Source: Ruania alkalisoli
GTDB lineage: Bacteria > Actinomycetota > Actinomycetes > Actinomycetales > Beutenbergiaceae
DNA length: 64,000 bases
Assembly (NCBI RefSeq): GCF_014960965.1
Contig: NZ_CP063169.1
Coordinates: 2,265,581 to 2,329,580, forward strand
Reading direction: 5' to 3'
In this document: positions 1 through 64,000 of the stretch, one piece after another
How the letters are laid out: each line of letters starts with the position of its first letter
Position numbering within the stretch: the first letter of the stretch is position 1
Position numbers and translations under genes: made by a program
The notes under the pieces: model-generated
Told to the model about the DNA's origin: nothing
The model's input: only the letters and a program-made list of their open reading frames with translations
Database searches by the model: none

Positions 1-346
1 ACGCCTTTAGATCCTCCGGGGTGAAGGGGGTCTCGACGTCGAAGTCGTAGTAGAAGCCGTCGGTGATGGGCGGGCCGATACCCAGGCGCGCGTCCTCATG
101 CACCTGCTGGACCGCTTGCGCGAGGACATGGGCGCAGGAGTGCCGCAGGATGTCCAGACCGTCGCTGGAGTCCAGACGGACGGCCTCGACGATCTGGCCG
201 TCGCTCACGTCGCGGTCCAGATCACGCAGCCGCCCGTCCACCCGGACGGCCACGACGTCGCGCTCCTGGCCGAACAGGTCCGTACCCGTCGTGCCCACCG
301 GGACAGTTCGCGGTGAGTCATCGACGTGGAGGGTGATCTCGGGCAC
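1..346 (-). CDS. thrS: Threonyl-tRNA synthetase, N-terminal part (cut by window edge)
   Basis: Charges tRNA-Thr with threonine in the cytoplasm. Only the first 115 residues lie in the window; the gene runs off the left edge. Residues 1-62 read as a TGS domain and are followed by the start of the second additional (editing) domain, with the HxxxH motif His69-Ser-Cys-Ala-His73 that is typical of bacterial ThrRS. The GTG at 346 is chosen because an AGGAG lies 5 nt upstream; another in-frame GTG 6 nt earlier overlaps that ribosome site. The tRNA cluster that ends at about 544 is on the same strand but is separated by a strong terminator, so thrS probably has its own promoter in 347-500. I saw no T-box-like leader there. 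Confidence 0.93.
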
Positions 347-500
347 GGGCACTCCTGGCTGTACGAATGCGGACGGGTGACAACGGTCAGCACCGATCGT
401 ATCGACTACCGGACGCGCAGAAGCACCCGCGCGGCCCCAGGCGCGTCACGAGCGTGAGCGAGGCACGCACGTACCGATCCGCCGGACAGGCACACGTGCA

Positions 501-534
501 CGAAGAGCCCCGGCTGTGTAGCCGGGGCTCTTCG
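501..534 (-). terminator. Terminator hairpin after the tRNA cluster
   Basis: Perfect 15-bp inverted repeat (501-515 and 520-534) with a 4-nt loop, 10 nt beyond the 3' end of tRNA-Val and in the right orientation to end the leftward Gly-Cys-Val tRNA transcript. No clear U-tract follows, as is usual in high-GC genomes. Confidence 0.8.
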
Positions 535-543
535 GTGGAGATC

Positions 544-618
544 TGGTGGGCGATACTGGGTTCGAACCAGTGACCTCTTCCGTGTCAGGGAAGCGCGCTA
601 CCGCTGCGCCAATCGCCC
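544..618 (-). tRNA. tRNA-Val (GAC)
   Basis: Cloverleaf on the minus strand: 7-bp acceptor, anticodon stem of five pairs around the loop CTGACAC giving anticodon GAC, and a TTCGAAC T-loop. The 3' CCA is encoded (positions 546-544), unlike in its two upstream partners. Last of three tRNAs in one leftward cluster. Confidence 0.95.
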
Positions 619-629
619 CTATGAATGCG

Positions 630-700
630 AGGTGGGTACGGGATTCGAACCCGTGTATACGGCTTTGCAGGCCGCTGCCTCGCCTCTCGGCCAACCCACC
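630..700 (-). tRNA. tRNA-Cys (GCA)
   Basis: 71-nt cloverleaf; the anticodon loop CTGCAAA gives GCA. The discriminator base is U, the known identity element of tRNA-Cys. CCA is not encoded, so it must be added by the CCA-adding enzyme. It lies 11 nt upstream of tRNA-Val. Confidence 0.95.
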
Positions 701-748
701 GGGTGACGACGTGAGACCCGTCGTCTCCTTCGTGGGCCGCCGTCTCCG

Positions 749-821
749 AGCGGATGACGGGACTCGAACCCGCGACCCTCACCTTGGCAAGGTGATGCTC
801 TACCAACTGAGCCACATCCGC
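749..821 (-). tRNA. tRNA-Gly (GCC)
   Basis: 73-nt cloverleaf with anticodon loop TTGCCAA (GCC). First gene of the leftward tRNA cluster; its promoter must lie in about 825-900, overlapping the region just upstream of pabB on the other strand. CCA is not encoded. Confidence 0.95.
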
Positions 822-921
822 ATGCTGCCTCCCGCATCTGGTGCGGTTTGGCGTGCGACAGAGACTTTAACCCACTCGGTCCGTGAGGTCCAAATCGGCC
901 CCGGTGAGTAGCGTGTGCCGG

Positions 922-2019
922 GTGCCACATGACCCCTATCACCCACCCCTGGCCCCATCCCCGGCTGCCGCTGCGGACCGCCCGGGGCGGGCATGGTTCC
1001 GAGGTGCGCACGCGAGGGGGGTCATCGACCAGGCTGACCTGCGAACCGACCCCGACGCGCTGAGCCGGGGCGGATGGTGGGCCGTGGTCGCCGAGTTCGA
1101 CGGCCCCATCCACGCCTGGCGCTTCCGCCACGTCGACACCAGCGACCGGGTGGTCCGTGATGCCGGACGGTGGCGGGGACCGGCACCGTCCGACTGGGCA
1201 TCCTCGCTCGATCAACTCGGCTATATCAGCGCGGTCCAGGATGTACGGGATGCGGTGCGCGAGGGTCTGGTCTATCAGGTGAACGTCTGCCGCGTGCTGT
1301 CGGCGGCGATGCCCCAGCGTGCGGACCCGGCAGCACTGGCCGTGCGGCTCGCCCGTGGCAACCCGGCGCCGTACGCCGCCATGATCGACGTGCCGCCGCT
1401 GGCCGCCGCCGGCGATCCCGGATGCTGGATCGTCAGCGCCTCACCGGAGTTGTCGATCGAGATCTCCGGTGGGCAGATCAGCTCCGGACCGATCAAGGGC
1501 ACGGCGGCCGAAGAATCCGGCCTGCTGGACAAGGACCGGGCCGAGAACGTCATGATCACCGATCTCGTCCGCAACGACCTGCAACGAGTCTGCGCGCCCG
1601 GAACGGTCGCCGTCACCGACCTGCTCCGCGTCGAACGCCACCCTGGCCTGGTGCACCTCGTCTCCCGCGTCCAGGGCCGGTTACGCGGCGACCCCGCGAC
1701 CGATCCTCGCGTGTGGACCGAGATCCTTGGCGCCACCCATCCCCCCGGAAGCGTGTCCGGCGCACCCAAGTCCACGGCCCTGCAGCTGATCGACTCCCTG
1801 GAGCCGGTCGCCCGGGGGCCGTATTGCGGCCAGATCGGCTGGATCGACGCCGACCGGGGGACGGCCCGCCTGGCCGTGGGCATCCGCACGTTCTGGTGGT
1901 CGCAGGAACGGTTGCGGTTCGGCACCGGTGCCGGCATCACGTGGGGTAGCGAGCCGGAGCGCGAGTGGGAGGAGACCGAGCTCAAGGCGTCCCGGCTGAT
2001 CGGACTGACGAGCACCTGA
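922..2019 (+). CDS. pabB: Aminodeoxychorismate synthase component I
   Basis: Converts chorismate (with ammonia from a PabA-type glutaminase) to 4-amino-4-deoxychorismate for folate. The C-terminal two thirds carry the chorismate-binding fold: the PIKGT motif near residue 195, whose Lys marks aminodeoxychorismate rather than anthranilate synthases, then TDLVRNDL, GSVSGAPK and a C-terminal GAGITWGSEPE signature. Start: TAGCGT at 909-914 ends 7 nt before the in-frame GTG at 922, fitting a leaderless transcript; an upstream GTG at 883 is possible but has no ribosome site. At 365 residues it lacks most of the long N-terminal subdomain of full-length PabB, a common form in Actinobacteria. A pabC-like gene lies 10.6 kb away on the other strand; no pabA is visible. 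Confidence 0.9.
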   Translation: MPHDPYHPPLAPSPAAAADRPGRAWFRGAHARGVIDQADLRTDPDALSRGGWWAVVAEFDGPIHAWRFRHVDTSDRVVRDAGRWRGPAPSDWASSLDQLGYISAVQDVRDAVREGLVYQVNVCRVLSAAMPQRADPAALAVRLARGNPAPYAAMIDVPPLAAAGDPGCWIVSASPELSIEISGGQISSGPIKGTAAEESGLLDKDRAENVMITDLVRNDLQRVCAPGTVAVTDLLRVERHPGLVHLVSRVQGRLRGDPATDPRVWTEILGATHPPGSVSGAPKSTALQLIDSLEPVARGPYCGQIGWIDADRGTARLAVGIRTFWWSQERLRFGTGAGITWGSEPEREWEETELKASRLIGLTST

Positions 2020-2094
2020 GGAGGCCGCCCTCGACAACCATCCCGGACCATCACCTCGACGTGAATGGGGTGCAGAGCACCGTTGCGGGCCTGC

Positions 2095-2100
2095 TAGGAT
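2095..2100 (+). promoter_or_regulatory. Candidate -10 element for tRNA-Val(CAC)
   Basis: TAGGAT about 35 nt before the mature 5' end of the tRNA. No convincing -35 is seen, so this is only a suggestion. Confidence 0.3.
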
Positions 2101-2134
2101 CGTCACTCGTCACGCCGACCACCGGCGGACGCCC

Positions 2135-2206
2135 GGGCGATTGGCTCAGTGGTAGAGCGCCTCGTTCACACCGAGGAGGTCACTGGTTCGAACCCAGTAT
2201 CGCCCA
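2135..2206 (+). tRNA. tRNA-Val (CAC)
   Basis: 72-nt cloverleaf; loop TTCACAC between CCTCG and CGAGG gives anticodon CAC. Acceptor and T-arm are nearly identical to the tRNA-Val(GAC) at 544-618, but CCA is not encoded. It stands alone on the plus strand. Confidence 0.95.
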
Positions 2207-2400
2207 CAGGATCCGGGATGCAGCTCGAGGCCATGCGTGGCCACGAGATGATCCGGAACCACACGGGCGGGGACCTGGTCAGCGCAGCGGCGTCAGACTG
2301 TGGTTTCCGCTCATGCGCTATCGAGCAGGAGACCGGCCAGCTGTGCCGTCCCCGGGGCGTACCAGCCCGGCTCCGTTCGGCATCGGTGCGCAACGCAGTG

Positions 2401-2426
2401 CGTAGGAAGACTCTCACCGTCCTACG
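2401..2426 (+). promoter_or_regulatory. Hairpin in the leader of the SNF2-type gene
   Basis: Perfect 7-bp inverted repeat (CGTAGGA, 2401-2407; TCCTACG, 2420-2426) ending 14 nt before the AGGAGG ribosome site of the next gene. It could be a transcribed leader hairpin or an operator. The rest of the 246-bp gap 2207-2452 shows nothing else I can name. Confidence 0.4.
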
Positions 2427-2452
2427 AAGTCGTGCCTGCTCAGGAGGACCAC

Positions 2453-4591
2453 GTGCCGTCAGCCGGCTCCCGGACGTCCAACCGCTCTGGACGCCGGACT
2501 CCGCGCGCCCAGGACCCCGCACCGATCCTGCCCATTCTCGCCCGTCGCGTGCGAGAGGTGGAGGCCAAGTCGGTCAAGGGGAAGGTGGGGCCCACCAATC
2601 GGATCAAGTTCCAGGTGATCGCCCTGCTCGTGCGGGAAGAACGCGCGCGCATCAAGGGCGACGCTTCGATCACGAACGGTGCCCGGGCAGAGGTGCTGAA
2701 ACGTCTCGACGGCGTTGCGACGATTCTGGCGCGGACCGCGGCGCAGGACACCTCGCTGCTCAGCCTGCTCGATCCACAGGGCGCCCCGTCGGCCGCCGCG
2801 CAGCGGATGCGCAACGAGTGGCTCCTGGAGTCCGGGGCAGAGCTCTCCGAGGAAGAGCTCGTCATCAAGGAACCCCAGCAGCGCAAGACAACCGTCGTTC
2901 CCGCCGAGCTGGCCGACCGCCAGGTGGTGCCTACGCAGGTCCGCGCCCGGGTGCGGGCGAATCCGTTCCTCGAACCTGATCTCAGCACGCGCATTCCCGC
3001 GGCCGAGAACGGGTACCTCTCCGGCTGGGACCTCATGGACCCGCTCTACCGCGCCTTCGAGCAGGGTGCTGGTGGCGGTGCAGCCACCATGAACCTCCCT
3101 GCCGCCCCCCGGCGTGACATCTTCTCCCCCGCTGGACTGCAGCTGATGCCCCACCAGGCTCAGCTGCTGGAAGCCGTCCGGCGTGGGCACCGCACCTTCC
3201 TGCTCGCCGATGAACCGGGGCTGGGAAAGACAGCGCAGTCGGTGCTGGCCGCATCCGTCGCGCAGGCGTATCCGATGCTGGCAGTCGTCCCGAACGTGGT
3301 GAAGATCAACTGGGCTCGTGAGGTGCAGCGCTGGACGCCACAACGCCGAGTCACAGTCATTCACGGTGACGGACGCGATGTCGATGCCTTCGCGGACGTG
3401 TTCGTCGTGAACTACGCCGTGCTCGACCGGCACCTGGCGTGGCTGTCCACGCTCGGGTTCGGCTCGATGGTCGTCGACGAAGCTCACTTCATCAAGAACC
3501 TCACCTCGCAGCGGTCCCAGCATGTGCTTGCCCTGTCGCGCCAGATCCGTGAGCGCACGCCGGGCAACGAGCCCTTGCTGATGGCGTTGACCGGGACGCC
3601 CCTGATCAACGATGTCGAGGACTTCAACGCGATCTGGCAGTTCCTCGGCTGGACGGACGGGCGCCACCCTTCCCCGGGCCTGCGACGCCGGCTTGAGCAG
3701 AGCGGGCTGACCCCAGCGGACCGGGGCTTCTATCCGGAGGCTCGCTCCGCCGTCATCGATCTGGGGATCGTGCGACGCACCAAGCACGACGTGGCCAAGG
3801 ACCTGCCTGCCAAGCGTGTGGCCGACCTGCCGGTCGAACTCGACAACGAGGTGGGCCGCTCGATCCGTGCCGCTGAGCGCGAACTCGCACAGCGACTCCT
3901 CACCCGCTACCGGCGGATGCTGGAAAGTCGCGAGGGCGGATACGACGCCAGTGCCGGACCCGACCTCGAACTCATGCGCCGGGTGGCCCGAGCAGAGCTG
4001 GAGTCCAGTTCACCCAAGGCGGACGGCGAGAACGTCTTCACCATGGTGCGCCGCATCGGGCAGGCCAAGGCGGCGGTTGCGGCCGACTACACCGCACAGC
4101 TCGTCCACTCTGTCGGCAAGGTGGTGTTCTTCGCCAAGCACATCGACGTCATGGACGCAGCCGAGCAGGTTCTCGCCGATGCCGGGTTGCGGACGGTCTC
4201 CATCCGTGGCGACCAGTCGAGCAAGGTCCGTCAGTCCGCGATCGATTCCTTCCAGAAGGATCCCGAGGTCTCCGTTGCCGTGTGCTCCCTGTTGGCTGCG
4301 GGTGTCGGGCTGAACCTGCACGCTGCCTCCAATGTGGTGCTCGCCGAGCTCTCCTGGACCGCGGCCGAGCAGGAGCAGGCGATCGACCGCGTGCACCGTA
4401 TCGGCCAGGAGGAGTCGGTGACGGCCTGGCGGATCCTGGCCGCGCACACCATCGACACCAAGATCGCCGAGTTGATCGACTCCAAGCAGTCGCTGGCGGC
4501 GCGGGCGCTCGATGGCACCGACACCGAGATCACCTCCAGCGAGACGGTGCAGGTGGACGCACTCGTGCACCTGATGCTCACCGCTCTGTAA
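2453..4591 (+). CDS. SNF2/DEAD-box family ATP-dependent helicase-like protein
   Basis: A 712-residue superfamily 2 protein of the SNF2 class, probably a DNA translocase. Visible motifs: GLGKT (motif I) near residue 257, DEAH (motif II) near 341, LTGTPLIND (motif III) near 379, and in the C-terminal lobe AAGVGLNL and DRVHRIGQ (motif VI) near 647. The first ~240 residues match no domain I know and have a basic start. The GTG at 2453 is chosen because AGGAGG lies 5 nt upstream; earlier in-frame starts have none. No methylase, nuclease or PLD domain and no defence neighbours are present, so a restriction or DISARM-like role is not supported; DNA repair or chromosome maintenance is a guess. Confidence 0.85.
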   Translation: MPSAGSRTSNRSGRRTPRAQDPAPILPILARRVREVEAKSVKGKVGPTNRIKFQVIALLVREERARIKGDASITNGARAEVLKRLDGVATILARTAAQDTSLLSLLDPQGAPSAAAQRMRNEWLLESGAELSEEELVIKEPQQRKTTVVPAELADRQVVPTQVRARVRANPFLEPDLSTRIPAAENGYLSGWDLMDPLYRAFEQGAGGGAATMNLPAAPRRDIFSPAGLQLMPHQAQLLEAVRRGHRTFLLADEPGLGKTAQSVLAASVAQAYPMLAVVPNVVKINWAREVQRWTPQRRVTVIHGDGRDVDAFADVFVVNYAVLDRHLAWLSTLGFGSMVVDEAHFIKNLTSQRSQHVLALSRQIRERTPGNEPLLMALTGTPLINDVEDFNAIWQFLGWTDGRHPSPGLRRRLEQSGLTPADRGFYPEARSAVIDLGIVRRTKHDVAKDLPAKRVADLPVELDNEVGRSIRAAERELAQRLLTRYRRMLESREGGYDASAGPDLELMRRVARAELESSSPKADGENVFTMVRRIGQAKAAVAADYTAQLVHSVGKVVFFAKHIDVMDAAEQVLADAGLRTVSIRGDQSSKVRQSAIDSFQKDPEVSVAVCSLLAAGVGLNLHAASNVVLAELSWTAAEQEQAIDRVHRIGQEESVTAWRILAAHTIDTKIAELIDSKQSLAARALDGTDTEITSSETVQVDALVHLMLTAL

Positions 4592-4637
4592 CATCTCACG
4601 GCCCTCTGATTGGGCCGGGCTGCGTACGGTGGCCACC

Positions 4638-6179
4638 ATGACCACCGACCGCCCCCGATCCCGACGACACCTGGCCACCGCGGGTGTGCTCTCCGGTGCC
4701 GTGTTCTTCGCCTCCGGATGGCTGACGGCCGTCCTGCTCGACCCACCAGCAGCACCGCACGCCGCGCTCGGCGCCACCGTCGTGGACCTCACTCCCCCGT
4801 GGTTGAAGGACTTCGCCGTCGAGGCGTTCGGTACGGGCGACAAGGCCGCGTTGTTCGTGGTGATGGGGCTGGTCTCGATCGTGCTCGCCGGGTTCGCCGG
4901 GATACTGGCCGGCCGTAGCAGACGCGCTGCCGTGGTGGCAGTCCTTGCGCTTGCGACGGTATGCGCCCTCGCCGCCGGCACACGGCCCGACACCTCCGCG
5001 ATGTCGTTCGTTCCAGCCCTGGTGGCCGCGGCGAGCGGGGTGGCGACGCTGCTGCTGCTCGTCCACGTCGCCCGATCGTCACAGCTGGACGAGCATGGCC
5101 CGGGACGGCGCCGGTTCCTCTCAGCCGCAGCGGGCGCCGGTGCTCTCGCGGTGGCGCTGGCGGCGGCCGGCTCCGTGCTCGCCCGCGCCCGGAGCTCGGT
5201 GATGGGAGCGCGCGAGACCATCGTCCTGCCCGAGCCTGCGCACACCCCGGACGAGGCCACAGCTGCCCGGATCGACGCGAGCCAAGTCGAGCTGTCCGGC
5301 ATGCCCGACTACGTCACCGCGAATGAGGACTTCTATCGCATCGACACCGCGTTGCGGGTGCCGCAGCTCGATCCGGCCCAATGGGAGCTGCGGGTGCACG
5401 GCATGGTCGATGAGGAGGTGCGGATCGACTATGCCGAGCTGCTCGACTCCGGTCTCACCGAGGCGATGGTGACGTTGACGTGCGTGTCCAACCGGATCGG
5501 CGGCACTCTCGTGGGCAACGCCAGTTGGCTCGGACTGCCGGTACGGAGCCTGCTCTCCCGCGCCGGTGTACGCGCGGGGGCAGACATGGTCCTGTCGACC
5601 AGCGCGGACGGCTGGAAGGCAGGGACTCCCCTGGAGGCGCTCACCGACGAGCGCAACGCGCTGCTCGCCGTCGGGATGAACGGGCAGCCGCTTCCTCTCG
5701 AACATGGGTTCCCCGTACGCATGGTCGTCCCAGGGCTCTACGGCTATGTCTCCGCCACCAAGTGGGTCACAGACCTGAAGGTCACGACCTTCGCCGACGA
5801 CGAGGGTTACTGGACACCCCGCGGCTGGTCCGCACGCGGTCCCGTCCGGACCGCCTCCAGGATCGACGTCCCTCGCTCCGGCGCCACGGTCCCACCCGGT
5901 GAGGTCCGCCTGGGAGGCACGGCCTGGGCGCAGCAGCGCGGCATCACCCGGGTGCAGGTCCAAATCGACGACGACGACTGGCGTGACGCCGAGCTGGTCT
6001 CCACCGTGAGCATCGACACCTGGCGGCAGTGGGCGTTCACCTGGCCCGACGCCACACCGGGCAGGCATGAGATCCGGTGCCGGGCGTGGGACGACAACGA
6101 GGTGCAGACCGCCGAGGTCATGCCACCGGCTCCGAGCGGCGCCACCGGCCATCACGTGATCTCCCTCGTCGTCGAGTAG
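4638..6179 (+). CDS. Membrane-anchored molybdopterin-dependent oxidoreductase (sulfite oxidase/YedY-like)
   Basis: A 513-residue protein with an N-terminal membrane part (hydrophobic segments at roughly residues 14-33, 65-88, 93-110, 115-140 and 155-180) followed by an outside-facing molybdopterin-binding domain. The VTLTCVSN stretch near residue 280 holds the Cys expected to bind molybdenum, and the C-terminal ~110 residues resemble the Ig-like Mo-co dimerisation domain of sulfite oxidases. Physiological substrate unknown; family members reduce S- or N-oxides or oxidise sulfite. Start: TACGGT at 4625-4630 lies 7 nt before the ATG at 4638 (leaderless pattern); an in-frame GTG at 4629 falls inside that hexamer. 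Monocistronic by position, with a hairpin after it. Confidence 0.87.
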   Translation: MTTDRPRSRRHLATAGVLSGAVFFASGWLTAVLLDPPAAPHAALGATVVDLTPPWLKDFAVEAFGTGDKAALFVVMGLVSIVLAGFAGILAGRSRRAAVVAVLALATVCALAAGTRPDTSAMSFVPALVAAASGVATLLLLVHVARSSQLDEHGPGRRRFLSAAAGAGALAVALAAAGSVLARARSSVMGARETIVLPEPAHTPDEATAARIDASQVELSGMPDYVTANEDFYRIDTALRVPQLDPAQWELRVHGMVDEEVRIDYAELLDSGLTEAMVTLTCVSNRIGGTLVGNASWLGLPVRSLLSRAGVRAGADMVLSTSADGWKAGTPLEALTDERNALLAVGMNGQPLPLEHGFPVRMVVPGLYGYVSATKWVTDLKVTTFADDEGYWTPRGWSARGPVRTASRIDVPRSGATVPPGEVRLGGTAWAQQRGITRVQVQIDDDDWRDAELVSTVSIDTWRQWAFTWPDATPGRHEIRCRAWDDNEVQTAEVMPPAPSGATGHHVISLVVE

Positions 6180-6184
6180 CTCCT

Positions 6185-6209
6185 GAGCGCCAGAGACCTC
6201 GAGGCGCTC
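6185..6209 (+). terminator. Possible terminator after the oxidoreductase gene
   Basis: GAGCGCC (6185-6191) and GGCGCTC (6203-6209) form a 7-bp stem with an 11-nt loop, a few nt after the stop codon and before the glgX promoter hexamer. Confidence 0.5.
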
Positions 6210-6243
6210 CCCTCGCGCACCACGGCTCTGGCAGGCTGTGACC

Positions 6244-8379
6244 ATGCAGACCTGGCCCGGACACTCCTACCCGCTGGGTGCCACCTTCAACGGCACCGGC
6301 ACCAACTTCGCCCTGTACTCCTCGATCGCGGACCGGGTCGAGCTCTGCCTCATCGACGACGACGGTGCCGAAGAACGCATCGAGGTCACCGAGGTCGATG
6401 CGTTCGTGTGGCACGCCTACGTGCCCGGGATACGACCCGGACAACGCTATGGCTACCGTCTCCACGGCCCCCACGACCCGTCCTCCGGGCACCGGTGCAA
6501 CCCGGCCAAACTCCTGCTCGACCCATACGCCAAAGCGATCGATGGCCAGATCGACGGCCATGAGGCGTTGTACTCGTATTACTTCGATGACCCGAGCGGC
6601 CCTGTCAACACGATGGACTCGGCGGGGCACACCATGACCTCCGTGGTGACCAACCCGTTCTTCGACTGGGGGCACGACCACCCGCCGGAGACCGAGTATC
6701 ACGAGAGCGTCATCTACGAGGCGCATGTACGCGGCATGACCATGCAGCACCCGGAGGTCCCGGAGGACATTCGGGGCACCTATGCCGGGATGGCGCACCC
6801 GGCCGTCGTCGGCCACCTCGTCGAGCTGGGCGTGACCGCCCTTGAGCTGATGCCGGTGCACCAGTTCATCCAGGACCCCCACCTCATGGAGAAGGGCCTG
6901 ACCAACTACTGGGGCTACAACACGATCGGCTTCTTCGCCCCGCACAACGGGTACTCCGCATGGGGTTCACGCGGGGAGCAGGTGCTGGAGTTCAAGAGTC
7001 TGGTCAAGGCGATGCACGCGGCGGGCATCGAGGTGATCCTGGACGTGGTGTACAACCACACCGCCGAAGGCAACCACCTCGGCCCGACCCTGTCCCTGCG
7101 GGGTCTGGACAATGCCTCCTACTACCGCCTCGTCGACGAGGACAAGGCGCACTATTTCGACACCACCGGTACCGGGAACTCGCTGTTGATGCGTTCCCCG
7201 CACGTGCTGCAGCTCATCATGGACTCGCTGCGCTACTGGATCACCGAGATGCACGTGGATGGCTTCCGATTCGACCTCGCGGCCACACTGGCCCGACAGT
7301 TCCATGAGGTCGACCGGCTCTCATCCTTCTTCGACATCATCCAGCAGGATCCGGTGATCTCGCAGGTCAAACTCATTGCCGAACCGTGGGACCTGGGATC
7401 AGGTGGATATCAGGTGGGCGGGTTCCCCCCACTGTGGACCGAGTGGAACGGTCAATACCGGGACACCGTCCGCGACTTCTGGCGTGGTGAGCCGTCCACC
7501 CTCGGCGAGTTCGCGAGCCGGTTGACGGGATCCTCGGATCTGTACGAGCACACCGGCCGTACCCCGATCGCCTCCATCAACTTCGTCACGGCGCACGACG
7601 GCTTCACTCTCCGTGACCTGGTCTCCTACAACGACAAGCACAACGAGGCCAACGGCGAGGACGGGCGGGACGGTGAGAGCCACAACCGGTCCTGGAACTG
7701 CGGGGTCGAGGGGCCCACGGACGATCCGGCGATCGAACGTCTGCGCTCGCGGCAGCAGCGCAACTTCCTCACCACGCTGCTGCTCTCCCAGGGGGTGCCG
7801 ATGATCTCCCACGGAGACGAGCTCAGCCGGTCCCAGGAGGGCAACAACAACACCTACGCTCAGGACAACCCCCTCAGCTGGGTGGACTGGAATCTGGACG
7901 CGCAGGCCCAGTCCCTCCTGGAGTTCACCCGCACGGTGATCGCCTTCCGGCGAGATCATCCGGTCCTGCGCCGTCGCCGGTTCTTCAACGGCTCCACCTC
8001 CGCGCCCGGCGGCCTGCCCGAGCTGCCCGACATCGCCTGGTTCGAGCCCAGCGGTGCGCTCATGGACGCCGAGTCCTGGAACACCGCCTACGCCCGGTCA
8101 CTGGCCATCTTCCTGAACGGGCAGGCGATCGAGGAACCGGACTCCCGGGGCCGTCCCATCGAGGACGACTCGTTGATGGTGCTGATCAACGCCAGCGCCG
8201 ACGATCTCGACTTCACCTTGCCCGATGCCTCCTACGGCGAGCCGTGGAGCCCCGTGCTCACCACCGACACCGACCAGGACCTGGACGCCGAGCTGCCTGC
8301 GGAGGCGACTGTGACCGTGACTGGTCGCAGCATCGTGGTCTTCGCTCGCCCGGCGCCGGAAGAGCCGGAGAGCACATGA
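6244..8379 (+). CDS. glgX: Glycogen debranching enzyme GlgX/TreX (isoamylase type)
   Basis: Hydrolyses alpha-1,6 branches of glycogen or maltodextrin, freeing linear chains for the next two enzymes. The 711 residues have an N-terminal CBM48-like domain (about 1-110) and a GH13 barrel: DGFRFD near 338 (nucleophile Asp), IAEPWD near 377 (acid/base Glu), TAHDGFT near 449 (transition-state Asp). Start: CAGGCT at 6232-6237 ends 6 nt before this ATG, the leaderless layout with one mismatch; an in-frame GTG at 6238 directly follows the hexamer. The stop overlaps the treY start as ATGA, so glgX-treY-treZ are translationally coupled. In this setting the protein is best read as the TreX of the TreXYZ route. 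Confidence 0.93.
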   Translation: MQTWPGHSYPLGATFNGTGTNFALYSSIADRVELCLIDDDGAEERIEVTEVDAFVWHAYVPGIRPGQRYGYRLHGPHDPSSGHRCNPAKLLLDPYAKAIDGQIDGHEALYSYYFDDPSGPVNTMDSAGHTMTSVVTNPFFDWGHDHPPETEYHESVIYEAHVRGMTMQHPEVPEDIRGTYAGMAHPAVVGHLVELGVTALELMPVHQFIQDPHLMEKGLTNYWGYNTIGFFAPHNGYSAWGSRGEQVLEFKSLVKAMHAAGIEVILDVVYNHTAEGNHLGPTLSLRGLDNASYYRLVDEDKAHYFDTTGTGNSLLMRSPHVLQLIMDSLRYWITEMHVDGFRFDLAATLARQFHEVDRLSSFFDIIQQDPVISQVKLIAEPWDLGSGGYQVGGFPPLWTEWNGQYRDTVRDFWRGEPSTLGEFASRLTGSSDLYEHTGRTPIASINFVTAHDGFTLRDLVSYNDKHNEANGEDGRDGESHNRSWNCGVEGPTDDPAIERLRSRQQRNFLTTLLLSQGVPMISHGDELSRSQEGNNNTYAQDNPLSWVDWNLDAQAQSLLEFTRTVIAFRRDHPVLRRRRFFNGSTSAPGGLPELPDIAWFEPSGALMDAESWNTAYARSLAIFLNGQAIEEPDSRGRPIEDDSLMVLINASADDLDFTLPDASYGEPWSPVLTTDTDQDLDAELPAEATVTVTGRSIVVFARPAPEEPEST

Positions 8380-10865
8380 GGTCCCACACCCCGGTCTCGA
8401 CGTACCGCCTCCAGCTCGGCACCGACCTGACCTTCGACCACGTCGCGGCCCTGACCGGACCGCTCGCCGAACGGGGTGTCACCGACCTGTACCTCTCCCC
8501 CATCCTCGCCGCCTCACCGGGGTCGACCCATGGATATGACGTGGTCGATCACTCGCGCATCAGTGAGGTACTGGGTGGTCGGGACGGTTTCGCACGCATG
8601 GTGGCTGCCGCACGATCCCGGGACCTGGGCATCGTCGTCGACGTCGTCCCCAACCACATGGCCGTCCCGACTCCCGCCAGCCACAACCGGCAGCTGTGGT
8701 CGCTGCTGGAACTCGGGCCGGCCTCCCCCTACGCCAACTGGTTCGACGTCGACTTCTCCGACGAAGCACAGGTCCTGATGCCGGTGCTCGGACGCCGGGT
8801 CGGTGCAGCCATGGCCGCGGGTGAGATCGCCGTACAGACTCTCGACGAGCCCGAGAACCAGATCACACCCGACCGCCCGGTGCTGTGCTACTACGACCAC
8901 CGGTTCCCGATCCGGGCCGGTACCGAGCACCTTCCGCTCGCGGACCTACTGGAACGCCAGCACTACCGGCTGGCGTACTGGCGAGTAGCCGATGAAGAGC
9001 TGAACTACCGCCGGTTCTTCGATGTCGGATCGCTCGTGGCGGTCAGGGTCGAGCATCCGGACGTGTTCGACGCCACGCACAGCCTGCTGCTCGAGCTCGT
9101 CGAGGCCGGCATGGTGGACGGGCTGCGCATCGACCATCCTGACGGCCTCGCCGACCCGGGCGGCTACTTGCGCCGTCTGGATCGTGCCACGGATGGCCGG
9201 TGGATCGTGGCTGAGAAGATCCTCGAACCGGACGAAGATATCCCCGGCGACTGGCCGGTCGCCGGCACCACCGGCTATGACGCCGCGTGGCGGGTGAACC
9301 AGGTGCTCACCGACCCTGCCGGGGCTCTGCCGCTGGGTGCGGTGCTGAGCGAGCTCACCGGCGATGTGGTCGGCACCCTCGATCGTGTGGTGGAGGCGTC
9401 CAAGCGGGAGATCGCCACCGGCTCCCTGTACGCCGAGGTCCACCGCCTCGCGAGTCTGATCGCCGAGCTGTGCCACGATGACGTGCGTCTGCGCGACCAC
9501 ACAATGCGCGCCATCACCGATGCCGTCACCGAACTGGTCGTCGCCTGCGATCGCTACCGGGCCTACGTCATTCCGGGCCACCCGCTGGCCGCAGCCGACG
9601 CCGCCCTCGTCGAAGGGTGGGCGGCGCAGGCCGCTGAGCATCTGGAACCGGAGCGGCTGGAGACGCTGCAGGTCGTGACCGATCTCGTGCTCGGGCGCGA
9701 GGTGGGCTCCGCGGGCAGGCAGCACGAGTCCCGCCGGAACGAGGTCATCGTGCGCTTTCAACAGGTCTGCGGGGCGGTGATGGCCAAGGGCGTGGAGGAC
9801 ACGGCGTTCTACCGCTGGACGCATCTCACCTCGTTGTGCGAGGTGGGCGGCGCACCCGGGAGGTTCGCCGTCAGTCCCGACGTCCTGCATGCCTGGGCGG
9901 CTCGCACGCAGGCCCACCATCCCAGCACGATGACGGCTGGGAGCACGCATGACGCAAAACGCGGCGAGGACGTGCGCACGCGCATCGGCGTCATCTCCGA
10001 ACTCGGTGAACCGTGGGCTGCGCTGGTGCGCCGGCTGCGCGAGCAGACCGAGGACATCAGACCGCCGGATCTCGACGGCCGTACCGAGAACCTGCTTTGG
10101 CAGACCCTCGCCGGAGTGTGGACCGAGGACGGTCCTATCTCGGCGGATCGACTGGCGTCCTACCTGGTGAAGGCGGCACGGGAGGCCAAGCAGTGGACCA
10201 CCTGGACCGATCAGGACGGCGATGCTGAGCGGGCGCTGACGCAGTTCGTGACCGCACTGCTCACCCATCCGGGTGTAGTCGAGCTGATGACCCAGTGGGA
10301 GGAGCGCACGCGCGAACCCGTGCGGATTGCCACGCTCGCCGCGAAGGCACTGCAGCTGACCCTTCCCGGTGTCGCGGACGTGTATCAAGGCACAGAGACG
10401 ACTTCCGTCAGCCTGGTGGACCCGGACAACCGGCGACCGGTCGACCACGAGTCGATCCGTACGGCCCTGGAGCGGCTCGACGGCGGTGCCTGTCCGCAGG
10501 ACCTGTCGACGGAGAAGCTACGCCTCACGGTCGCGTTGCTGCGGTTGCGCCGGCGCCGGGCCGACGTCTTCGTCGGCGACCGCTCGGGCTATCAGCCACT
10601 GCCGACCTCGACCACCCACGCGCTGGCGTTCGCCCGTGGGCGTGTGGTCGAACCACAGGTGCTCACGGTGGTCACCCGGCTCCCGGTCCTGCTGCGCTCG
10701 GCCGGCGGCTGGGGCGAGCACACGGTGGTGCTTCCCGAGGGTCGATGGCGCTGCGTTCTGACCGGCGGCGAGGTTCACGGCGGTGCCGTCCCGCTCGCCG
10801 GCCTGCTCTCGGCCTCTCCGGTGGCCGTGCTGGAACGATTGCCCGACGGCGGGGGTCCAGCGTGA
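8376..10865 (+). CDS. treY: Malto-oligosyltrehalose synthase
   Basis: Rearranges the reducing-end alpha-1,4 bond of a maltodextrin into an alpha,alpha-1,1 bond, giving maltooligosyl-trehalose. An 829-residue GH13 protein beginning with the family signature TYRLQL; catalytic segments are GLRIDHPDGL, VAEKILEPDE and GSTHDAKRGEDVR. The ATG at 8376 overlaps the glgX stop by four bases (ATGA) and its own TGA overlaps the treZ GTG, so the three genes form one coupled operon. The -10 hexamer ahead of glgX is the only promoter seen. A GH13_26 TreY assignment is secure from length, motifs and neighbours. Confidence 0.95.
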   Translation: MRSHTPVSTYRLQLGTDLTFDHVAALTGPLAERGVTDLYLSPILAASPGSTHGYDVVDHSRISEVLGGRDGFARMVAAARSRDLGIVVDVVPNHMAVPTPASHNRQLWSLLELGPASPYANWFDVDFSDEAQVLMPVLGRRVGAAMAAGEIAVQTLDEPENQITPDRPVLCYYDHRFPIRAGTEHLPLADLLERQHYRLAYWRVADEELNYRRFFDVGSLVAVRVEHPDVFDATHSLLLELVEAGMVDGLRIDHPDGLADPGGYLRRLDRATDGRWIVAEKILEPDEDIPGDWPVAGTTGYDAAWRVNQVLTDPAGALPLGAVLSELTGDVVGTLDRVVEASKREIATGSLYAEVHRLASLIAELCHDDVRLRDHTMRAITDAVTELVVACDRYRAYVIPGHPLAAADAALVEGWAAQAAEHLEPERLETLQVVTDLVLGREVGSAGRQHESRRNEVIVRFQQVCGAVMAKGVEDTAFYRWTHLTSLCEVGGAPGRFAVSPDVLHAWAARTQAHHPSTMTAGSTHDAKRGEDVRTRIGVISELGEPWAALVRRLREQTEDIRPPDLDGRTENLLWQTLAGVWTEDGPISADRLASYLVKAAREAKQWTTWTDQDGDAERALTQFVTALLTHPGVVELMTQWEERTREPVRIATLAAKALQLTLPGVADVYQGTETTSVSLVDPDNRRPVDHESIRTALERLDGGACPQDLSTEKLRLTVALLRLRRRRADVFVGDRSGYQPLPTSTTHALAFARGRVVEPQVLTVVTRLPVLLRSAGGWGEHTVVLPEGRWRCVLTGGEVHGGAVPLAGLLSASPVAVLERLPDGGGPA

Positions 10866-12601
10866 GGGTCTGGGCACCCTATGCGGCGGAGTCGGTTGAG
10901 ATCGAGGTGGACGGTGCCAGGCATTCCCTGACAGCTCAGCGTGAGGGGTGGTGGGCGCTGGGGCATGAGCTGCCCACCGGAACCGACTACGCCTTCGTGG
11001 TCGACGGGTCGGGTCCGTTCCCGGACCCGCGCAGCCCGTGGCAGCCCTCCGGTGTGCACGGCCCGTCCCGGACGTTCGACCCGGCGTCTCACCGATGGCA
11101 GGACGCTGCCTGGACCGGGCGGGACGTACGCGGGGCTCTGCTGTATGAACTGCATGTGGGGACGTTCACGGAGGCGGGAACGTTCGACGCCGCCGGGGAA
11201 CGGCTCGGGTATCTGCGCGATCTCGGCGTGGAGATGATCCAGCTGATGCCGGTGGCAGCGTTCCCGGGGCAGCGCGGCTGGGGTTACGACGGCGTCGCGC
11301 TCTACGCCGTCCACGACACCTACGGTGGACCGGCCGCCCTGCAGCGGTTCGTGGACGCGGCCCACGCTCGCGGTATCGCCGTGAGCCTCGACGTGGTCTA
11401 CAACCACCTCGGCCCGTCCGGGAACTATCTGGCTCGCTACGGACCGTACTTCACCTCGGGACACACCACTCCCTGGGGCGATGCGGTGAACCTCGACGGT
11501 ACGGGTTCATCCGAGGTGCGCCGGTTCATCGTCGACAACGCCCTGCGGTGGCTGCGCGACTTCCACCTCGACGCCCTCCGTCTCGATGCGGTCCATGCGC
11601 TCGTCGACGACTCACCGACGCACCTGCTCGCCGAACTGGCGGACGCGGTCGCGGACCTCTCCTGCGCACTGGGACGCCCGTTGTCGTTGATCGCCGAGTC
11701 TGATCTCAACGATGTCCGGATGGTCACACCCACCCGGGCCGGTGGCCTCGGCATGACGGCGCAGTGGGCTGACGACGTCCATCATGCTGTGCACGCCTAT
11801 CTCACCGGTGAACGCCATGGGTACTACCTCGACTTCGGCTCACCCGACACGCTCGCCAAGGCACTGGAACGAGTGTTCGTGCACGACGGCGGGCATTCCA
11901 CCTTCCGTGGCCGCGACTGGGGGGCTCCGGTGCCCGAGGACGTCGACGGGCACCGTTTCGTCGTCTTCACCAGCAATCACGATCAGGTGGGCAACCGTGG
12001 CCTCGGAGATCGTCCTGCGGCCCGACTGACCGACTCCCAGCTCGCTGCCTCCGCGGCGTTGCTGCTCGGCGCCCCCGCTACTCCGATGCTGTTCATGGGC
12101 GAGGAATGGGCCGCGTCCACGCCCTGGCTGTACATGACCGACCACGGCGAACCGGAGCTGGCGGAGTCGGTACGCGAGGGCCGGGCGCGCGAGTTCGCCG
12201 AGCATGGATGGGATGAGATCTACGGTTCTGGCACTCACGCCCCGGACCCGCAGGATCTTCAGACGGCTGCCGCGAGCGTGCTGCGCTGGCAGGAGCGCGG
12301 CACCGGCCGGCACGCGCGGATCGAGGACTTCACGCGCGCACTGATCGAACTACGGGCCAGGACGCCGGACCTGCGCAGCGGCGACCGGGCACGCACCCGG
12401 GTGACCGCGACCGAGGAGTGGGCGCTAGTGCGGCGCGGTGCCGTGACGGTAGCGGTCAATGTGGGCAGCCGGGTACACCGGATCCCGTTCGCCGGCGCCA
12501 GCCACCTGCGTGTGCTGCTCACATGGGAGCAGGGCGTGCGCATCGAGGGCGACCAGCTCGTGCTTCCGCCGGGAGCGGCCGTGCTTGGTCCCCACGGCTG
12601 A
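10862..12601 (+). CDS. treZ: Malto-oligosyltrehalose trehalohydrolase
   Basis: Cuts free trehalose from the maltooligosyl-trehalose made by TreY, the last step of the TreXYZ route; trehalose serves as compatible solute and reserve in Actinobacteria. 579 residues: N-terminal CBM48-like domain (RVWAPYAA start), then a GH13 barrel with LRLDAVHALVDD, LIAESDLND and FTSNHDQVGNRGLGDR as catalytic segments. The GTG start at 10862 sits inside the treY stop (GTGA). It ends 16 bp from the convergent pabC-like gene with no hairpin between them, so the two transcripts may run into each other. Confidence 0.94.
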   Translation: MRVWAPYAAESVEIEVDGARHSLTAQREGWWALGHELPTGTDYAFVVDGSGPFPDPRSPWQPSGVHGPSRTFDPASHRWQDAAWTGRDVRGALLYELHVGTFTEAGTFDAAGERLGYLRDLGVEMIQLMPVAAFPGQRGWGYDGVALYAVHDTYGGPAALQRFVDAAHARGIAVSLDVVYNHLGPSGNYLARYGPYFTSGHTTPWGDAVNLDGTGSSEVRRFIVDNALRWLRDFHLDALRLDAVHALVDDSPTHLLAELADAVADLSCALGRPLSLIAESDLNDVRMVTPTRAGGLGMTAQWADDVHHAVHAYLTGERHGYYLDFGSPDTLAKALERVFVHDGGHSTFRGRDWGAPVPEDVDGHRFVVFTSNHDQVGNRGLGDRPAARLTDSQLAASAALLLGAPATPMLFMGEEWAASTPWLYMTDHGEPELAESVREGRAREFAEHGWDEIYGSGTHAPDPQDLQTAAASVLRWQERGTGRHARIEDFTRALIELRARTPDLRSGDRARTRVTATEEWALVRRGAVTVAVNVGSRVHRIPFAGASHLRVLLTWEQGVRIEGDQLVLPPGAAVLGPHG

Positions 12602-12617
12602 CCTGGCCTGGCGACTC

Positions 12618-13499
12618 TCAGTCGTGGGTCGTGCGCAACCAGGAGAGCAGGTCGGCCGTCAGCCTCCGGTCCCAGGTCAGCTCACGACCATCGAGTTCAC
12701 GCACGGCCGCGCACAAGCGGACGCTGGAGCACAGCCAGAGATGCTCAGCCGTCGCGAGCTCGGCCGCCTCGACCCGGCGTGCCTGTGTCGCCAGGCCCGC
12801 ATTCTCGGCATAGCGGAAGGCCCGGTCCTGCGTGGTCCCGGGCAGGATGCTCTGGTCGGTACCGGGAGTGACCAGAGTGTTCCCGATGCGTAGCAGCACG
12901 GATGCGGTGGGCCCCTCCAGCACAGCACCGTCGGAACTGATGAAGATGACGTCGTCAGCGCCGTGGCGCCGTGCGTAGCGCAGTGCCGCCATGTTCACGG
13001 CATACGAGGTGTACTTCGCCCCTTGCAGCAGCCAGGGTGCGGTCTCGGCCACGTCCGAGCGGTACCCGCGGTCCAGGGTCAGTACCCGGACACCGTCGGC
13101 TCGTGCCCGCGACATGTCCGGCGCTGGGGCAACCCGCACCCACCCGGTGCAGCGTCTGCTTCCCTCCTCCCCTCGCGAGAGGACCAGCTTCGCGGACAGT
13201 TCCGGGGCCGGATCCGCACGATCAAGGGCGTGCTCGACCGCGGCTCGCCACACGTCCAGACGCGGCCCGGGCAGGTCCAGGATGGCGGCGGAGGCAGCGA
13301 GGCGGTGCAGATGGGACGTCAGCGATTGCACATGACAGTCCATCACCCCGATCGTCTCGAAGACGCCGTCACCACGAGTGGCGCTGAGATCGGTCACCCT
13401 GAGCTGGGGCTGGTTCGGGTCAGCCGCCTCGTAGCCGGATCCGGTCAGGGTCTCAGCACTGGTCGGCGCCGTCACCATCACCAGACTCGTCACGGCCAC
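12618..13499 (-). CDS. pabC: Class IV aminotransferase, aminodeoxychorismate lyase-like
   Basis: PLP-dependent fold-type IV enzyme of 293 residues. The PLP Lys is in GAKYTSYAVN near residue 160, and DDVIFISSDGAVLEGPTAS follows; the usual Asn of the E-G-x-x-x-N motif is Ser here. With pabB in the same window, a role as 4-amino-4-deoxychorismate lyase (making p-aminobenzoate and pyruvate) is the best reading, but D-amino-acid or branched-chain aminotransferase activity cannot be excluded. Start at GTG 13499, just after GGAGG; a second GTG 6 nt further in is equally placed. It is divergent from the HIT-protein gene. Confidence 0.75.
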   Translation of the reverse strand: MAVTSLVMVTAPTSAETLTGSGYEAADPNQPQLRVTDLSATRGDGVFETIGVMDCHVQSLTSHLHRLAASAAILDLPGPRLDVWRAAVEHALDRADPAPELSAKLVLSRGEEGSRRCTGWVRVAPAPDMSRARADGVRVLTLDRGYRSDVAETAPWLLQGAKYTSYAVNMAALRYARRHGADDVIFISSDGAVLEGPTASVLLRIGNTLVTPGTDQSILPGTTQDRAFRYAENAGLATQARRVEAAELATAEHLWLCSSVRLCAAVRELDGRELTWDRRLTADLLSWLRTTHD

Positions 13500-13596
13500 G
13501 ACTCCTCCAGATCTCGTACTCGGGCACCAACCGACCCCCTCAGCCTAGGTCCTGACTGCCCACACCGCTGGGCACGCCACGAGTAGGGTGAAGTTC

Positions 13597-14022
13597 ATGG
13601 CCAGCCTCTTCACCCGCATCCTCGATCGCGAGATCCCGGGCCGGTTCGTCTGGGAGGACGAGTGGTGCGCCGCCTTCCTGACGATCGAGCCACTGCAACC
13701 CGGCCACGTCCTCGTGGTCCCCCGGCGAGAGAGCGACCACTGGGCGGACCTTCCGGCCGCGGAGTGGACGCACGTGATGACAGTCGCCCAGCACATCGCC
13801 CGGGCACAGCGCGAGGTGTTCGTGCACGAACGCATCGGTCTGCTCGTGCAGGGATACGAGATCCCGCACGCCCATGTGCACGTGTGGCCGTCCCAGTCGT
13901 CGGCGGACTTCGATCTGGCCGGCGCCGCACGGGATGTGCCCGCTGCCGAGCTCGATGATGCGGCCGATCGCCTGCGTACTGCGCTCCGTGGTGACGGCCA
14001 CGACACCGCGATACCGGACTGA
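13597..14022 (+). CDS. HIT family nucleotide hydrolase/transferase
   Basis: A small cytoplasmic protein of 141 residues with the histidine-triad motif HAHVHVW near residue 90, preceded by the usual PGHVLVVPRR segment. HIT proteins hydrolyse or transfer nucleoside phosphates (AMP-lysine or Ap4A-like substrates); the exact substrate is unknown. Start: TAGGGT at 13584-13589 ends 7 nt before this ATG, a leaderless layout; the GTG at 13588 overlaps the hexamer and is less likely. It is followed after 25 bp by another gene with its own leaderless-type promoter. Confidence 0.9.
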   Translation: MASLFTRILDREIPGRFVWEDEWCAAFLTIEPLQPGHVLVVPRRESDHWADLPAAEWTHVMTVAQHIARAQREVFVHERIGLLVQGYEIPHAHVHVWPSQSSADFDLAGAARDVPAAELDDAADRLRTALRGDGHDTAIPD

Positions 14023-14047
14023 GCTCGCCATCTCCTATGCTCGGGCC

Positions 14048-14527
14048 ATGGCCCTCATCATCGTCCTCACCGAGGAAGCCCTGCAGGAGTCCGACGTCGC
14101 AGCGATCGGCGAACTTCACGACGCGCCTGGAACCCGCTTCCATGTGCTCGTACCGCAGGACACCGAGCGCAATCTCGTCACCGACTTCATCGATCATCTG
14201 AGCCTCTTTGAGCTGAAGGAGGCCTGGGATGAGCTCACCCACCGCCCGGATCCGCAGCAGGCGCGGGCGGAGGCCGACGACGCTCTCGCCACGTCGTTGC
14301 AGCGATTCGAGGCGGCCGGAACGGACGCGGAGGGTGCGGTCATCGCAGACGACCCGATCCCGGCGCTGCGTCAGGCGGTCAACGGGCTCCGGGCCGACGA
14401 GGTGGTGGTCGTGACGCGACCACATGCGGTCGAGGACACGTTCCACCGCGACTGGGCGTCGCGGGCGCGGGAGTCTCTCGGCCTGCCCGTACTGCACCTG
14501 TACTCGGGTACGAACAGGCTGGGCTGA
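14048..14527 (+). CDS. Conserved actinobacterial protein, Usp-like fold suspected
   Basis: A 159-residue soluble protein that I recognise only as a conserved actinobacterial type. It opens with a beta-strand-like ALIIVLTEEAL and has alternating strands (FHVLVPQD, DEVVVVTRP, LPVLHLYSG) that suggest a nucleotide-binding alpha/beta fold like universal stress proteins, without a clear G-x2-G-x9-G loop. Start: TATGCT at 14036-14041 ends 6 nt before the ATG (leaderless pattern). The product ends 24 bp from the convergent ATP-grasp gene. Function unknown. Confidence 0.7.
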   Translation: MALIIVLTEEALQESDVAAIGELHDAPGTRFHVLVPQDTERNLVTDFIDHLSLFELKEAWDELTHRPDPQQARAEADDALATSLQRFEAAGTDAEGAVIADDPIPALRQAVNGLRADEVVVVTRPHAVEDTFHRDWASRARESLGLPVLHLYSGTNRLG

Positions 14528-14551
14528 CGGGCTGAAGCGGCCGGCTGCCGG

Positions 14552-15793
14552 TCAGAAGCCGGTATCGGTGGGCCGGGGGTAGTACCGGCGGAGCGCTCGA
14601 AGCTGATTCACCTGCGCCAGCACGCGATAGAGCCACCGTCGCGGGCTGCGGTCGGCGGCGTAGCCGAGCGGGTGGACCGCCCGCCGACGACGCAAGACCG
14701 CACGGACGCGGGCGAGCAACTCGGCATCCTGGATGTACCGGGGCAGCACGAACGTGGGGATATAGGCATAGACGCCGTCCTCCTGCGCCTGTTCAGGCGG
14801 CAGCGCCTGGTCGAGCACGAAGTCCGCAACCAGCGCCCGGGCCGTGCTCGCCCCGCCGACGTTCGCATAATAGTGCGACCGCCCCAGGCGCGGATTGATG
14901 TCGAGCAGGCGCGCGACGCCGTCCCGAGGGTCCACCTTGAAGTCCACGCTGGCGAATCCGCGGAAGCCCACCGCGTCCAGCACCCGACGGACCGCATCGA
15001 CAAGGGTCGCGTCGTAGTCGACCATGATGATCGCCGAGTTCCCGATGAAGGTCGGCTGATGCATCGCCAGCAGGACGTGTCCAGAGGCTGCCATCGTCAG
15101 CTCGCCCCGGGAGTCCCGGTAGCAGTTGACCACCCGGTTGGCGGTGTCATCACCAGGAATCAGCTCCTGCACCAGCATCGTTCCGCCATAGCCGGCAGCG
15201 CCGATACGGTCGAGTTCGAGGACGAGCTCATCGGCGTGCTCGAGGACATACACTTTCCGCCGCCCGATGAACGTCAGCTCCTCGAACTCGGCGCCGGCAA
15301 AGGGCTTCATCACCACCGGGAACGTGAGTTCACGCACGCTCGCGCGCCATTGCTCTTCCTGCCGCGGCAGCGGCTTCACCTCGACCGTCCGGGGCGCCGG
15401 GATACCCAGTTCGGCAAGCACGCTGTTCATGGCCCGCTTGTCCGCCAGCTGCTCGATGGTGCCGGCGGCGGCGAACGGGATCACATACTCACGCTCGAGC
15501 TGCTCACGGTGCCGCAACACGAAGGCGAGCTGGTGATCGGAGTTGACCACGAGGATGCGCCTGGCCTGGGGATACCTCTGCGCGACGTCGGACAACGCCG
15601 CGAGCGTCTGTTCGTCTGCGGCGCCAGCGCCGGTGAACACGTTCTCGAGGATCGCCGAGTCGTTGATCGGCCCTCGCGGCTGCTCGCTGATCACCACCGA
15701 TCGCACGCCGTACGCCTCGTGGAAGGATCGTGCCATCGCGTAGATGCCGAGGTCCGTGCCGAGGAGGACGGGGCACAGGGCTGGTACGGGCAC
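14552..15793 (-). CDS. ATP-grasp carboxylate-amine ligase of unknown substrate
   Basis: A 413-residue ATP-grasp enzyme expected to join a carboxylate to an amine through an acyl-phosphate. Visible parts: N-terminal pre-ATP-grasp domain (about 1-110), the segment FPVVMKPFAGAEFEEL with the ATP-binding Lys near residue 150, MLVQELIPGDD, and RLLDINPRLGRSHYY with the Mg-binding Asp/Asn/Arg set near 300. Members of this group include D-aspartate ligases that build peptidoglycan cross-bridges, which would suit an actinobacterium with an A4-type wall, but nothing in the context proves it. GTG start is preceded by GGAGG 8 nt upstream. It stands alone, convergent with the gene at 14048. Confidence 0.75.
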   Translation of the reverse strand: MPVPALCPVLLGTDLGIYAMARSFHEAYGVRSVVISEQPRGPINDSAILENVFTGAGAADEQTLAALSDVAQRYPQARRILVVNSDHQLAFVLRHREQLEREYVIPFAAAGTIEQLADKRAMNSVLAELGIPAPRTVEVKPLPRQEEQWRASVRELTFPVVMKPFAGAEFEELTFIGRRKVYVLEHADELVLELDRIGAAGYGGTMLVQELIPGDDTANRVVNCYRDSRGELTMAASGHVLLAMHQPTFIGNSAIIMVDYDATLVDAVRRVLDAVGFRGFASVDFKVDPRDGVARLLDINPRLGRSHYYANVGGASTARALVADFVLDQALPPEQAQEDGVYAYIPTFVLPRYIQDAELLARVRAVLRRRRAVHPLGYAADRSPRRWLYRVLAQVNQLRALRRYYPRPTDTGF

Positions 15794-15932
15794 GGTGAGG
15801 TCCTCCGGAGCAGTGCGGACTGATAAGGGTGCGAACTGATAGCGGGCCGAGATGGTGAGCCCGCGCGAGTCTACCGACTTCCCCTCGGCGCGCCCTGGAC
15901 GCCCGGAGGCGGTGTACGCCTAGCCTGGACGC

Positions 15933-16511
15933 GTGAACGTGCAGCGGACCCCGGTAGCACCACCGGACTTCGAGGCCGCACTGTTGAGCCTGCGCGGCCA
16001 CCGGATGCGCCCGGAATTCCACCTCGAGGAGGTGCCCGCTCCCACCCGCATCGCCCCCTATGCGCTCGCTCTCACCGGCGAGGTGAATCCTACCCGGGAC
16101 CCGGAGGACATGGTGGGAAACGGCCGGTTCGTTGTGCTCTACGACCCGGAGGGCCAGGAGGCGTGGAACGGCGAGTTCCGGGTGATCGTCATGGCGCGGG
16201 CGAACCTTGAGCAAGAGTTCGCGGCCGATCCGATGCTCGGTGAGGTCGGATGGTCCTGGCTGACCGAGGCGCTGGTCGCCGAGGAGGCCGGCTACCACTC
16301 GCTGTCCGGGACGGTCACGCGAGTACTGTCGGAGACATTCGGTGGTCTCGAACTGCGCGCCGGCGAGGTGGAGATCGAGATCCGCGCCTCGTGGACGCCC
16401 GAAGGTACGGATATGTCGTCCCATCTGCGTGCCTGGGCGCTCCTGACCTGTCAGGCTGCAGGTCTGCCTCCTGTCCCCGACAACGTGAGCGCCCTGAGAC
16501 CCAAACGATGA
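15933..16511 (+). CDS. DUF3000 family protein
   Basis: A 192-residue actinobacteria-specific protein of unknown function; I recognise the family by the PPDFEAALLSLR opening and the Trp-rich WSWLTEAL segment. It is routinely found just upstream of an RNase D gene, as here, where its TGA overlaps that gene's ATG (ATGA), implying coupled expression and perhaps a shared role in RNA processing (inference). Start: TAGCCT at 15921-15926 lies 6 nt before the GTG, so the pair is probably made from a leaderless mRNA. Confidence 0.88.
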   Translation: MNVQRTPVAPPDFEAALLSLRGHRMRPEFHLEEVPAPTRIAPYALALTGEVNPTRDPEDMVGNGRFVVLYDPEGQEAWNGEFRVIVMARANLEQEFAADPMLGEVGWSWLTEALVAEEAGYHSLSGTVTRVLSETFGGLELRAGEVEIEIRASWTPEGTDMSSHLRAWALLTCQAAGLPPVPDNVSALRPKR

Positions 16512-17767
16512 CCACGTCCCCCCCATCCGGAACCTCGGCCGATCCCGAGCACGAGCCCCCTCCCGAGCTCGTCCCCTTGACCGAGCCCGCAGACGGTGTT
16601 CCCGACGTCGTGGAGACGCCGGCGGACCTCGACCGCGTGGTCGATGCGCTGAGGAGGGGCACGGGCCCTGTCGCGGTCGACGCCGAACGTGCCTCGGGCT
16701 ATCGGTACGGACAGAGCGCCTATCTCGTCCAGCTGCGACGTGAAGGTGCCGGCACCGCCCTGCTTGATCCTCGAACGCTGCCGGATCTGGAAGCCGTGGG
16801 GCAGGCGCTCGCCGGCACCGAATGGGTGCTGCACGCTGCGAGCCAGGATCTGCCGTGCCTGGCCGAGGTGAACCTCGTCCCGAGCCGCATCTTCGACACC
16901 GAGCTCGCCGGGCGGTTGCTCGGGCGCGAACGGGTGGGTCTGGGGCCGATGGTCGCCGCCGAGCTCGGACTCGAGCTCGCGAAGGAGCACTCGGCCGCCG
17001 ACTGGTCCACCCGCCCGTTGCCCGAGGCGTGGCTGCGCTACGCCGCGTTGGACGTGGAGGTCCTGGTGGACCTGCGGGACCGGTTGGCCGCAGCCCTGGA
17101 ACGCACCGGCAAGCTGGAGTGGGCGCTGCAGGAGTTCGAAGCCGTGCGGACGGCACCTGCGCCACCACCACGACAGCAACCGTGGCGCCGGACCTCCGGC
17201 TCACATCAGGTGCGAGACGGGCTGGGCCTAGCGATCGTGCGGGAACTGTGGCAGGTCCGTGACGCCGAAGCGCGCCGCATCGACCTCTCCCCCGGCCGAC
17301 TCCTCCCAGATGCAGCGATCGTCGCCGCCGCCACCACGCGGCCGGCGACGGTCGCCGAGCTGGCGGCGTTACGCCCGTTCAAACACAAGGCGGCCGCACG
17401 GCGCACCCGCCTGTGGTTCGAGGCCGTCGCCCGCGCCATGGCATTGCCCACATCGGCCTATCCAGCCCGGCGCGGTCCCGTCTCGGACACGTTGCCACCG
17501 CCACGGGCGTGGAAGGACCGCAACCCCGAGGCGGCGGCGCGGCTGGACGCGGTGAAGCTGGTGGTCCGGGCACGGGCAGCCGAGCTCGATCTCCCGCAGG
17601 AGAACCTGCTCACCCCCGAGTACCAGCGCCGCATCGCGTGGGATCCGCCCTCCGACCTGAGCCTCGTCGGTGTCACCTCTGAACTCGAGCAGCTGGGTGC
17701 CCGGCCATGGCAGATCGAGCAGGTGGGCGTACTCCTCGCCGGCGCGCTGCGTTCCGCACGCGACTGA
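16508..17767 (+). CDS. rnd: Ribonuclease D-like 3'-5' exoribonuclease with HRDC domain
   Basis: A 419-residue DEDD-type exonuclease. The N-terminal half has VAVDAERA (DExD motif), LHAASQDLPCL and the motif III segment YAALDVEVLVDL with the Tyr of the DEDDy class; a HRDC domain follows at about 225-300. RNase D trims 3' ends of tRNA precursors and other stable RNAs in the cytoplasm. Residues 1-35 are a Pro/Glu-rich extension. The start codon overlaps the DUF3000 stop. The order DUF3000-RNase D-(gap)-dxs matches that around Rv2680-Rv2682c in M. tuberculosis (from memory). Confidence 0.9.
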   Translation: MTTSPPSGTSADPEHEPPPELVPLTEPADGVPDVVETPADLDRVVDALRRGTGPVAVDAERASGYRYGQSAYLVQLRREGAGTALLDPRTLPDLEAVGQALAGTEWVLHAASQDLPCLAEVNLVPSRIFDTELAGRLLGRERVGLGPMVAAELGLELAKEHSAADWSTRPLPEAWLRYAALDVEVLVDLRDRLAAALERTGKLEWALQEFEAVRTAPAPPPRQQPWRRTSGSHQVRDGLGLAIVRELWQVRDAEARRIDLSPGRLLPDAAIVAAATTRPATVAELAALRPFKHKAAARRTRLWFEAVARAMALPTSAYPARRGPVSDTLPPPRAWKDRNPEAAARLDAVKLVVRARAAELDLPQENLLTPEYQRRIAWDPPSDLSLVGVTSELEQLGARPWQIEQVGVLLAGALRSARD

Positions 17768-17852
17768 TCCCCCACCGCAGGTCCGGGCAGGTTAGGGTAG
17801 GACCACCAGTACCTAGTACTCCCAGTCCCAGTGACGTGACCTGGAGGTCCCG

Positions 17853-19082
17853 ATGCCCCTGCTCGGCCGTGATGTCGTCCTCGTCGATGCCGTCCGCTCC
17901 CCGTTCGGACGCGCCCGCCCCGACGGACTGTATGCGCACACCCGCGCCGACGATATCGCCGTGGCCGTCATCCGTGAGCTGCTCCGTCGCAACCCCGCCC
18001 TCGTGCCGGACCGTATCGGCGACCTCGCACTGGCTGCGACCACGCAACAAGGCGACCAGGGTCTGACCCTGGGCCGGACGGTCGGCCTGCTTGCCGGCCT
18101 CCCCCGGACCGTCCCCGGCTACGCGATCGACCGGATGTGTGCCGGAGCGATGACCGCCGTCACGAACGTTGCCGCGCAGATCGCCATCGGGGCGATCGAC
18201 GCTGCGGTGGCCGGTGGCGTCGAGCACATGGGGCGTCACCCACTCGGCGCCTCCGCTGACATCAACCCGCGGTTCGTCGCCGAGCGGCTCGTTTCCACCG
18301 ACGCGCTGGTGATGGGCGCCACGGCCGAGAACCTCCACGACCGGTACCCACGCCTGACCCGCCCACGTGCCGACGCCTACGCAGCAGCGTCACAGCGCAA
18401 GTACGCCCGTGCACTCGCCGAGGGTCACATCGACGCCGATCTCGTCCCCGTCGGCGTCCCAGACCCCGAACGAGGTTGGGGACTGGCCACCGCCGACGAG
18501 CCGCCGCGGCCGGGCACCACCGTCGCCGGGATGGAGGGACTTGCCACCCCATTCCGCGCCGGTGGCCGGGTAACCGCGGCGAGCTCCTCACCGTTGACAG
18601 ACGGCGCCACCGCCGCACTCCTGATGGATGCTGCCACCGCCGCAGATCTGCAGCTCGAACCACGCCTGCGACTCGTCTCCTATGCCTACACGGGAGTCGA
18701 GCCGGAGGTGATGGGAGTCGGCCCCGTCCCGGCCACCCACCGTGCCCTGGAACTGGCCGGCCTGACCATGGAGGACATCGGCCTGATCGAGATCAACGAG
18801 GCCTTCGCCGTCCAGGTGCTCGCATTCCTGGACGCCTTCGAGATCGCCGACGACGATCCTCGGGTCAACCCCTACGGCGGCGCGATCGCCGTCGGGCATC
18901 CCCTGGCCGCATCCGGTGTACGCCTGATGAGCCAGCTCTCACGGCAGTTCGCCACCCACCCAGAGGTGCGCTATGGCATCACCACCATGTGCGTGGGGCT
19001 CGGGCAAGGGGGCACCGTCGTGTGGGAGAACCCGCACCACGCCTCACCCCGCAGCGCCGACAGGAGGAACACCGATGACTGA
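17853..19082 (+). CDS. fadA: Acetyl-CoA C-acyltransferase (thiolase)
   Basis: Last enzyme of fatty-acid beta-oxidation, cleaving 3-ketoacyl-CoA with CoA to acetyl-CoA and a shortened acyl-CoA. 409 residues with the active Cys in DRMCAGAMTAV near residue 95, NEAFAVQ, the conserved GHPLAASG and the second Cys/His set CVGLGQGG at the C-terminus. The ATG at 17853 has GGAGG 5 nt upstream; TAGGGT and TAGTAC hexamers in the 85-bp gap before it are possible -10 elements. It overlaps fadB by 8 bases, so the two subunits of the trifunctional complex are made together. Confidence 0.93.
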   Translation: MPLLGRDVVLVDAVRSPFGRARPDGLYAHTRADDIAVAVIRELLRRNPALVPDRIGDLALAATTQQGDQGLTLGRTVGLLAGLPRTVPGYAIDRMCAGAMTAVTNVAAQIAIGAIDAAVAGGVEHMGRHPLGASADINPRFVAERLVSTDALVMGATAENLHDRYPRLTRPRADAYAAASQRKYARALAEGHIDADLVPVGVPDPERGWGLATADEPPRPGTTVAGMEGLATPFRAGGRVTAASSSPLTDGATAALLMDAATAADLQLEPRLRLVSYAYTGVEPEVMGVGPVPATHRALELAGLTMEDIGLIEINEAFAVQVLAFLDAFEIADDDPRVNPYGGAIAVGHPLAASGVRLMSQLSRQFATHPEVRYGITTMCVGLGQGGTVVWENPHHASPRSADRRNTDD

Positions 19083-21114
19083 ACGCATCACCCACGCCCT
19101 GGTCCGGGACGTCCAGTTGGAAGATCTCGGCGTCCTCGCACTGATCACCCTGGACAACGGGGCAGGTCCGCGCAAACCGAACACGCTCGGCCCCCAAGGA
19201 ATGGACGAGCTCCGGGCGGTGCTGACCGAGCTCACGCAGCGAGCCCACGACGGGGAGATCGTGGCGGTCGCCGTCACCGGCAAGCAGTTCCACTTCGCCG
19301 CCGGGGCCGATCTGCACGGTGCCGCCGAGGTCACCGATCGAGCCTCAGCACGTGCCATCGCCGAAGCCGGGCACGAGACCTTCGCCCTCCTGCTCGACAT
19401 GCCCGTACCCACCTTCGCCTTCATCGGTGGCGTGGCGCTCGGCGGTGGACTGGAACTGGCGCTCTCCTGCCACTACCGGACCACCAGCGCAGCGGTGCGC
19501 GGCATCGGTCTTCCAGAGGTGTTCCTCGGACTCGTGCCGGGCTGGGGCGGGACGTTCCTGCTGCCACGGTTGATCGGGATGGAGCGCGCCCTGCGGGTGA
19601 TCGTGGAGAACCCGCTGCGTCAGAACGCCCAGCTCACGGGCCCGGACGCGGAGCGGCTCGGCATCGTCGACGCCGTCCTGGAGCCTGCGGACTTCCTCGC
19701 CGAGTCGTTGCGATGGGCCGCGCACGTGGTTCGAGGTGACATCGTTCCCGAGCGCTACCCGGGCGACGAGCCCGAGACCGCCCGCGCTCTCGTATCCTCG
19801 GCGCGTATCGACGTGGACGCGCGCCTGCACGGCGCCGCACCCTCGCCCGGTCGGGCGCTCGACCTGCTGAGCCTCGCGGCAGACGGCGACCGGCACGCCA
19901 GTGTCGAGGCGGAGAACGAGGCACTCACCGATCTGATCACCTCCCCGGAGTTCGAGGCGTCCGTCTACGCATTCGACCTGACAACCCGTCGCGCCAAGAA
20001 CCCCGTCGGGGCACCGGACCCCGACGTGGCACGTCCCGTGCGCAGGATCGGCATCGCGGGCGCGGGGCTGATGGCGTCCCAGCTCGCACTGCTGTTCGCG
20101 CGCCGGATGCAGGTTCCGGTCGTGATGCGCGACCTCGATGACGTGCGGGCCGATCGCGGCCTGCAGTTCGTCGCCGACGAGGTGCAGAAGCTCGTCACCA
20201 AGGGCCGGCTGGCCGCGGCCGAGGGCAACCGGATCCGTTCCCTGGTCACGTCCACGACTGAGCTCGCTGATCTCTCGGGTGCCGATCTCGTCATCGAGGC
20301 GGTGTTCGAGGAGCTGGAGGTCAAGCGGCACGTGTTCGCGGAGCTGGAGACGGTCCTCTCACCCGAGACGATTCTCGCCACCAACACCTCCGCTCTGTCA
20401 GTCTCGGCGATGGCCGCCGGTCTGCAACACCCTGAGCGGGTGGTCGGGCTGCACTTCTTCAATCCGGTCGCGCAGATGCCGCTGGTGGAGGTCGTCCGAG
20501 CCGCCCACACCGACGACGGCGCCTACGCCACCGCTTTCGCGGTCACAGCTGCGTGCCGGAAGTCGGCCGTCGCGGTAGCCGATGCCCCTGGCTTCGTCGT
20601 GAACCGGCTGCTGGTGCGGCTGCTCGGAGAGGTGCTCGGATCGCTCGAGGACGGTACCGATATCGCGACAGCGGACCGCGCGCTGTGGCCTCTCGGCCTT
20701 CCGATGGGCCCCTTCCAGCTGCTGCAGCTGGTGGGCCCCGCTGTCGCCGGGCACGTATTGGACACGCTCCGCGAGAATCTTGGGTCGCGCTACCCCACCT
20801 CACCCGGCCTGCAGGCGATGATCACCGACGGCGCCCGGTTCGTCGAGTTCGAGTCCCGCCCGAGCGCGGCCTCACCGGTCGACACCTCGATCGCGCGATA
20901 CTTCGGTTCGCGCGGCGAGCGGGGTGGTCAGGATGAGGCGGGCCTGTTGCGTCGCGTCCGGGATGCTCTGGCGGAGGAAGTCGACCTCATGCTTGCCGAA
21001 GGCGTGGTGGCCGAATCGAAGGACATCGACCTGGCGATGCTACTCGGTGCCGGATGGCCCTTCCACCTGGGAGGTATCACGCCGTACCTGCGGCGGACCG
21101 CAGCCAGCACCTGA
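19075..21114 (+). CDS. fadB: 3-hydroxyacyl-CoA dehydrogenase / enoyl-CoA hydratase, beta-oxidation alpha subunit
   Basis: A 679-residue fusion performing hydration and NAD-dependent oxidation in beta-oxidation, expected to form a complex with the thiolase just upstream. Residues ~1-300 are a crotonase fold (oxyanion-hole GGVALGGGLELAL); from ~320 a Rossmann domain begins with GIAGAGLMASQLA, followed by FFNPVAQMPLVEVV with the catalytic His-Phe-Phe-Asn-Pro set and PGFVVNRLL. AGGAGG lies 7 nt before the ATG. The fadA-fadB order and overlap are as in mycobacterial fadA/fadB. Regulation is not visible. Confidence 0.93.
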   Translation: MTERITHALVRDVQLEDLGVLALITLDNGAGPRKPNTLGPQGMDELRAVLTELTQRAHDGEIVAVAVTGKQFHFAAGADLHGAAEVTDRASARAIAEAGHETFALLLDMPVPTFAFIGGVALGGGLELALSCHYRTTSAAVRGIGLPEVFLGLVPGWGGTFLLPRLIGMERALRVIVENPLRQNAQLTGPDAERLGIVDAVLEPADFLAESLRWAAHVVRGDIVPERYPGDEPETARALVSSARIDVDARLHGAAPSPGRALDLLSLAADGDRHASVEAENEALTDLITSPEFEASVYAFDLTTRRAKNPVGAPDPDVARPVRRIGIAGAGLMASQLALLFARRMQVPVVMRDLDDVRADRGLQFVADEVQKLVTKGRLAAAEGNRIRSLVTSTTELADLSGADLVIEAVFEELEVKRHVFAELETVLSPETILATNTSALSVSAMAAGLQHPERVVGLHFFNPVAQMPLVEVVRAAHTDDGAYATAFAVTAACRKSAVAVADAPGFVVNRLLVRLLGEVLGSLEDGTDIATADRALWPLGLPMGPFQLLQLVGPAVAGHVLDTLRENLGSRYPTSPGLQAMITDGARFVEFESRPSAASPVDTSIARYFGSRGERGGQDEAGLLRRVRDALAEEVDLMLAEGVVAESKDIDLAMLLGAGWPFHLGGITPYLRRTAAST

Positions 21115-21124
21115 CGACGGTTCG

Positions 21125-22138
21125 TCAGGCCCGGACGGCCTCGAACAGAGTCCGCTGTGGTGGGGCGTGCGCCGGATCCACCCCGTCGAACAGACTCGAG
21201 ACCGACTCGCCGAGGTGGATCCGGCGGATCGCTTCGGCGAACAGCTGTGAGGTGGAGCGTACCGTGAGGTCGAGCCAGTCGGCCGGGGCAGGCACCGTAT
21301 CGGTGGTCACCACCTCGGAGATCATCGGGTGCTCACGCAGGCGCTGCTGCGCTGGACCGGTGAACAGACCGTGCGTGCAGACCACGGACGCCCCGACACA
21401 TCCGGCGTCAGCCAGGCGTTCCATCAGTTCCACGATCGAGCCGCCGGTGGCGATCTCATCATCGAGGACGATGGCACGCTTGCCCTCGACGTCGCCGACG
21501 ATGGCGTCGATCACCACCCGGTCGTCCGCGAGGCGCTGCTTGTTCCCGGCCGCGACGGGCAGCCCCAGCAGGCGGGCGAACTGCGTGGCGGACTTGGCGT
21601 TGCCCAGGTCCGGTGACACCACGATCGCCTCGCCCAGCTCCTGCCCGCGGAAGTGGTCGGCGAGCACCCCGAGCGCCGTGAGGTGGTCCACCGGCACGGA
21701 GAAGAAGCCGTGCACCTGAGGGGCGTGCAACGTCATCGTCAACACCCGGTCGGTTCCGGCCGTCACGAGCATATCGGCGACCAGCCGGCCTCCCAGGGAG
21801 ATGCGGGAGGCATCCTTCTTGTCCGAGCGCGCGTACGCGAAGTGCGGCATCACAGCGGTGATCTGGGCAGCTGAAGCCCCGCGCGCCGCATCGATCATCA
21901 GCAGCAGCTCCATCAAGTGCTCCTGCGTCGGCGGCACCAACGGCTGGACGATGTAGACGTCCCGTTGACGGCAGTTCTCGAGCAACTGTGCCTGCAGGCA
22001 GTCGTTGCTGAACCGGCTGATGCGGGAGGGGCTCAGCTCCAGTCCGAGCTCACCGCAGATCCGTTCGGCCAGTGCCGGGTGGGCGCTGCCGCTGAAGACG
22101 ACAATGTCCTGGGAGGCGATTCCGCTCGCATTGCGCAT
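21125..22138 (-). CDS. Ribose-phosphate pyrophosphokinase family protein (divergent paralogue)
   Basis: A 337-residue PRPP synthetase relative, formally making PRPP from ribose 5-phosphate and ATP. It keeps the two-lobed phosphoribosyltransferase layout and the PRPP loop AIVLDDEIATGGSI, but the catalytic flexible-loop region reads YARSDKKDASRISLGGRLV where canonical enzymes have a RQD(R/K)K...REPISA type sequence, so it is not the ordinary housekeeping Prs, which in Actinobacteria usually lies beside glmU. ATG 22138 is chosen because AAGGA lies 6 nt upstream. It starts 36 bp after dxs on the same strand, so the pair may be one operon supplying sugar-phosphate-derived precursors (inference). 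Confidence 0.82.
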   Translation of the reverse strand: MRNASGIASQDIVVFSGSAHPALAERICGELGLELSPSRISRFSNDCLQAQLLENCRQRDVYIVQPLVPPTQEHLMELLLMIDAARGASAAQITAVMPHFAYARSDKKDASRISLGGRLVADMLVTAGTDRVLTMTLHAPQVHGFFSVPVDHLTALGVLADHFRGQELGEAIVVSPDLGNAKSATQFARLLGLPVAAGNKQRLADDRVVIDAIVGDVEGKRAIVLDDEIATGGSIVELMERLADAGCVGASVVCTHGLFTGPAQQRLREHPMISEVVTTDTVPAPADWLDLTVRSTSQLFAEAIRRIHLGESVSSLFDGVDPAHAPPQRTLFEAVRA

Positions 22139-22174
22139 GCCGGTTCCTTCGCGCTCGGGTGCTTGGACCACATG

Positions 22175-24085
22175 CTACGAGACGCCGGGCGTTGAGGCGT
22201 TCTCGTTCCGTCGTGCCACGGCTGCCGCCGTCTCGCGGGCGATGTCCTGCGGACGGAGCCCCATCTCCTCCTCCAGCTGTGCACGCGAGGCGTGCGAGAG
22301 GAACTGGTGCGCGATCCCGTGGACCTGCACCTGAACCTCGGGGCTGGATTCGGCCAGCCGGTCCCGCAGTGCACTGCCGAAGCCGCCCGTGACGATGCCG
22401 TCTTCGATGGTCACGACCCGGTCGAAGCCGGCCGCCATATCCACCAAGGCGTCCGGTACCGGGATCACCCAGCACGGGTCCACCGCCGTCGCACCGATCC
22501 CCTGGTCCCCCAACCGGTGCGCGACCTCGGCGGCAGTAGCCGCGAATGGTCCCACTCCCACCACGAGAACCCGGGCACCGCCGTCGCCGGCCTCCCGGGC
22601 GAGGACATCCAGACCGGACGTGCGGCTCAGAGCCGGCGTCGGCTCCGGCAACGCTCCCTTCGGGTAGCGCACCACCGTGGGAGCGTCCGAGACGGACACT
22701 GCCTCGCGCAACGCGCTGCGCAGGGTCGCCTCATCGCGGGGCGCTGCCAGCCGCAGCCCGGGCACCAAGCGAAGCAGTGCCAGATCCCACATGCCATTGT
22801 GGCTGGCTCCGTCGTCACCGGTCAGGCCGGCTCGGTCCAACGTGATGGTCACGCCGGCGCGGTGCAGCGCCACGTCCATCAGCAGCTGATCGAAGGCGCG
22901 GTTGAGGAACGTGGCGTACAGCGAGACCACCGGGTGCAGTCCGGCGAACGCCATCCCGGCCGCGGAGGTGAGTGCGTGCTCCTCCGCGATGCCGACATCG
23001 ATCACCCGGCCCGGGAACTCACGCGCCATCGGCGCCAGCCCGACAGGTTCGGGCATCGCCGCAGTGATACCGACCACATCCGAACGCGTCCTGGCGATCT
23101 GCACGATCTCGTCGGCGAACACCGACGTCCACCCGAAGCGGGAGGGCACCACGGGCAGTCCCGTCTCCGGGTGGATCTTGCCGACGGTGTGGAAACGGTC
23201 GACGGCATCACTCTCGGCAGGGACGTAACCGCGCCCCTTCTCAGTGACAGCGTGCACGATCACCGGCCCGCCATAGCCCCGCGCACTGCGCAGCGCCGCG
23301 TCGAGGGCATCCAGATCGTGCCCGTCGACGGGTCCGATCGACTTCAGTCCGAGCTCCTCGAACAGGCCGTGCTGGGGGCGCAGCACATCCTTGAGCCCCT
23401 TCTTCATCCCGTGCAGAGCGTCATAGGTCAACCTGCCCGGGCGCCCCCCGCCTTGAAGCGTCCGCTTGCCCCAGCCGAGCACCCGCTCATAGTTGCGGTC
23501 GGTGCGTACAGCGTCCAGGTAGCGGGCGAGGCCGCCGACGGTCGGCGAGTACGACCAGCCGTTGTCGTTGACCACGATGACCAGACGCTGGTCCGGTGAG
23601 TCGGCGAGGTTGTTCAGGGCCTCCCAGGCCATACCCCCGGTCAGGGCGCCGTCGCCGATCACGGCGACCGTGTGCCGGTCGGTGTCCCCCGCCAGCAGCC
23701 GGGCCCGGGAGATGCCGTCCGCCCACGACAGCGCCGTCGACGCGTGGGAGTTCTCGACCACGTCATGATCGGACTCGGTGCGGCTCGGATACCCGGACAG
23801 CCCACCCCGGCGCCGCAGGTCGGCGAAGTCCTGCCGGCCGGTCAGGAGCTTGTGTACATAGGCCTGGTGCCCGGTGTCGAAGACCACAGAGTCCCGTGGT
23901 GAGGAGAACACCCGGTGGATCGCCAGCGTCAGCTCGACCACCCCCAGATTGGGGCCGAGGTGTCCGCCGGTGCGAGAGACCGAGTCGACGAGGAACGCCC
24001 GGATCTCCTCGGCGAGCACCCTCAGGCGTCGTGGGCTCAGTGCGCGCAGATCCTCGGGACCGCGCAGCCGTTCCAGCTCGGTCAC
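22175..24085 (-). CDS. dxs: 1-deoxy-D-xylulose-5-phosphate synthase
   Basis: Condenses pyruvate and glyceraldehyde 3-phosphate to DXP with thiamine diphosphate, the entry step of the MEP isoprenoid pathway. The 636 residues are full length: N-terminal [13 protein letters not shown] and [16 protein letters not shown] (ThDP-binding GDG...N motif), central VDGHD segment, transketolase pyrimidine domain with GITAAMPE and DVGIAEEHA, and C-terminal domain with [11 protein letters not shown]. Start is the GTG at 24085 with GGGAG upstream; the ATG 5 bases earlier reads into a stop. Neighbour order (RNase D, dxs) is conserved in actinobacteria. Confidence 0.95.
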
Positions 24086-24100
24086 CTCATGCTCCCGTCA

Positions 24101-26371
<2,271 letters not shown>

Positions 26372-26373
26372 CG

Positions 26374-28356
26374 ATGGGAATGCAACGACCCGATCACCGT
26401 CGCGTTCGTCCGTACGGCGCGTGGCCCTCGCCCATCTCCGCGCACTCGCTGGCCGCGGGGACCGTGCGCCTGTCCGAGCTCACTCTCGTCGGAGCCGACA
26501 CGTACTGGGTGGAGTCACGCCCGTGGGAGGAGGGGCGCAGCGTCCTCGTGCGGCGTGACAGCAATGGCCACGTCTGCGACGTCCCGATGCCTTCCCCCGA
26601 CGGCGGCACGTTCGATGTCCGGACCCGCGCACATGAATACGGTGGCGCGTCCTATGCGGCAACCGATTCGGTGATCGTGACATCACGGCGTGAAGACGAC
26701 CGGGTCTACCGCATCGACCTGGATCCGGACGGCGGCACGGCTGCGCCCGTTCCGCTCGTGGCAGCCAGTGGGCGCCGGTACGCCGACTTCGAGCTCGACA
26801 CTGCACGTGGTCTCGTATACGCGATCGCCGAGGACCATGGCGAACCAGGTGCCGCACGGACCGATCCCGCCGCGACACTCGTATCGATTCCGCTCGACGG
26901 CTCCGCGGCGCATGACCCGGACCTGGTCACCGTGCTGATCCGAGACAGCGACTTCGTGACGTCACCACGTCTGAGCCCGGACGGCGCCCTGCTCACGTGG
27001 CTCAGCTGGAACCACCCTGCGATGCCGTGGGACTCCTCTGAGCTGCACGTGGCCACAGTCGCTGACGGCGGGACACGTCTGCTGCATCACCGGACCGTGG
27101 CGGGTGGTCCACAGGTATCGGTCGCCGAGCCGATGTGGACCCCGGCCGGGGATCTGGTGCATGTCGACGACCGCACGGGCTGGTGGAATCTCTATCGGAC
27201 CGAGCTGGACGGGGCACACCGGCGGACCAGACCGCTCCATCCCAGCGACGCCGAGTTCACGGTCCCGCAGTGGGGCTTCGGCCCCCGGACGATCGACATG
27301 CTCGGCGAAGACCACCTGATCGCGGCATACACGGTTCAGGGTCGGCGCCGGCTGGCCGCGATACGCATCGACAACGGTGCTCTCGAGCCGTGGGAGGGTG
27401 ACTGGGCTCCGGTTCGTGACGTACGTGCTGCGCCGGGCCGCGTCGTCTTCATTGGAGCAGGGCCGTACCGGGCCGAAGCTGTGGTCGAACTCGATCTCGC
27501 TGCCGGCACGGCCACCGTGCTGCGCTCGACCACTGATCGCGAGCTGGACGAGCAGTCGATCTCGGTGGCCGAGGACGTCTCCTGGCCGTCGGCAGATGGG
27601 GTCGCTCACGGCTTCCTCTACCGCCCGACCAGCGCCGAGTGGATGGCCAGCGACGCGGAGCGGCCGCCGCTGCTGGTCCTCTCTCACGGGGGGCCAACGG
27701 GTGCCACATCAGCTGGGCTCGATCCGGCGGTGCAGTTCTGGACCACGCGCGGATTCGCCGTCCTCGACGTCAACTACGGCGGCAGCACCGGCTATGGACG
27801 TGCTTACCGGGAACGTCTTCGTGGCCGGTGGGGCATCGTCGATGTGGCCGACTGCAGCTCCGGTGCCCGGTGGCTCGCGCAGCAGGGTCTCGTGGACCCA
27901 GACCGTGCGGCGGTCCGCGGTGGCTCGGCGGGCGGCTACACGACCCTGGCGGCGTTGACGTTCACGCAGACGTTCGCCGCCGGGGCCAGCCATTACGGCA
28001 TCGGCGACTTGGAGGCGCTGGCAGCGCACACACACAAGTTCGAGAGCCGGTACCTGGACTCCCTCGTGGGGCCTTACCCGGAGAAAGCCTCCACCTATCG
28101 AGACCGCTCGCCGGTGCATCACGTGAACCAGCTCAGTGCCCCGATGATCCTCTTCCAGGGGACCCAAGACCGGGTCGTGCCCCCGGAGCAGGCCCGCCTG
28201 ATGGCCGACGCGGTGCGTGCCGCCGGCATGGAGGTCGAGCTGGTGATGTTCGACGGCGAGGGGCACGGGTTCCGGCGCGCGGACAACCGCCGGTCCGCAC
28301 TTGAAGCCGAGCTCGCCTTCTACGGTCGGGTGTTCGGCTTCTCCCCCACCTCATAG
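26374..28356 (+). CDS. S9 family (prolyl oligopeptidase-type) serine peptidase
   Basis: A 660-residue alpha/beta-hydrolase peptidase with an N-terminal beta-propeller (residues ~20-390) that limits access to oligopeptides. Catalytic triad: Ser in RGGSAGGY near residue 515, Asp in GTQDRVV near 597, His in GEGHGF near 629. No signal peptide or membrane segment is seen, so it should act in the cytoplasm. The ATG at 26374 has GGGAGG 9 nt upstream; GTG 26368 is an alternative. It directly follows guaB1 and may be co-transcribed. Annotated relatives are called dipeptidyl aminopeptidase/acylaminoacyl-peptidase. Confidence 0.9.
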   Translation: MGMQRPDHRRVRPYGAWPSPISAHSLAAGTVRLSELTLVGADTYWVESRPWEEGRSVLVRRDSNGHVCDVPMPSPDGGTFDVRTRAHEYGGASYAATDSVIVTSRREDDRVYRIDLDPDGGTAAPVPLVAASGRRYADFELDTARGLVYAIAEDHGEPGAARTDPAATLVSIPLDGSAAHDPDLVTVLIRDSDFVTSPRLSPDGALLTWLSWNHPAMPWDSSELHVATVADGGTRLLHHRTVAGGPQVSVAEPMWTPAGDLVHVDDRTGWWNLYRTELDGAHRRTRPLHPSDAEFTVPQWGFGPRTIDMLGEDHLIAAYTVQGRRRLAAIRIDNGALEPWEGDWAPVRDVRAAPGRVVFIGAGPYRAEAVVELDLAAGTATVLRSTTDRELDEQSISVAEDVSWPSADGVAHGFLYRPTSAEWMASDAERPPLLVLSHGGPTGATSAGLDPAVQFWTTRGFAVLDVNYGGSTGYGRAYRERLRGRWGIVDVADCSSGARWLAQQGLVDPDRAAVRGGSAGGYTTLAALTFTQTFAAGASHYGIGDLEALAAHTHKFESRYLDSLVGPYPEKASTYRDRSPVHHVNQLSAPMILFQGTQDRVVPPEQARLMADAVRAAGMEVELVMFDGEGHGFRRADNRRSALEAELAFYGRVFGFSPTS

Positions 28357-28395
28357 CGCAGCCGAGCCGCCGAGGGCGAGACATCCCTCGCATAT

Positions 28396-28442
28396 GACGG
28401 CGGCCGGGCAGAGGGGAAACGCCCTCCTGCCCGGCCGTCGTC
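28396..28442. terminator. Bidirectional terminator between the S9 peptidase and aconitase genes
   Basis: Arms 28396-28411 and 28427-28442 pair over 16 bp with one mismatch around a 15-nt loop. It lies between two convergent stops (28356 and 28458), so it can serve both transcripts. Confidence 0.75.
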
Positions 28443-28457
28443 TGCGGCTGTCTGCGC

Positions 28458-31214
<2,757 letters not shown>

Positions 31215-31286
31215 TGGCCACTCCTGTCATGCGGAACGTCGTCGGCGCAGGACCATCCTCGCACTTACGTGACGAGTATGTCCCGA

Positions 31287-31312
31287 TATTTATCTCGATA
31301 TCGAGATAAATA
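31287..31312. promoter_or_regulatory. 26-bp perfect palindrome, probable operator of acnA
   Basis: Two 13-bp arms meet at 31299/31300 with no mismatch; the central 20 bases read TTATCTCGATATCGAGATAA. It is the only A+T-rich stretch in the 136-bp gap between the methyltransferase stop and the aconitase start. Its right edge overlaps TAGTAT (31315-31310, minus strand), a good -10 for acnA, so the palindrome would cover the transcription start, the classic position for a repressor. Size and symmetry suit a MarR- or TetR-type dimer. Confidence 0.75.
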
Positions 31313-31315
31313 CTA
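31310..31315 (-). promoter_or_regulatory. Candidate -10 element of acnA
   Basis: TAGTAT on the minus strand, about 95 nt before the GTG, partly inside the palindrome at 31287-31312. No matching -35 is evident; CATACT at about 31278-31273 is an alternative. Confidence 0.45.
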
Positions 31316-31350
31316 CCGCAGCGCTCCCCGGCTCGCGAGCGACGCGCGCA

Positions 31351-32580
31351 TCACTCACCCGTGCCAGGTGTGAGGACCGCCACGGTCTCCACGTGGTGGG
31401 TGTGCGGGAACAGATCGATCGGATCCAGCGCGGTCAGCGTGTACCCGTGCTCGCGCGCATAGGCCACATCACGGGCGAGCGCCGCGGGGTCGCAGGCGAC
31501 GTACACCACCCGCCGAGGCCTGGTCCGCAGCAACTGCTCGACGACCGCCTCGCCGGCTCCGGCGCGTGGCGGGTCGAGGACCACGACATCGGTGTCGGCG
31601 AGCTGTTCCGACTGCATGATTCGGTGTACCGGGCCATGGTGAAGGCGGACCTGGGGACGGTCGTGGACGTTGCGGCGCGCATCCTTGACCGCCCGCTCGT
31701 CCGACTCGACCGCGTCGACCGTACCCTCGCCGCCCACCGCATCCGCGAGTGGAACCGTCAGCAGACCGGACCCGCTGTAGAGGTCCAGGACGCGTTCACC
31801 GGGCTGCAGCTGGGCCGCTTCCAGCACGGCACCCACGAGTGTGGCGGGAGCCTGCTGGTGTACCTGCCAGAAGCCCTCAGCGGCTACGCGATACCGCCAA
31901 CTGCGTCCATCGACCTCGACACGCTCACGCGCCGTTCGTCGTCCGCCACGCAGCGGGACGCCGTCGATGAGCACAAGGCGGTCGCTCTCACTGGGCGCGA
32001 CCGCATCAATCCGTGCGCCGGGGCGCCACGTGCGAGTGAGCAGCTCCGGTACCCCGAGCACCTCCGCAGCCAGGGGCATCGCGCGTAGCGGTGCGATCGT
32101 GTGGGTGCGGTGCTGGAACATCCCTGCCCGGCCGTGATCGTCGACCACCAGCTCGATCCGGGTGCGGTACCCCAGCCCGTTCCGCTCCCGATCCTCGGCA
32201 ACACCACGCACCCGCAGCCCCGTCATCAGCGGATCCTGCGTGTCCAGCCCGCCGATGCGCTGCAGCGCGTCGACCAGGACGTCCCGCTTCCAGCTCAGCT
32301 GACCATCGAGGCTCACATGTGCCAGTTCTCCTCCGCCGACGCCGCCCGGTCCTGCCTCAGGCCAGACCGAGTCCACCCGCTCGGGTGCGCCGTCAAGGAT
32401 CTCCACTGCATCGGCGCGCCAGTGCCCCCGGCGCCGGCTGTCGGTGACTCGTGCACGGATCCGTTCCCCGGGGAGCGCATGACGAACGAAGACCACCCGC
32501 CCGTCCACCCGAGACAGGCAATGCCCGCCGTGGACCGCGGGCCCGACAGTCATCTCGATCAGTTCGTCGCTATCGGGCAT
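31351..32580 (-). CDS. TRAM-domain class I SAM-dependent RNA m5U methyltransferase (TrmA/RlmD-like)
   Basis: Methylates uridine C5 in tRNA or rRNA. 409 residues: N-terminal TRAM domain (about 1-60) with the GGHCLSRVDGRVVFVRHALPGE pattern split by a turn, SAM motif VLDLYSGSGLLTVPLADAV, VVLDPPRAGAG and the catalytic-Cys segment YVACDPAALARD. Cys-cluster ligands of RumA are not obvious, so target and cluster state are open. ATG 32580 is chosen (GGAG 11 nt upstream); it overlaps the stop of the permease gene before it by 11 bases. It corresponds to Rv2689c in the conserved actinobacterial block. Confidence 0.87.
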   Translation of the reverse strand: MPDSDELIEMTVGPAVHGGHCLSRVDGRVVFVRHALPGERIRARVTDSRRRGHWRADAVEILDGAPERVDSVWPEAGPGGVGGGELAHVSLDGQLSWKRDVLVDALQRIGGLDTQDPLMTGLRVRGVAEDRERNGLGYRTRIELVVDDHGRAGMFQHRTHTIAPLRAMPLAAEVLGVPELLTRTWRPGARIDAVAPSESDRLVLIDGVPLRGGRRTARERVEVDGRSWRYRVAAEGFWQVHQQAPATLVGAVLEAAQLQPGERVLDLYSGSGLLTVPLADAVGGEGTVDAVESDERAVKDARRNVHDRPQVRLHHGPVHRIMQSEQLADTDVVVLDPPRAGAGEAVVEQLLRTRPRRVVYVACDPAALARDVAYAREHGYTLTALDPIDLFPHTHHVETVAVLTPGTGE

Positions 32581-34585
32581 CGTCACCGCTCCGTTGGGTC
32601 TCGTCATGAACGGCCGTTCCCGCCCATGGGCCGATCAGCTCAGCCGACTTCAGCTGCCAGGGCACCGAAGCCATCACCACACCCGGCATGTGCAGCAGCC
32701 GAGCCTTGAGCCGAGCTGAGCTGCGGTTATGCAAGATCCGTTCCCACCAGGAACCCACCACGTACTCAGGAACGTAGACCACCACCAGGTCGCGAGGGGA
32801 CTCACGCCGGATCGATTTCACGAACTCCAGCACGGGCCGTGTCACCTCCCGATACGGAGAGTCGAGGACCGTCAGCGGCAATGGCACACCGAGAGCGTCC
32901 CACTCATCGCGTACCCGCGCCGTATCTGCCGGGTCAACCGCGACCGAGATCGCCTGCAGCGTGGACGGACGCGTGGCGCGGGCGTAAGCCAGCGCCCGCA
33001 ATGCGGGCTTGTGTACCTGCGAGACCAGCACGACAGCATGGACGCGCGAGGGCAGTGCCTTCGCCTTCCCCTCATCGCTCAACGCGAGCTCGGCTGCCAC
33101 CGCGTCGTAGTGGCGGCGGATCAGCCCCATCAGCACGAACAGCGCCGCCATCAGCCCGACTGCGATCCACGCACCGTGCGTCGCCTTGGTGACCACGACC
33201 ACTGTCAGCACCACCGCCGTCAAGAGGAAGCCGAACGCGTTGACCGCGCGGGCCCGGAGCATCTGCGTGCGCTCCTGTGCGGCGATCACGGTGCGCAACC
33301 GGCGGTTCCAGTGCTTGACCATGCCGAGCTGGGCGACGGTGAATGAGACGAAGACACCCACGATGTAGAGCTGGATGAGCTGGGTGACCTGCGCGTCGAA
33401 GATCCAGATGAGCGCGATCGCGGCGACAGAGAGGCTGACGATCCCGTTCGTCAGAGCAAGCCGGTCGCCACGGGTGTGCAGCTGCCGGGGCAGGAAGCCG
33501 TCCTTGCCGAGCACCGAGGCCAGTTGCGGAAAGCCGTTGAACGCGGTGTTGGCCGCCAGCACGAGGATCGCAGCCGTCGCGGCGACAACGACGACGATCA
33601 GCCACGGCACCGCGACGAAGACGACTTCGGCAATCTGCCCGATGACGGGCGTCTGCACGAAGTCCTCCGGGACTGGGCTGCCCTCGATCCGCAGATCACG
33701 GGCTGGGACCTCGACGACCCGAACCCCTGTCGCCTGTGCCAGTCCCAGAACCGCGAACAGCATCGTGGCGCCGATGAGTCCCAGCAGGGCGAGGGTGATC
33801 GCGGCGTTGCGCGCCTTCGGACGGCGGAACAACGGCACTCCGGTGCTGATGGCCTCGACGCCCGTGAGCGCCACCGCCCCGGAAGAGAAAGCGCGCAACA
33901 CCAGGAAGGCGCCCGCGATACCCATCAGCCCCTGATCCAGGCCCTCCATCGGGACGACTTCGTAGTCGGCGCTGGCGGCGCGACCGATCGTTCCGCTCGC
34001 CCATTGCAAGCCCCCGACGACGGCCATCACGCCCATCGCAGCCAGGAACAGGTAGACAGGCACCGCGAAGCTGCGCCGGGACCGCTGCCCGCCTCGCACG
34101 TTCGCGAGTGCGACCAGCACCACCATGGCGGTCGCTACCCATTCCTCGTTCGTGCGCAGTTGCGGCCAGATCGTCGTCAGGTACTGGGCGCTCGAGGACA
34201 GCGAGACCGCAACGGTCAGCACATAGTCGACCAAGACCGCGGCTGCGACGGACAGACCTGCTTTCTTGCCGAGGTTCTCGGTGGCCACCTGGTAGTCACC
34301 GCGACCCGCGGGGTAGGCCCGCACCAGATGGCGATAGGACGCCACGACTGTCAGCATCACCGCGATGACGGCGAGCCCGACCCACGGGGAGACCACGACG
34401 GCAGCCGCACCGGCCAGTGACAGCGTGAGGATGATCTCGTCGGGCGCGTACGCCACCGACGACAACGCGTCCGAGGCGAACACGGGTAGTGCTTGCCGCT
34501 TACGGAGCTGCACGTGTCCGATCCGGTCGCTACGCACCGGGCGGCCCACGAGCAGCCGCTTGGCGGCTTCCACGATGTCTGGCAC
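32570..34585 (-). CDS. APC superfamily transporter, KimA-like (probable K+ uptake)
   Basis: A 671-residue membrane protein with about 12 hydrophobic segments in residues 35-490 and a soluble C-terminal domain of ~180 residues. The conserved loop ASDALSSVAYAPDEI near residue 36 matches the KimA/YdaO group of K+/H+ symporters, which in Bacillus are inhibited by c-di-AMP through the C-terminal domain. Divergently placed beside two TrkA/CeoBC-type K+-channel regulators, which supports potassium transport over amino-acid uptake. Start: TAGCAT (34597-34592) lies 6 nt before the GTG at 34585 (leaderless). Confidence 0.75.
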   Translation of the reverse strand: MPDIVEAAKRLLVGRPVRSDRIGHVQLRKRQALPVFASDALSSVAYAPDEIILTLSLAGAAAVVVSPWVGLAVIAVMLTVVASYRHLVRAYPAGRGDYQVATENLGKKAGLSVAAAVLVDYVLTVAVSLSSSAQYLTTIWPQLRTNEEWVATAMVVLVALANVRGGQRSRRSFAVPVYLFLAAMGVMAVVGGLQWASGTIGRAASADYEVVPMEGLDQGLMGIAGAFLVLRAFSSGAVALTGVEAISTGVPLFRRPKARNAAITLALLGLIGATMLFAVLGLAQATGVRVVEVPARDLRIEGSPVPEDFVQTPVIGQIAEVVFVAVPWLIVVVVAATAAILVLAANTAFNGFPQLASVLGKDGFLPRQLHTRGDRLALTNGIVSLSVAAIALIWIFDAQVTQLIQLYIVGVFVSFTVAQLGMVKHWNRRLRTVIAAQERTQMLRARAVNAFGFLLTAVVLTVVVVTKATHGAWIAVGLMAALFVLMGLIRRHYDAVAAELALSDEGKAKALPSRVHAVVLVSQVHKPALRALAYARATRPSTLQAISVAVDPADTARVRDEWDALGVPLPLTVLDSPYREVTRPVLEFVKSIRRESPRDLVVVYVPEYVVGSWWERILHNRSSARLKARLLHMPGVVMASVPWQLKSAELIGPWAGTAVHDETQRSGDDAR

Positions 34586-34685
34586 GCCGCCATGCTACGC
34601 GCGCGCCGCCGGGCCTCGACGCCGAGGCGGCGGTCCACCGGCTCGTGGGCTCGCGCAGTCGCGGTCCGGGTGTAGCGTCTGCATC
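34586..34685. promoter_or_regulatory. Divergent leaderless-type promoters, K+ permease and TrkA genes
   Basis: TAGCAT (34597-34592, minus) ends 6 nt before the permease GTG; TAGCGT (34673-34678, plus) ends 7 nt before the first TrkA GTG. The 75 bp between them are very G+C-rich with no obvious operator. Confidence 0.6.
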
Positions 34686-35354
34686 GTGCACTTCGTCATC
34701 ATGGGCGCCGGGCGCGTCGGCACCACTCTCGCCGAGACCCTGGAGGGACGCGGGCATTCGGTGTCGATCATCGACCAGAACCCCGACGCTTTCCGACGGC
34801 TACCTGAGTCCTTCGAAGGGCGACGGGTGACCGGGATGGGCTTCGACCGGGAGGCCCTCGCGCAGGCCGGTATCGAGGACGCCTACGCGTTCGCTGCAGT
34901 CTCCAGCGGCGACAACTCCAATATCATCGCAGCCCGTGTGGTCCGTGAAACCTTCGGGGTGGAGAACGTGGTTGCCCGGATCTACGACCCTGCCCGAGCC
35001 GAGATCTACCAGCGACTGGGCATCACCACCGTTGCCACCGTCCGCTGGACCTCCGATCAGGTACTGCGGCGGATGATGCCGGTGGGCGCGGCCAGTGAGT
35101 TCCGCGACGCCTCCGGTTCGGTGACCATGTGCGAACTGGATCTGCATGCGGGGTGGCTGGGGCAGCCCGTCCGTCAGGTTCAGGCAGCCACCGGGGCACG
35201 GATCGCGTTCCTGTCCCGGCTGGGCGATGGCTACATCCCCTCGCCGGACGACGTACTCCAGGAGCACGACGTCCTTCACGCGCTGGTCTACACCGACCGC
35301 CTGGATGAGACGCAGCGGACGCTGAACCGCCCGCCGCGGGCGGAGGAGGAGTAA
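34686..35354 (+). CDS. ceoB: TrkA-type potassium uptake regulator (RCK/KTN domain)
   Basis: A 222-residue cytoplasmic protein that binds NAD(H) and gates a K+ channel or transporter. The RCK_N Rossmann domain (1-~135) starts with IMGAGRVGTTLAETLEGRG and ends in an acidic-strand IID; RCK_C covers about 140-215. GTG start at 34686 is set by TAGCGT 7 nt upstream and by the family N-terminus. It is translationally joined (TAATG) to a second TrkA protein; this tandem pair corresponds to ceoB/ceoC (Rv2691/Rv2692). No TrkH channel is in the window; the divergent KimA-like permease is the likely partner (inference). Confidence 0.9.
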   Translation: MHFVIMGAGRVGTTLAETLEGRGHSVSIIDQNPDAFRRLPESFEGRRVTGMGFDREALAQAGIEDAYAFAAVSSGDNSNIIAARVVRETFGVENVVARIYDPARAEIYQRLGITTVATVRWTSDQVLRRMMPVGAASEFRDASGSVTMCELDLHAGWLGQPVRQVQAATGARIAFLSRLGDGYIPSPDDVLQEHDVLHALVYTDRLDETQRTLNRPPRAEEE

Positions 35355-36034
35355 TGCGGGTCATTATCGCCGGAGCGGGAAGCGTCGGCCGGTCGATCGC
35401 ACGTGAACTCATCGGGCACGATCACCAGGTCACACTCATCGACAAGAACCCGGCCGCGATGAAGGTGTCCTCGGTGAGTGCGGCCGAATGGCTCCTCGGT
35501 GATGCGTGCGAGATTGCTAGCTTCGCCACCGCCCACCCCGAGGAGAGCGATGTCGTCGTCGCCGCGACCGGGGACGACAAGGTCAACCTCGTGGTTTCAC
35601 TGCTTGCCAAGACCGAGTTTGGCGTCCCGCGCGTGGTCGCTCGCGTGAACAACCCCAAGAATGAATGGATGTTTGACGAGGCCTGGGGTGTCGACGTCCT
35701 TGTCTCGACCCCTCGGATCATGACGGCGCTGGTCGAGGAAGCAGTCTCGATCGGCGACCTGGTCCGGATCTTCACGTTCCATCAGTCCGGTGCCAGCATG
35801 TACGAGATCACGCTCGCACCGGGTGCGACCGTCGTCGGACAACGCGTGGCTGACATCGCGTGGCCGGCCGGATCCGTGCTCGCCGCCATCATCCGTGGCG
35901 ATGAACCCATCCCGCCGAGCCCTGACGACACGCTTGAGGCAGGCGACGAGTTGCTGATCATCGCCACCTCTGCCGACGAGGACGACCTCAGCGCGCTACA
36001 GCAGCTCCTCGGGGACGCACCCACAACCACGTGA
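35354..36034 (+). CDS. ceoC: TrkA-type potassium uptake regulator, second of tandem pair
   Basis: 226 residues with the same RCK_N (GAGSVGRSIARELIGHDHQ, followed by TLID) and RCK_C layout as the gene before it. The ATG overlaps the upstream TAA (TAATG). Its last 47 bases overlap, tail to tail, the end of the convergent DUF3159 gene, so both reading frames are used on opposite strands there. It probably pairs with the first protein as a heteromeric gating ring. Confidence 0.9.
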   Translation: MRVIIAGAGSVGRSIARELIGHDHQVTLIDKNPAAMKVSSVSAAEWLLGDACEIASFATAHPEESDVVVAATGDDKVNLVVSLLAKTEFGVPRVVARVNNPKNEWMFDEAWGVDVLVSTPRIMTALVEEAVSIGDLVRIFTFHQSGASMYEITLAPGATVVGQRVADIAWPAGSVLAAIIRGDEPIPPSPDDTLEAGDELLIIATSADEDDLSALQQLLGDAPTTT

Positions 36035-36767
36035 TCCACAGCACGAGCGCCCACAACGGCAAACCCATGACCAGGCGTGCAGTACCGAGCCATCCTGCTT
36101 CGGCCTGCAGGTAGAGCGGGACCTGGACGGCAAGGCGGGCCGCAAATGCCCCAAACCACAGCCAGGACGCCCGCGTATAGCGCCGCCGCAGCGTGTGGTC
36201 GGTGCGCCAACGCTGGTCCTGACCGGTCAAGAGCGCGACCAGCACACCGACCACCGGCCAGCGCAGCAGGATCGAGGCGAGCACGCCGACAGCGAATCCG
36301 GCGTTGACAAGCAAGCCCCACGCGAAGAAGTCGGATGCCTCCCCCGATCGCCACGCCCACACCGCACCGATCGCCACACCGGCGAGTCCACCGACCGCCT
36401 GAGTGACGGGTGTACGCCCGATCAGACGAGCGATGGTGGCCACGACTGCCACGGCCACGGATGCGATCAGCGCAGGGGTCAGCTCGCGTGTGAGCACGAA
36501 CAGGACGACGAACACCAGTCCCGGCGCCACCGACTCGACCAGACCGCGCACACCGCCAATCGAGTCGGCAATACTGAACCGGTCGGCCGTGAGCTGGCGG
36601 ACGCCACGTGCAGCTGCCTCACCGTGGTCACGATCCACGGGTGCGGCACGGGGATCATTCTCGGATCCCGGGTCTGGACCATCCGAGTCGATCGGCCCAG
36701 CAGAACTGTTCGGGCTGTCCGGGCCCACCGGGCTGTTCGAGCCCAGGGGGTGTTCAGTGGCACTCAC
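35988..36767 (-). CDS. DUF3159 family membrane protein
   Basis: A 259-residue actinobacterial integral membrane protein of unknown function. A Ser/Pro/Asp-rich cytoplasmic start (residues 1-60) is followed by about six hydrophobic segments (approx. 78-95, 98-120, 126-140, 147-168, 170-182, 210-225 and a last one at 232-250). GTG start 36767 overlaps the stop of the OB-fold gene (GTGA). Equivalent to Rv2693c in the conserved order beside ceoBC. Tail overlaps ceoC by 47 bp. Last gene of the leftward dut-DUF3710-OB-DUF3159 operon. Confidence 0.85.
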   Translation of the reverse strand: MSATEHPLGSNSPVGPDSPNSSAGPIDSDGPDPGSENDPRAAPVDRDHGEAAARGVRQLTADRFSIADSIGGVRGLVESVAPGLVFVVLFVLTRELTPALIASVAVAVVATIARLIGRTPVTQAVGGLAGVAIGAVWAWRSGEASDFFAWGLLVNAGFAVGVLASILLRWPVVGVLVALLTGQDQRWRTDHTLRRRYTRASWLWFGAFAARLAVQVPLYLQAEAGWLGTARLVMGLPLWALVLWITWLWVRPRGAAVAR

Positions 36768-37141
36768 GAGGCCGCTCGCTGCGGCAGGATCTGGTAGCTC
36801 GGGTTGTAGATGGCCGGGCGCGGCTGGCCGGCGGCGGTGCGGCACAGCATGCCCTCAACCTTGAGGCGGCACCCGGGGACGATGCCAGGGATCTCCCGCC
36901 GTCCGAGCCAGACCAGGTCGACGCTGCCCGAACCGTCATAGAGTTCCGCTAGGAGTTCGGGCGCCTGCCCCGCCGGCGAGTACGTGACCGACCGGATCAC
37001 CCCGGACAGACAGACCCGTTGACGCGCCTTGCACTGCGCCACAGGCACAGTCCCTTGCCGCTCCGCCTCGACCTTCTCCTCGCCGGCGTCGAACTCGGAT
37101 TGGGAGGCGACGACCCGGCGGAGCCGTTCGCGCCAGGTCAT
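36764..37141 (-). CDS. OB-fold nucleic-acid-binding protein
   Basis: A 125-residue protein with an OB fold at about residues 38-115 (RQRVCLSGVIRSVTYSP opening, VDLVWLGRREIPGIVPG core), as in Rv2694c. Likely binds single-stranded nucleic acid; partner unknown. A charged N-terminal helix precedes the fold. Its ATG overlaps the DUF3710 stop (ATGA) and its TGA overlaps the DUF3159 start, so it is inside a fully coupled four-gene operon that begins with dut. Confidence 0.85.
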   Translation of the reverse strand: MTWRERLRRVVASQSEFDAGEEKVEAERQGTVPVAQCKARQRVCLSGVIRSVTYSPAGQAPELLAELYDGSGSVDLVWLGRREIPGIVPGCRLKVEGMLCRTAAGQPRPAIYNPSYQILPQRAAS

Positions 37142-37872
37142 CGGGTCTCCGTCGTCTCGGGTCCGCGTGCGGGCAATTCGATACTGGCCGGCGGTACTTC
37201 ATCCGCAGTCGTCCGCTGCCCAGGAAGGTGCAGCGGCAGCAGGTCACGTGGAGGCCGCGGGTCGGTTCCCCGGACCACGACCACGTCTCCGAAGAGCGTC
37301 TCCATGGTGACTGCTGCCGAGGGGTCGATCGCTGCCTTGCCCGTCAGCACACCACGGAGGAACCAGCGCGGGCCATCCACACCGATGAACCGCGCGGGCC
37401 GGTGACCGCTGCGGCCGTCCGGTAGCCGAACCGGAAGACGTGCGAGCAGCTCGGTACCGAAGGGACCCGGGCGTTCGTCCACCGAGCCACCCTGTTTGTC
37501 GACCTGTGTCTGGAGCTCGGCTCGCAGGGTTTCCCACAGCCCCGCGGTCCGCGGGGCTGCGAACGGCTGAATCTGAAGTGCGGAGCCCTCGTAGGCGAGA
37601 TTCACCCCGACCACTCGCCGGGTCTTGCGATCGAGCTCCATGCGGATCTGCATCCCGGCACGCTTCGGCACCCACAACGACCCCAGGTCCATCCGCAATC
37701 CACGGGATCGAACCTCCTCGGAGTCCCAGGGACCGATCAACCCGTCCCCACTACCTTCCGCATCCTCGGCCGGAGCACCCGCTGAGGATGCCGGATCGGC
37801 CCGCTCTTCCGGCCCGACCGGCTCATCGGTCCCGGCCCGCTCGACGGCCCGTCCTCGACGGAACCATCCCAT
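37138..37872 (-). CDS. DUF3710 family protein
   Basis: 244 residues, a conserved actinobacterial family of unknown function recognised by the MGWFRRG start, the acidic linker (~10-45) and the core SRGLRMDLGSLWVPKRAGMQ with RFIGVDGPRWFLRG. No membrane segment or catalytic motif is seen. ATG 37872 overlaps the dut stop (TGATG), matching the dut-Rv2696c adjacency of mycobacteria. Confidence 0.87.
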   Translation of the reverse strand: MGWFRRGRAVERAGTDEPVGPEERADPASSAGAPAEDAEGSGDGLIGPWDSEEVRSRGLRMDLGSLWVPKRAGMQIRMELDRKTRRVVGVNLAYEGSALQIQPFAAPRTAGLWETLRAELQTQVDKQGGSVDERPGPFGTELLARLPVRLPDGRSGHRPARFIGVDGPRWFLRGVLTGKAAIDPSAAVTMETLFGDVVVVRGTDPRPPRDLLPLHLPGQRTTADEVPPASIELPARGPETTETR

Positions 37873-38351
37873 CAGCTCTGTCCTTCCATCGCGGCCACGC
37901 CCCCGGTCGAGCCGAATCCGCCCGCGCCTCGCTCACTCGCGGGCAACGTCGTCACCTCGACCAGGTCGGCCACGGCCACTCGCTGGATCACCAACTGGGC
38001 GACTCGGTCGCCACGGTCCAGGCGGACGCTGCGGGCCGGATCGGTGTTGTGCAGGATCACGGTGACCTCTCCACGGTACCCCGCGTCAACCGTCCCTGGC
38101 GCGTTGAGCACAGTGAGTCCGTGCCTGGCGGCAAGTCCGGACCGCGGATGTACGAACGCCGCATATCCCGCCGGCAGGGCGATGGCGAGCCCGGTCGGAA
38201 CTGACTGCCGCGCTCCTGGCGCGATCTCGCATGCCGTGCGCGCCAGCAGGTCGAGGCCCGCATCGCCTGCGCGCGCATAACTCGGGATCGGAAGGTCGGG
38301 GTCCAGGCGCTGAACCAGGACCTCGACAGGCATCTCGTCACTCATCGTCAC
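37872..38351 (-). CDS. dut: Deoxyuridine 5'-triphosphate nucleotidohydrolase
   Basis: Hydrolyses dUTP to dUMP and PPi, keeping uracil out of DNA and feeding thymidylate synthesis. 159 residues with all five motifs of trimeric dUTPases: AGDAGLDL, HPRSGLAARHG, NAPGTVDAGYRGEV, RVAQLVIQ and the C-terminal RGAGGFGSTG arm. Start: TAGCCT (38363-38358, minus) ends 6 nt before the GTG at 38351; the in-frame ATG at 38345 is an alternative. First gene of the operon running to DUF3159, and divergent from DUF3093 over only 54 bp. Confidence 0.95.
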   Translation of the reverse strand: MTMSDEMPVEVLVQRLDPDLPIPSYARAGDAGLDLLARTACEIAPGARQSVPTGLAIALPAGYAAFVHPRSGLAARHGLTVLNAPGTVDAGYRGEVTVILHNTDPARSVRLDRGDRVAQLVIQRVAVADLVEVTTLPASERGAGGFGSTGGVAAMEGQS

Positions 38352-38371
38352 GGTCCCAGGCTACTGGCCGA

Positions 38372-38401
38372 CCAGGGTGCCTCGGGACCGTGGCACCCTG
38401 G
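38372..38401. promoter_or_regulatory. Inverted repeat between dut and DUF3093
   Basis: Perfect 10-bp arms CCAGGGTGCC (38372-38381) and GGCACCCTGG (38392-38401) with a 10-nt spacer. It ends 4 nt before the DUF3093 ATG and lies just behind the dut -10, so it could be a shared operator or a 5' hairpin. Confidence 0.5.
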
Positions 38402-38405
38402 GTCC

Positions 38406-38852
38406 ATGCCTGCCATCTCCTCGTACCGCGAGCGTGTCCTTCCGTCCTCGGCCGCGTGGCTGCTGGCACCCGCCGCCGGCCTGCTCGTCGGGCTCGCACT
38501 ACTGCCACTCGACACAGTGCTCGCACTCGCCGCTGGAACGCTCATCGCGGCACTCGCCGCCGTCATGCTGATCGTGGTCTCACCGGTCGTAGAAGTTGCG
38601 GGCGATACGCTCCGGGTCGATCGGGCCCGGCTGCCGGTGGAACTCGTCTCGCAGGTGATCGAGCTGGAGGGCGACGAACTCAAGCACGCCATGAGGCGAG
38701 GACTGGACGCCCGGGCCCACGTACGCTTCCGCGCTTGGTCTCCTACCGCCGTCAGAATCGTCTTTGACGACCCGGACGACCCGACATCGTACTGGCTTGT
38801 CTCCACGCGGCGCCCGGCTGAACTGAGCCAGGCGCTCGGCCACGGGTCCTGA
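38406..38852 (+). CDS. DUF3093 family membrane protein
   Basis: A 148-residue protein with two membrane helices (about residues 16-34 and 38-60) and a cytoplasmic or outer C-terminal domain ending in WLVSTRRPAELSQAL. Conserved next to dut in Actinobacteria (Rv2698 position); function unknown. No Shine-Dalgarno; CACCCT lies 6 nt before the ATG, a weak version of the leaderless pattern used by neighbours. Confidence 0.85.
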   Translation: MPAISSYRERVLPSSAAWLLAPAAGLLVGLALLPLDTVLALAAGTLIAALAAVMLIVVSPVVEVAGDTLRVDRARLPVELVSQVIELEGDELKHAMRRGLDARAHVRFRAWSPTAVRIVFDDPDDPTSYWLVSTRRPAELSQALGHGS

Positions 38853-38884
38853 GACCCACGGTGCCGCCCGGGCCGCGTGCTGCG

Positions 38885-38944
38885 GGCCAGCGACGCGCAC
38901 AGCCACTGGCCGCGCTGTCGCTGGCCTCGTGGGCACTGCCCACG
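38885..38944. terminator. Two hairpins between DUF3093 and DUF4193
   Basis: GGCCAGCGAC/GTCGCTGGCC (38885-38894, 38917-38926) and CGTGGGC/GCCCACG with a 3-nt loop (38928-38934, 38938-38944). The genes are convergent here, so these probably end both transcripts. Confidence 0.65.
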
Positions 38945-38964
38945 TGCCGTGCTGCTCCTGGTTG

Positions 38965-39264
38965 TCAGGCTGCGCACTCCGAGCACACCGGCTGGCCGCC
39001 CTTCTCATAGGCCAGCTGGCTGCGGTGGTGCACGAGGAAGCACTGTGAACAGGTGAACTCGTCGGCCTGGCGGGGCAGGACGCGGACGGACAGTTCCTCA
39101 CCACTCAGGTCGGCTCCGGGAAGTTCGAATCCCTCTGCGGCTTCAGTCTCGTCCTCGTCTACCGCAGGCGAGTTCTTCTCCGAGCGCCGGGCCTTCAGCT
39201 CCTCGAGCGAGTCCTCGCTCAGGTCCTCTTCGGTCTTGCGCGGTGCATCGTAGTCGGTCGCCAT
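38965..39264 (-). CDS. DUF4193 family protein (small zinc-ribbon-like)
   Basis: 99 residues: an acidic, disordered first half and a C-terminal four-Cys knot, C72-x2-C75 and C94-x2-C97, likely to bind zinc. Universal in Actinobacteria and placed near sepH/dut and the sigA region (Rv2699c). Function unknown. ATG 39264 is set by the conserved MATDYDAPR start; a GGAG lies 11 nt upstream. Confidence 0.88.
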   Translation of the reverse strand: MATDYDAPRKTEEDLSEDSLEELKARRSEKNSPAVDEDETEAAEGFELPGADLSGEELSVRVLPRQADEFTCSQCFLVHHRSQLAYEKGGQPVCSECAA

Positions 39265-39557
39265 GATGGGCAAGCGCTCCGGTTTCTCTCGATTGGACTT
39301 CTGGCACGTACAACGTTCGGCGCGCCGACATGTTCCCGTGGCGGGTGAATTGTGCACCATCAGCCGCTCAATTGCATACTCACCGTCCCGGACTAGAGTG
39401 TCCGGACGCGGTTCTGCGCCGGAGATCGTGTCGTATCGACGGGATCTGAGGTCGGATCGACCGCCACTCCGCAGTCAATACGCCGAAGAAGCGCGACCAC
39501 CTGGCAGGCTCGCTATCGAGCTGGGATCGGCTCGTCGGAGCCGAGCACGGAGGCGAC
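39265..39557. other. Intergenic region between DUF4193 and sepH
   Basis: A 293-bp divergent gap. It must hold promoters for both genes, but no clear -10/-35 pair or operator stands out. The sepH ribosome site GGAGG is at about 39549-39553. Confidence 0.5.
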
Positions 39558-40640
39558 ATGATCGAGTTGGAACTTGTAGGCATTCACAACGACGCCGAGC
39601 ATCTCGTGCTGATGGGTCCGGACGGGGAACGCTACCGTCTGGAGATCGATGAGGCGCTGCGCGCGGCCGTCCGACGCGACCGTCCCCAGCTCGAGCAGGT
39701 CCGCACTGAAGGCGTGGTCCGGCCACGCGAGATTCAGGTGATGATCCGCTCCGGGTCCAGCGCCGAGGACATCGCTGCCGAGTTCGCTGTCCCGCTCGAG
39801 ACCGTCCGGCGCTACGAGGGCCCGGTGATCGCTGAACGTCAGCACGTCAGTCAGCAGGCACGTGCACTGACGATCACCCGGCAGCCAGGCGCGCCCGTGC
39901 TTGCGGACGTGGTGGTCGACAGGCTCGCTTCGCGAGGAGTCCGCACCGACTCCCTCGAGTGGGATGCGCGCCGTGTCGCTCACGAACCATGGGAGCTGGT
40001 GCTTCGATTCGTCGCCGGTGACCGAGAGAGAGCAGCCACCTGGCAGGTCGATCTGTCTGCCCGGACGGTCCTGGCCCTCGACGACGAGAGCCGCTGGCTC
40101 TCGGAGACGGAATGGTCGCCCGCGGCGGGAGCCCGGCGCCACCTGTCGGCGGTCCGTGGCGGCAGGGTCTACGACGTCGAGAACGACGATCCGATCGACC
40201 TCGCTGGCCCGCTCGCCGCAGTGGACGCCGGTCTCGCCTCCTCCACCGACGAGGGGCGTCCCACCGACGACACCAGCGGTACCGGCGATGCCGACCGCAC
40301 CGAAGCACTGCTGGACCAGCTCGCTGTCGATCGCGGTGTCCGGCAGCCTGTGATCGACGAGGCAGACGAGACAGACGAGGCCGTGCGCGAACCGATGCTC
40401 TGGGAGGATCCCCCGCCCGCACATCCTCCGGCCTCTCACCCCGACGAACGTCCCGACGCGACGATCCTGCCCGTCCCTGCGGCCGCGACGACCTCCGGTG
40501 CGAACGACGAGCCGCCAGAGAACGCCGGTGCTGACGCCACCCGGGACGAGGAGACCGAGCACGCACCCCGGCCACGTCGGCGTCGCCGCACCAGCGTGCC
40601 CTCCTGGGACGAGATCGTGTTCGGCGCCAAGAACGACTGA
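39558..40640 (+). CDS. sepH: Cell-division regulator SepH
   Basis: SepH (DUF3071) stimulates FtsZ assembly at the division site of actinobacteria. 360 residues: conserved N-terminal domain (1-~170) that begins IELELVGIHNDAEHLVL and contains a helix-turn-helix-like stretch at about 58-90; then a long acidic, low-complexity linker; then a basic RPRRRRR patch and a conserved C-terminal tip SWDEIVFG. ATG preceded by GGAGG 4 nt upstream. It is convergent with the phosphodiesterase gene, 26 bp apart. Neighbours (DUF4193, dut) are as in other actinobacteria. Confidence 0.9.
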   Translation: MIELELVGIHNDAEHLVLMGPDGERYRLEIDEALRAAVRRDRPQLEQVRTEGVVRPREIQVMIRSGSSAEDIAAEFAVPLETVRRYEGPVIAERQHVSQQARALTITRQPGAPVLADVVVDRLASRGVRTDSLEWDARRVAHEPWELVLRFVAGDRERAATWQVDLSARTVLALDDESRWLSETEWSPAAGARRHLSAVRGGRVYDVENDDPIDLAGPLAAVDAGLASSTDEGRPTDDTSGTGDADRTEALLDQLAVDRGVRQPVIDEADETDEAVREPMLWEDPPPAHPPASHPDERPDATILPVPAAATTSGANDEPPENAGADATRDEETEHAPRPRRRRRTSVPSWDEIVFGAKND

Positions 40641-40666
40641 ACGCCATCACTGTGGCCGTCGTGGCC

Positions 40667-41800
40667 TCAGCCTTGCACCACCACCAGCGGCACCTGCATC
40701 TCAGCGTCTGTGGTGGCCCCATGCATGCCGACCAGTTGCAGAGAGGCGCGGCTCTGGCTGCGCGAGTCCAGCACGGCGTGGCTTCCGCGAGCGATCACGA
40801 CGACATCGCCGACCACCTGCTGGGCCGCGTCGGTTACCGGGCCGATCATTCCGGAACTGACCACATCCTCCCGCAGCAGGACATCCGCACGCTCCCCCAG
40901 CACCTCCCGGTATCGTCCGGCGATGTGGTCCGCGCGCCCCGGCCGACAATAGAGATGGACCGCTCGCGGTTCCCCTGCCACCAACTCGACATCACGCATC
41001 AGCCTGTCGTCGTCGGCGATGTCGGTCCGTTCCGTCATGGGCACATCGACCATGCCGTGGTCGGCCGTCACCAGCAGCAACACGCCGGGAGGCAGAAGGC
41101 GGGCCAGACGGTCCAGCTCGGCATCGGTCTGGGCAAGAAGCTGGCTCCATTCGGGCGCACGGGATCCACTGCGGTGCCCGAGGGCATCCATCTCACCCCA
41201 GTAGAGGTAGACAACGTCCACAGCGGGATCGCGCAGTTCCGCCAGGGCAGTGTCCACGCGCTCGCGCAGAGAGTCTGCCGCGGCGTACTCCCCTCCTCGC
41301 CATGCCGCCCGGGTCAATCCTGAGTCCGCGAACTGCCAAGGACCCACGCTGACACCTGTGTGCCCTGCAGCGTTGAGGTGCTCGAAGATGGTCGGCTCGA
41401 TCTGCCACTGTTCCGGTTCCACGGGCCCGTTCCACGAGACCAGGTTGACCGCCATTCGTCCCCACGCCCGCACCGAGTACCCCAGCATCCGGGTGCGTCC
41501 ACCCTCCCATCCGGTACCGAGGTAGGTGATGTTCGTGGCAGTCGTCGAGGGAAACGCCGTGCGCACCGAACCCAGCCGGTCGGCCGCGGTGAGGAACGGA
41601 GCCGATTGCGAGCGATCAAGGAGGTTGTGCCAGCCGAGACCGTCGACCAGGACCACGCACGCCTTGGTCGATCGAGGCAGCGCCAGGCGGTCCCTGGCAG
41701 ATGCGGCACGCTGCTTCTCCTCCTCGGGAAGATCGAGTGCCAGGGCGCCCACTGCCCCGAGCAGCACGTCACCGACGCGTCCTTGCTGGCTGACGCTCAC
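40667..41800 (-). CDS. Alkaline-phosphatase-superfamily nucleotide pyrophosphatase/phosphodiesterase-like protein
   Basis: A 377-residue metal-dependent hydrolase. VVLVDGLGW supplies the first metal Asp, PSTTATN the Thr nucleophile, YWGEMDALGHRSG and LLVTADHGMVDVP the remaining Asp/His ligands, and GMHGATTDAEMQVPLVV the last His. No signal peptide is seen, so it seems cytoplasmic; substrate unknown. The GTG start overlaps the DUF5998 stop (GTGA), so the two are one unit; this pair sits near sepH in many actinobacteria. Confidence 0.85.
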   Translation of the reverse strand: MSVSQQGRVGDVLLGAVGALALDLPEEEKQRAASARDRLALPRSTKACVVLVDGLGWHNLLDRSQSAPFLTAADRLGSVRTAFPSTTATNITYLGTGWEGGRTRMLGYSVRAWGRMAVNLVSWNGPVEPEQWQIEPTIFEHLNAAGHTGVSVGPWQFADSGLTRAAWRGGEYAAADSLRERVDTALAELRDPAVDVVYLYWGEMDALGHRSGSRAPEWSQLLAQTDAELDRLARLLPPGVLLLVTADHGMVDVPMTERTDIADDDRLMRDVELVAGEPRAVHLYCRPGRADHIAGRYREVLGERADVLLREDVVSSGMIGPVTDAAQQVVGDVVVIARGSHAVLDSRSQSRASLQLVGMHGATTDAEMQVPLVVVQG

Positions 41801-42384
41801 GCGCCGGCGGCGACCGTCGCGGCGGAGAGCTCGGTCGCGAAGGCGATCGCTGCTTCCATGGCGTGCGGACCTTCGGCCTCGGCGCTGATTCGCACGACCA
41901 GGTCGTCCGGCATAGACGTTCCGGTGAACCCGTGGTCCGCCTCGCACTCCGGGTCGGGACAGGTCGCAGGCTCCAGATCGATGCGGGAGACCGCCCCCCA
42001 GCTCAGCGCGATCGTGAGCTCGGAGCCCCCTGCCCCCTGAGTGTAGGCCGCCGGATCGCTGACGCCATGCGTCAAGCCGACCGAACGCACCTGGCGCAGC
42101 GGGATCGCCTCGGTGGTCGCCGCAGCGTTGACGCTTCCCTGCGGATGGTCGCCGGGGAGATCGTCCACATGCGCGACCAGCAGCCGGGTGGAGGTGAGCA
42201 CCAGCGTGGTGATGTGGCGTCGTACCTCGGTCCGGTCGAACATGGTTTCGGGGTGCACGAGGAAGGCGCGCACCTCCTCCCCGGCGAGGGCCACCTCCAG
42301 CACATCCGTCACCAGCGCGGGGTAATACCCCGCACGCTGGATCTCTCGCCGCAGCTCTCGAAGTCGTTCAGTACGCAGTGTCAC
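41797..42384 (-). CDS. DUF5998 family protein
   Basis: 195 residues, actinobacterial, unknown function. Soluble, with an LRRIVTDVLEV-like helical start, a Cys-x4-Cys-x4-His run (TCPDPECEADHGF) near residue 145 that may bind metal, and an Ala-rich end. GTG 42384 is chosen because upstream sequence reads into the neighbouring gene's end; a GGGAG stands very close to it. Coupled to the phosphodiesterase gene downstream. Confidence 0.78.
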   Translation of the reverse strand: MTLRTERLRELRREIQRAGYYPALVTDVLEVALAGEEVRAFLVHPETMFDRTEVRRHITTLVLTSTRLLVAHVDDLPGDHPQGSVNAAATTEAIPLRQVRSVGLTHGVSDPAAYTQGAGGSELTIALSWGAVSRIDLEPATCPDPECEADHGFTGTSMPDDLVVRISAEAEGPHAMEAAIAFATELSAATVAAGA

Positions 42385-42409
42385 GCTCCCAGTCTCCCAC
42401 TTTCGGATC

Positions 42410-45100
42410 TCACGGCAGGACCCGGCGTGCGATATCGCCGCGTCGGGGTTGGGCGACGTCCACGTCCATGCCCAGCACGGCGGCACCGGAAGCGGAGACC
42501 AGCACGGGGTACAACTCGATGGCGGAGACCTCCGCCAGCTCGTCCTTCAGGACCGCCACACGCGCGATGATGTCCTCCAGGGCCGGCACATCGACGGCAG
42601 GCAGACCGCGGTGCCCGAGAAGCCGCGGAGCCGCTCTCAGCGAGCCGATCATCTCAGCGATGTCGGTGTCTGTCAGCGGGGGCACCCGGTAGCTGACGTC
42701 GTCGAGCAACTCCACGGCGTCCCCGGCCAGGCCCAGGCTGACGATCGGCCCGTAGAGCGGGTCCTCGGCTGCCCGGACCACACAGGCGACGCCGGGAGGA
42801 GCCATCGCTTGGACATCGAACGACGCGGAGCGTCCCAACAGCGCTCGCACCTGAGCTTCCATCGTGCGGTAGGCCTCGGCAAGCTCCTCCTGCGTCGACA
42901 GATCCAGGCGCACGGTGCCCAGATCCGATCGATGCCGTAGGACGTCGTCGGTCGCTTTCAGCGCGACCGGCCACCCGATCTGCGCAGCCGCCTCGACCGC
43001 GTCAGAGACGCTCTCGACCCGCATCTCCGGCCAAGAGCTCACGCCGTGCGTCGCGAGCAGCTCACGAGCTCTGGGGGGTGGTAGCCGCTTCGTCGTCCCG
43101 GCCGGCAGCCCACTCAGCTCCGCTTGTACAAGCCTCTTGGCGACCCGGCGGTCGATCCTGTCCGGATCCACCCGCGTGCCCCGGCCACGTTCACTCCAGC
43201 GCCGATAGCCACGTGCTGCTGCCACCGCTGCCACCGCAGCCTCCGTCGACGGAAACGTCGGGACACGGACGTCACTCGAGACACGGCCACCGTCCGATCG
43301 AGCGGTGGACACCCCGCCTTCACGGTCACGTCCCAGCAGTCCGGTACTCCGGTACAGGGTCGCCGCCACGGTTCGTTCCGATTGCCCGGAAAGCCGGCGG
43401 ATCTCGCCGGCGACGCGGGAGCCGTCGTCATCGAGCAGAGCGACGTAGCCGACGATCGCCATGTCCCAGTCCTGGCGTGAGAGAGCGTCGTCGACACAGG
43501 TCTTGTACGCGGCTGCGTCCGCACCCGAGCTCAGCGCAACAGATCCTGGTGCCTCGAGGAGGCCGTGGGCACGGATGAGTTCCGACATCGCTGCCGCCTG
43601 AGCACCACTGTTGGTGATCACCAAGACGCGTTCCCCGGTCGGCAGCGGCTGTTCGCTGAGCAGGGCGGCGAGATCGAGCATCTCGGCGTCTGAGGCGGTC
43701 AGCAGCACACCGGCCTGCCGCACCAACTCATCGAGCGCCCGCCGAGGTGTGGTGGTGGTCCGCACAGCGTGGCCCGGGGGGCGCAGCTGCCCGGTCGCAC
43801 CGGCGATCATGGCCACCACCGGACCCTGCTCCGAGAGCCGTCGCGCCACCCGGGAGAACTTGCGCGGATTTCCGATCGATTCCAGACGCAGGCACGCCAC
43901 CCTCGTGGCCGGTGACGTGGTCCAGAACTGCATGGCGTCATTGCCCGAAACGTCGACGCGGTGCCCTGCCGAGAGGAAGGAGGAGAGGCCGAGATCGCGA
44001 TCGGCGGCACCGTCGAGCAGTTGCAGCCCCGCAGCGGCGGACTGGCAGAAGATCCCCACTGCGCCGCTACGCAGAGCGCCTCGCCGGAGCGTGGCGTTCA
44101 TCGCCCCGGCATCGTCGACGGTCCGAACGCCGAACGACCGCGGCCCGACCAACCTCATCCCGCGCTCGCGCAGCCGGCGCACCAGCGTCCGTTGCGGTAC
44201 CTTGCCGCTGGCGTGCCCGGCTTCGTAACCCCCCGTGTAGAGCACGACAGCACGCACCCCTCGGCCGGCGAGCTGAGGTACCAGGTCCAGGACGTACGGT
44301 GCCGGGGCTGCGACCAAGGCGAGATCCGCACTCACGTCCGTGGCCAAGTCCTCCACCCGCGATGGGTAACCGGGCAGGCCGACGACTGCCACGCGGTCCT
44401 CACCGACAGCAGCGACCCCCTCGTGGAGGCGACGCGCCATCGCCGTGCCCTCCTCGCCCGCGCCGATTAGGAGAACACGTTCCGGCCCGAGTACTGCCGC
44501 CATGCTGAGCGCTTCGGCACGCCGCTCACGCTCGGCGAGCACTGCCAACGACCGGTCGGTGGGCCTGATCGTGAAGGAGACGCTGACGAGACCGTCGTCG
44601 AGATGCTGGTCGACGTCGTAGCCGGCATCGGTGAACACACGCAGCATCCGGGTGTTCTGGGGCAGGACGTCGGCCACGAACCGGCGGACCCCCAACTCTC
44701 GGCCAGCCGCCGCCAGGTGCTCGAGCAGGACCGACCCTAGCCCTTTGCCCTGGACGGCGTCGGAGACGTTGAACGCGACCTCGGCCGCATCCTCATCGAT
44801 GCGGTCGAAGCGTCCGATCGCGACGATCTCACCTGCTGACTCCAGCACCAGTGCCACCCGGTCGTGGTGGTCGACGTGGGTGAACCGGTGCAGGTCCCGT
44901 GCCGGGATCCGTTCCAGGGGAGCGAAGAAGCGCAGGTACACCGACTCCGGTGACTGGCGTTCGTGGAACCGTTCGACGGCGCCGGAGTCGGCGGGCATGA
45001 TCGGCCGGATCCGCATGGTGGTGCCGTCCCGCAGCACCACGTCGGCCTCCCAGTGCTCCGGGTAGGGCGCCCCCAGTGCCATGTCCTCGCCGCCTGCCAT
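42410..45100 (-). CDS. Fused GNAT acetyltransferase / acetate-CoA ligase (ADP-forming)-like protein (Pat family)
   Basis: 896 residues in the actinobacterial order: GNAT domain first (about 20-175, acetyl-CoA loop [14 protein letters not shown]), then a CoA-binding Rossmann domain (from ~200, [10 protein letters not shown]), a succinyl-CoA-ligase-like part, and a C-terminal ATP-grasp domain (~690-896). Relatives in Streptomyces and E. coli (PatZ, domain order reversed) acetylate lysines of acyl-CoA synthetases; the ligase part is often inactive and senses acetyl-CoA. The phospho-His segment of active ADP-forming synthetases was not identified. Start: TAGGAT (45113-45108) is 7 nt before the ATG. 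Confidence 0.85.
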
Positions 45101-45178
45101 GCTCACGATCCTATTGCCCCGGACTGCTGTTGCCCGGTCGCCGGTGTGTGCTGGACGCTCAAAGCCGCTGAACACGAG

Positions 45179-47665
45179 ATGATGATGGGTATGGCACGTT
45201 CTTCCGCGCCCGGGTCGCAGCAGGACCCGGTCGATTCCATGATCATCGACACCGACGTCTCCACCGAGATGCGCGGGTCGTTCCTCGAGTACGCCTACTC
45301 GGTCATCTATTCGAGGGCACTGCCGGACGCCCGGGACGGTCTGAAGCCGGTCCAACGGCGCATCCTGTTCCAGATGGCGGAGATGGGACTACGTCCCGAC
45401 CGTGGACATGTGAAGTCTGCTCGCGTCGTCGGGGACGTGATGGGCAAGCTGCACCCCCACGGTGATGGCGCGATCTACGACGCGCTCGTGCGAATGGCGC
45501 AGTCCTTCTCGCTGCGTCTGCCGTTGGTCGACGGTCACGGCAACTTCGGGTCCTTGGACGACGGGCCCGCCGCACCGCGCTACACCGAGGCTCGCCTGGC
45601 ACCCGCGGCCATGGTGATGACCGCAGGGCTCGGCGAGAACGTCGTGGACTTCGTGCCGAACTACGACAACCAACTCACCCAGCCCGAGGTGCTTCCCGCA
45701 GCGCTGCCGAACCTGCTTGTCAATGGCGGGTCCGGCATCGCCGTCGGGATGGCGACCAACATGCCCCCCCATAATCTGGTCGAGGTGATCGCCGCGACAC
45801 GGCACCTGATCGCCCATCCGGATGCTGATCTTGAGGCGCTCATGCGCTTCGTCCCCGGACCGGATCTGCCCGGCGGCGGCAAGATCGTCGGACTGGACGG
45901 GATCCGCGAGGCCTACGCTGGTGGTCGAGGTACGTTCCGCACGCGCGCCACGGCGCGGGTGGAGAACGTCACTGCCCGCAAGAAGGCGATCGTCGTCACC
46001 GAGCTGCCGTATCAGGTCGGTCCAGAGCGAGTGATCGAGAAGATCAAGGATGCGGTGCAGTCGAAGAAACTGCAAGGGATCTCCGCGGTCAACGATCTCA
46101 CCGACCGCGCACACGGACTCCGGCTCGTCATCGAGATCAAGAATGCCTTCAATCCCGAGGCCGTGCTCACCCAGCTCTACCGGCTCACGCCATTGGAGGA
46201 GTCTTTCGGCATCAACAACGTTGCGCTCGTGGAGGGCCAGCCCCGGACGTTGGGGCTGCGTGAGTTGCTCCAGGTGTATGTTGCGCATCGGCTCGAGGTG
46301 GTGCGCCGTCGTACCGAGCATCGCTTGGCGAAGCGGACCGAGCGCGCTCATCTGGTGGAGGGCCTGCTGATCGCCATCGCGGACATCGACGAGGTGATCG
46401 CCGTGATCCGCACCAGCGATGATGCCGAATCTGCGCGCACCAGGCTGATGACAGTCTTCGATCTCTCCGAACAGCAGGCCGAGTACATCCTGGAACTCCG
46501 GCTGCGGCGATTGACCAAGTTCTCCCGCATCGAGCTCGAGGCTGAGAGGGACGACCTGGCGCGGGAGATCGCCGAGCTCCGCGCCATCCTGGCCGACGAG
46601 GGGTTGCTGCGGGAGGTCGTCTCCGACGAGCTCGCGCAGGTCGCTGCCGAACACGGCACCCCGCGCCGGACAGTGCTGTTGGAGTCATCCGGGCAGGCCG
46701 CCGCGGCCGAGTCGGCCGCCCCGGCTCGCCGGGGACGTGGTGGTGCTGAGGTCCCGCTGGAGGTCGCCGACACACCCTGCCGGGTGCTGCTCTCCTCAAC
46801 CGGACTGCTCGCCCGCACCGCGGATGACACTGAACCGGCACGCACGGGAGCCCGGAGCGCGCACGACGCTCTGCATGCCTCAGTCCGAGGCACTGCCCGG
46901 GGAGAGGTGGGCGCGATCACCAATCGCGGGCGGATGCTGCGCCTGTCCGTGATCGAGGTCCCGGCGCTTCCGCCCACCGACTCCGCCCCCAGTCTCTCCG
47001 GTGGGGTCCCTGTCAGTGAGGTACTCATGCTGGAGCCCGGCGAGAGGGTCATCGGCCTGGCGAGCCTCGCCGACGACGCACCTCCACTCGTGCTCGGGAC
47101 TCGCCTCGGTCAGGTCAAGCGTGTCGTGAACGACTATCCCCGCAAGGACAGCTGGGAGGTGATCGGTCTCAAGGACGACGACGAGGTGGTCGGTGCAGCG
47201 ACCGCGTCCGAGGAGGATGAACTGGTCTTCGTCTCGGCACAGGCGCAGCTGCTGCACTTCCCCGCGGCGTTGGTCCGCCCACAGGGCCGAGGTGCCGGGG
47301 GTATGGCCGGGATCCGGCTGGCAGACGGAGATACCGTCCTCTCCTTCAGCGTGGTTCCCGCCGGCCGGGCGGAGAGCGCCGCCGTGGTCACGCTCGCGGG
47401 AAGCACCGGGGCGCTTCCCGGAACGGTGCCTGGTTCAGCCAAGGTGACGCCCTTCGCGCTCTACCCGGGCAAAGGCCGCGGAACGGGTGGGGTGCGGGCG
47501 CACCGGTTCGTCCGCGGGGAGGACTCGCTGCTGCTGGCAGCAGTCGGCCCTGATCCGGTGCGGGCAGTCGGTTCCGCCGGTCAGCCCGTCGAGCTTCCCG
47601 AACTGGACGAGCGGCGCGATGGGTCCGGACGTGTGCTCGACGCCCCGGTGGCCGGGCTCGGCTGA
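45179..47665 (+). CDS. parC: DNA topoisomerase IV subunit A
   Basis: Breaks and rejoins DNA to decatenate daughter chromosomes, with ParE encoded 2.5 kb downstream on the other strand. About 828 residues: winged-helix/tower core with [11 protein letters not shown] and the catalytic Tyr in PRYTEARL near residue 135, coiled-coil region at ~380-490, and a C-terminal beta-pinwheel that lacks the GyrA-box (no QRRGGKG), which argues for topo IV rather than gyrase. Four in-frame ATGs occur in the first 13 bases-plus (45179, 45182, 45185, 45191) and no strong ribosome site decides. Its last 85 bp overlap the end of the convergent lysoplasmalogenase gene. Confidence 0.92.
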
Positions 47666-48327
47666 CTGCTGGCGGCGCGCTGGTCGGCGCGCCACCGGCC
47701 CAGCAGGCCGGTCGCGAACAAGATCTGCGCGGCGATGTAGGTCGTCATCACCAGAACGTCGTGCAGCGGGGTCTCGTACCAGCTCGAGAACGACTCCAAC
47801 GCGATCAGCGAGTCCGAGAAGAAGAACAGCACGCCGCCCAGCCCGACCCTCCGGCTGACAGTCGTGGCGGTCGAGGCGACAGCGACCAGCACGATGCCGT
47901 AGACCGCCACCAGCGGCAGAAGGGTCCCGGCCCCGCTCGCGCATGCAGCGAACAGTGCGACGAAGCCTGCCAGATACCCCACGATGACGCCGAGCGACGG
48001 ACGTCGGCGGCTCAGCAGCAGGAAGGTGGCGAGGAAGCACACCTGGGCCACCAGGAAGGCCGAGACCATGGCGACGAAACCAGCGTCCCCTTCCAGCACC
48101 CGGGGAGCGGCATCACCGATCCACGAGAACACCAATCCCCCCGCATAGGCCCGTAGCGCGGCGCTGCGGTGAGGAAGGCCAGATCTGCTCCACACGGCGC
48201 CGGCGAGAGCGGGGACCAGCAGCACCTGGGTCCCGTCCGCGAGCACGCGGGAATCGACCGCCTGGGCAGCAAGATGAACGGCTACCACGACTGCGAACGC
48301 CACGTCCCATGCACGAAGAGCACGCAC
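47581..48327 (-). CDS. Lysoplasmalogenase (YhhN/TMEM86 family)
   Basis: A 248-residue membrane protein with about eight hydrophobic helices in residues 5-215 and the family signature [25 protein letters not shown] and [11 protein letters not shown] with the conserved Ser/Asp pair. Family members hydrolyse the vinyl-ether bond of lysoplasmalogens; substrate here unproven. The ~25 C-terminal residues are Ser/Pro-rich and are encoded opposite the 3' end of parC, an overlap of 85 bp, so this tail may be under little constraint. GTG 48327 lies 4 bases after the stop of the GNAT gene before it: last gene of the parE-led operon. Confidence 0.83.
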
Positions 48328-48331
48328 GCTT

Positions 48332-49309
48332 CTATACCTCGATCGTGTAGGTGGTCGAACCGCGGGTCGGTTCGAAACCGAGCCGGTCGAACAGACCGTG
48401 GGCGTGCTCTCGGGTGGCGTGATCGACACCAAGCGCCGCGTACTGCATCCCTGAGTCCGCGAAAGCCTGCATCGCACGGCAAAGCAACGACGTCGCGACG
48501 CGTTGCCCTCGCCAGGGTGCCCGCACGCCGAGCATGTCGATGTAGCCCTCGCTCCACCCGAGAGTGGGCCAGTCCTGCTCGTACCGGCTCGACAGCAGGT
48601 AGCCCGCGACCTGTGCACGGTCGCTACGGCGGTCAAGGACGAGAAAACTCCAGGAGGGGACGAAGTACGTGCGCCCCTCGGTCCACAGTGCCGAACTTTG
48701 AGTCGTCGCGAGGCCACCAAAGGCGTCGTTGTGGGCGATCCGCACCTGATCGTCGAGCTCAGCGGACCACGGCTCCAGCATCAGCGGGTGCTCAAGCCTG
48801 ATCTCAGGAATCTCGATCCGCAGATCCCGGCGCATCTCGGTGTGATAGCCCGCCTCGGTGAAGCCGTGACGACGCACCAGGTCTGCGGAGTGATCCATAC
48901 CGTCCTCGACGTGCACCACGATGCTGCCCGAATCGTGCCCAGAGTCCGCGAGGACGGTTCTTCCTCGCTCGATCTGCCAGTCGAGGATTGCCGACCCGAC
49001 ACCACGGTGCCGGTGGACTGGATCGACACCGCCGTCGAGGAAGACGCGAGCCGGTCCGTCCGCGCCGGGAGGAATGCCGACGAGGCCGTATCCGCGCAAA
49101 TGACCCGACTCGTCGAATCCGGCCACCGAGTTGCGTTCGACGTCAGACCACTGAGTGGCGAAGGTGTCGGCCACTTCCTCTCGCGTACTGCGGTAAGGCG
49201 GGTCGTCATGTTCTTCGATGCGCTGCCAGAGTGCGAACAGTTCCTCGAGGTCCGCCGGGGAGAGGGCGCGCCAGAGCAGGTCGTGTGCCCGGCTACCAAG
49301 GGTGAGCAT
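48332..49309 (-). CDS. GNAT family N-acetyltransferase (tandem GNAT domains)
   Basis: 325 residues with two GNAT-like halves, the layout of mycothiol synthase-type enzymes. The first half has VDPVHRHRGVGSAILDW and the second VRAPWRGQRVATSLL, both acetyl-CoA pyrophosphate loops (Q/R-x-x-G-x-A/G). Substrate unknown; not MshD by sequence features I can judge. The ATG overlaps the stop of the preceding GNAT gene (TGATG). Followed 4 nt later by the lysoplasmalogenase gene. Confidence 0.83.
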   Translation of the reverse strand: MLTLGSRAHDLLWRALSPADLEELFALWQRIEEHDDPPYRSTREEVADTFATQWSDVERNSVAGFDESGHLRGYGLVGIPPGADGPARVFLDGGVDPVHRHRGVGSAILDWQIERGRTVLADSGHDSGSIVVHVEDGMDHSADLVRRHGFTEAGYHTEMRRDLRIEIPEIRLEHPLMLEPWSAELDDQVRIAHNDAFGGLATTQSSALWTEGRTYFVPSWSFLVLDRRSDRAQVAGYLLSSRYEQDWPTLGWSEGYIDMLGVRAPWRGQRVATSLLCRAMQAFADSGMQYAALGVDHATREHAHGLFDRLGFEPTRGSTTYTIEV

Positions 49310-50144
49310 CAGTCACTCACCCCCGGCTCCGACCGGTACCGGACAGCGTCCGCGACCACGACCATGCCCACCTGTGCGAACTCGTCCAGCAACGCTGTTC
49401 GGTCCGCGTCGACGTCCATCCGGGCAGCACTCATGTCACCGGCAGCGTAGGCGTCGCGCAGGGTCCTGAGCAACGCGACGAGTTCGCCAGGGCCGGCGAC
49501 GGCACTTTCGACGGTCTCGATCGACACCAGGTCGGGTTCGCTACCGAGGCCGCGAACCCGTACCGCCCGGGCGGTGAGGATGCCACGGCGGGTCACGCCC
49601 CACATCCCCGGGGCCAGCATCGTGACCGTTATCGCGGAGGTATCCACCCCGCTCTCGCGAGCGCGCTCCAGCACCTCATTCATCGGCGCCGCGAGGGAGT
49701 GCACGCGGCCGGCGGGCGCGAATCCAGCGGCAGCGCAGAGCCTGCGCCGGTCGATTCGTGCCTCGTCGACGACGATCTCGGTCACGGCCGGCCCGAGACG
49801 CTGCGCACACGCATCCTGCCACCGGAGGAGGGCACGGCCGATCCCACGCCCCCGCCAGCTCGGCTCCAGTTCGGCGGCAAGCGTCACCGTCGACGTTCCA
49901 CGCCGCACCATGGCCACGGCCCGGACATGACCTGAAGCATCGATCCCGGCGAGTGTGTCGGACTGGAGGTCGCCGCAGGTCGCTGTGTGCCACTGCGGGC
50001 TCAGATCGAGAGCAGTGGGGTGATACCCCTGATCAACGGCCCTCACCCTGGTCAACAGCAGCCGGACATGATCCTCGTCCGTCAGCTGCAGCGGCCGCCA
50101 CGCAAGGCCGAGGTGCCGTCCGGGCACCGGCAGGTGCCCGACAC

Positions 50145-50148
<4 letters not shown>
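49309..50148 (-). CDS. GNAT family N-acetyltransferase, second of a pair
   Basis: 279 residues. The N-terminal half contains a good acetyl-CoA loop, LEPSWRGRGIGRALLRW near residue 95; the C-terminal half looks like a degenerate second GNAT domain. GTG start lies inside the parE stop (GTGA) and its own stop overlaps the next GNAT start, so it is expressed with parE. No substrate can be named; acetylation of the topoisomerase or an unrelated small molecule are both open. Confidence 0.8.
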
Positions 50149-52271
<2,123 letters not shown>

Positions 52272-52437
52272 GTACACATGCTAGGCGCCGATCGCACGTC
52301 CGTGCGGCAGCGCCACCCACTTCGGTCTGGATCGCGGTTCGAGTCAATCGATCCGGTGCGACGCATCACGTTCTGCGATGAGCGAACTCCCCGCCCAGGG
52401 GGAACGTCAAGCAGGGCATAGATGGTTACATAGCGAT

Positions 52438-52662
52438 GTGAGCACACTGACTGCCGACAACGCCCAAGACGCCCTGACCGCAGCCGACCGCTGCGACGCA
52501 TGCGGTGCGCAGGCCTACGTGCGCGTGCTGCTCCCCGCCGGAGAGCTGCTCTTCTGCGCTCATCACGCGCGCAAGCACTCCGAGAAGCTCGCGACGGTCG
52601 CGACGCACATCCAGGACGAGTCCGATCGTCTGCACGAGACCCTTGGCACAGTCGAGGACTGA
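52438..52662 (+). CDS. DUF7455 family small zinc-finger-like protein
   Basis: 74 residues. C19-x2-C22 and C40-x-HH (residues 42-43) form a likely metal site in a compact domain. In Actinobacteria this gene sits between parE and the principal sigma gene; here the ferritin gene and the integrated element now intervene before rpoD. GTG start with A+T-rich TTACAT 6 nt upstream, perhaps leaderless. Function unknown. A 9-bp-arm hairpin follows at 52699. Confidence 0.82.
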   Translation: MSTLTADNAQDALTAADRCDACGAQAYVRVLLPAGELLFCAHHARKHSEKLATVATHIQDESDRLHETLGTVED

Positions 52663-52698
52663 TCCACGAGCGCGTACGCGCGGGAGCGCACAGCGCGA

Positions 52699-52719
52699 AG
52701 CGCACCTCGGCGAGGTGCG
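52699..52719 (+). terminator. Hairpin after the DUF7455 gene
   Basis: Perfect 9-bp stem (52699-52707, 52711-52719) with a 3-nt loop, 36 nt past the stop. No T-tract follows. A smaller GAGGCA/TGCCTC stem lies further on at about 52733-52749. Confidence 0.55.
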
Positions 52720-52808
52720 CCTCGCGCGCGCGATGAGGCAAGCCGTGCCTCAATGAGGCCAGCCTCGGCTTCGATGCGCCGCTCCAGTGCGCGGATTACG
52801 CTCGTGTC

Positions 52809-53357
52809 ATGACTACGACACAGAGCACCGACTCCACCTACTACCAGTTGCTGCGCGAGCAGATCGGCCACGAGTTCGACGCGCACATGCAGTACGTCGC
52901 GATCGCCGTGTGGTTCGACAGTCAGGACCTTCCCCGCCTCGCTGCCCACTACTATCGGCAGTCCCTCGAGGAGCGCAACCACGCGATGATGATCGTGCAG
53001 TACATGCTTGATCGTGATCTACCGGTGGCGATCCCTGCCGGGTCAGCTGTCAAGAACGAGTTCGGCGATGTGCGTGAGCCGATCGCGCTCGCCCTTGCAC
53101 AAGAGCGGCAGGTGACGGAGCAGATCGAGGCGATCTTCCAAGCCGCCCGTGCCGAGAACGACGTCATCGGCGAGCAGTTCATGCTGTGGTTCCTCAAGGA
53201 GCAGGTTGAAGAGGTTGCCTCGGCAAGCACCCTGCTGACGGTCGCAGAGCGGGCCGGCGACAATCTGTTCGACCTTGAGAACTTCGTCGCACGAGAAACG
53301 ATCGGCGACGGCGGCGAGTCCACCGATGCGCCGCAGACGGCCGGCGGAGCGCTCTGA
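52809..53357 (+). CDS. Ferritin (non-haem, iron storage)
   Basis: Stores iron as a 24-subunit shell and oxidises Fe(II) at a di-iron site. 182 residues; ferroxidase ligands are visible in IGHEFDAHMQY (Glu near 21), SLEERNHAMMIV (Glu/His near 54-57) and QFMLWFLKEQVEEV (Gln/Glu near 130). The helix bundle ends near 165 and a Gly/Ser tail follows. Start: TACGCT (52797-52802) lies 6 nt before the ATG, leaderless pattern. No iron-box-like palindrome is seen upstream. Before the element entered, it was the convergent neighbour of rpoD. Confidence 0.92.
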   Translation: MTTTQSTDSTYYQLLREQIGHEFDAHMQYVAIAVWFDSQDLPRLAAHYYRQSLEERNHAMMIVQYMLDRDLPVAIPAGSAVKNEFGDVREPIALALAQERQVTEQIEAIFQAARAENDVIGEQFMLWFLKEQVEEVASASTLLTVAERAGDNLFDLENFVARETIGDGGESTDAPQTAGGAL

Positions 53358-53421
53358 CGACGACCTCTGTCGCACGTCACCCGCTCGGACTTGCCTGCGG
53401 GTCATCGAGCACCCGGTCGAG

Positions 53422-53468
53422 AACGACGGAGCCCGGCACCTCCTGAGAGGGTGCCGGGCTCCGTCGTT
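53422..53468. terminator. Strong terminator, probably the original rpoD/ferritin bidirectional terminator
   Basis: Perfect 19-bp arms (53422-53440 and 53450-53468) around a 9-nt loop, about 65 bp after the ferritin stop and 33 bp outside the left att repeat. In the uninterrupted chromosome this lies about 50 bp beyond the rpoD stop, convergent with ferritin, so it would have ended both transcripts. The element now places it 8.3 kb from rpoD. Confidence 0.8.
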
Positions 53469-53500
53469 GTCCAGGTCGTTGTACAGCGGACCTCGCTCGA

Positions 53501-53527
53501 GCGAGCCTCAGTCCAGGTAGTCGCGCA
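53501..53527. repeat. Left att repeat (attL) carrying an orphan copy of the rpoD 3' end
   Basis: 27 bases identical to 61805-61831. On the minus strand they encode the last rpoD codons, RDYLD, and the stop, now detached from the gene. Identity stops at both edges (53500/61804 and 53528/61832 differ), defining the crossover core. Confidence 0.9.
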
Positions 53528-53564
53528 CTCTGGAAGCCTGAACGCTGTACGAATCCGCATAATC

Positions 53565-53603
53565 CCAGGACGAGCCACAGCACTGTGGCCCGAAATATCC
53601 TGG
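53565..53603. repeat. Nested inverted repeats beside attL
   Basis: Outer arms CCAGGA (53565-53570) and TCCTGG (53598-53603) enclose GCCACAG/CTGTGGC (53574-53580, 53583-53589). They lie 38-76 bp inside the left repeat and may be integrase or excisionase arm sites, or the operator of the gene starting at 53621. Confidence 0.5.
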
Positions 53604-53620
53604 ATTGAGAGGGCGGATCG

Positions 53621-54133
53621 ATGGACACGATCGAGAACAAGCTGACAGGCACCCCGTGCCTGGCACGCGACCCGCACGACGATGGTGGAGGGGTCGAGCT
53701 GCACTACCTGTGCACCCTCGACAAGGGTCACGACGGTGACCACGAAGCGATGGACACCCACGACGGCACGCTCGGGCACGCGTGGTCAGAGCCGGTGAGC
53801 GAGCGCCGCGCCGTCGCGGGCATCCTTCGGGAGGTGTTGACCGAGGCAGGTCTGAGTCAGGCGGATTACGCGCGCCAGGCGGGGATCTCGGCACGGACGG
53901 CCTCACGACGGCTCAGTGGGCTGTCGCGGGTGTTCGTCACAGATCTGCTCGCGGTGGCTCAGCTCGTCGGCCTGGGGCGGATGAGCGAACTGGTAGAGCG
54001 GATCGAGTGCGGGCTGGCGGTGGCTTTGTCGGTAGGGCCTGGCCGCCCTTCCCCTGCCATCTGCGCAGAGTGCGCGATCGCCCACAACGCGCTTCGGTCG
54101 GAGCAGATGGCATCCGTCGGAGGTGCGCGATGA
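53621..54133 (+). CDS. Element HTH protein with N-terminal Cys/His motif
   Basis: 170 residues. The N-terminal part has C13 and a C31-x6-H-x2-H-like motif (LCTLDKGHDGDHEA), a small metal-binding pattern I associate with actinophage and mobile-element proteins. Residues ~76-108 (LTEAGLSQADYARQAGISARTASRRLSG, split here by position) read as a Cro/C1-type helix-turn-helix. First gene inside attL, reading away from it, next to nested inverted repeats: a candidate repressor or excision regulator (inference). Its stop overlaps the next ATG (ATGA). Confidence 0.72.
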   Translation: MDTIENKLTGTPCLARDPHDDGGGVELHYLCTLDKGHDGDHEAMDTHDGTLGHAWSEPVSERRAVAGILREVLTEAGLSQADYARQAGISARTASRRLSGLSRVFVTDLLAVAQLVGLGRMSELVERIECGLAVALSVGPGRPSPAICAECAIAHNALRSEQMASVGGAR

Positions 54134-54621
54134 GCCAGATCGTGACCGACACCGAGCTGCGCCATCAGGTGGTCCAGGCGCTGGAGGGTCGCGGCGCTGA
54201 GTTCGACGTTGACGCCATCGTGGCGGCCCTGATCGAGAACTTCGGGCGCGTGGACGTGGACAGCACCCCGCCGGTGGCGTTCTGGGCCATCGCGCGGTCA
54301 CAGCGGAAGCTGCCGGCGGTCCGGTGCTTCGAGTTCTGCGTCTACGGCGACGGCCACGCACGCGAGCACCTAGAAGAGGACCAGTGGTGCACCACGCCAC
54401 TACGGAAGATCCACGCCTCCTGCTACCCGCCGCCGCAGCAGCGCGGCGACGATCGCGAGGTCTTCGAGATCTCCGGGCAGGCGTGGCACCACGGGCGCGC
54501 CCCGGTGATCGAGATGGCGATGAGCGGCCGTCCCGGCTACCGCATGACGGCCGATGAGGCTCGGCGCATGGCTCACGCGCTGCTCAGCACCGCTGACGAA
54601 CTGGAGGGTCGCGGAGCCTGA
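54130..54621 (+). CDS. Element protein of unknown function
   Basis: 163 residues, soluble. Contains a Cys/His-rich middle (FEFCVYGDGHAREHLEEDQW) and ends in helices typical of small element proteins (ADEARRMAHALLSTADELEG). I cannot assign a family. It is coupled by ATGA overlap to the HTH gene upstream, so the two act together or are co-regulated, and it ends at a strong hairpin. Confidence 0.7.
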   Translation: MSQIVTDTELRHQVVQALEGRGAEFDVDAIVAALIENFGRVDVDSTPPVAFWAIARSQRKLPAVRCFEFCVYGDGHAREHLEEDQWCTTPLRKIHASCYPPPQQRGDDREVFEISGQAWHHGRAPVIEMAMSGRPGYRMTADEARRMAHALLSTADELEGRGA

Positions 54622-54625
54622 CTCT

Positions 54626-54654
54626 GGATCACCGGGATGAGATCTCGGTGATCC
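54626..54654. terminator. Bidirectional terminator in the element
   Basis: GGATCACCG (54626-54634) and CGGTGATCC (54646-54654), a perfect 9-bp stem with an 11-nt loop, between the convergent stops at 54621 and 54690. Confidence 0.7.
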
Positions 54655-54689
54655 GGGGTGAGGTTCCGACCTCCTGCTGATAGGTCCGT

Positions 54690-55301
54690 CTATCGTTGCA
54701 GGTGGGCCAGTATCTCCGGTGAGGTCACCAGCACCACCGGGGCACTGCCATCCCTACCAGCGGCGCTGCCCCGCGTTGAGATGGCGACCAGCTCGTCGCC
54801 GGCGTCGAGTAGGCGTGCGAGACGTTTCGCGTTCTGTTTGTTCACGTATCCCGCGGGGCGCCGGGCCTTCTCCGCGTAGACTGCGACGGCGCTCGGGTCG
54901 TGCTCGTTGTCGGGTTCACGTACCAGGCGCACCGGGCTGCCGGGAGTGAAGCGGCCAGTACGTACCGCGGCCTCGTGGTGGGAGACGCCGCGCACGCGGA
55001 ACACGGTGATCCCGATGCGGCGCAGGTTCGGTGACGACGGATTGACCCATCGTCGGCCAGGAGCTTCCAGCACGAGCCGGTCACGAGCACGGACGAGCCG
55101 CAGGTTCGGTAGCCCGTTCGCGTCGAGCCGGAGCAGCGTCTCCTCCTCCTCGCGCGGGACGTACTCGGAGGAGTGCACTGTCGCGCGTCGCGCCGGCGGT
55201 GGAGCGGAGCGTCGGGTCGGTGCCCTCCGCTCCACTCGTGCGGTGATCACAGGATTCTGCCGCTCATCGCGCCGGAACAGCCGCTGCCAGAATCCCGCCA
55301 T
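54690..55301 (-). CDS. HIRAN-domain protein
   Basis: 203 residues. The C-terminal half has the HIRAN signature: FRVRGVSHHEAAV, then VRLVREPDNEHDPSAVAVYA and AGYVNKQNAKRLARLLDAG. HIRAN domains bind DNA ends or single-stranded 3' termini, usually attached to SNF2 helicases or nucleases, but here the domain stands almost alone after a basic ~80-residue N-terminal region. A role in recognising damaged or replicating DNA of the element is inference. Start: TAGGGT (55314-55309) is 7 nt before the ATG, so a leaderless, own-promoter gene. Confidence 0.8.
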   Translation of the reverse strand: MAGFWQRLFRRDERQNPVITARVERRAPTRRSAPPPARRATVHSSEYVPREEEETLLRLDANGLPNLRLVRARDRLVLEAPGRRWVNPSSPNLRRIGITVFRVRGVSHHEAAVRTGRFTPGSPVRLVREPDNEHDPSAVAVYAEKARRPAGYVNKQNAKRLARLLDAGDELVAISTRGSAAGRDGSAPVVLVTSPEILAHLQR

Positions 55302-55384
55302 GGTGTGAACCCTAGCGGTTGCCAGTAAGGGGGTAGATGGTGTCGCGATGCTCGTTGTCAGACCTCGCTGCCAGAATCGTGCTC

Positions 55385-55840
55385 ATGACACAGAACGAGG
55401 ATGTAAAGGGCCGACTTTGGTTTGAGCGCGACTATCCCGTACTGCGAGCAACCGCGGAACTGATCGAGGAGTCTGGCCGCGGCGTGACCAGCGACCGGAT
55501 CGCCGAACGCGCGACGATGCAACAAGCGGATGTTGTCAGGGCACTGCGGGACCTTTCCACGCGCTTCCTCGACGTCCAGGACGTCACCACGTACGACGGT
55601 GAGGACTACTACGCGCTGGCGCTAACAGCCGATGGCCTCGTTGCCGCTGACCTGTGGCCGTCCTCGGACACCGTCGCAGAGCGGCTGATTGATGCGCTTG
55701 AGCGTGCCCTCGATGAGGCGCCCAGCGATTCGCCGAAGGCAACGCGGATCCGAGCAGCGTTGGACTCTATGAAGGATCTCGGCGTCGGCGGCGCCGGGAA
55801 CGTGCTGGGGCAGGCGATCTCGTCGGCCCTGGGGCTATAG
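55385..55840 (+). CDS. Element protein, winged-helix-like, unknown function
   Basis: 151 residues. The first ~75 residues (FERDYPVLRATAELIEES, then SDRIAERATMQQADVVRALRDL) resemble a winged helix-turn-helix that senses or binds nucleic acid; the rest is helical with a Gly-rich end. No family recognised. Start: CAGAAT (55372-55377) ends 7 nt before the ATG, the leaderless layout with one mismatch. Divergent from the HIRAN gene over 83 bp; upstream of the non-coding origin-like block. Confidence 0.68.
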   Translation: MTQNEDVKGRLWFERDYPVLRATAELIEESGRGVTSDRIAERATMQQADVVRALRDLSTRFLDVQDVTTYDGEDYYALALTADGLVAADLWPSSDTVAERLIDALERALDEAPSDSPKATRIRAALDSMKDLGVGGAGNVLGQAISSALGL

Positions 55841-56037
55841 CGGTCCCACGGGTTCTCGATACCCCCAGGGGAGGTCCCCCCTCTCCCGCTCGCCCCCGCA
55901 CCTCCTTGGCATAGCGGAATCTCTCTCTAGCATTTTTCCACACACCCCCCCCGGGGGGGCTCGGGGGGATCTCGCTATGCCAGGAAGGTGCGGGACGGCC
56001 GGGGGTCGGGGTGGCCCTCCCCCACCCTGATACACCG
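55841..56037. other. Non-coding block with origin-like inverted repeat
   Basis: Between convergent genes. Arms 55895-55916 and 55973-55994 match at 20 of 22 positions as an inverted repeat. The 56-nt loop holds an A+T-rich TTTTCCACA (55934-55942, one base from the E. coli DnaA box TTATCCACA) and a run of eight C then seven G (55945-55959) followed by more G-rich sequence. The combination is unlike the rest of the window and would suit a replication origin of the excised element, or a structured RNA or termination region. Confidence 0.5.
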
Positions 56038-56077
56038 ACGACCCCGGCCACCTTTGACTGTGGGTGACCGGGGTCGT
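56038..56077. terminator. Terminator at the end of the element's replication operon
   Basis: ACGACCCCGG (56038-56047) and CCGGGGTCGT (56068-56077) pair perfectly; loop of 20 nt with CCAC/GTGG-like extra pairing. It is 16 bp from the stop of the leftward operon. Confidence 0.7.
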
Positions 56078-56093
56078 GGTCCGGGGGTGCTGG

Positions 56094-56861
56094 CTACCGA
56101 GGCGCGAGCGAGTGCTGTCGCGACCAGGCGCGCTCGGCTGATTCGTTCTCGGCATCCCGTTCACGCTGGCGCTGCACGCCCTCGACTCGCCGATAGAAGC
56201 CGTCGCGGTCGGTCAGCACCACGGGTGCGAGGGTCGCGGCCCGCCACACTTCGGGCTTCCCGCCATGGGAGTAGGCAAGCTCCGTGACCTCTTCGGCGTC
56301 GAGGTCGGCGAAGGCCAGCGGTCCGAGTTCGCGGTTGAGCTGCTGGGGCCCGAAGAGCAGTCCCCACATCTTGCGGATCGTGCGGAGGGTGCCGACGGCA
56401 TCGATCGCTTCTCGCCAGGCTGGCACGTGCGCGGTCGCCAGTGCGGTCGGCGGCGTCTTGCTGGCCAGGTCGATGGCGGGGTGCGCCTGAGAGAACGGCA
56501 GGATGCGTTCACCGGCCTCTGCTGCGGCAGTGCTCCATACCTTAAGTAGTGCTGGGGTGTGGCGACGCAGGACCTCTCCACGTTCCCGGTCGGCCTCAGT
56601 GTGGATCAGGTCAGCAATGCCGAGCCGCTCCAGTGCCCAGCGGGTGACGTGGGCTTGCACGTCCGGGTCGGTGGCGGGGTCGCGCCCGTCGGCCACCGCG
56701 GCCTTCCATGTGCGGGCGAGGGCTTCCCGGTCGACCTCGGCGGCGCTCACGTTGGCGCCGTTGTCGATGCGCTGCAGATCGGTCTCGAGCGCCTTGGGGA
56801 CGTTCAGGCCGGCCTTCTTGGACAGGGTGCGGATCAACGAAATGGTGGTAGCGGTACTCAT
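56094..56861 (-). CDS. Element protein of unknown function, last gene of the replication operon
   Basis: 255 residues, helical and charged, no membrane segment. Starts STATTISLIRTLSKKAGLNV; no recognisable Walker, HTH or zinc motif. The C-terminal ~35 residues are a basic/acidic helix (EGVQRQRERDAENESAERAW). Its ATG overlaps the stop of the 65-residue protein (TGATG), so it belongs to the same coupled series that starts near 60278. Could be a capsid-, primase- or replication-accessory protein; nothing decides. Confidence 0.68.
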   Translation of the reverse strand: MSTATTISLIRTLSKKAGLNVPKALETDLQRIDNGANVSAAEVDREALARTWKAAVADGRDPATDPDVQAHVTRWALERLGIADLIHTEADRERGEVLRRHTPALLKVWSTAAAEAGERILPFSQAHPAIDLASKTPPTALATAHVPAWREAIDAVGTLRTIRKMWGLLFGPQQLNRELGPLAFADLDAEEVTELAYSHGGKPEVWRAATLAPVVLTDRDGFYRRVEGVQRQRERDAENESAERAWSRQHSLAPR

Positions 56862-57058
56862 CAGTTGTCATCCTCCTGGTTGTTATTGGGGAACAGTCGG
56901 CGCACGAGGTCGCGGCCGGGGTCTCCAGTGAGTTGGGGTGTGGTTGGGCGGTTGAACAGGCGACGGGTGAAGCTGCGCATCTGGTTCGCGGCGTCGGGGT
57001 CGCGTCCCATGTCGCGCAACATCTCGGGGCGTTCGTGGTCGTGCTCACTGCTGGTCAT
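56861..57058 (-). CDS. Small element protein (65 aa)
   Basis: Acidic start (TSSEHDHERPEML), then RSFTRRLFNRPTTPQL and an Asn-rich end. Coupled to both neighbours by TGATG overlaps; AAGGA lies 9 nt upstream. Unknown function; its real status rests on the continuous overlap chain and conserved codon use. Confidence 0.6.
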   Translation of the reverse strand: MTSSEHDHERPEMLRDMGRDPDAANQMRSFTRRLFNRPTTPQLTGDPGRDLVRRLFPNNNQEDDN

Positions 57059-57273
57059 CAGCTCGTTTCCTTTCCGGTGGTGAAGACGTAGCCGCGGGCG
57101 CGGTCGTCGGGGTTGAGGTGCATCCCGCACGCGGGTGCGAAACGTTGGGCGCCGGGTGCGAGTACGACGTGCTTGTGCTCGCGGGAGCAGTAGGGGCATC
57201 GCACGTGAGTGAACCTGCGGCTCACACGCAGCACCTCGGCCTCGGGCGCGTCGGTGGCGAGTGTGTGGTTCAT
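57058..57273 (-). CDS. Small Cys-containing element protein (71 aa)
   Basis: C26-x2-C29 and C49 with nearby His residues (HVRCPYCSREHKHVV, FAPACGMH) suggest a zinc ribbon. ATG overlaps the stop of the 59-residue protein (ATGA) and its TGA overlaps the next ATG. Function unknown. Confidence 0.65.
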   Translation of the reverse strand: MNHTLATDAPEAEVLRVSRRFTHVRCPYCSREHKHVVLAPGAQRFAPACGMHLNPDDRARGYVFTTGKETS

Positions 57274-57449
57274 CGGATCGCCCCGGCTCGGATCGCCAGG
57301 CGCACTGCACCGCACTCGGTGCACCGCAGCAGTTGGTGGGAGCGGGTACCGCGACCCTCGGCCTCCCACGTGCCCGTCGGGCAGCCGTGCCGGTGCTCGA
57401 TACCGTGCTCGTCCACCACGGGCGGACGGGACTTCTTCGCGTTGCTCAT
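57270..57449 (-). CDS. Small Cys-containing element protein (59 aa)
   Basis: C23 and C43-x2-C46 (LRCTECGAVR), basic ends, probably zinc-binding. A very clear AAGGAG lies 5 nt before the ATG at 57449, and both ends overlap neighbouring genes by four bases, so this short frame is likely translated even though it is under 60 codons. The order of two small zinc-type proteins in a row is typical of phage-like operons. Confidence 0.65.
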   Translation of the reverse strand: MSNAKKSRPPVVDEHGIEHRHGCPTGTWEAEGRGTRSHQLLRCTECGAVRLAIRAGAIR

Positions 57450-57787
57450 CCCAGCTCCTTCCGAGCGTTCGCGGCAGCCTCGGCCAGCCCGGCCCGCAGG
57501 TCGTGAGCCAGGTGCCCGGTCTCGTGCAGCCTGTCGGTGACGTCCAGCACCGGATCAAGGACCTGCTCGGTCATGTTCCGCAGCGCGGCCGCGGCGACGT
57601 ATCCGAACGCACCGGTCCCGGCCTCGGCGAGGTGCTGCTCGCTGACCCGCTCCAGCTCGGCACGGTCACCGCACGCGGCAGCCATGTCGTAGGCGAAGCG
57701 CACGGCCTGGGACTGGATCTGATCCATGTCCACGAACGCTGCCGGGGTGCCGTCCTCGTCGGTCACGAGGTAGTTGTCAGTGGTCAT
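57446..57787 (-). CDS. Element protein of unknown function (113 aa)
   Basis: Helical protein beginning TTDNYLVTDEDGTPAAFVDMDQIQ, with long amphipathic helices to the end. AAGGAG 9 nt before the ATG at 57787. Overlaps the WhiB-like gene upstream by 11 bases and the 59-residue gene downstream by four. No family recognised. Confidence 0.68.
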   Translation of the reverse strand: MTTDNYLVTDEDGTPAAFVDMDQIQSQAVRFAYDMAAACGDRAELERVSEQHLAEAGTGAFGYVAAAALRNMTEQVLDPVLDVTDRLHETGHLAHDLRAGLAEAAANARKELG

Positions 57788-58079
57788 CGGTGGTCTCCTT
57801 CGGTGGACGACCGCGCCGCGGGGCACGATCAGATTCGGTGAGCCCGGCCCACACACCGGCCGGCTCGGGATAGTTGGTGTTGTACTCGTGGCACGCGGTC
57901 CGGGCGAAGCACGCCAGACACAATCGGGCGACGTACTCCTGATCCCCGGGATCGTCCGAGGTCCACTCCGCGACGGGTGTCTTCACACAAGGTGCTGGGC
58001 GGCCGGAGTCGGCCAGATCAGCGAGGATCGAGACCAGCCTGTTGTGTGCAGCCAGCTGCTCGGCGTCGGGGCGGATCAC
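57777..58079 (-). CDS. whiB: WhiB-like Fe-S regulator with AT-hook-like tail
   Basis: 100 residues. Four Cys at 31, 54, 57 and 63 give the C-x22-C-x2-C-x5-C pattern that holds the 4Fe-4S cluster of Wbl proteins, followed by the turn GVWAG at 75-79 (G[V/I]WGG in the family) and a basic tail RRGRPPK (88-94) whose RGRP core is an AT-hook as in WhiB7. Wbl proteins bind region 4 of the principal sigma factor and redirect it. GTG start overlaps the ATPase stop (GTGA). That the element sits in the gene encoding exactly that sigma factor is notable. Wbl proteins are known on actinophages. Confidence 0.8.
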   Translation of the reverse strand: MIRPDAEQLAAHNRLVSILADLADSGRPAPCVKTPVAEWTSDDPGDQEYVARLCLACFARTACHEYNTNYPEPAGVWAGLTESDRAPRRGRPPKETTDDH

Positions 58080-59431
58080 TGGTGACCACCGCCTCCGAGG
58101 GCGCAGTCCACACACTTGGACAACGTGGCCTTGATCGGATTGCCGCACCCCGGGCACTGCCCAGTCTCGGCAGTCTTCGCAGTCTTGGCAGTCTCAGTGA
58201 TCACCGGATCTGGTGCCGAGACTGGCAGCGGAGACTGCGCCGGGGCAGTGTCGGTTGCAGTCTCCGTCGGGATTCCCTTGTTCACGGAGACTGCGGAATC
58301 TGCCGAGACTGCCGAGACTGGCACCCGATACACCCACGGGGCACCCGGCCCAGCGGGCCGGGCCACTCCCCCGAGGTCGGTCACCACGCCGGCGATCCGC
58401 TCCGGGTTGTGCCCCGCAGCGCGGGCTGCGGATTTCGCTGCCGACGCTGCAGTCTCGATGAACCCTTCGTTGACGGTGCCGTGCTCGCTCAGGTACTCCA
58501 CCAGGAACGACTTCACCCGATCCGCTGCCGAAGGTGGACGGGCCTCCTCGGTGGCTTGCGCGGCCCACATCTTCACCAGCTGCTGAATCGTGCTCGCAGC
58601 ATCGACCGGACGAGCCAGGCGCGCGACCGTACCCGGATCGGTGGCCGTGGCCTCCCGAGCCTGGGAGACCTCCAGGTCGTACCGGATCGCGTTCACCAGC
58701 GCGGTGGTGTTCGCCTTGTCCGGCCCGACATACAGCGTCTGTCCACGCTCGTCGTCCTTGGTCGCAGCCACCAGCGTCAGGCGGGCCTTCTGCCGCAACG
58801 CGACCGTCCCGCCCATGCGGTCCCGCGTGCTCGTGGTCTGCAACCTGTTGGTATGCGTCAACAGCAACGCGGTGGCGCCGGTGCGCTTGCAGATCTCCGA
58901 CCACGGAGCCAGCGCCTGCCTGGCCTGCTGGGTGTCGGCCACTCGGATGCCCGAGGGCACCACATCCAGCCACGCATCGACCACGATCAACGCGGCCTCG
59001 TGCTCGAGAGCGGCCTCGTAGACCAGCTGGTGATCACCAGGCACCGTCGGCACCCCGGATCCATCAGCGGCCGTGCACAGCACCTTCACGTGCCGCAGGT
59101 CAGCACCGGCAGCTTCCAACCCGGCACGTACCTCGCCCCACAGATCCTCGGTGAGGATCAGCAGCACGTTGCGCGACTCACCAGGCGGTAGCCCGATCGC
59201 GGGCATCGCCCGGCCCGTCGTGAGATGAGCAGCCACAGCCACCCACCACAACGACTTCCCGATGCCCTCCTCGCCGACCAGCACCGCAGTCGCAGCCCTG
59301 GGAAGCGTGCCCACTGCCAGCCACTCCATCGGACGGTCGTCGAGCTCATGGGCATCCCACACCCGCAATCGCTCCCGGATCTCCTCATTGATCGTCTCGT
59401 CACCCTCGAACGGATCGACCAGCTCACTCAC
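58076..59431 (-). CDS. RecA-fold AAA ATPase, RepA/DnaB-like replicative helicase candidate
   Basis: 451 residues. Walker A GEEGIGKS near residue 55, Walker B ALIVVDAWLD near 150, and a sensor-type LLLTHTNR near 190 give the RecA-like hexameric helicase layout seen in RepA-type plasmid and phage proteins (AAA_25-like). Residues ~290-365 look like a winged helix; then a low-complexity Ser/Ala/Thr stretch, and a C-terminal zinc ribbon CPGCG...CVDC. It most likely unwinds the element's DNA. GTG start is inside the stop of the gene before it. Ten GAGACTG-type heptamers cluster in its 3' third. Confidence 0.8.
   Translation of the reverse strand: MSELVDPFEGDETINEEIRERLRVWDAHELDDRPMEWLAVGTLPRAATAVLVGEEGIGKSLWWVAVAAHLTTGRAMPAIGLPPGESRNVLLILTEDLWGEVRAGLEAAGADLRHVKVLCTAADGSGVPTVPGDHQLVYEAALEHEAALIVVDAWLDVVPSGIRVADTQQARQALAPWSEICKRTGATALLLTHTNRLQTTSTRDRMGGTVALRQKARLTLVAATKDDERGQTLYVGPDKANTTALVNAIRYDLEVSQAREATATDPGTVARLARPVDAASTIQQLVKMWAAQATEEARPPSAADRVKSFLVEYLSEHGTVNEGFIETAASAAKSAARAAGHNPERIAGVVTDLGGVARPAGPGAPWVYRVPVSAVSADSAVSVNKGIPTETATDTAPAQSPLPVSAPDPVITETAKTAKTAETGQCPGCGNPIKATLSKCVDCALGGGGHQ
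58162..58320. repeat. Cluster of ten GAGACTG-type heptamers inside the ATPase gene
   Basis: Four CAGTCT(C/T) units at exact 9-bp period (58162, 58171, 58180, 58189), then GAGACTG at 58218, 58231, 58287, 58305, 58314 and CAGTCTC at 58258. Eight of ten are identical, two differ at one base. They encode the low-complexity linker of the protein; they could also be iterons for an initiator. Confidence 0.55.
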
Positions 59432-59700
59432 GCGACCACCCCGTTTCGCCGCAGCCGGTCACGGACCCGCTCAGCGTGAGCGTGTTCACCACGACGCTCG
59501 GCCAGTACGTCCAGCGGCACCCCGTCAGCAGCCACAGCCACCACGGCAGCAGCACGACGGTCCAACTCGGCCTGCTCATCCTCAGCGTGGCCGCGACCGA
59601 TCTCGATACCGCGCAGCACGCCGGCGGAGTAGTACGCCAACGCGATCGTCTGGGCCCTCGGCGTCATCGAGGCCAGCGTCGGGATCTCGACCTCAGTCAC
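59428..59700 (-). CDS. Small element protein (90 aa)
   Basis: Helical, with ALAYYSAGVLRGIEIGRGHAEDEQ in the middle, a pattern I have seen in uncharacterised actinobacterial element proteins placed before a RepA-like ATPase. GTG start overlaps the previous stop region and its TGA overlaps the ATPase start (GTGA). Function unknown. Confidence 0.65.
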   Translation of the reverse strand: MTEVEIPTLASMTPRAQTIALAYYSAGVLRGIEIGRGHAEDEQAELDRRAAAVVAVAADGVPLDVLAERRGEHAHAERVRDRLRRNGVVA

Positions 59701-59935
59701 GACGACCACCGCCGTCCACCGGCACCAACTGCACGAGGATCAGCTCGGCGTCGTCACCACGAGCATGAGCACGCTTCACAGCACGCTCGGCCGCCGGCAA
59801 GTTGAAGTACAAGTGACGACGCACCGTCTTGCCCCGCACCAGCACCGCGAACGAGGTGCGGAAGAACTCCGCGGCGTCAATCTCTGAGCGAGAGTCTGCG
59901 GGGGTCGGTAGAATCGGTGTTGATCGGCCAGCCAC
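59693..59935 (-). CDS. Small element protein, start uncertain
   Basis: The well-coded part is residues from SEIDAAEFFRTSFAVLVRGK to the end (AELILVQLVPVDGG). GTG 59935 gives 80 residues; the same frame is open to a GTG at 60010 but the extra N-terminus (Pro/Gly-rich) looks non-coding. A different frame from ATG 59982 (PAPPAAEPRAGEMIRWLADQ) looks protein-like just upstream, so a frameshift between them is possible. Overlaps the next gene by 8 bases. Confidence 0.5.
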   Translation of the reverse strand: MAGRSTPILPTPADSRSEIDAAEFFRTSFAVLVRGKTVRRHLYFNLPAAERAVKRAHARGDDAELILVQLVPVDGGGRRD

Positions 59936-59990
59936 CTGATCATCTCGCCCGCCCTCGGTTCCGCAGCCGGGGGCGCTGGCATGTCGGGGA

Positions 59991-60278
59991 TCAAGCAACC
60001 GAACCACCACCCGAGGTCAGCTCGGCTTCGGCCTCAGTGGCCTCGTCGGTCAGTTCACGTGCGCGGCGACGGGCACGTGCTGACTTGAGCGCAAGACGCT
60101 GGAAGTACGCCTTGCGCAGATGCTCGGCACGACGGGGATCTCCGTCAGCTTGAGCAAGAAACTTGTCGTAGAGCGCTCGACGCGCCGGTGCGGTGCGAGC
60201 GGCACGATCAGCGGTTGCGGCCCAACTCTGGTGGGCGGCGATGGAGGCTGCGAGACGACGCTCTGCGTCTGTGGCCAT
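59991..60278 (-). CDS. Conserved small actinobacterial element protein (95 aa)
   Basis: Highly basic: ASIAAHQSWAATADRAARTAPARRA, split by position, then EHLRKAYFQRLALKSARARRRARE. I recognise the SIAAH-x-SWA / DRxARTAPAR / AYFxRLAxKSAR pattern from many uncharacterised actinobacterial genomes, often beside integrases and RepA-like genes. Function unknown; the charge suggests DNA or RNA binding. GAAAGG lies 10 nt before the ATG. First gene of the replication operon proper. Confidence 0.75.
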   Translation of the reverse strand: MATDAERRLAASIAAHQSWAATADRAARTAPARRALYDKFLAQADGDPRRAEHLRKAYFQRLALKSARARRRARELTDEATEAEAELTSGGGSVA

Positions 60279-60365
60279 GGGGCGGACCTTTCGGTGCCCG
60301 GAGTCACCAGACTCCGGTTCGCCAGTCCATGGCGGGCCGCGTTACCGGCCGTGCGTTGTGCCTCG

Positions 60366-60371
60366 ACTATA
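60366..60371 (-). promoter_or_regulatory. Candidate -10 of the replication operon
   Basis: TATAGT on the minus strand, about 88 nt before the ATG at 60278 and overlapping the stop of the gene upstream. No good -35 is seen. Confidence 0.4.
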
Positions 60372-60795
60372 CGGCATAGCGTGTGCGATCCGAGCGGATG
60401 CGAACCTCGGTGTGTTGCGCATTCAGGTCCGCCTGAAACTCCTCGGCGGTGAGCAGGTAGTCGAGGACGTGATCGCACGAGACACCCAACTGCATGCGCG
60501 GATCATCCGGGTAACTCAGCGCCGAACTGCTGCGCAGGTAGGTGCGCTCGCGCCAGTGGTTCTCGCCGTCGTAGGTGTTGGCAAGCCGGCCCGCTTCGCT
60601 GCTCCGCTGCTCGTTCTCCTCGGGAGAGTACTTGTAGCGCAGCTGGTGTAAGACGGCATCACCGTCTGGCATTGGGATGACATCGAGCAGGAGGCATCGC
60701 TTCGGCGCACACCGGTATTGAAGCCGTGGGAGACCGGAGGGGTTGCTCACTGCTGCTACATAAATCTGCTCAGCCATGCTGTCGGAAGATGTCAC
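60367..60795 (-). CDS. Element protein of unknown function (142 aa), coupled to the integrase
   Basis: GTG 60795 overlaps the integrase stop (GTGA); ATG 60777 is an alternative start. Middle region has two Cys (C29, C34) and a Tyr/Asn-rich charged core; the end contains HTEVRIRSDRTRY. No HTH or zinc motif, so an excisionase role, suggested only by position after int, is weak. Unknown. Confidence 0.6.
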   Translation of the reverse strand: MTSSDSMAEQIYVAAVSNPSGLPRLQYRCAPKRCLLLDVIPMPDGDAVLHQLRYKYSPEENEQRSSEAGRLANTYDGENHWRERTYLRSSSALSYPDDPRMQLGVSCDHVLDYLLTAEEFQADLNAQHTEVRIRSDRTRYAV

Positions 60796-61694
60796 AGGTC
60801 CCCCAGGTTCAGATCTCGAGCTTCGGCAGCTGCACGTTCGGCCGCTCGGGCTTTCGTGTACCGCTGGAGCATGTCCGGCCGGGTCCAGCCGGCTACGGCC
60901 ATGAGTCCTCCCTCGGATCCACCGGCAGCGAGCCAACGGTGGGCAGCGGTGTGGCGCAGCTGGTGGGGATGGAATCCTTCGAGCCCGGCGAGGCGGGCGC
61001 GGTAGGTCAGGCTCCGGTAGAGCCCGTCGTAGCTGAAGCCCTTGCCCCGGTCCCCCAGCCACAGAGCATCGGTTCCGGCGAGCCGGTGCTCGCGCCGCAC
61101 CCGCATGTAGCGGTCGATCGCCTGTCCAGTCTGCGGACCGAATGGCACCGAGCGGCCCTTGCCACCCTTCCCGCGGCGCACGACGGCGACACCGGCCTTC
61201 AGGTCCACGTCGGAGACCAGCAGCCCGACGATCTCGCCGGCGCGGGTGCCGGTCTCGACCATGAAACGGATCAGGGCCGTGTCGCGGCGTTCCCGCAGTT
61301 CCCTGCCGGCGCACGCTTTGAGCAGATCACGCAGCTGATCGTCGGTGAGCGGGTGCACCACCTTGTCGTCGAGCTTCGGCGACTTGATCCCGGTCAACGG
61401 ATCGGTGGGGATCTCGTCCTCGTCGGCGAGCCACTCGGAGAAGCGCCGGACGCCAAGCTGGCGCGATCGCACTGTGGTGGCTTCCCTGCCCGCGTCGAGC
61501 AGGTGGGCCGTGAACGCGTTGACGTTCGACTTGTCGATGATCAGCGGGCGGTCGTGCTCGCGGCAGAAGTCGAGGTACTGCTCCACGCCGGTGCGGTAGG
61601 TCTTGACCGTCTCCGGGCTCTTGCGCTGAGCACGCAGCGACAACTCCCAGGAGTCCACGAGGGCGTGGAGATCGGGGGCACGGCGTTTCACCAT
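60792..61694 (-). CDS. int: Tyrosine recombinase/integrase
   Basis: Catalyses integration and excision between attP and the rpoD 3' end. 300 residues: SAM-like N-terminal core-binding domain (about 8-95) and catalytic domain with R151 (GTRAGEI), K179 (GKGGKGRSVPF), H244-x2-R247 (HPHQLRH), W270 in the second-His position (AGWTR) and nucleophile Y279 (LQRYT). XerD-like length without a long arm-binding domain. Start: TAGAGT (61707-61702) ends 7 nt before the ATG. It lies 118 bp downstream of the rpoD stop on the same strand, with no clear terminator between. Confidence 0.95.
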   Translation of the reverse strand: MVKRRAPDLHALVDSWELSLRAQRKSPETVKTYRTGVEQYLDFCREHDRPLIIDKSNVNAFTAHLLDAGREATTVRSRQLGVRRFSEWLADEDEIPTDPLTGIKSPKLDDKVVHPLTDDQLRDLLKACAGRELRERRDTALIRFMVETGTRAGEIVGLLVSDVDLKAGVAVVRRGKGGKGRSVPFGPQTGQAIDRYMRVRREHRLAGTDALWLGDRGKGFSYDGLYRSLTYRARLAGLEGFHPHQLRHTAAHRWLAAGGSEGGLMAVAGWTRPDMLQRYTKARAAERAAAEARDLNLGDL

Positions 61695-61701
61695 GCCCCC
61701 G

Positions 61702-61804
61702 ACTCTACTCTGATATCTGCACTAGAAGCGCTGTGCTCTGCTAGAGTCACAGCATCCAACTACAGAAATCGTTGGAATCCTGCGGATAATCGCAGATTCG
61801 GACG
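61702..61804. promoter_or_regulatory. attP-arm and int promoter region
   Basis: Holds the int -10 TAGAGT (61707-61702, minus) and inverted repeats TCCAAC/GTTGGA (61755-61760, 61771-61776) and CTGCG/CGCAG around GATAAT (61780-61795). The GATAATC here resembles CATAATC near attL (53558-53564), so they may be integrase arm sites. Confidence 0.5.
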
Positions 61805-61831
61805 GCGAGCCTCAGTCCAGGTAGTCGCGCA
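61805..61831. repeat. Right att repeat (attR) at the rpoD stop codon
   Basis: 27-bp perfect copy of 53501-53527. It spans the final rpoD codons, the TGA (61812-61814) and 7 bp beyond, so the recombined gene keeps its protein unchanged. Confidence 0.9.
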
Positions 61832-63356
61832 ACACCTGTGACCGGCTCGGGTGGCGCAACTTCGACATCGTCTTGGACTCAATCTGACGAATTCGTTCAC
61901 GGGTCACCCCGTAGACCTTGCCAATCTCGTCCAGCGTCTTGGGCTGACCATCCGTGAGGCCGAATCGCATCGACACCACACCAGCCTCCCGCTCGGAGAG
62001 TGTGTCCAGCACCGAGTGCAACTGTTCCTGGAGCAGGGTGAAACTCACCGCGTCCGCCGGCACAACGGCCTCGGAGTCCTCGATCAGGTCACCGAATTCG
62101 GAGTCGCCGTCTTCTCCCAGTGGAGTGTGCAGGGAGATCGGCTCTCGTCCGTACTTCTGGACCTCAACCACCTTCTCAGGCGTCATGTCGAGTTCCTTGG
62201 CGAGTTCCTCCGGGGTGGGTTCACGCCCCAGGTCCTGCAGCATCTGCCGCTGTACCCGCGCAAGCTTGTTGATGACCTCGACCATGTGCACTGGGATGCG
62301 GATCGTGCGAGCCTGGTCCGCCATCGCGCGAGTGATCGCCTGCCGGATCCACCACGTCGCATAGGTGGAGAATTTGTACCCCTTGGTGTAGTCGAACTTC
62401 TCCACAGCGCGGATCAGTCCGAGGTTCCCCTCCTGAATCAGGTCGAGGAACAACATGCCACGCCCGGTGTAGCGCTTGGCCAGTGACACCACCAGCCGCA
62501 GGTTGGCCTCCAGCAGATGATTCTTGGCCCGGCGCCCATCCTGGGCGATCCACTGCATCTCGCGCCGCAGCTTCGGCGCCATCGACTGGGACTCGCTGCC
62601 GAGCTTTTCCTCGGCGAACAGACCTGCCTCGATCCGTTTCGCGAGTTCGACTTCCTGCTCGGCGTTCAGCAGTGCGACCTTGCCGATCTGCTTCAGGTAG
62701 TCCTTGACCGGATCAGCAGTCGCACCGGCGGTCACCACCTGCTGCGCAGGAGCGTCGTCATCATCGGAGTCGGAGTAGACGAATCCGCCCGCTTCCTCAG
62801 TCTCCGCGTTTGCTGCCGCAGCCTCAGCGGTGGCAGCAGCGTTCTCCTCGGTGGCCGGCGCCTCGGTTTGAATGCCATCAGTATCGGCCTCGACCGGCTG
62901 CGGCCCGGAGGATTTCGCGCCAGCAGCCGGTCGCTTCGCCGCGGCCTTCTTGCTCGATGCCTTGGTGGCGGGCTTCTTCGCCGACGCCTTCTTACCGGTC
63001 CCGCTGGAGCCGCTCGTCGCCTTCCCGCGCGAGCCCGAGGAGGCATTGGCCGAGGCCGCCTCATCCCGGCCATCACCGGCTGAAGCACCTGGCTCGTCCA
63101 CCGTGGCGGTGGTCTGGCGACGCGAGGCCGCGTTGGCGACGGCACGTGCCGGGACATCGGTGACGACGATCTTGGCATTCTGCATAGCGCCCAGAACCTC
63201 CTTGAGACGGCGGGGTTTGACGTCGGCCTGCTCACACGCCTCGCGGAACTCGGTCGCGCTGAGCGATCCTCGCTCCAGACCCGTTCGGAACGCCTTCTGC
63301 AGAGCAGCATGCTCAAACTCGCGGGGCAGCACGACAGACGAACGAGGCGACGGCAC
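61812..63356 (-). CDS. rpoD: Principal RNA polymerase sigma factor (sigma-70, HrdB/SigA type)
   Basis: Directs RNA polymerase to housekeeping promoters. 514 residues: region 1.1-like start ([19 protein letters not shown]), a long Lys/Ala/Ser-rich, then acidic linker (about 95-205) typical of actinobacteria, and conserved regions 1.2-4: [27 protein letters not shown] (2.3-2.4), RIPVHMVE (3.0), TRERIRQIE and KLRHPSRS (4.2). GTG start has GAAAGG 6 nt upstream and a perfect TATAAT about 65 nt upstream. Its last six codons are supplied by the att repeat, and its probable original terminator is now at 53422. Confidence 0.96.
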
Positions 63357-63419
63357 AGAGAACCTTTCGGCGGGGAGAATGGGCGCAGGACGGCGAACTG
63401 AACGTCGCGGCGTCCTACA

Positions 63420-63425
63420 ATTATA
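63420..63425 (-). promoter_or_regulatory. -10 element of rpoD
   Basis: TATAAT on the minus strand, an exact consensus and rare in this G+C-rich window, 63 nt before the rpoD GTG. No TTGACA-like -35 lies at 16-18 bp. Confidence 0.65.
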
Positions 63426-63658
63426 ACTGCCTCACACCGATGTGCCCGCGCAAGCGAGCAGGAACATCGGACGCTGCGTCCAACCACGCACAATGCCGAG
63501 ATTGACCGGCCGCTGAGTGAAGCCTGATCTGGTCAACAGCATCGTGGACGCCATTGTTCCCACGGGCGATGCCGCCGACGGCGATCAGGAACAGTCGTTC
63601 CCTGGTTCCAGCCTTGTCACCCACCGATCATGGCCGCTGCAACCGGGCGACAGGTGCT
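63426..63658. other. Intergenic region upstream of rpoD
   Basis: With 63357-63425 this makes a 302-bp gap between the stress-protein stop and rpoD. Besides the rpoD -10, TTGACC occurs on both strands (around 63499-63504 plus, 63532-63537 minus). A 67-codon open frame on the minus strand has no ribosome site or recognisable content. Further upstream rpoD promoters or a long leader are possible. Confidence 0.4.
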
Positions 63659-64000
63659 TCATCTTCCGCTGTCGACTCGCTCTGGCTTGACGGCCAGCAC
63701 CGGGCACGGGGAGTCCAGCAGGATGCGCTGCGCGTTGGACCCCAGGATGAGTTTGCCCAGCGGGGACCTGCGGCGGAGTCCGATCACGATCACGCTCGCG
63801 TCGACCTCCTCTGCGGTACTCATGAGCACCTCAGCCACATCATCGCCGAGAGCCACGGTCCGTACGTCGGCGGTCATGCCTTCCACTGCCGATCGCGCCT
63901 CCTGGACGGCTCCGTCCAGATCCGAGGGTTCTGCTCCACGAGGGGCATGCACGAGGACTGTCAGGTCCTCCTGCCGACGCCCGGCCTCGGCGACTCCGGC
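63659..64000 (-). CDS. Universal stress protein (UspA family), C-terminal part
   Basis: The frame is open to the right edge of the window, so only the last ~114 residues are seen. They hold the Usp nucleotide-binding pattern: DASVIVIGLRRRSPLGKLILGSNAQRIL with the G-x2-G-x9-G-(S/T)-type loop, then SPCPVLAVKP. Usp proteins bind ATP and act in stress survival. It is upstream of rpoD on the same strand. Confidence 0.88.
   Translation of the reverse strand, partial: AGVAEAGRRQEDLTVLVHAPRGAEPSDLDGAVQEARSAVEGMTADVRTVALGDDVAEVLMSTAEEVDASVIVIGLRRRSPLGKLILGSNAQRILLDSPCPVLAVKPERVDSGR

Follow-up and report, generated by a model that had tools for sequence, protein, structure and literature searches.

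Elements that integrate at the 3′ ends of guaA, prfC and icd restore the end of the gene that they enter. In actinobacteria, AICEs are defined by a TraB-type translocase together with a RepSA/AM/PP-type initiator. The trmE integrases, exemplified by that of SGI1, likewise belong to elements that rebuild the 3′ end of the conserved gene they enter (PMC8409611). AICEs mostly carry tyrosine integrases and integrate at 3′ ends, in the vast majority of cases into tRNA genes (PMC3218068). Here, we describe an insertion that occupies the 3′ end of rpoD, the principal sigma factor gene, in a 64,000-nucleotide stretch of Ruania alkalisoli DNA (the window). Judged from its sequence, namely the repeat, the intact integrase, empty sites, the use of the same site by relatives, a conserved attachment architecture and a phage attP, this insertion is very probably a site-specific integrative element; its tyrosine integrase would recombine an attP core copied from the rpoD end with the true rpoD end.

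The insertion and its borders

The reading frame of rpoD (61812..63356, minus strand) is kept, and the last 896 bp of the gene are 82-93% identical to rpoD of 22 other genomes of the family. The insertion measures 8,304 bp and is bounded by a 27-bp direct repeat, which proved exact on re-check at the coordinates originally predicted. The rpoD-side copy, named attR here (61805..61831, minus strand), consists of the last rpoD codons, the stop codon and 7 bp, as had been proposed for the right-hand copy; the distal copy, attL (53501..53527, minus strand), adjoins the host rpoD terminator and the ferritin gene. The repeated gene end at both borders is the arrangement expected of a tyrosine-integrase element at a 3′ end. 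With up to three mismatches allowed, the repeat occurs twice in the window and never in 100 dinucleotide shuffles. It is confined to these two places in the 4.45-Mb single-contig genome, and the wide recurrence that would have spoken against integration was thus not observed.

Empty sites are present in close relatives. In the congener G005, whose rpoD is 93% identical, the sequences flanking the insert can both be aligned and lie about 140 bp apart, so that the uninterrupted rpoD-terminator-ferritin order anticipated by the original prediction does exist; alignment revealed the same order in G006, G001 and G004. Another congener, G002, encodes an integrase 42% identical to that of the window, which we rejected as a user of the site: it is not located at rpoD, and rpoD has no insert there.

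A full-length tyrosine recombinase lies beside one border. The integrase (300 aa; 60792..61694, minus strand; Pfam Phage_integrase, PHROG integrase) starts at 61694, 111 bp inside the repeat as predicted, and has the catalytic set R151-K176-H244-R247-W270-Y279, six columns that do not vary in any of the 32 aligned relatives. It falls short of the curated NCBIfam cut-offs for both XerC (142.6 bits vs 335.15) and XerD (137.3 bits vs 329.6). Upon integration, the attP core, a copy of the rpoD end (RDYLD-stop), would recombine with the rpoD end; the host would then supply the 5′ part of rpoD and the element its extreme end with the stop codon and the 3′ flanking DNA, the same sigma protein would still be encoded, and the original terminator would end up at the distal border of the insert. 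We infer the exact crossover point, and therefore also which codons the element supplies. The expectation of an unchanged RpoD product agrees with the complete core pairs, in which RDYLD-stop is intact on the rpoD side in 8/8 cases and the differences between core copies on that side are synonymous or within the stop codon. The one nonsynonymous difference, in G211, falls within the untranslated distal copy.

Use of the rpoD end by related integrases

The original prediction concerned a single odd element. On sequence grounds, its integrase is one of a group that uses the rpoD end widely in the phylum and whose carriers include phages, islands and small elements. In our samples, drawn from the order, the class and the phylum, 13 genomes have a related integrase directly 3′ of rpoD. 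Together with the congener's empty site, the 12 besides the window's support the original reading that an element with its own integrase sits in the 3′ end of the principal sigma factor gene. The order sample (396 genomes) yielded 12 integrase matches: the seven with at least 62% identity are all directly 3′ of rpoD, and none of the five with at most 52% identity is. The phylum and class samples add six rpoD-adjacent integrases. The rpoD-side core recurs at the rpoD ends of related elements. Both cores are present in eight elements of 6.1-30.2 kb, seven of them besides that of the window; the repeat of 27 bp in the window corresponds to a family-wide common core of about 20 bp, TGCGCGACTAYCTSGACTGA, in which the varying positions are synonymous or belong to the stop codon. 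A degenerate 18-bp core is present twice in eight genomes besides the window's, which were picked by eye: G014, G052 and G121 contain elements at rpoD, the second copy in G302, G329, G109 and G096 is the end of another sigma-like gene, and that in G162 is a tandem 18-bp copy.

The flanks of the core also appear to be conserved. Putative arm sites lie on the int side at 61706..61734 (minus strand; ACAGCGCT at 61727-61734 and a neighbouring AGATATC), and in related elements these words keep a near-fixed distance from the core. Those on the distal side span 53541..53602 (minus strand; ACAGCGTT at 53541-53548, ACAGTGCT at 53579-53586 and GGATATT near 53595). When the inner flank of attL was compared in register with its counterparts in Streptomyces phage Kromp and in 10 integrated elements besides the window's, ACAGCGYT-like words were found at offset -21 from the distal core in 12/12 flanks with at most two mismatches. 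These repeated words may serve as integrase arm sites. A first scan of viral sequences with a single integrase protein returned nothing, and a scan with the integrase alignment found 15 loci. In IMG/VR, the core pattern occurs in 11 contigs, of which 10 also carry the integrase and the remaining one carries the distal arm motifs.

The integrase group is not strictly rpoD-specific, since several relatives are located in other genes. Three integrases 60-61% identical to that of the window (two in G771, one in G695) lie in other genes at core-like DNA, one in G676 (56%) at the end of an acyl-CoA ligase gene, and those of G376 (52%) and G070 (50%) at ffh, with no convincing second ffh copy (at most 14 bp) within the 20 kb examined in G376; the integrases of G988 (53% and 52%) and G1045 (52%) are elsewhere than rpoD. 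In the integrase tree, which leaves out five weaker matches (G440, G436 C150 and C80, G703 C116, G771 C161), the rpoD label clusters with three changes, as few as in none of 500 shuffles; the rpoD users form one clade in 0% of 200 bootstrap trees.

The attachment core encodes the conserved sigma C-terminus RDYLD-stop, and its 18-bp degenerate form is present exactly in 231 of the 396 order genomes; a single integrase group could therefore be of use to phages and other elements in a wide range of hosts. Competition for the single rpoD site would be expected among such elements. The system is also a candidate integration vector, which in many actinobacteria would target one and the same essential gene.

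Gene content, hairpins and mobility

Pfam confirmed the predicted integrase, RecA-fold, WhiB-like and HIRAN proteins, and the small 'zinc-type' proteins produced only sub-cut-off matches. The RecA-fold protein is an AAA_25 ATPase (58076..59431, minus strand; E 1.2e-19), probably a replication helicase, which may replicate the element; over about half its length it is 24-25% identical to proteins of Microbacterium phages that bear primase/helicase or RecA-like annotations. The WhiB-like regulator (57777..58157, minus strand) matches Pfam Whib and PHROG WhiB families, and the HIRAN-domain protein (54690..55301, minus strand) matches Pfam HIRAN with E 7.9e-13. A probable repressor (53621..54133, plus strand) scores just above the HTH_3 cut-off and matches the PHROG transcriptional repressor family. 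The remaining assignments are a phage protein of unassigned function (59991..60278, minus strand; phrog_2842, E 1.1e-19), a weak DUF6907 match (54130..54621, plus strand; 24.3 bits against a family cut-off of 26), a 255-aa ORF without family or plasmid match (56094..56861, minus strand) and a 167-aa ORF without family match (55337..55840, plus strand). As the original prediction held, the Pfam scan of 15 ORFs of the element gave no hit to a capsid, terminase, relaxase or Tra family, and neither a TraB-type translocase nor a RepSA/AM/PP-type initiator was recognized among them. Megablast of the element against plasmids gave no match, the AAA_25 protein matched two plasmids at 24-27% identity only, and a plasmid search with the Kromp integrase found none at E 1e-40.

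This gene content is compatible with either of the two natures originally suggested, integrative plasmid or phage satellite. Spread between cells could involve a helper phage or the conjugation machinery of another element. That the element is a phage satellite travelling in helper particles is a serious possibility, although not the one we would favour: it is compact, combines an integrase, a repressor-like protein, WhiB and a replication-type ATPase with no structural gene found, and shares its site with phages that have kindred integrases, but no gene for packaging, capsid remodelling or helper interference was recognized in it.

The hairpins next to the core bear on how rpoD is terminated. 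The host terminator-like hairpin (53419..53471, minus strand; 22-nt arms, 95% complementary) sits about 8.3 kb away from the rpoD stop in the window, and a near-identical one lies directly 3′ of rpoD in G005. A strong hairpin is present after the stop at 20/21 element-free family sites, at 6/15 occupied or attP sites with Kromp counted in (4/9 in an earlier run covering nine of the 15) and in 8/9 viral sequences, a count that leaves out three distal flanks (L190, L195 and L201) as well as L197, which nearly duplicates L196. We thus rejected the idea that a replacement terminator is always present. The hairpins could instead be palindromes bound by the integrase or a directionality factor, which would fit the short inverted motifs GCAGGTCA / TGACCTGC, seen by eye near the core on both sides, and the nine genome or phage sequences without a strong hairpin. 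We consider this unlikely, though worth retaining, as the viral hairpins stand directly after the stop, just as at element-free sites, and hairpin sequences vary from element to element.

In the window, the hairpin after the rpoD-side stop is weak, and read-through of rpoD transcripts into int is therefore predicted. It is tempting to go further and to regard the rpoD end as a phylum-wide landing pad and attP as a repair cassette of last codons, stop and terminator. In small elements like that of the window, the terminator would have decayed, rpoD transcripts would enter int, and integrase supply would track housekeeping transcription. We offer this as speculation, with the odds clearly against it. 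Whether docking at the main sigma gene changes its termination or the expression of the integrase is a question that these observations raise.

That the element is what is left of an integrated phage or of another element and has lost its mobility seems improbable to a similar degree. Its small size, a hairpin weak in comparison with most viral copies, and relatives at the site that include phages and, in G392, a short element encoding both a capsid and a minor-tail protein would all suit such decay. Against it, no part of the integrase is missing and every catalytic residue is in place, the two cores are identical, and the arm motifs, the AAA_25 ORF and the repressor-type ORF are retained; the element may be active at present. 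Finally, a by-product of duplication or homologous recombination at rpoD, with an integrase there by coincidence, is hardly credible: tandem copying of the rpoD end does happen, as in G162, but the integrase-core geometry is repeated in 13 genomes, with differing cargo in the elements compared, and the core also occurs inside a phage and viral contigs.

Comparison with described systems

The closest counterpart of the integrative element is Kromp (MH744420), which shares with it a related integrase (gene 36, 59% identical), an rpoD-end core with two mismatches in 20 relative to the rpoD end of the window, beginning 97 bp before int, and arm-like words in register with two mismatches. Kromp has been grown on Streptomyces coelicolor M145 (PMC13175485). 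In contrast to the element, it is a 58-kb phage with a strong hairpin after the core, and int is the sole common gene in the 6.9 kb compared; the examined part of its record annotates no attachment site. Mycobacterium phages also encode tyrosine integrases, about 46% identical to that of the window, which we rejected as users of this site on the basis of SirDuracell, the one record inspected out of 144: no core lies within 3 kb of its int, where the best match has six mismatches in 20.

Unlike AICEs, the element of the window has no recognizable TraB- or AICE-Rep-type gene. It shares its target mode with the elements at trmE, guaA, prfC and icd, but the gene entered here is that of the housekeeping sigma factor. 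Our literature search found no paper naming the rpoD 3′ end as an integration site. The mechanism is a classical one, and the target gene and its shared use by phages and other elements are new to us.

The rpoD-borne element and its empty sites

The exact 27-bp direct repeat that bounds the element, at 53501-53527 (distal copy) and 61805-61831 (rpoD side), is found only twice in the 4.45-Mb genome. With up to three mismatches allowed, two copies are present in the window versus none in 100 shuffles. Read in the rpoD sense, the repeat is TGCGCGACTACCTGGAC-TGA-GGCTCGC, comprising the last codons of rpoD, its stop and 7 bp, as proposed for the right copy. The original prediction also placed a tyrosine integrase 111 bp inside this copy, and its ORF (60792-61694, minus strand) indeed starts there and is directed away from rpoD. 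The four tRNA genes of the window all lie at 544-2207, none near the element.

The prediction depended further on relatives with an uninterrupted rpoD-terminator-ferritin arrangement and on the repeat not recurring widely; recurrence is absent, and such an arrangement is present in the congener G005. There, the rpoD end is 93% identical (896-bp query), the window aligns on either side of the insert with about 140 bp between both alignments, and the hairpin directly after the stop is approximately the same as that at 53419-53471 of the window. The same order is found in G006, G001 and G004. The rpoD end was recovered from 23 of the 24 family genomes, the other sites being assessed by the 83 bp past the core and by an integrase search at E 1e-40, which gave matches only in the window's genome (G000) and G002. 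G014 looks like one more occupied family site: arm motifs are present in the sequence after its rpoD stop, which runs to the contig end, and a separate contig carries another core, flanked by matching distal arms. No related integrase above 35% identity was detected in this draft.

Related integrases at rpoD and at other targets

Among 396 genomes of the order (E 1e-50 or better), we obtained 12 integrase matches in 11 genomes. All seven with at least 62% identity to the window's integrase lie directly downstream of rpoD (window genome, G052, G392, G121, G211, G314 and G296), as do none of the five with 52% or less. The class sample (345 genomes, E 1e-80) yielded 10 matches in nine genomes; four of the seven newly fetched are at rpoD (G819, G868, G989, G797) and three elsewhere. 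The phylum sample (396 genomes, E 1e-60) yielded 18 matches in 13 genomes, with two of the 16 newly fetched at rpoD (G625 and G436, the latter from another class) and 14 elsewhere. These samples overlap; in total, 13 genomes, the window's included, carry a related integrase at rpoD. The observation of an element at the rpoD end is confirmed and broadened. WhiB, the phage hosts and the sigma sequence point to Actinomycetota as the phylum.

Other relatives occupy different targets, whose names (ffh, acyl-CoA ligase and others) we presume from reading the translations. Three integrases 60-61% identical, two in G771 and one in G695 (L126, L135, L127), lie inside three different non-rpoD genes, at DNA that by eye is similar to the core (an ACTACCTSGA-like stretch). 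In both genomes the best sigma gene ends RDYL-stop, and the integrases appear as if integrated at secondary sites. The G676 integrase (56%; L128/L162) adjoins an acyl-CoA ligase gene at its 3' end, where there is a 26-bp repeat, yet the rpoD end of this genome carries the core. Those of G376 (52%; L105/L163) and G070 (50%; L106/L164) adjoin the 3' end of ffh, and a 24-bp repeat was found only in G070; ffh is a second housekeeping gene used in the same way, by sister integrases. In G988 (L146), a 52% identical integrase follows a tRNA-Met gene at a distance of about 200 bp, with a second, closely related copy about 11 kb away. On a maximum-likelihood tree of 32 integrases, use of rpoD clusters, with three changes, fewer than in any of 500 shuffles. 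Users of rpoD formed a single clade in 0 of 200 bootstrap trees, and the window's integrase falls in no strongly supported small group.

Attachment sites and transcription termination

Eight elements are complete with both cores: those of the window (8,304 bp), G392 (8,854), G211 (6,118), G314 (10,429), G296 (30,169), G819 (19,550), G625 (10,855) and G989 (15,345). In G121, G052 and G014, the two cores lie on different contigs and are identical to each other. Identity between copies extends upstream of the core start in none of the eight. Because the core copies differ only synonymously or in the stop codon (TAC/TAT, CTC/CTG, CTG/TTG, TGA/TAA/TAG), the coding end of rpoD is kept and its product is unchanged, as anticipated; the sole exception is a single-base difference in G211, in its distal, untranslated copy. 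G314 and G296 have TAT in the rpoD-side core and TAC in the distal core, and five other sampled genomes of each genus have one TAC-type core each, counted wherever placed. This suggests that crossover may occur within the first 10 bp of the core, in which case the element would supply the last codons.

With up to two mismatches, all 12 distal flanks have an ACAGCGYT-like word at position -21 relative to the core (10 of 12 with up to one). On the integrase side, 10 of 15 sequences have it at +95 to +97 (up to one mismatch), G625, G989 and Streptomyces phage Kromp (MH744420) at +85, and G052 at +96 with two mismatches; G436 has no good match on this side. By raw count, exact copies elsewhere within the elements are few. 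With the GATATY words just outside them, these words are putative integrase arm sites. Separately, in G162 (L090) an 18-bp stretch of the rpoD end is perfectly repeated in tandem directly after the stop, possibly the scar of a lost element. In G096 (L088, L096) a second sigma-like 3' end follows rpoD at a distance of about 1.9 kb, in direct orientation, and may be a partial duplication.

A strong hairpin (z below -2, within the 80 nt past the stop) occurs at 20 of 21 family sites without an element (median z -5.3) versus 6 of 15 occupied or attP sequences (14 genomes and Kromp; median z -1.1; Mann-Whitney p 4e-5). In internal control stretches from eight elements the figure is 12 of 212, from which occupied sites also differ (p 1.4e-4). 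Of 9 viral sequences, 8 have such a hairpin. This is most naturally read as attP often bringing a replacement terminator, which many integrated copies lack. The window's copy is among these: its post-stop hairpin has z -1.1, the native terminator is 8.3 kb away, and read-through from rpoD into the co-directional integrase gene, 118 nt past the stop, is predicted. Alternatively, the hairpins after the core may bind recombination proteins instead of replacing the terminator.

Phages, cargo and the target gene

The integrase matched 202 phage records, 144 of them from Mycobacterium phages, with Kromp as top match (59%). The Kromp genome contains TGCGCGACTATCTCGACTGA, beginning 97 bp ahead of its integrase. 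Scanning IMG/VR with the integrase family alignment found 15 loci. Identity is at least 51% at 11 of them; among these, all seven with more than 50 bp before the integrase have the core, and the remaining four begin at or close to the integrase. Searching for the 20-bp core pattern itself yielded 13 stretches, spread over 11 contigs. Ten contigs carry a related integrase beside the core, four of them with a host rpoD end attached, and the eleventh carries distal arm motifs. Both cores are present on two contigs (35.4 and 18.7 kb), and four core contigs are phage-sized (58-79 kb).

The predicted contents of the window's element (integrase, RecA-fold helicase, WhiB-like regulator, HIRAN protein) were recovered, with an AAA_25 ATPase as the probable helicase, and it also encodes an HTH repressor-like protein. 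The HIRAN protein (54690-55301) matches PADLOC candidate-defence models PDC-M03B (best E 1e-8). By Pfam, G392 has capsid and minor-tail genes, G314 a D5-type primase, G121 a prim-pol, G296 polymerase A and type I restriction genes, G052 (a draft, split element) a TrwC relaxase and G211 a transposase core. When the first seven elements were compared with one another and with 6.9 kb of Kromp, no large gene apart from the integrase proved to be shared; the other matches are three between small proteins, one strong (69% over 71 aa, G121/G314) and two weak. As cargo differs, the window's element counts as one among the users of a shared integration module.

Our literature search, which covered passages of PMC12884075, PMC8190616, PMC10654092, PMC3218068, PMC5704250 and PMC13175485, found no report of rpoD, sigA or hrdB as an attachment site, and a term search of PMC8092301 gave no match; automated island catalogues may hold such sites unremarked. 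In passages of PMC6035254, PMC4891358, PMC8844411 and PMC10763509, rpoD serves as a reference gene. The mechanism of the integrase is classical, the target gene is one we found unreported, and the site is common to several kinds of element.
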